In this document: piece by piece, positions 1 to 23,444 of the stretch
Numbering within the stretch: position 1 is the stretch's first letter
Layout of the letters: the number at the start of each line of letters is the position of its first letter
NCBI GenBank assembly: GCA_024275095.1
Contig: JAJRZV010000006.1
Location: 1-23,444, forward strand
Origin: a bacterium
GTDB lineage: Bacteria; JAJRZV01
Direction of reading: 5' to 3'
DNA: 23,444 bases
Program-made: the position numbers and the translations under genes
Notes under the pieces: generated by a model
Told to the model about the DNA's origin: nothing
The model's input: only the letters and a program-made list of their open reading frames with translations
The model's database searches: none

Positions 1-431
1 TCAAAACGCCTGCCCCTGGAGTGCCAGAGTGTAAAGATGGGCTTAAACTCCATTGCCCCGGGTGAAAATTTCTTTTTTTCTTCGGAGTTGTAAGGATACA
101 TGCTTCCGAAATAAAACGGTGCTGCAACGGAAAGAGAAACAGTGGGCGTAACCCCCACAAACCCCCTGAGGTTCACGGTGCTGAGGGCAGAAAGTATGGG
201 ACTTTCTCCGTTTGCACCTGAATACATCACCGGCTTTTCAATGTATTCATACAGTAAGCTTACGGACCAGTCCCCGGTGGTGAAGCGCCAGGGCCACTCC
301 ACTATCTGAGAGCGGTAAATTGATTGGGGAGGTGAATAGCGAATTACGGAAAAATTGAAGAATAGGAGCGCACCTGTTCCGATTAAGAACGGCAATTTTA
401 ATTTTTTTATAATGGCCGGGAGATGATTCAA
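1..431 (-). CDS. Probable outer-membrane beta-barrel (OmpA-type) protein, N-terminal part
   Basis: The frame is open from the minus-strand start to the window edge, so the 3' end is missing. I chose TTG at 431-429 because it overlaps the upstream stop as TTGA and puts a signal-peptide-like stretch at the very N-terminus ([17 protein letters not shown], about residues 8-25). An ATG at 473-471 is an in-frame alternative that would overlap the upstream gene by 46 bases; neither start has a good ribosome binding site. After the signal, the protein alternates hydrophobic and polar residues rich in aromatics ([15 protein letters not shown], then [20 protein letters not shown]), as in beta-strands of an outer-membrane barrel. 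Barrel/OmpA genes often sit next to TSP3-repeat surface proteins in Myxococcus-like bacteria, and the coupled start supports joint expression. The barrel call is inference from strand pattern and context; an unrelated secreted protein is possible. Confidence 0.5.
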
Positions 432-3400
432 CGCTGCATGTGTTTTTTCAGCATTTTGAGAGGCACCAGGCATAGCAGATAAAGTACTACGAGGGGCATG
501 GTACCGTGATGCCCACCCTCGGAAAGCGCGCAGGATATGCCACCGCCCTTGAGGAGCTGCCCGTCGTCCCTGGGATTGTGAGGGTCGGAATTGTCCTGTA
601 ATACCTCAACACCGTCGCTGACCCCTCCGCCGTCCGTGTCCGCCTGAAAAGGATCAGTGAGGCTCACGTTTTTCTCGAATCCATCCTCGAGGCCGTCTCC
701 GTCGCTGTCCGTATCGCGGTAATTCCCCTTACCGTCCTTGTCCACGTCCTCGTATCCTTCTTCGGCGTCGGTGAGACCGTCGTTATCACTATCCGTGTCA
801 AGGGCATCTATGACCTTGTCTCCGTCGCTGTCAACCGGGTTACCGCCGTTGGTCTCCTGGTAGTCATTTATTACGTCGCCGTCCGAGTCTGCATTTCGTG
901 GATCAGTTCCAAGCTGAATTTCCACGTATGTGAGCAACCCGTCTTTGTCAAAGTCATCGTCGTCGGGATCGTTAGGATCGGTTTCTCCTGCGTCTATTTT
1001 TCCATTTGCGTTGAGGTCTTCCAGCCCGTCAGGGGCACCTCCACCGTCTGTATCAGGGTTGTTGACATCGGTTGTCGTGGAGGGATCGCTGTCAGGAACA
1101 AAATTTGGAGATGCGATGTTGGTGTCGGGATGCGCGGCAGCGAGGGTAATGCCTGCTTCGGTTCCGTCGAGAATTCCGTCGTTGTCGCTGTCCGGGTCAA
1201 GTGGATTGATGAGTCCATCACCGTCGCTGTCGATCAGCTCTTCCTCACCGTCCAGCAATCCGTCATCGTCGGTATCAGCATCGTATGGGTTTGTCCCGTA
1301 GATGTTCTCCAGGGCATTGGTGAGACCGTCCCAGTCACTGTCGTCATCGTTGGGATCATTGGGATCCGTTTCGCCCGCGTCCACGCGGCCGTTGATGTTT
1401 TTGTCCTCTTCACCGTCGCTGACCCCTCCGCCGTCCGTGTCCACGTTAAGGGGATCAGTTGTTGTGGAGGGGTCCTGGTCGGGCACGAAGCTGGGAGATG
1501 TCTGGTCCGTGTCCGGATGGGCGGTTGCGGCCGTGATACCCGCCTCCGTGCCATCCATGAGTCCGTCGTTATCGCTGTCGGGATCACACGCGTTGATCAG
1601 GCCATCGCCGTCGCTGTCTGCATTCCAGGCAGGTTCACTGCCGTCAATAACCCCGTCGTCATCCGAGTCTGCATCCGTTGCGGAAAGGCATGCGTATAGA
1701 TTTTCCTGGGCGTTGGTGAGACCGTCCCAGTCGCCATCGTCGTCGTTGGGATCATTGGGATCCGTTTCGCCCGCGTCAAGGCGACCATTCTGATTGCGGT
1801 CCTCTTCTCCGTCTATAACCCCACCACCATCCGTATCTGCAACAAGGTAATTCGTTGTGGTGGAGGGGTCTTCATCAGGTACAAAATTGGGGGATGTCTG
1901 GTCAGTGTCGGGATTTGCAACAGCGGCCGTGATACCCGCCTCCGTGCCGTCCATGAGTCCGTCGTTGTCGCTGTCCGGGTCGAGTGCGTTGATCAGGCCA
2001 TCTGCGTCTGCATCAGTAACACCATCTGCACCGTCCAGCAAGCCGTCGTCATCGGAGTCTGCATCATAGGGATTTGTTCCGTAAATGAGAAATTCTTCAC
2101 GTGATGGAATGCCATCCCAATCTGCATCGTCATCGTAAGGGTTATTGGGATCTGTCTCTCCAGTATCAACTTTGCCGTCCTGGTTTTTATCTTCTTCGCC
2201 ATCGAGGACTCCACCTGAATCGGTATCTGCATTGAGGGGATCAGTTGTTGTGGAGGGGTCCTGGTCGGGCACGAAGCTGGGAGATGTCTGGTCCGTGTCC
2301 GGATGGGCGGTTGCAGCCGTGATACCCGCCTCCGTGCCGTCCATGAGTCCGTCGTTATCGCTGTCGGGATCACACGCGTTGATGATTCCGTCGTAGTCCG
2401 AGTCCTCGTACCAGTATTGTTCACTTCCGTCAATGATTCCATCGTCATCCGAGTCTGCATCGGTTGGTGAGAGGCATCCTGTGGCTGTTTCGTCGTCGTC
2501 GGTTATACCGTCTCCATCGGTATCCAGATCTCCCACTTCGAACGAAACGATGTTTGTATAAAATCGGTTGATACCGAACCCTTCGATGTAGGCTGAGTTT
2601 ACAACCTGGGTGCCCGCACTTACGGAAAGAACGTAAACCTGAAACCGCATCCGATATGTCGCGTTCCCTGGGAAGTTACTGAAGAAAAACGTAACTGCAT
2701 TGGGATAGGAAGGATGGTCATATCCACCTGCATCACCGTCAAGGGGGTCATCCGTGACTGTTGTAAAGCCTGTACCGTAATCAATCTCCAGCGTGCCCGT
2801 TAAATAATCGGTGTAGTCGGGAATGTAGTCCACCACAAGTACATTCCGGGCTGGTGCATTGCTCGAGTTGGACAGGATAATGGTGTATGTCACCGGCATT
2901 CCGGGTTCTGTGGACGTGAATGACTGGTTCTTCGAGGCGCTCAGCAGCGGCCCCGTAACCGTTATGGAATATGGATTGCTCTGGACGGGAGGAATCTGGT
3001 CACTCTGGAAATTTCCGTAATTGACGATTGTTTCCCCTATGGTTGTTGCAAGTACTACTGCTTGAAAGTAGAAGGATGTGACATCACCCGGGTAGAGCGT
3101 AAAGGGTCCCCATCGAATTTCTCTGTTGAGAGAGTCATAGCTGAACCCTGGAGAGGCTACCCCGTTGAATTCCAGCTCTTCTGGCAGAAGGTCCCACACA
3201 TAGGATGTTGTGGCGGTCTGATTGGTGCTGTAGTTCGTGGCAGTTATTGTGAAGCTCACAACTTCTTCATAAGAAGCTTGTGATTTGTCGGCACTCTTGG
3301 TGAGTTGTACAAATTGCTTGGATACGACGATGGAATCTTCCGGATTGAGGAGATATTCACCGCGGTAATAGCCGGAGCCTTCCCCGTAGATGGTGTAAAC

Positions 3401-5308
3401 ATTGTCGGAGATTGCTCCGGGGAAGTTCACCTCCAGCACAAGGGTGATGGTTTCGTTATCATAGAGAATGTAGTTAAGGTCCCACAGGAGCGTGAGTTCT
3501 CCATCTACAACCTGGGTTGCAGGTTCCACGGCATCCGTCGACCCGTCAGGATAGGTAATCGTGGCTGAGAATGGTACGTACTCGATTTGATCCGAAAATC
3601 TGACGGACAGGTCCACACCGTCGACAGGGGAAAAGTCCCCCGAGCTGACTTGAAGCGTGAGTTGTACGCTTCCGCCCGTGGAAGGTACTGAGTAAGAGTC
3701 CGCACTTAATTCCACCGTGAGAACGGGCTCTAACCAGGCCTGTTCTAAAGGGAGCACGGTGTAGCCCAGGTCGAGGTAGGGAGTACCGCTTCCCGCCACG
3801 TCCGGATTTTCTCCGTAGGATGCGGCAAAAGGGCTCGTGGCAAGAATGTGCGTGCCTGTCAGGTCGAAGTCTCCTGATGGGTCACATACGGTCATCACGT
3901 CCAGTACATCGAGTATATAGGGTCCTGGATCAGCAACTCCGTCACAGTCAATATCAGCTGAATCCCATACTCCGTCACCGTCAAAGTCGAACCAGAACTC
4001 CGTTTCGTTTCGTGTGGGCGTGAGAAACACGTGATTGCCAAACGCGCTGCACGAGGGAACTCCATCGCATGCCGGGGCCCAGGAAATAAATGCTTCATCC
4101 TGCAGGAACACAGTGGGGACAAGAGAAAAGCCCCAGTCATATACAATGGACGCGTGATCCACCGCAGCCATGACCCAGAACGGGAGGTCTCCACTGAGCC
4201 GGGCGGATGATGTAACGGGAAGAAGGTGTCCTGTAACAGCGGAATATGCGGTTACGGACCGGGGAAGCACACTGAAAGTTGCTCCCGTGGTGATGCTGGA
4301 ATCATACGCCGTTACATTGAGTGTTGAGTCGTTTGGATTGTAGATGTATAGCTGTACGTCCCCGTTTACAAATCCCATCACGGGGGTTACATAATCCCGG
4401 CCGTATACCACGTTGGGAATCACGTTGAAAAACCTGGTCTGGAACCCACTCCATCCGACTGAACAACTGGGTCCCCCGGTAATCCATCCCACCTGTACAG
4501 GGCGGGATGACTGAATAATGAAGTTAGACGTGACTGTAATGGGGCTGGATGGACCAGTGGCGTAGTACGTGTCGTTCACGTAACCATTGGTGGAGTATGT
4601 GTCCCCTGCATTCAAAGTCACGGAGCGCGTTTCCGTGCCGTTATCCACAACAATTACTGTATTATCTTCAAACGCCTGTACCTCGACCCACACGTAGAGA
4701 AACGATGCGAACAGGCCCGTGGCACCATCATACATGTCCTCTCCGATTGGAATGGTGAAGTAGTTTCCCGTAGAAAACGCCGACTTGGAATAAATTTCCC
4801 ACGCCCCTCCAATGTACGATTGGTCAGCAGGCCACACGTTGTGGACAACATTGACAGGTCCGCCGGTGCTGATGATCCTGTCACCTCCGTCGTACCTTAT
4901 CGTTGTCCCGCGGGGGTAAGTAGGTACGTAGTCGTTGATACCTGTGCCTGAACCGTCGGATGGTAAGAGCAGGTATTCTCCTTTGTTCATAATGTACGTT
5001 TCGGTGCTGCTTTGTTGGGGGTTAAAAGGATCCAGTTCGTAGCCATCTTCCCAGTGGTCGTAAATGATTTTTTGACCATCCTGCGTGGAGGTGATGGTAA
5101 CCACTGACTTGAAATATGTGGTAATGGTATCCGCACAACTTTCTGCTTCGTTGATGTACTCGAACATGTCCCTGATCTGGCTTTCCCGGCCCAGCACGTA
5201 GTATTCTTGGATTCCGGCGACACCAGCAGCCCATGATGCAGAAGAAATAAGAGAAACGAACATAACAATTGTAGATAATTTTGCGGGGTGCCCCCCTCGT
5301 CCCTTCAC
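428..5308 (-). CDS. Large secreted surface protein with DUF11-like domains and TSP type-3 calcium-binding repeats
   Basis: A 1626-aa extracellular protein. The start is GTG at 5308, with AAGGAG six bases upstream. Residues 1-27 form a signal peptide ([18 protein letters not shown]). Residues 28-660 are beta-rich with the motif YDHWEDGYE (83-91), which I recall from other large DUF11-containing bacterial proteins; the middle resembles IgGFc-binding-like folds only loosely. Two DUF11-like domains follow at about 667-786 ([12 protein letters not shown]) and 787-920 (SASKNQSF). Residues 927-1580 are TSP3 repeats ([19 protein letters not shown]) including four copies of a ~130-aa unit, expected to bind calcium and form a stiff stalk. 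The tail has GGGISC (Cys1593), a hydrophobic stretch (about 1603-1617) and KKHMQR, like a C-terminal sorting signal. Probable role: cell-surface adhesion or structure. Exact function unknown. Confidence 0.85.
1450..1597 (-). repeat. Copy A of a near-identical 148-bp direct repeat
   Basis: By direct reading this segment matches 2236-2383 over 148 bases with two mismatches, while flanking repeat sequence differs clearly. The two copies are 786 bases apart, two repeat units. This suggests recent gene conversion or unit duplication inside the TSP3 array. Confidence 0.9.
2236..2383 (-). repeat. Copy B of a near-identical 148-bp direct repeat
   Basis: Partner of 1450-1597. The two substitutions are at the GCAGCC/GCGGCC and GTGCCG/GTGCCA sites. 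The intervening unit near 1929 is more diverged than these two are from each other, so the homogenisation skips a unit. Confidence 0.9.
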
Positions 5309-5326
5309 GTCACTCTCCTTATATAT

Positions 5327-5355
5327 ATTTTATCATGTTGAAGAGGTGAATGACA
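5327..5355 (-). promoter_or_regulatory. Candidate promoter for the surface protein gene
   Basis: On the minus strand TGTCAT (5355-5350) and TAAAAT (5332-5327) are separated by 17 bases. The start point would fall near 5320, leaving a leader of only about 12 bases over the AAGGAG site, which is short. The -35 match is weak, so this is only a candidate. Confidence 0.25.
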
Positions 5356-5411
5356 TGAGGTCCTGTTTTTATTAATGGATTGGAATATAAGCAATTTGAT
5401 ATTCTAACTAT

Positions 5412-7079
5412 ATGGCTTGCTATATATTTCGCCTTTTCAGTTCAGGATGGATTTTTGGTTTTTTCGTGGCAGCGTTTTTTTGTGGATGCTCTCACCCAGA
5501 GAAGGGCGGCCGGATTTTTTCTTCAGCTCTGAGCGAGTTTGACGCGCTTTACCTCAGCAGGCCTCCCCCACCACTTGGTGAGGTTTACATTGTGGATATA
5601 AGTGGAGAGTCTTATGGAAGAAGTGTTCTTGCAACGACCCTCCAGGGTGTTGTGAACCGTCATATGGCCCGTGTTTACCTTCTTACAGGTAAGACCTCCA
5701 CGGGTAACAGGGATTGGGAAAAGGAAGGAGAAAGAGCGGCTGAAGAATTCTGGGTTCAGTATTACTCGGATAATTACGGGCTGAAGGTGGTGTGGGAGGG
5801 TGGCCTGGAAGAAGCACTTGAAGTGTTTGCAGGAGAGATAGAAGGTTATGTGCTGGTGAGCCGTGATGAACCCTGGACGGTGAATGCAGGTACCACAATA
5901 GCAGCCCTGGAAAATGTGGTTGTGGCGTTTCCAGAAGATCAGGAATTTCTGGAAGGTCTTGGAATACCCATGTATCAATCGCTGGTGGGCAGGTGGCAAA
6001 GCGCGTCTGAATGTTATCTGGACCTGTGGAAAATGTATTATGCACGGATGCCCCATAGGGGACTCGGTATCCTCAATCCTGACGAGTACCGACTGCGTGA
6101 TTTCCTGATTCAGCAGGGATTCCTCACGGTTTACGGACGACCAACTACCGATGAGTGGTTGACGCTTGTGCATATCCTCAGGCGCACGGCCGTTAACGTC
6201 CCCGTGTTTGGGTATTTGTCAATGACAGGTGAAGAAGAGGTGCTGGCCGTGATGACGCTTTCTCAATACGGCAAGTATTTGATTCCTTCAGATACCACCC
6301 CCAATCTTTCCTTTCACGTGGCAGTAACTTCGAGCTCCCGGGAAGGTTTTCTCACTTCTATTGCAGAACGGAGACCAAAAATATTTCCCGAGTGTGAAAC
6401 GTCTGCCCCTGTTGTGACAGTAGCCATCAGTGACGGCGATAATCTTGTAATTCCCTTAAACAGGTACATCCGGGAGAGCCAGTGGCGCTCGCCGGAAAGG
6501 GGCAGGCTTCCAGTAGGATGGAGTTTTTCCCTTGCCGTGTTTGCTGTCGCTCCTGCAGTTGCTGAATATTTTGTGAACACTGCCACCGAGGCTGATGAAC
6601 TGGTGGCCATGCTTGGTGTGGGTTATGCGTTCTCCTATTTTTATCCTGACAGGGCGTTTTTCCTGTCGCACACTTTTAGAAAGATGTCAGAGCAAAACAT
6701 ATCCACTTTCTGGGTGCTGGACCCACCTCTCTACTTGCCTTCGTGCCCGGCATGGACCGATTTTACGCGTTACGCAGTCCAGGGCTATCCGTCTGGAATG
6801 CTGGTGGGTTACTTGGATACAGGAACCGTTTCTTATTTTAAGGTTGATGGAATGCCCGTTCTTGTTGCGGGTAACTCGTATTATGATACTCCCCCGATGC
6901 TTGCACAGCGTGTTCAGGATTTTGTTAACACTTCGGCGGAAAGGAGACCGCCGGTGCTGTTCTTAGGTGCACCAGTGTGGAAAAACACGTACGCAGAGAT
7001 GCTCACGGCTTTTGCACCTCTTATGGACCAGGGTGTGCACTTTCTGCGCCCTGCTGACGCACTGGCCTGTATAAAGTAG
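5412..7079 (+). CDS. GxGYxYP-family putative lipoprotein
   Basis: A 555-aa protein of the GxGYxYP type (Pfam GxGYxYP and its N-terminal companion domain, recalled), a family associated with carbohydrate-active proteins but without a firmly known reaction. The N-terminus has a hydrophobic signal (about residues 12-23) ending FFCGC, so Cys26 after Gly25 is the likely lipidation site. The N-terminal domain begins DISGESYGRSVLATTLQG, near residue 50. The C-terminal domain carries SDGDN (340-344), a P.GWSFS segment, and GVGYAFSYFYP (402-412) where the family motif is expected; here GxGY and FYP are separated by extra residues. The start ATG at 5412 has no clear ribosome binding site. It is divergent from the surface protein, with 103 bases between them. 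Family assignment is fairly secure, function is not. Confidence 0.75.
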   Translation: MACYIFRLFSSGWIFGFFVAAFFCGCSHPEKGGRIFSSALSEFDALYLSRPPPPLGEVYIVDISGESYGRSVLATTLQGVVNRHMARVYLLTGKTSTGNRDWEKEGERAAEEFWVQYYSDNYGLKVVWEGGLEEALEVFAGEIEGYVLVSRDEPWTVNAGTTIAALENVVVAFPEDQEFLEGLGIPMYQSLVGRWQSASECYLDLWKMYYARMPHRGLGILNPDEYRLRDFLIQQGFLTVYGRPTTDEWLTLVHILRRTAVNVPVFGYLSMTGEEEVLAVMTLSQYGKYLIPSDTTPNLSFHVAVTSSSREGFLTSIAERRPKIFPECETSAPVVTVAISDGDNLVIPLNRYIRESQWRSPERGRLPVGWSFSLAVFAVAPAVAEYFVNTATEADELVAMLGVGYAFSYFYPDRAFFLSHTFRKMSEQNISTFWVLDPPLYLPSCPAWTDFTRYAVQGYPSGMLVGYLDTGTVSYFKVDGMPVLVAGNSYYDTPPMLAQRVQDFVNTSAERRPPVLFLGAPVWKNTYAEMLTAFAPLMDQGVHFLRPADALACIK

Positions 7080-7171
7080 TTTTAAAGTAGTTTTTTAGAT
7101 TTTAGATTCTTCTCTCGCACCAGGTGAGGTATTCAGCTAAAATATTTTTTCAATCCAACAGGAGGTGAAAG

Positions 7172-7573
7172 ATGAAAGTAAAAAAAGTGAAGGTCCTCAT
7201 AGTTGACACCCCAAATGCGGTGGGCAAGCTCGCAGAGGTTGCTGGTGCACTGGCGGATGCAGGCGTAAATATTCAGGGCATTAGTGCGTATGAAAAAGGA
7301 AGGCGGGGCGTGTTCGTTATCTGGCCTTACAGTCCGGCAAAAGCAAAGAAGGCGCTTGCAAAGGTGAAGTGTAAAGTCGAGGAGGATTCGGCGCTTTTGC
7401 TGGAAGTTGCCAACAGGGTGGGTGTGCTCAAGGCTGTGGCTGAACGTGTGGCCGCTTCGGGAATAAATGTTCAGTACGTGTTTGCCGTGGCACTGCAGAA
7501 GGGCGAGGCCGGTGTGATTATTAAGACTTCCGAAGATGCCAGAGCTGCGAAACTTATCAGGTGTGTAAAATAG
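7172..7573 (+). CDS. Tandem ACT-domain protein
   Basis: A 133-aa cytoplasmic protein made of two ACT-type modules and nothing else. The first runs from about residue 5 (KVKVLIVDTPNAVGKLAEVAGAL, the usual beta strand then helix with an N-x-x-G-x-L pattern). The second begins around residue 75 (LLEVANRVGVLKAVAERVAASGINVQYVF). ACT modules bind amino acids or other small ligands and regulate enzymes; free-standing pairs are usually ligand sensors whose target is not known from sequence. A strong AGGAGGTGA ribosome binding site lies just before the ATG. The gene is 92 bases after the GxGYxYP gene and 84 before the oxidoreductase gene, so co-transcription is possible but not shown. No catalytic domain is attached. 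Confidence 0.8.
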   Translation: MKVKKVKVLIVDTPNAVGKLAEVAGALADAGVNIQGISAYEKGRRGVFVIWPYSPAKAKKALAKVKCKVEEDSALLLEVANRVGVLKAVAERVAASGINVQYVFAVALQKGEAGVIIKTSEDARAAKLIRCVK

Positions 7574-7657
7574 GTTTGATTACCCGGGGAGCAGTGCATT
7601 TCAAATTTCTGGTTTCGTTGCAAAAGTATCAGGTAAGCTGAAGGTGCGAGGTGAGCC

Positions 7658-8965
7658 ATGGCTGAAAAATACGATGTAATTATCGTGGGAGCAGGAGTGG
7701 CAGGTCTTCAACTGGGAGCCCTTCTCGCTCACGATGGAATGAGAACCCTTATCCTTGAAAAATCCAGTCGTGTTGGAGGAAGGGCATTTGTTCTGGAAAA
7801 GGACGGATATGTACTTGATTACGGTATCCACCTTGTCCGTTTCGGTCCTAAATCAGCCATTGCCAGGGTGATAAAGCACATTGGGCGACACGTGGATTTT
7901 GTGGATGTGGGTACTTCTTATCTGCTGGATGAAGATGGTCGCAGAAAGGTGTTCCCCACAAAGCCGATCACATTTCTCAAAACGCGCATGTTTTCATTTT
8001 CGGATATGATCACCGCACTGAAAACCATGGCAAGACTTCGACGTGGTCAGTTTGACCATTTACTTGAGACGCCTGTGAAGGAATGGATGGACGAAAATGG
8101 TTTCAAAGGAGGGTTAAGACGGTATTTTCACCTGGTCTCTGCATCCATGCTCGTTTGTCCCTTTATTGATAAAGCATCAACCGGCGAACTTCTCAGAAAT
8201 GTGCAGAAGGTTTTGAGAAGGCGCATCTCCGTGATGTATCCGAGAGGTGGATGGAAACCCCTTTTCAACGCCTGGATCGAAACTGTAAATTCCAACGGCC
8301 GCATCCTTACAGACTCTCCAGTAAAAGAAGTACGCATCAAAAATGGACGTGCCACAGGCGTGGTGATAGAAGATGGTCGGGAATTCGAAGCAGAAAAAGT
8401 TGTGGTTGCTGTTCCGGTTCAACACATGTTTTCTTTCCTCGATGAAAAGGAATTTCCCCCGGAATTTGTCAGTATGTGCAAGAATTTACGGCCTACTGCG
8501 GGTGTATTCATAGATTACTGTATCAAAGGGAAAATTTCTGACTCGACCGGGCTGTGGTACATATGGGATCCCATGTGTTTTGGCCTGTTCACATCGAACC
8601 TGGAGCCTGCACTTGCTCCTCCAGAGGGTCAGATTCTTACGTTTTTCTATCCGCGTCCCGTGGAGGAGATGGAAGACCCGGAAAAAGCCAAACAGCGCAT
8701 TGATGAACTTGAAAAGGCAGTTTTTAATCTGTTCCCCGAGCTTCAGGACAGGATTGCATGGCGTCGAGCAGCCCACCTGACAATGGTTGATGGAGTGGAG
8801 ATTAACATACACCAGCACCGTTTCAAGCGTCCCGGTTTCCGTGCCCCGAACATCCCCAACCTCTTCCTGGTAGGCGACTCCACCGCCGGGGATGGGGCAG
8901 GCGGCGATGTAGGGCATGAATCGGTGTTGGAGTGTTATTCGGAGATGATGGGTAGGGAGGTGTAG
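7658..8965 (+). CDS. FAD-dependent oxidoreductase, phytoene desaturase/amine oxidase-like
   Basis: A 435-aa flavoprotein. The N-terminal dinucleotide-binding motif is VIIVGAGVAGLQLG (about residues 7-20), followed by the acidic strand end LILEK (E35) and RVGGRA (38-43), the arrangement of the phytoene desaturase, protoporphyrinogen oxidase and amine oxidase superfamily. The C-terminal FAD signature is NLFLVGDSTAGDGAGGDVGHES, near 404-425. Length and layout fit the family. Substrate cannot be read from sequence; carotenoid-like or other isoprenoid or amine substrates are all possible, and no other carotenoid gene is in the window. The ATG at 7658 follows GAGGTGAG at a suitable distance. Part of the code for the C-terminal motif recurs at 9132-9151. 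Confidence 0.8.
   Translation: MAEKYDVIIVGAGVAGLQLGALLAHDGMRTLILEKSSRVGGRAFVLEKDGYVLDYGIHLVRFGPKSAIARVIKHIGRHVDFVDVGTSYLLDEDGRRKVFPTKPITFLKTRMFSFSDMITALKTMARLRRGQFDHLLETPVKEWMDENGFKGGLRRYFHLVSASMLVCPFIDKASTGELLRNVQKVLRRRISVMYPRGGWKPLFNAWIETVNSNGRILTDSPVKEVRIKNGRATGVVIEDGREFEAEKVVVAVPVQHMFSFLDEKEFPPEFVSMCKNLRPTAGVFIDYCIKGKISDSTGLWYIWDPMCFGLFTSNLEPALAPPEGQILTFFYPRPVEEMEDPEKAKQRIDELEKAVFNLFPELQDRIAWRRAAHLTMVDGVEINIHQHRFKRPGFRAPNIPNLFLVGDSTAGDGAGGDVGHESVLECYSEMMGREV
8901..8920 (+). repeat. 20-bp sequence repeated 231 bases downstream (copy within the oxidoreductase gene)
   Basis: GCGGCGATGTAGGGCATGAA encodes the GGDVGHE part of the FAD signature. It recurs with one mismatch at 9132-9151. Confidence 0.8.
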
Positions 8966-8986
8966 AGGGAGATGTGTACGGAGCCG

Positions 8987-9003
8987 CCTGCTGTATGAGC
9001 AGG
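8987..9003. repeat. Perfect hairpin
   Basis: CCTGCT (8987-8992), loop GTATG, then AGCAGG (8998-9003): a six-base-pair stem. No T-run follows, so it is not a standard terminator. Confidence 0.6.
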
Positions 9004-9008
9004 GGGTA

Positions 9009-9021
9009 CTGCGTAGCGCAG
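9009..9021. repeat. Perfect hairpin
   Basis: CTGCG, loop TAG, then CGCAG: a five-base-pair GC-rich stem next to the preceding hairpin. An outer arm TACTGC (9007-9012) can alternatively pair with GCAGTA (9026-9031). Confidence 0.55.
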
Positions 9022-9042
9022 CGGAGCAGTAGATATGAAGGA

Positions 9043-9129
9043 GGCGCGCTATGATTTTTGATTTGTTAGAAGGGTATGAGTATTTGGGTTATGCGTGAGG
9101 AGTGGAGTGGTGTATGGGGGTAGCGCGCC
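9043..9129. repeat. 9-bp perfect inverted repeat enclosing 69 bp
   Basis: GGCGCGCTA (9043-9051) and TAGCGCGCC (9121-9129) are exact reverse complements. They enclose a micro-ORF whose start codon begins at the last base of the left arm. The layout could be a miniature mobile element remnant or a structured RNA. No transposase or flanking target duplication is evident. Confidence 0.65.
9051..9098 (+). CDS. Possible 15-codon micro-ORF
   Basis: It encodes MIFDLLEGYEYLGYA. A perfect AAGGAGG (9038-9044) lies six bases before the ATG, better than most gene starts in this window. I do not recognise the peptide. It may be a real small protein, a leader peptide for the downstream phosphoesterase gene, or a chance ORF in decayed sequence. 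It sits between the arms of the 9043-9129 inverted repeat, so the arm could mask or expose the start codon. Confidence 0.25.
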   Translation: MIFDLLEGYEYLGYA

Positions 9130-9131
9130 GG

Positions 9132-9151
9132 GCGGCGATGTGGGGCATGAA
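9132..9151 (+). repeat. 20-bp sequence matching the end of the upstream oxidoreductase gene
   Basis: GCGGCGATGTGGGGCATGAA matches 8901-8920 with one mismatch but lies outside any gene. It suggests a small duplication or a decayed gene end. Confidence 0.8.
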
Positions 9152-9184
9152 GAATAAAAGAAACCGTCCAGGGAGCATTATTTA

Positions 9185-10273
9185 ATGTTGTGGAATTCGA
9201 ATGCAGATAGAAAAATCAAAATTGTTCTCAGTGATCTTCACATGTGTGGTGGCAGAATTCTTCCTGACGGAAATATTAATTATGCAGAAGATTTTCTGTA
9301 CGATCGCGAACTTGTGGATTTTCTTCATTACATTCAGGAAGAGTACAATGGCTTTGATATAGAAATTATCATTAACGGTGATTTCGTAGACTTCCTCAAA
9401 ACGGTAGGCGGTCTTCAGTACATCAGTGACATTCCCAAAGAAGCAGTGTATTCGGCACTGGAGCGAATAATTAATGGTCACAGTGAAGTATTTAAGGCGC
9501 TCAGAGATTTTATGAACTCAGGCCAGCATCATCTCACCATCATCGTGGGAAATCACGACCAGCCGCTTCTTTGTCCGGATGTGCAGGCTCGATTGAAGGA
9601 AGTTATTAGCGAACGAGTACGTTTTGTTCCTCTTTATTATCAATTTGAAGGTGTATTCGTTGCTCACGGGCACCAGTACGAACTTATACATCGCTTTAAT
9701 GTGCACAAGTTATGGGTAAGGGATACGAATGGAAGAGAAGTCCTGAACATGCCGTGGGGCAGTTATTTTGTGGTTGAATTCCTCAATCCTTTGAAAAAAG
9801 AGAAACCCGTGATAGATCGGGTTAAACCGTTTAAAAATTTCCTTAAGTGGGGTCTCTACTTTGAAACATTTTACACGTTAAAAACTCTTGTCAGGCTGGT
9901 GTGGTTTTACATAAGAAACCGTTTTTTCACATCTGATCCTATGCGCCGACGCAAATTTGCTGCAGGATTTTCTGATCTCATGGATGCGATCCTGCACCGA
10001 ACCCTCGAGGCCAACGCAAAACGCATACTCAAACGAGAGGACATTCACACTGTGGTTTTCGGTCACAGCCATATACCCCTTTTTCGTATTTTTCACGGCA
10101 AGCAGTATTTCAATACAGGCACATGGACGGAAAATATCAGCCTTGATATGACAGATTTTGGACGATCCAACCCCATGTCATTTTTACTTTTCCGGTACGT
10201 GGATGGACGCCCCGTGGGTTCTCTTCTCAGGTGGCGCGGTGAGTACCGTCCAGTAGAAGAGATGCTTCCCTAA
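9185..10273 (+). CDS. Calcineurin-like metallophosphoesterase (LpxH-like)
   Basis: A 362-aa phosphoesterase with the full two-metal motif set: SDLH (D17, H19), NGDFVDF (D66), GNHD (N123, H124), HGH (161-163) and GHSH (293-296). Family members hydrolyse phosphomonoesters, phosphodiesters or pyrophosphates. The SDLH and GDFVDF context resembles LpxH, the UDP-2,3-diacylglucosamine pyrophosphatase of lipid A synthesis, but the protein is about 120 residues longer. The extra part includes an aromatic and basic stretch (about 215-250, FETFYTLKTLVRLVWFYIRNRFF) that could be an amphipathic or membrane-contacting helix pair. The ATG at 9185 has only a modest GGGAG upstream. It is 338 bases before mraZ, so it is not clearly part of that operon. 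Function in lipid A synthesis is a guess. Confidence 0.8.
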   Translation: MLWNSNADRKIKIVLSDLHMCGGRILPDGNINYAEDFLYDRELVDFLHYIQEEYNGFDIEIIINGDFVDFLKTVGGLQYISDIPKEAVYSALERIINGHSEVFKALRDFMNSGQHHLTIIVGNHDQPLLCPDVQARLKEVISERVRFVPLYYQFEGVFVAHGHQYELIHRFNVHKLWVRDTNGREVLNMPWGSYFVVEFLNPLKKEKPVIDRVKPFKNFLKWGLYFETFYTLKTLVRLVWFYIRNRFFTSDPMRRRKFAAGFSDLMDAILHRTLEANAKRILKREDIHTVVFGHSHIPLFRIFHGKQYFNTGTWTENISLDMTDFGRSNPMSFLLFRYVDGRPVGSLLRWRGEYRPVEEMLP

Positions 10274-10314
10274 AGTAAATATTTTTTGGAAAATTTTCGG
10301 TCTCCAGGCCCGAG

Positions 10315-10326
10315 TTTAAAGTGGGA
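10315..10326 (+). promoter_or_regulatory. Isolated MraZ-like box
   Basis: TTTAAAGTGGGA matches the AAAGTGGG pattern of the main array at 10569-10594, about 250 bases upstream of it. Being single, it may be chance. Confidence 0.25.
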
Positions 10327-10344
10327 AAAAATTACCCTTTTGCC

Positions 10345-10361
10345 TCCCACATTTCTCCCAC
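10345..10361 (-). promoter_or_regulatory. Pair of reverse-oriented GTGGGA boxes
   Basis: TCCCAC occurs at 10345-10350 and 10356-10361, that is GTGGGA twice on the minus strand at an 11-base period. It could be an auxiliary MraZ site; the period differs by one from the main array. Confidence 0.25.
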
Positions 10362-10416
10362 CAGGTTGGTGTTTGATATACTGGTTAAAAGGAAGTAAAG
10401 GCAGATTGTTAAAACA

Positions 10417-10429
10417 TGAAGAATCTTCA
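10417..10429. repeat. Palindrome TGAAGA-A-TCTTCA
   Basis: Perfect six-base arms around one central base. Could bind a dimeric regulator; no matching known operator is recognised. Confidence 0.4.
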
Positions 10430-10440
10430 GTAATATTTGT

Positions 10441-10457
10441 GAAAATACTGTATTTTC
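10441..10457. repeat. Palindrome GAAAATAC-T-GTATTTTC
   Basis: Perfect eight-base arms around one central base. The inner part ACTGTA also has a partner TACAGT at 10469-10474, sixteen bases on. Possible operator or RNA stem; the CTGT to ACAG spacing is too long for a standard LexA box. Confidence 0.45.
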
Positions 10458-10532
10458 GCTGCTATATGTACAGTGCTACATTTTTAACCGAAATCTCCTC
10501 AAAAATACTGCTTTTTTAATATCAAAAAATAC

Positions 10533-10560
10533 TTGACAGGCTGTCCACACAGGGTAAAAT
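10533..10560 (+). promoter_or_regulatory. Sigma70-type promoter of the dcw operon
   Basis: TTGACA (10533-10538) matches the -35 consensus exactly. TAAAAT (10555-10560) is a five-of-six -10 match after a 16-base spacer. Transcription would begin near 10567, directly at the first MraZ box, so bound MraZ would cover the initiation region. Confidence 0.75.
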
Positions 10561-10568
10561 GTCACCGA

Positions 10569-10594
10569 GTGGGGTAAAGTGGGTCAAAGTGGGA
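10569..10594 (+). promoter_or_regulatory. MraZ operator (three GTGGGN direct repeats)
   Basis: GTGGGG (10569), GTGGGT (10579) and GTGGGA (10589) repeat every ten bases with AAA-ending spacers (TAAA, CAAA). MraZ is known to bind TGGGN direct repeats with about ten-base periodicity upstream of its own gene. A degenerate fourth element, GGGGTT (10599-10604), continues the period and doubles as the purine-rich ribosome binding site for mraZ, nine bases from the ATG. This points to autoregulation. Confidence 0.85.
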
Positions 10595-10611
10595 CAAAGG
10601 GGTTTTGATTA

Positions 10612-11049
10612 ATGTTCTTGGGGACATACTATCATACGATTGACGAGAAAGGGAGACTGGCTATTCCCAGTAAGTTCCGGGAGATTATTACGGGACGTTA
10701 CGAGAATCGCCTGGTTATGACACCTTTTAAATCATGTATTTTCGTATACCCCCTGGCTGAGTGGGAAAAGCTTGTGGAGAAGGTGGAACAGCTTCCCATG
10801 TTCGATGACCGCAAAAGAAATTTCCGGCGGCTTTTGTATTCACCCGCCATAGAATCTCCCATGGATAAACAGGGACGTATCCTTATTCCCCAGCCGCTTA
10901 GAAATATCATCAAGTTGGGTAAAGAGGTGGCCATTGTGGGAATGAACAACATGATTGAAATATGGCCGCGGGAGAGATGGGAATTAAAGTATCAGGAGAT
11001 TCTGGATGAGCTCGGTGATCTCAGCGCGTTACATGACCTGGGCATTTGA
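10612..11049 (+). CDS. mraZ: Transcriptional regulator MraZ
   Basis: A 145-aa protein of typical MraZ length, first gene of the division and cell wall cluster. It has the two AbrB-like SpoVT-type DNA-binding half-domains: residues 8-25 (HTIDEKGRLAIPSKFREI) and 83-98 (PMDKQGRILIPQPLRN), each with the D.KGR..IP core. MraZ forms a ring-shaped oligomer that binds repeated TGGGN boxes and controls the dcw operon; the boxes lie directly upstream at 10569-10594. The ATG is preceded by AAAGGGG. The last codons run past the GTG start region of rsmH's longer frame but end eleven bases before the chosen rsmH start. Confidence 0.95.
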   Translation: MFLGTYYHTIDEKGRLAIPSKFREIITGRYENRLVMTPFKSCIFVYPLAEWEKLVEKVEQLPMFDDRKRNFRRLLYSPAIESPMDKQGRILIPQPLRNIIKLGKEVAIVGMNNMIEIWPRERWELKYQEILDELGDLSALHDLGI

Positions 11050-11059
11050 GAGGTCACTG

Positions 11060-11956
11060 GTGGATTTTGCTCCGGTTCACGAGCCCGTCATGGTTGAAGA
11101 GGTTCTCGAGGCTCTTCGGCCGGAGAAGGGACGCTTTTTTCTGGATGCGACCTGTGGTACCGGTGGACACAGTCTGGCCATAGCAGAGCGCATATCGAGC
11201 GAGGCGGTACTGGTAAGCAATGATTGGGACAGGAGTGTGCTTGAAATCGCGAAGGAACGTTTGTTGCGTCAAAACAAACAAATAGTAATCACAAATTTTA
11301 ACTTTGCTTCGCTCAACAACATTTCAGCAGCATCAGGTATTCGGAAATTCGATGGTGTGCTGGCTGATCTGGGTCTTTCTTCCTTTCAGCTCGATGATCC
11401 TCGCAGAGGTTTTTCGTTCCAGAGCGAAGGCATCCTGGATATGAGAATGAGTGATTTTCTCTCTCTTACTGCTCGCGAACTGGTGAATACACTCAGCGAG
11501 CAGGAATTGGCACGTATTATTTCCACCTACGGGGAAGAAAAGAAGGCGAGGCGGATAGCGCGAGCTATTGTAAAGAGACGGGCAAAACAACCTATCAGTA
11601 CAACACGTGAATTGGCGGAAATTATTGAAAAGCTCGGTGTGAGGAGAGGGCGCATACATCCTGCGACCAGGACATTCCAGGCTCTCCGGATAGCAGTGAA
11701 CGATGAACTGGGAAACCTGGAGCGTTTCCTCAGCAATTTGCCGCAATTTGTTGCACCCGGCGCACGGGTTGTAATCATCAGTTTTCATTCGCTTGAGGAT
11801 CGCCTGGTTAAAAGGGCTTTTAAAGCATGGGCAAAGGAAAAGAAAGGTCGTGTTCTTTTTAAGAAACCACTGAGGCCTTCAAAGGAAGAGGTGAGTCGGA
11901 ACCCGAGAGCACGGAGTGCAAAACTGAGATCATTTATTTTTGAAAGTGAGAGATGA
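11060..11956 (+). CDS. rsmH: 16S rRNA (cytosine(1402)-N(4))-methyltransferase RsmH (MraW)
   Basis: A 298-aa S-adenosylmethionine-dependent enzyme that N4-methylates C1402 in the 16S rRNA decoding centre. I chose GTG at 11060: GAGAGG (11048-11053) sits six bases upstream and the protein then begins VDFAPVHEPVMVEEVLEAL, matching family starts. An ATG at 11033 or 11006 would give a longer N-terminus inside mraZ. Motifs: SAM site DATCGTGGHS (29-38), FDGVLADLGLSSFQLDDPRRGFS, HPATRTFQALRIAVNDEL, and VVIISFHSLEDRLVKRAFK, with the usual C-terminal NPRARSAKLR. Eleven-base gap after mraZ; stop overlaps the ftsL start as ATGA. Confidence 0.95.
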   Translation: MDFAPVHEPVMVEEVLEALRPEKGRFFLDATCGTGGHSLAIAERISSEAVLVSNDWDRSVLEIAKERLLRQNKQIVITNFNFASLNNISAASGIRKFDGVLADLGLSSFQLDDPRRGFSFQSEGILDMRMSDFLSLTARELVNTLSEQELARIISTYGEEKKARRIARAIVKRRAKQPISTTRELAEIIEKLGVRRGRIHPATRTFQALRIAVNDELGNLERFLSNLPQFVAPGARVVIISFHSLEDRLVKRAFKAWAKEKKGRVLFKKPLRPSKEEVSRNPRARSAKLRSFIFESER

Positions 11957-12228
11957 CAAGAATGTTTATCATCACGTTATTTGTGGGGCTGCTTATCATG
12001 GCTCCTCTGATGGTCATTGTATGGGCAAGGAGTGAGGTTGTAACAACGGGATATCGAATTTCGGAGTTGCTGAAGGAAAGAGAAAAGCTGAGGGAGGTCA
12101 ATATTCGCTTGAGACAGGAGATTAATTCGCTCACGTCTCCTCAAAGACTGCGCAGGATCGCCACAGAGAAAGGATTTCAGAGAGCTGGCCGTGGACGCAT
12201 TATTGTCATCGTGGAGGAAGGAGATTGA
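11953..12228 (+). CDS. ftsL: Cell division protein FtsL
   Basis: A 91-aa bitopic membrane protein. FtsL forms a complex with FtsB and FtsQ and helps activate FtsWI at the division site. The sequence is poorly conserved in general; identification rests on size, topology and position between rsmH and ftsI. One transmembrane segment (about residues 4-24, MFIITLFVGLLIMAPLMVIVW) is followed by a charged coiled coil (36-62, LLKEREKLREVNIRLRQEI) with heptad-like spacing, and a short tail SLTSPQRLRRIATEKGFQ typical of FtsL and FtsB proteins. The ATG overlaps the rsmH stop, indicating translational coupling. Confidence 0.88.
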   Translation: MTRMFIITLFVGLLIMAPLMVIVWARSEVVTTGYRISELLKEREKLREVNIRLRQEINSLTSPQRLRRIATEKGFQRAGRGRIIVIVEEGD

Positions 12229-13994
12229 CGAGACGCCATTTACATCACACATACGATGTAAAGGTGAACATTAGAATGGCTGTAGTGGGTTCCTTGCTGG
12301 CTGTTCTTTTCGTATGTGTTGAATTGAGAGCTTTCTACATTCAGGTACTGCAAAATAAAAACTATTCACGCAAGGCCAGTAACATGCACCAGAGACGAAT
12401 AACACTGTACCCGCGTCGTGGCACGATTTACGACAGAGCTGGTAAACCCCTGGCTCTCACTGTGAAAGCACCGTCGATTTACATCCGACCACGTGAAATA
12501 AAAGATAAAAAAGCTGCTATTCAGTTTCTTCACGGGGTTCTCGGTATCTCACGAAGCCGGGCTGTCAAGATGGTTAAAAGTAAAAATTACTTTCTCTGGG
12601 TTAAACGCTACGCCAGCGAGAGACTCGCGAAAAAGGTCAGTGATGCGGGATTCAAGGGATTTGGGATCATAATGGAGTATAAACGCGTGTATCCCCAGGG
12701 GCCTCTTGCGGCGCATTTGTTGGGTTTTGCAGGAGTGGACACGCGTGGTCTGGAAGGTATAGAAGAAGAATACAACAAGATCCTCCAGCCTGATCCGGTT
12801 GAAATACGCATAGAGAAGGATGGTTTTAGCCGCGGCATTGTCATGGATGTGGACGAATACTTTGCCAATGCCGAAGGCAACTCCATTGTGCTGACCATTG
12901 ATACCCGCATCCAGGCTGTACTTGAGGAAGAGCTCCGTCATGCTTGTGAAGAATTTGAGGCAAAGTATTGCATGGGGCTTGTCATGAGCCCGAATACAGG
13001 TGAAGTGCTCGCGGGCGCTGTTTATCCCTCCTTTGACCCGAATCATTTCAGCGATTATTCCCGCACTCAATGGAGAAATCGCCTCATAACAGATGTGATA
13101 GAACCCGGTTCCACCTTCAAGGTTTTTCTTCTGGCAACCGCGCTTCAGGAGAAAGTTGTTTCCCTCGATGAGCTCTTTTATTGTGAGAACGGACGCTACC
13201 CTTTTTACGACCGTGTAATTTCAGACTACAAGCCTTTTGGATACTTATCTGTCGAAGAAACAGTGGTGTACTCTTCCAATATCTGTGCAGGAAAAATCGC
13301 ACTTGAGCTGGGAACTGAGCGCATGTTCAGTTATATTCGTGCATTCGGTTTTGGTGAGAGAACGGGAATCGATTTTCCAGGTGAGAGCTTGGGAATTTTG
13401 CGTGACCCGTCAGAATGGTCACCGGTTGACCTGTTCAGTGCGGGATTCGGCCAGGGCCTGGGAGTGACTCCTTTGCAACTGCTCAATGCGTTCAACGCCG
13501 TTATTAACGGAGGCTACCTGCTTCGCCCGTATCTTGTCGCAGAGATACGCTCGCCGGAGGGCAGGGTGTTGCGGCACACGCCTGTGCTTTTCAAGAGGAG
13601 GATTCTTGATGAACGCGTATCTGCACTCGTGCGCACAACCCTTGTAAAAGTTGTGGAGGAAGGTACGGGACGAAATGCCAGGATACCCGGGTATAAGGTG
13701 GGCGGTAAGACCGGGACGGCTCAGAAGTTCGATATAGAAGAGGGACGATATTCCGACGAAAAGTACCACGCTCTCTTCATCGGGATGGCTCCGGCCCGGA
13801 ATCCCAAATTTTCCATTCTTATTGTGGTAGATGAGCCTCAAAAAAGTATTTACGGAGGAGAGGTCGCGGCTCCGGTATTCAGGCGGGTGATGGAATACGC
13901 TTTGAGAGCGTACGACATTCCTCCTGATGTGCCTCCTGACACAACCTTCACCAGGGTGGGGTTGGCCGGTGAAACTGGCAGAACTTATCAATGA
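12225..13994 (+). CDS. ftsI: Septal peptidoglycan transpeptidase FtsI (class B penicillin-binding protein)
   Basis: A 589-aa class B penicillin-binding protein that cross-links septal peptidoglycan with FtsW. It starts at TTG 12225, overlapping the ftsL stop as TTGA, with GGAGG seven bases upstream. One N-terminal transmembrane segment (about 18-38) is followed by the pedestal/dimerisation domain (RRGTIYDRAGKPLALT near residue 65) and the transpeptidase domain with all three active-site motifs: STFK (S296, K299), SSN (350-352) and KTGT (495-498). FGQGLGVTPLQLLNAF is a conserved segment. There is no C-terminal PASTA domain. Its end overlaps murE by 26 bases. Confidence 0.95.
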   Translation: MTRRHLHHTYDVKVNIRMAVVGSLLAVLFVCVELRAFYIQVLQNKNYSRKASNMHQRRITLYPRRGTIYDRAGKPLALTVKAPSIYIRPREIKDKKAAIQFLHGVLGISRSRAVKMVKSKNYFLWVKRYASERLAKKVSDAGFKGFGIIMEYKRVYPQGPLAAHLLGFAGVDTRGLEGIEEEYNKILQPDPVEIRIEKDGFSRGIVMDVDEYFANAEGNSIVLTIDTRIQAVLEEELRHACEEFEAKYCMGLVMSPNTGEVLAGAVYPSFDPNHFSDYSRTQWRNRLITDVIEPGSTFKVFLLATALQEKVVSLDELFYCENGRYPFYDRVISDYKPFGYLSVEETVVYSSNICAGKIALELGTERMFSYIRAFGFGERTGIDFPGESLGILRDPSEWSPVDLFSAGFGQGLGVTPLQLLNAFNAVINGGYLLRPYLVAEIRSPEGRVLRHTPVLFKRRILDERVSALVRTTLVKVVEEGTGRNARIPGYKVGGKTGTAQKFDIEEGRYSDEKYHALFIGMAPARNPKFSILIVVDEPQKSIYGGEVAAPVFRRVMEYALRAYDIPPDVPPDTTFTRVGLAGETGRTYQ

Positions 13995-15441
13995 GAAAAT
14001 TTTTTCTATCGAGGGAGATGCACAGGTGGATATAAGGGGAGTGACAGCGGATTCCAGGAAAGTACAAAAAGGTTACCTGTTTTTTGCTCTTAAAGGTACC
14101 AGTGCGCATGGAATCCAATTTGCCGAAGATGCCGTCAGTCGAGGTGCAGTGGCTGTGGTGACAGATGAGAATGTAAGCATTAACGGTTCGGTTACTGTGT
14201 ATGTAAAAGATGCTCGTGCGGCGTATGCAAAGGCGGCTGCCCGCTTTTACGGAGAGCCGTCGCTTCGTCTTGAAGTTCTCCTGGTTACCGGGACCAACGG
14301 GAAAAGCACGGTAGTGTATCTTCTTCAAAAGGTGGTCTCGGCCCTGGGTGAGAAAAGCGCCTATGTGGGTACGCTCGGTGCTGTGGAATATCCTGGAAAG
14401 ATTGATCTGACGACTCCCGATGCGGCGGAGTTTCAAAAATTGCTCAGGTGGTATGCAGATTCCGGTTACAGGTATGTTTTCGCAGAAGCCTCTTCCCACG
14501 CGCTGGACCAGAAGCGGATAGACTGCGTGTATCCGCGGGTGTGTGTTTTTACGAACCTTTCGCACGACCATCTGGACTATCACACGGACATGGACACATA
14601 TTTTAAAGCGAAAGCACGGTTGTTTCAGGAAATACTGAGGAGTTCGCCGAAGAAGCCCCGTTTTGCCGTTATCAATGCAGATGATCCTTACGGTCAGCGG
14701 CTTATGCAGATGTTGGAAAATACCGACGAAGTGGTTACGTACGGCATAAGGGAAAAGGCCGATGTAAAAGGTTTTGTTAAAACGTCTTCTCTAAAGGGGT
14801 TGCGTCTGTGTGTGAGCCTGAAAAATGCAGAATTTGAGGTAGAAAGTCCGCTCATAGGCGAGCACAACGCGTACAATCTTCTGGCTGTTGTCGCTTCGCT
14901 TCCGGCATTTGGAATTGACCCTGTAAAAGCTGCTCCACATTTTCGGGACGTACCTCCGCCTCCGGGAAGGCTGGAGAATGCCGGCGCTTCATCTGGAAAA
15001 TTCATTTTTGTTGATTACGCTCACACACCTGATGCCCTGGAAAAGGTACTTTCGGTGCTTCGTTCTCTGACCAGGGGCAGACTCATCGTGGTTTTCGGTT
15101 GCGGAGGTGACAGAGACAGGGAGAAGCGCCCTCAAATGGGGAGAATTGCCGAAGAACTGGCGGATGTCGTTGTGGTGACCTCTGATAACCCGCGCAGCGA
15201 AGATCCTTTTGCGATTATTCGGGACATCCTTCAGGGCATGAAAAATCCATCTTCTGTGACAGTGGAAGAAAATCGCAGGAAGGCCATTCAGCATGCTGTC
15301 GGAATTATGCGTAAAGATGATGTTCTGCTCATAGCCGGTAAAGGCCACGAAGACTACCAGATTATCGGAGATAAAAGGATTCACTTTGACGACAGGGAAG
15401 AAGTAACAAAGGCACTTCAGGGGAGCGATGAATCTCAGTGA
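13969..15441 (+). CDS. murE: UDP-MurNAc-L-Ala-D-Glu:meso-diaminopimelate ligase MurE
   Basis: A 490-aa cytoplasmic Mur ligase adding the third residue of the stem peptide. I chose GTG 13969 (VKLAELINEKIF) rather than ATG 13927, because the longer start adds 14 residues that read over the ftsI end and look unlike MurE; a weak GGGTGGGG lies upstream. Motifs: substrate-binding GVTADSRKVQKG near residue 24, ATP-binding GTNGKST (108-114), SSHALDQKRID, and DNPR (406-409), the signature of meso-diaminopimelate rather than lysine selection. GKGHEDYQ is near the C-terminus. The murF start lies within its last 14 bases. Confidence 0.95.
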   Translation: MKLAELINEKIFSIEGDAQVDIRGVTADSRKVQKGYLFFALKGTSAHGIQFAEDAVSRGAVAVVTDENVSINGSVTVYVKDARAAYAKAAARFYGEPSLRLEVLLVTGTNGKSTVVYLLQKVVSALGEKSAYVGTLGAVEYPGKIDLTTPDAAEFQKLLRWYADSGYRYVFAEASSHALDQKRIDCVYPRVCVFTNLSHDHLDYHTDMDTYFKAKARLFQEILRSSPKKPRFAVINADDPYGQRLMQMLENTDEVVTYGIREKADVKGFVKTSSLKGLRLCVSLKNAEFEVESPLIGEHNAYNLLAVVASLPAFGIDPVKAAPHFRDVPPPPGRLENAGASSGKFIFVDYAHTPDALEKVLSVLRSLTRGRLIVVFGCGGDRDREKRPQMGRIAEELADVVVVTSDNPRSEDPFAIIRDILQGMKNPSSVTVEENRRKAIQHAVGIMRKDDVLLIAGKGHEDYQIIGDKRIHFDDREEVTKALQGSDESQ

Positions 15442-16783
15442 ACTTGTCAGGGAGATCACGGGTGTGAACGTCGAGACTGCATTAACCGGGGTGAGCATAG
15501 ACTCACGGACCATCACAGCTGGCCAGATGTTTGTGGCATTGAAAGGTAAGAGGTACGACGGCCACGACTTTGTGAAAGAGGCCCTGAGAAAAGGTGCAGC
15601 ACTGGTTGTGGTTGAGCGAGATCCCGGGATAGATACCCGGTGGGTGAAGGTGAATGATACATTGGAGTTTCTGTGGCGACTTGCTGCTTTACGCCGCGAG
15701 AAAACTTCCTGGCGTGTGGTGGGCGTTACGGGGTCTGCCGGGAAAACGACCACCAAAGATATTCTCGCGGAGGTGCTTTCTTTAAATGGAAAGGTAAGTG
15801 CCAGCGTAAAAAGCTACAACAATGTTATAGGCCTTTCTCTTTCTATCCTTAATGCACCATCAGATGCGGAATACCTGGTTCTTGAAATCGGGACAAACGC
15901 ACCCGGGGAAATTGCTTTTCTAACAGGTGTTGCCAGGCCCTTGATAGGTGTTATCACGCATGCAGGAGCAGCACACCTTGAGGGGCTCAAAACCGTAGCT
16001 CGCGTGATTCATGAAAAACTCGATCTTTTCAGACGTATGGACTCAGAAACTCTGAAAGTAGCAAATGGAGATATAAGACGCCTGAAAAAAAGAGCGGAGG
16101 AAGAGGGAATGGATGTACTGTGGTTTGGTTTACGCAAAGGAAACGACATCAGAATTCAACGCTGGAGGGCAGAAACCGACGGATGTGAATTCGAATGTAC
16201 GTTCAGGGATAAAACGGTGCGTGTAAAAATGGTGGGTTTTTATCACCGCGCGGCCGCGGCCAATACACTTCCAGCGGTGGCGGTAGGGCTGTGTGAAGGT
16301 CTTGAGGTCGGCGATATCGCTTCTGCTCTTTCGAGAATCCGTCCTGCCGCTGGCAGAGGTGTGCTGAAAAGGATCCGTCACGGTTTCTACATTTACGATG
16401 ATACTTATAATGCCAATCCCATATCTTTTCGTGCCGCCATCGAAGCGATGAGAAACATAGCAGGGCTGTTCGGCTTGGACACTCTCATCGCGATTGTTGG
16501 AGATATGGCCGAAATGGGACACAGAAGCTACACGGAGCACCTGCGCCTTGCTCAGAAGTTCATCCAGGAAGGTTACATTCAGGTTTTCTGTGTGGGTGAC
16601 CTGTGGCACAAAGCCGCCGGTACCCTCTCATCACGAATATTCACTGAGTGCAATGACGCGGTTGAAGCTGGTGAGCGTGCTTTTCAATTTGTGAAATCCC
16701 TGAGAAATGAAAAGCTGGGCATTCTGGTCAAGGGCTCAAGGGTGATGGAAATGGAAAAAGCCATCGCTGTGCTGGAGGGGTGA
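15428..16783 (+). CDS. murF: UDP-MurNAc-tripeptide:D-Ala-D-Ala ligase MurF
   Basis: A 451-aa Mur ligase that adds D-Ala-D-Ala to give UDP-MurNAc-pentapeptide. The ATG at 15428 lies in the murE end and follows AGGGGAG. Motifs: SIDSRTITAGQMFVALKG near residue 25, ATP-binding GVTGSAGKTTT (99-109), GTNAPGEIAFL, and DDTYNANPISFRAAIEAM in the central and C-terminal domains, a MurF hallmark. IVGDMAEMG follows, as in the family. It ends one base before the mraY start. Confidence 0.94.
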   Translation: MNLSELVREITGVNVETALTGVSIDSRTITAGQMFVALKGKRYDGHDFVKEALRKGAALVVVERDPGIDTRWVKVNDTLEFLWRLAALRREKTSWRVVGVTGSAGKTTTKDILAEVLSLNGKVSASVKSYNNVIGLSLSILNAPSDAEYLVLEIGTNAPGEIAFLTGVARPLIGVITHAGAAHLEGLKTVARVIHEKLDLFRRMDSETLKVANGDIRRLKKRAEEEGMDVLWFGLRKGNDIRIQRWRAETDGCEFECTFRDKTVRVKMVGFYHRAAAANTLPAVAVGLCEGLEVGDIASALSRIRPAAGRGVLKRIRHGFYIYDDTYNANPISFRAAIEAMRNIAGLFGLDTLIAIVGDMAEMGHRSYTEHLRLAQKFIQEGYIQVFCVGDLWHKAAGTLSSRIFTECNDAVEAGERAFQFVKSLRNEKLGILVKGSRVMEMEKAIAVLEG

Positions 16784-16784
16784 G

Positions 16785-17858
16785 TTGCTGGGTATTTACC
16801 TTTATTCTCTGCACAAGTATTTTTCCGCGTTCAACGTTTTCAAATACATCACTTTCCGTTCCATCCTTGCCACAATTACAGCCCTTCTCGTGTGCTTGTT
16901 TTGCGCTCCCCTGATCATTCTATGGCTTCGCACCAAGCAGATAGGCCAGGTGATTCGTGATGATGGGCCGCCTGATCACTTCAGTAAAGAAGGTACCCCT
17001 ACAATGGGAGGGCTGCTTATCCTCGCGGGACTTATCATTTCCACGCTGCTCTGGATGAAACCCGGCCTACCCATGCTCATTATTATGTGGGTGGTGCTCA
17101 CATTCGGTGCCATTGGGTTCGTTGATGACTATTTGAAGGTAATCAAGCGTAATCCCAAGGGATTAAAGGCCAGGTTAAAGTTTTTTCTGCAGATCCTCGC
17201 TGCACTCCCGGTGGTATTTTTCTTGTACTATTGTCCCGAATTTAACACGCGTCTCGTGTTTCCATTTATCAAGTGGTTCAGGCCGGATCTGGGAGCTTTT
17301 TATATCGTGTTCGCACTTCTGGTAATAGTGGGCGCATCCAATGCCGTTAATCTTACAGACGGACTTGATGGGCTGGCCATCGGACCCACCATCACCACAG
17401 CCGGCGTTTACGCGGTTTTCGCTTATGTGGCCGGACATTCCCAGTTTGCGCATTACCTTGATGTGGAATACGTGAAGGGCGCGGGCGAACTGGCGGTCTT
17501 CTGTGCGGCGCTGATAGGAGGGGGGCTGGGATTTTTATGGTATAACGCGTATCCCGCCCAGGTGTTTATGGGTGACGTGGGCTCACTCCCGCTGGGGGCT
17601 GCCATCGGCACCGCCGCCCTTCTCAGCAAACAGGAGCTTGTCCTTGCTATTGCGGGCGGCATTTTCGTCGTCGAGGCCGTTTCGGTGATGGTTCAGGTGA
17701 CCTCTTACAAATGGAAACAGAAAAGGGTTTTTCGAATGGCTCCCATTCATCACCATTTTGAACTCATTGGATGGGCTGAACCCAAAGTAACAGTGAGATT
17801 CTGGATTATTTCCATACTGCTGGCACTTGCAGCGTTAAGTACACTGAAGCTGAGGTAG
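16785..17858 (+). CDS. mraY: Phospho-MurNAc-pentapeptide translocase MraY
   Basis: A 357-aa integral membrane enzyme that joins phospho-MurNAc-pentapeptide to undecaprenyl phosphate, making lipid I. The start is TTG 16785, with GGAGGGG a few bases upstream at 16774-16780; no ATG lies near. Many hydrophobic helices are present. Motifs: GPPDHFSKEGTPTMGG near residue 65, the aspartate pair FVDDYLKV (D114, D115), NAVNLTDGLDGLA (186-198), MGDVGSLPLG, and the cytoplasmic HHH (322-324) in APIHHHFELIGW. Length and motifs are standard. Confidence 0.95.
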   Translation: MLGIYLYSLHKYFSAFNVFKYITFRSILATITALLVCLFCAPLIILWLRTKQIGQVIRDDGPPDHFSKEGTPTMGGLLILAGLIISTLLWMKPGLPMLIIMWVVLTFGAIGFVDDYLKVIKRNPKGLKARLKFFLQILAALPVVFFLYYCPEFNTRLVFPFIKWFRPDLGAFYIVFALLVIVGASNAVNLTDGLDGLAIGPTITTAGVYAVFAYVAGHSQFAHYLDVEYVKGAGELAVFCAALIGGGLGFLWYNAYPAQVFMGDVGSLPLGAAIGTAALLSKQELVLAIAGGIFVVEAVSVMVQVTSYKWKQKRVFRMAPIHHHFELIGWAEPKVTVRFWIISILLALAALSTLKLR

Positions 17859-17865
17859 GCGATAG

Positions 17866-19194
17866 ATGGGGGAATACTTGATTATAGGTGTGGGTAAGAC
17901 AGGCACATCAGTGGCCAGGTATCTTTTGCGTCGTGGGGGAGTGAGGGTGTTTCTGTATGATGACGATCCTCATTCCATTGAGCGTTTTCAAAAAGAACCG
18001 GGAGTTGGCGGCAGGGTGGAGGTGCTTTTGAATGTAGAAGATCTCAACAAGCTGAAAGTCAGGTGCGTGGTGCCATCTCCTGGTGTCCCTCCACGTCATC
18101 CCGTGTTGACAAAGGCTCTCGATAGCGGAGCTGAGATGCTATCTGATCTCGTCATTTTTGAGAGAGAGTTTAACGGCACCATTATCGGTATTACAGGAAC
18201 AAACGGCAAAACGACTGTAGCCGGACTGACTGGAGACATTTTCCAACGTGCGGGAGCAAAGGTTTTTCTCGGTGGCAATATTGGTGTTCCTCTGCTGGAC
18301 GCCCTTGACGGGAAATACGAGGTGGCTGTGCTGGAGTTGAGCAGCTTCCAGCTCTATTACTCTCCGACATTCAGAGCACACACCGGCGTGCTGGTTAACC
18401 TCGATATTGACCACCTGGACTGGCATCCCACGGTGGAACATTACCACCGTTCCAAAGTGGAGTGGTTGCACAGGGTAAGAATGCGTCGGGTGCTCAATGT
18501 GGATGATCCCGGAGTCCTGCACTATTTCCCATCCAGTAGCTCTCGGGATTTTCGGGTTTCACTCATGCGAACGATGGAGAGCGGCGGCTGGAAAGAGGAA
18601 AACTTCTTGTATTTCAAAAACGGTACACGTTTTGCACGTGTAACATTTTCAGAAAGGACCCTTCCGGGTTTTTACGCCGTGGATGCGGCACTTGCTGCCT
18701 CTGTGGGGTTTCTGCATGGTATCGGGAAAGAAATTATAGAGGAAGCCATCGTTCACTTTCGTCCTGCAGAAGGGCGGCTGAGGATAGTTAACCGTGTGGG
18801 GGCAGTACACATATACGATGATTCAAAAGCGACCAATCCTCATGCAACGCTTCATGCCATACTTGCTGTTCCGCGCAAATGCGTGGTGATGATAGGTGGC
18901 CTGAACAAATCACTCAGTTTCAAGCCCCTCGAAAAAGCTCTTAATGAGCATTGCGCGGGAGTGATATTTTTTGGAAAGGATGGACGTTCCATCATGGAAG
19001 ATCTGAACCTCACCATTCCCTCTCGATACATACCTGCCATGCGTGACGCGGTTAAGGAAGCGTTGAACCTGGCCCGCGAATTGCAAGTAGACCTTTTGTT
19101 TTCCCCGGGTTGTGCATCTTTCGATGAGTTTTCCAGCTACCTGGAACGGTCACGGGTCTTTAGAGAAATTGTTGAAGCGGAGATATCTGCATGA
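17866..19194 (+). CDS. murD: UDP-MurNAc-L-alanine:D-glutamate ligase MurD
   Basis: A 442-aa Mur ligase that adds D-glutamate. The ATG lies seven bases after mraY and follows GAGGTAG. The N-terminal Rossmann domain begins LIIGVGKTGTSVARYL. The ATP loop is GTNGKTT (111-117); the central domain has LELSSFQL and NLDIDHLDWHPTVEHY; the C-terminal domain has DDSKATNPHAT and FSPGCASFDEFSSYLERS. These are characteristic of MurD rather than MurC, E or F. The stop overlaps the ftsW start (ATGA). Confidence 0.94.
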   Translation: MGEYLIIGVGKTGTSVARYLLRRGGVRVFLYDDDPHSIERFQKEPGVGGRVEVLLNVEDLNKLKVRCVVPSPGVPPRHPVLTKALDSGAEMLSDLVIFEREFNGTIIGITGTNGKTTVAGLTGDIFQRAGAKVFLGGNIGVPLLDALDGKYEVAVLELSSFQLYYSPTFRAHTGVLVNLDIDHLDWHPTVEHYHRSKVEWLHRVRMRRVLNVDDPGVLHYFPSSSSRDFRVSLMRTMESGGWKEENFLYFKNGTRFARVTFSERTLPGFYAVDAALAASVGFLHGIGKEIIEEAIVHFRPAEGRLRIVNRVGAVHIYDDSKATNPHATLHAILAVPRKCVVMIGGLNKSLSFKPLEKALNEHCAGVIFFGKDGRSIMEDLNLTIPSRYIPAMRDAVKEALNLARELQVDLLFSPGCASFDEFSSYLERSRVFREIVEAEISA

Positions 19195-20285
19195 AAGAGG
19201 GACGGTTTGATTTCTTTTATTTCGGCCTCGTTGTCGCTCTTATGTGTGCCGGAGTGGTGATTGTATACAGCATCTCCTTTGTGTACGCACATGAAAAATT
19301 TAACGATCCGACGTTTTTTATGAAACGACAGATGATTTACATGGGGATCTCCTATGCTGTACTTCTTGGTGCGGCATTCTTTCCTCTCAAACTTTTCCGC
19401 CGTATGACTTTCCCTTTTCTATTTTCCGTGGTGCTTCTTTTGATACTCGTGTTTGTTCCCGGTGTCGGACACAAAATCAAAGGTGTTCACAGGTGGATTC
19501 ACCTGGGATACTTCAATATTCAGCCTTCCGAGTTTGCAAAGCTGGCTGTGGTGATGTACCTGGCGGATTTTACTGCACGCAAAGCCGAACACCTGAGTGA
19601 CTGGAAAAAAGGATTCCTCCCGCCTGTTGCTGTCATTGCTTTTATATGCACCCTTGTTGTTATAGAACCGGATTTCGGCGGGGCAGCGACTCTTTTCGTT
19701 ATCGGCTTGCTCACGCTTTATATCGGGGGCAGCAAACTTTTACATAATGCTATGCTTTTTCTTGTGACGCTTCCACTTGCTGTGTTGCTCGTGTTTCTGG
19801 AACCGTACCGCATGCAGCGTGTGCTCTCTTTTCTCGATCCGTGGCGCTTTTTCAGCGGACCCGGTTTTCAGACGGTTCAGTCGTTTCTTGCCCTGGGCTC
19901 GGGCGGGCTCATAGGGGTCGGCCTGGGCAACAGCCGCCAGAAGTTATTTTACCTCCCAGAAGCTCACACTGATTTTGTTCTTGCTGTTGTAGGCGAAGAA
20001 CTGGGATTCGCAGGCTTTACAGGGGCACTGCTTGCTGTACTGATGCTCAGCTACCTGGGATACCGCACTGCGTGGAAGGCAAAAACTCACTATGAAAAGG
20101 TCCTTGCCGGCGGCATGACCACCATCATACTGCTGCAGGCGCTTCTCAACGCCTGTGTGGTACTGGGGCTTTTGCCTCCGAAGGGAATGCCTTTTCCCTT
20201 TCTTTCGTACGGTGGTTCCTTTTTGCTCGTGTGCGCACTGGCATGCGGCCTCGTTTTGAACGTCAGCAGGAGGGTGCAGGAGTGA
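19191..20285 (+). CDS. ftsW: Septal peptidoglycan glycosyltransferase FtsW (SEDS family)
   Basis: A 364-aa multi-pass membrane protein that polymerises lipid II at the division septum with FtsI. SEDS signatures: GVHRWIHLGYFNIQPSEFAK near residue 100, VIEPDFGGAATL, FLDPWRFFSGPGFQ, then EAHTDFVLAVVGEELGF with the presumed catalytic Asp261, and PFPFLSYGGSFL near the end. Position within the dcw operon between murD and murG favours FtsW over the elongation paralogue RodA. The ATG overlaps the murD stop. The stop overlaps the murG start (GTGA). Confidence 0.94.
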   Translation: MKEGRFDFFYFGLVVALMCAGVVIVYSISFVYAHEKFNDPTFFMKRQMIYMGISYAVLLGAAFFPLKLFRRMTFPFLFSVVLLLILVFVPGVGHKIKGVHRWIHLGYFNIQPSEFAKLAVVMYLADFTARKAEHLSDWKKGFLPPVAVIAFICTLVVIEPDFGGAATLFVIGLLTLYIGGSKLLHNAMLFLVTLPLAVLLVFLEPYRMQRVLSFLDPWRFFSGPGFQTVQSFLALGSGGLIGVGLGNSRQKLFYLPEAHTDFVLAVVGEELGFAGFTGALLAVLMLSYLGYRTAWKAKTHYEKVLAGGMTTIILLQALLNACVVLGLLPPKGMPFPFLSYGGSFLLVCALACGLVLNVSRRVQE

Positions 20286-21370
20286 AACTGGCCATTTGTG
20301 CAGGGGGTACGGGTGGCCACGTGTTTCCGTCTCTGGCAGTGGCCAGGGAGTGGACGCAAAGGGGAGGCGAAGTCCTGTTTTTTCTCGTTGGCCGCCACAC
20401 GGAGAGGCCGCTGCAGGATCTGCCGGGTGTCAAGAGCTTTGTTATCAGTTCGGGGCAGGTATCTGGCCAGAGTGTGTTCCGCCGGCTTAAAGGTATATGG
20501 TATGCGTTGAGAGGAGTGGTTCAGGCCTGGCGTATCCTTCGTGAGGAAAAAGTCGGTGTGGTTCTCGGCATGGGCGGATACGCATCATTCCCGGTTGTAA
20601 TGGCAGCGTTTTTGCTCCGGGTACCCAGGGCTATTCTCGAGGCCAATGCTGTTCCGGGATTGGCAAACTCCTTTCTTTTTCGCATCAGCCACGTGGCGTT
20701 TCTCAATTTTGAAGGTGCTTCTCGGTTTGTAAAAGGAGCACGTGTCCTGATCACAGGATTGCCATTGAGAACAGAATTTGAAAAAGGCGGATTTCCTCCA
20801 CCTTCCAACGAGATTTCGCCTTCGATACTTGTTGTAGGTGGAAGTCTTGGTTCCGCGGTGCTCAATCGTCATGTTCCTGAAGCGTTGAAAATGCTTCATT
20901 ACAGGGGGCTCGAGTTCTCTGTTGTACACCAAACAGGCGAAAACAAGCGCGGGGAAGTAGAGAAGGCTTACTCCACCGCAGGATTCTCTTACAGGGTCAT
21001 AGAGTTCATTGAAGACATGGCGGAAGCTTTGAAGAATGCAGATGTTGTCATTTCCCGCAGCGGCGCCGGTTTCCTTGCCGAGCTCGCGGCAGCAGGCAGA
21101 CCTGCTGTGCTTGTGCCGTATTTTTATGCCTCACGACAGCATCAGCTTCACAATGCCCGTGAGTTTGAAAAAGCGGAAGCGGCGGTTGTGGTGGAAGAAG
21201 GTGAATACCTCACCGAGCGTATCGCAGATGCGCTGATGAGGTTTATTGTTGACAGGGAATATCGCCGCTATGCAGCAGAGCGTGCACGTTCGCTGGCGAA
21301 AAGAGGTGCTGCACAGAAAATCGTAGATTGTTTGAGGGAACTGGGAGAGAACCGTGTACGGTCGCATTAA
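20282..21370 (+). CDS. murG: Lipid II synthase MurG (GlcNAc transferase)
   Basis: A 362-aa peripheral membrane glycosyltransferase of GT28 type that adds GlcNAc to lipid I, giving lipid II. I chose GTG 20282, with AGGAGG at 20268-20273 and an overlap with the ftsW stop; the longer frame from 20231 adds 17 residues read over the ftsW end. Motifs: AGGTGGHVFPSLAVA (7-21), GMGGYASFPVVMAAFL, ILEANAVPGLAN (E120-A121-N122, where E. coli has HEQN), VVGGSLGSAVLN, and RSGAGFLAELAAAGRPAVLVPYFYAS with H/Q-rich DNA-sugar contact following (RQHQLHNA). It overlaps murC by 17 bases. Confidence 0.94.
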   Translation: MKLAICAGGTGGHVFPSLAVAREWTQRGGEVLFFLVGRHTERPLQDLPGVKSFVISSGQVSGQSVFRRLKGIWYALRGVVQAWRILREEKVGVVLGMGGYASFPVVMAAFLLRVPRAILEANAVPGLANSFLFRISHVAFLNFEGASRFVKGARVLITGLPLRTEFEKGGFPPPSNEISPSILVVGGSLGSAVLNRHVPEALKMLHYRGLEFSVVHQTGENKRGEVEKAYSTAGFSYRVIEFIEDMAEALKNADVVISRSGAGFLAELAAAGRPAVLVPYFYASRQHQLHNAREFEKAEAAVVVEEGEYLTERIADALMRFIVDREYRRYAAERARSLAKRGAAQKIVDCLRELGENRVRSH

Positions 21371-22718
21371 AAAAATTCACTTTGTGGGTATAGGTGGATC
21401 CGGCATGAGTGGAATTGCGGAGGTGCTTATTAACCTTGGATACGAGGTAAGCGGCTCAGACATTAATTGTACTGCCGTAACAAGCCGACTGGAGGACATG
21501 GGAGCAAAGATTACCTACGGGCACGACGCCGGGCTTGTCCACGGGGCAGATGTTGTTGTGGTTTCCTCCGCCATTAAAGAGGACAATCCAGAAGTTACAG
21601 AAGCACGAAGCCTCAACATTCCCGTGATTAAACGTGCGGAGATGCTGGCGGAACTCATGAGGCTCAAATACGGCATCGCCGTATCCGGCAGCCACGGGAA
21701 GACCACAACTACGTCCATGATCGAAGAGGTGCTCACAGCAGGAGGATACGATCCCACGGCCATTGTTGGAGGCAAGCTCATCTCTTCAGGTACCGGTGCG
21801 AAACTGGGAGAGGGACCATTTCTGATTGCCGAAGCAGACGAATCAGACGGGTCCTTTCACAAGCTCAATCCTGTGATTGTTGTTGTTACGAACATTGATG
21901 ACGAGCACCTTGATTTTTACGGCTCCTATGAAGCCGTGAAAGAGGCTTTCGTGGAATTTGCCAACCGCATTCCTTTCTACGGTCTGGCGGTGATGTGCAT
22001 TGATGATCCGGGAGTGATGAGCATTTTACCGCGGCTGGAGAAAAGAGTGCTGACCTACGGTATCAGCGCCCAGGCAGATCTCCGGGCTGAAAACATCGTC
22101 AAAACAGAAGAGGGCTACAGCTTCAACGTGATTTTTCAAAATGAAGCACTGGGTGAAGTGAGCCTCGGCATGAAAGGCGAGCACAATGTGCTCAATGCTC
22201 TTGCGTCCATTGCTGTAGGCATTGAACTGGAGATGCCTTTCGAGAGGGTTGCCAAAGCCCTTTCTGGTTTCCAGGGTGTGCACAGGCGTTTTGAGATCGT
22301 GGGTGAAAAGGACGGTGTGGTGGTTGTTGATGATTACGGTCATCATCCCACTGAAATTCTCACTACGCTGGAGACGGCACGGGCTGAATTTCCCGGTCGG
22401 CGGCTCGTGGTGGTGTTTCAGCCCCACAGGTACTCGAGAACCAAACTTCTCAAGCACCGTTTCCCACCGTCACTCCGGCTGGCCGACGTCCTCATACTTA
22501 CCGATGTGTATCCTGCTGGTGAGGTTCCTCGGGAAGGCGGTAGGGGTGAGGACCTTTATCAGGAACTCCGCAACCAGGGGCTCAGAAACGTTGTATTTGC
22601 TCCTTCTCTTGAAGAAGCGTGGAAGGCGCTTTGCTCTACAGTGAGAGAAGGGGATGTTTTGCTCACGCTTGGAGCAGGAAATGTTTACACCATTGCCGAG
22701 AGGTTCCTCAGTGATTGA
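21354..22718 (+). CDS. murC: UDP-MurNAc:L-alanine ligase MurC
   Basis: A 454-aa cytoplasmic Mur ligase that adds L-alanine, the first stem peptide residue. The start is GTG 21354, with GGGAGAG upstream, inside the end of murG. Motifs: GIGGSGMSGIAEVL near residue 12, the ATP loop GSHGKTTT (112-119), EADESDGSFHKLNP, NIDDEHLDFYGS, DDYGHHPTEI and FQPHRYSRTKLL. This set identifies MurC and excludes the fusions MurC-Ddl or Mpl. The stop overlaps the murB start. Confidence 0.95.
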   Translation: MYGRIKKIHFVGIGGSGMSGIAEVLINLGYEVSGSDINCTAVTSRLEDMGAKITYGHDAGLVHGADVVVVSSAIKEDNPEVTEARSLNIPVIKRAEMLAELMRLKYGIAVSGSHGKTTTTSMIEEVLTAGGYDPTAIVGGKLISSGTGAKLGEGPFLIAEADESDGSFHKLNPVIVVVTNIDDEHLDFYGSYEAVKEAFVEFANRIPFYGLAVMCIDDPGVMSILPRLEKRVLTYGISAQADLRAENIVKTEEGYSFNVIFQNEALGEVSLGMKGEHNVLNALASIAVGIELEMPFERVAKALSGFQGVHRRFEIVGEKDGVVVVDDYGHHPTEILTTLETARAEFPGRRLVVVFQPHRYSRTKLLKHRFPPSLRLADVLILTDVYPAGEVPREGGRGEDLYQELRNQGLRNVVFAPSLEEAWKALCSTVREGDVLLTLGAGNVYTIAERFLSD

Positions 22719-23444
22719 ACGGGCGCGTGATATGCTGGCACAGGTGCCGGGGCTTGTTATCAGGGAAAATGTTCCCGGTGCAAAAGTCACGTCGCTTGGT
22801 GTGGGAGGTCCCATTGATCTTTACGTGATTCCTGGAAACACAAAAGCCCTGGAAGCGGCGTTGAAAGTGTTTTCTGAAGAAAAGGTTTCATGGCTTCCCG
22901 TGGGCGCGGGAACCAATATTCTCATAAAGGACGGCGGCTTTCGCGGCGCGTTTATACGTCCTGGCGGGGAACTGGCATCGGTGGAGGTGGAGAAAGCAGG
23001 CGACCGCGTCCGTGTGATATGCGGGGGTGGTGCGCCTCTTCCACATGTGGTGAGTGTCTGCACCGAAGCGGGATGTGAGGGCGTGGAAGCCCTGGCAGGC
23101 ATACCGGGAACCGTCGGGGGTGCTGTGGCAGGCAATGCCGGTGGACGTAAAAATTCCATCAGCGCTTTTGTGGAGTCCATTGTTCTCTACGGTCGCGGTG
23201 GCCGCAGGACAGAACTTTCGGGGAACTCCGTGAAGTGGTCTTACAGGAAAGCTGCACTTCCAAAAGGTGTTATTGAACAGGTGGTGCTTCGCTTTAAGCG
23301 CAGTGATCCGGAAAAAGTCCAAAAAGCTGTGGAAGAAGAAATGGCTTACCGACGGTCCACACAGCCTCTGGGCCGCCGTACTGCAGGGTGTGCATTTCTC
23401 AATCCGCGAAAGGGTAGAGTGTCTGCAGGAAAGATTGTTGAAGA
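22711..23444 (+). CDS. murB: UDP-N-acetylenolpyruvoylglucosamine reductase MurB, N-terminal part
   Basis: Open to the window end, 244 complete codons. MurB reduces UDP-GlcNAc-enolpyruvate to UDP-MurNAc using NADPH and bound FAD. GTG 22711 is preceded by GAGAGG (22698-22703) and overlaps the murC stop by eight bases; ATG 22681 and 22732 are alternatives. Motifs: LPVGAGTNILIKDGGFRG near residue 62 for FAD, then GVEALAGIPGTVGGAVAGNAG, SYRKAALPKG (Y178, R179), and AGCAFLNP where Cys227 takes the place of the proton-donating serine of E. coli MurB. The remaining end, including the conserved C-terminal glutamate, lies outside. Confidence 0.9.
   Translation, partial: MIERARDMLAQVPGLVIRENVPGAKVTSLGVGGPIDLYVIPGNTKALEAALKVFSEEKVSWLPVGAGTNILIKDGGFRGAFIRPGGELASVEVEKAGDRVRVICGGGAPLPHVVSVCTEAGCEGVEALAGIPGTVGGAVAGNAGGRKNSISAFVESIVLYGRGGRRTELSGNSVKWSYRKAALPKGVIEQVVLRFKRSDPEKVQKAVEEEMAYRRSTQPLGRRTAGCAFLNPRKGRVSAGKIVE

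Follow-up and report, generated by a model that had tools for sequence, protein, structure and literature searches.

The closest described counterparts of the locus analyzed here are the rtT repeats and RtT RNA of Escherichia coli tRNA operons (Rfam RF00391), which Bosl and Kersten are said to have described in 1991. To our knowledge, rtT repeats have been known for decades without an accepted origin, and our search found no papers on their origin or mobility. According to passages from two papers, RtT RNA is released from the transcripts of tyrT and other tRNA operons and has a possible role in the stringent response (PMC4986893, PMC2965389), and some rtT-like sequences are likened to BIMEs in a passage of the latter (PMC2965389). 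The passages of the rtT literature at hand mention neither an antisense feature nor a protein-gene site, which in itself is no proof of novelty. We examined the E. coli units behind tRNA-Tyr, tRNA-Lys, tRNA-Ser, and tRNA-Arg; the first three of these loci are called RtT (RF00391) by Rfam, and one E. coli strain used for comparison has no rtT annotated. In these E. coli units, the gene end is followed by a stretch that in some cases resembles a terminator, then by an antisense copy and hairpins; the unit closes with a GCGAGCGAAGCGAGT-like sequence, after which the 3' end of the tRNA is repeated directly. The distance from the junction to the antisense copy in the four units is 78, 68, 77, and 79 nt. 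In E. coli K-12 (L215, L217, L221), the 3' part of the tRNA has an antisense copy ~51-59 nt downstream of lysQ, serX, and argV (p 0.015 for argV), the serX unit being tandem with a period of 181; a significant hit for serV was discounted, as it lies within the adjacent argV tRNA.

The window, i.e., the whole 23,444-nt stretch of DNA that was analyzed, contains an intergenic island at positions 8966-9184. We propose that this island is probably an RtT-like insertion unit that copies the end of its host gene, in this case behind a gene encoding a protein.

Anatomy of the intergenic island

The island separates two genes of the plus strand, an upstream gene for an FAD-dependent oxidoreductase of the amino oxidase family (7658..8965; Pfam PF01593, E=1e-25) and a downstream gene for a calcineurin-like phosphoesterase (9185..10273; PF00149, E=2e-6). 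The two (7658-10273) form a gene pair that is conserved in a distant family (L005, L063, L064). The same two genes are found in the same order, abutting or nearly so and with no island between them, in three genomes that represent three genera of one other family (G019, G167, and G306); thus, the island constitutes extra DNA in the present lineage, the source genome being the sole one of its phylum among the genomes compared. The C-terminus GAGGDVGHES..ECY of the oxidoreductase is conserved in distant homologues from these three genomes and from G043, and therefore the gene end is native and its coding sequence extends to position 8965. Searches for DNA relatives of the island among 59 genomes and for relatives of the phosphoesterase in the genome-contig collection returned none, and a comparison of the island with phages, plasmids, and viral contigs gave nothing significant.

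The strongest feature of the island, missed in an earlier note on this DNA, is a 21-bp direct repeat, GGCGGCGATGTAGGGCATGAA. Its native copy D1 (8900..8920) encodes GGDVGHE near the end of the oxidoreductase gene, whereas the second copy D2 (9131..9151) lies 231 bp away in the same codon phase and is identical at 20/21 positions, with one silent difference; the 3' end of the oxidoreductase gene is the sequence that is copied in the island. The repeat scores 37, compared with 31 for the best of 1000 shuffles, and within the window it is the sole repeat of this strength at a distance of up to 1 kb outside the repeat protein at 428-5308. The latter gene (minus strand) encodes a 1626-aa protein with DUF11 and TSP3-like repeats of ~390 bp at the DNA level and accounts for all other strong direct repeats of the window.

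Downstream of D1, positions 8921..8982 comprise the native end of the coding sequence with its stop codon (to 8965) followed by 17 nt. The next 9 nt, GCCGCCTGC (8983..8991), are an antisense copy of the gene end, complementary to the spot GCAGGCGGC in the gene (8897..8905), which spans the start of D1; the antisense copy is located 83 nt from the D1 start. It opens the unit body, termed E (8983..9130), which measures 148 nt from the antisense copy to D2. An equally good antisense copy appeared in none of 300 dinucleotide shuffles; among 20000 mononucleotide shuffles of the body, a 9-mer antisense match was found at any position in 0.05% and at 146-152 nt from D2 in none. All p-values given here stem from exploratory searches and are uncorrected for the search path; a stronger argument is that the spacing agrees among independent loci as well as with E. 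coli.

The antisense copy overlaps a hairpin, CCTGCT-gtatg-AGCAGG (8987..9003), and a small hairpin stands beside the antisense copy in other units as well. A second hairpin, TACTGC...GCAGTA (9007..9031), with the inner stem CTGCG-tag-CGCAG (9009-9021), runs into the core sequence GCGGAGCAGTAGATATGAAGGAG (9021..9043), 20/23 positions of which are identical to the unit behind tRNA-Leu(gag). The remaining part of the body holds the 9-bp inverted repeat GGCGCGCTA/TAGCGCGCC (9043-9051/9121-9129), with 69 nt between its arms, and the 15-codon ORF MIFDLLEGYEYLGYA (9051..9098, plus strand) with AAGGAGG in front, which is probably fortuitous. The two hairpins, the inverted repeat, and the ORF had been recorded in the earlier note and were all found again at the positions given above. 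Its further statement, that the island holds much more structure than the other gaps, is only partly right. The island does stand out by a G-rich, C-poor composition (G 0.40, C 0.13), but the structure itself is only mildly unusual when compared with shuffles and window tiles: an inverted repeat of at least 9 bp occurs in 10 of 500 island shuffles and in 23 of 319 window tiles, and 81 of the 319 tiles hold at least as many short hairpins as the island. The predicted RNA fold is not significant either (z -1.35 for 8966-9184 and -0.29 for 9040-9184), and the comparison of the island with Rfam at gathering and relaxed thresholds gave no match. In addition, an imperfect tandem, AGGGAGGTGTAG/AGGGAGATGTGTA (8954-8978), spans the stop codon of the oxidoreductase gene and is very G-rich, with a GC skew of 0.87.

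Units of similar build in the source genome

We scanned about 1.53-1.55 Mb of the 2.45 Mb source genome for direct repeats that enclose a short spacer and identified six further units, all at tRNA genes, along with coding repeats and a separate hairpin family. The units are located at tRNA-Leu(gag), tRNA-His, tRNA-Arg(ccg), tRNA-Leu(caa), and tRNA-Arg(tct), and at tRNA-Pro(tgg) on its 5' side. The unit periods range from 208 to 237, the window unit having 231. Among the direct repeats with a non-coding spacer that lie 120-330 bp apart, five of seven are of this kind (periods 208, 208, 221, 231, and 234), and two more units have periods of 211 and 237. The unit body contains an antisense copy of the junction at the repeat start in five of the six siblings and in the window, and this match is supported by shuffling in each of these six units (p <= 0.007). 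The distance from the antisense copy to D2 is 148 nt in the window and 150, 150, 150, 130, and 129 nt in the siblings, and the distance from the junction to the antisense copy is 68-87 nt in the units of this genome. The units have in common the hairpins and a core of the form GCGGAGC...ATATRA; GAGCGGAGCGA and CATATAA are likewise common to other units. Repeats and a GCGGAGC core are present in the tRNA-Pro unit (L088), which lacks a clear antisense copy and thus fits only partly; at this locus (1132-1398; C13), the 5' flank of tRNA-Pro(tgg) and the first 15 nt of the tRNA form an exact 59-bp duplication with a G-rich hairpin insert between the two copies.

The antisense half of the unit is also found alone at other tRNAs, and units that lack a direct copy are no rarer than those that have one. 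In the source genome, a significant antisense copy of the tRNA's own 3' part was detected within 115 nt downstream for 12 of 30 tRNAs and upstream for none of the 30; one of the 12, behind tRNA-Thr, was discounted because it falls within the following tRNA gene, and tRNA-Arg(tct) qualifies but was left out of the 30 because its upstream sequence is lacking. Overall, roughly one in three of the tRNA genes examined is followed by this build. Most of these antisense copies fall between +46 and +72, with a small hairpin and a GAGCG-rich core downstream of them. The best match of the antisense copy is its own tRNA in 8 of 13 cases, and the own tRNA ranks second or third in 4 of 13.

The set is recognized by its architecture and short core, not by overall sequence. 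No further copy of the whole island was found by DNA similarity in its own genome, and the island is not multi-copy in the manner of MITE or REP sequences. In the search for genome copies proposed in the earlier note, plain similarity finds one copy, and architecture and core reveal further units. The earlier idea of a miniature mobile or palindromic repeat element comes close, since the island belongs to a genome-wide set of common build, but the members of this set are not united by overall sequence. The unit sequences are too different for a similarity search to join them, and thus the case for common descent from one mobile sequence draws on short motifs and spacing. The oxidoreductase gene is the one protein-coding host among the members found, and an HMM of the core identified no further member at a protein gene. 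Across 386 genomes, the core pattern gave only two hits behind tRNAs, both in the source genome, and its matches elsewhere look like chance. Rfam at gathering and relaxed thresholds detected nothing credible beyond tRNA in the source genome.

The separate hairpin family mentioned above is a second repeat family, in which a GC-rich hairpin is followed by AGGGATAGGGCGGG(C/T)GGG(A/G)AATATAA, with the tail sequence sometimes on both sides. It has six copies in 1.5 Mb, with loci at L091 7049-7141, L130 (minus strand, ~16764), L160 (minus strand, ~2232), L167 (~14138), and L176 (minus strand, ~14174); minus-strand positions are counted on the reverse complement.

Proposed origin of the island and alternative explanations

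The units, most of which stand at tRNA genes, share an observed arrangement: each starts from the native gene end (D1), carries an antisense copy (9-28 nt) of the junction where D1 begins at about 70-85 nt from the D1 start, and continues with one or two small hairpins with the GCGGAGC...ATATRA core and a further stretch; in about half of the units, 20-27 nt of the gene end are then repeated directly (D2). We propose that such a unit probably entered as a small, non-autonomous insertion that depends for its placing on the 3' end of a gene and copies it. Since an insertion of this type copies the gene 3' end, the gene would stay intact, as is the case for elements integrating at tRNA ends. D1 and D2 would thus represent junction repeats, and the antisense copy could allow pairing between the gene end and one strand of the unit, thereby forming a folded single-stranded recombination site or serving as a guide. 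Once inserted, the unit probably forms part of the transcript as its 3' tail and is predicted to leave the proteins unaffected.

The main rival, which we regard as unlikely, is a cis-acting RNA element. According to this explanation, the antisense copy and D2 act within the 3' tail of the transcript: by pairing with either the gene end or D2, the antisense copy would steer 3'-end processing or stability. The copies would be of local origin and maintained by selection. This explanation agrees with the fact that the antisense copy matches the neighbouring gene and not a fixed sequence, with the spacing of ~68-87 nt common to E. coli and this genome, with the pairing of GCCGCC and the GGCGGC of D2 in the predicted fold, and with the release of RtT RNA from tRNA-operon transcripts as reported in passages of two papers (PMC2965389, PMC4986893). 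However, the folding energy of the window unit and of most siblings is no better than that of shuffles, a protein-coding host gene needs no processing of the tRNA type, and the copied D2 together with the shared core suggests arrival by insertion. A relic or miniature RNA-guided transposon, with the antisense copy or D2 as its guide, would account for gene-matching segments at both unit ends and for a unit that begins about 70-87 nt from the matched site; nevertheless, it is very improbable, as no transposase was seen near the units looked at, the length of D2 is variable (20-76), and the genome has no IS110 gene of the bridge-RNA type. Searches of the genome (MAG completeness 97%) gave no IS110 recombinase, no reverse transcriptase, and no integrase besides XerC/XerD; matches to the tyrosine-recombinase family were limited to two genes, which look like xerC and xerD by their context. 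This outcome also counts against the insertion reading that we prefer, as do the shortness of the antisense copy in the island (9 nt), the single protein gene among the hosts, and the partial fit of the tRNA-Pro unit. An IS110 origin was rejected because there is no IS110 gene, and a diversity-generating or other reverse-transcribed origin because there is no reverse transcriptase gene.

Two further explanations start from coding potential. The coding phase that D2 shares with D1, in which it also encodes GGDVGHE (one silent change), and the preceding frame, which reads GGSAP and loosely resembles homologues, could point to a decayed tandem second oxidoreductase gene with D2 as its last surviving piece. 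We consider this scarcely credible, given that similarity to the oxidoreductase gene is absent outside the 21 bp, the codon-usage signal is weak (p 0.065), and the antisense copy, the core, and the equally spaced tRNA siblings would be left unexplained; a six-frame Pfam search for a decayed gene in the island likewise gave nothing. The least credible explanation is a leader peptide or attenuator formed by the micro-ORF and the 9-bp stem, i.e., the leader-peptide switch before the phosphoesterase gene that the earlier note had envisaged. The ORF does have a good Shine-Dalgarno match 6 nt before its ATG, and an arm of the stem touches the start codon. However, AAGGAG belongs to the core shared with the tRNA-Leu(gag) unit, where no comparable ORF follows it, and the 9-bp stem is particular to the window copy and not kept in the other units; thus, the micro-ORF and the stem look incidental. 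Moreover, no terminator or promoter was found in the island, its fold is ordinary (z -1.35), and it has no Rfam match.

Comparison with RtT and other known systems

The preferred reading, a gene-end-copying insertion unit, can be set against several described types of elements. REP/BIME and MITE sequences are similarly short, intergenic, and equipped with hairpins, but the units described here have no conserved full-length sequence, and their termini follow the host gene instead of forming a fixed inverted repeat. As in the attP site of CTX phage and the attC sites of integrons, the inverted site copies of the present units are separated by some tens of nt and could pair to give a folded, double-stranded site; however, no filamentous phage or integron genes were seen here, and recombination at the units is hypothetical. 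The integrative elements of tRNA 3' ends (attL/attR) resemble the present units in leaving the gene end intact and in repeating 20-27 nt of it at the distal boundary, whereas the units here are about 150-230 bp long, contain no genes, and carry an antisense copy of the site, and the only integrase-type genes in the genome are those for XerC/XerD.

Differences from RtT are seen in the body, which is 129-150 nt here (five siblings and the window) vs. 55-104 nt in E. coli, and in the Rfam model RF00391, which matches the E. coli loci but neither the window (none at E<=5) nor the tested sibling units (none, even at E up to 5-10). Moreover, the source bacterium belongs to a different phylum, and the window unit lies behind a protein gene, its six siblings being located at tRNA genes; its copied end consists of 21 nt of coding sequence. 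On the other hand, the succession of gene end, antisense copy, hairpins, GAGCG-rich stretch, and direct copy of the gene end is the same in both, as is the occurrence of single or tandem units, and the window unit likewise ends in a direct copy of the 3' end of its gene (8900-8920/9131-9151). The recurrence of this build, with a matching spacing, after many tRNA genes in an unrelated bacterium and also after a protein gene suggests one process across phyla, and the origin of rtT thereby becomes a testable question. As a tentative generalization, which we offer as a possibility that is more doubtful than the reading of the island itself, RtT-like units might be tiny mobile elements of several phyla that use base pairing to home to the 3' ends of genes and carry custom antisense and direct copies of their individual sites, with protein genes among the targets and E. 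coli rtT as the first-noticed case. If RtT-type architecture is defined by an antisense copy about 65-90 nt after the junction, the window unit (83 nt) has it, and the distance from the junction to the antisense copy is 68-79 nt in E. coli and 68-87 nt in the genome studied here.
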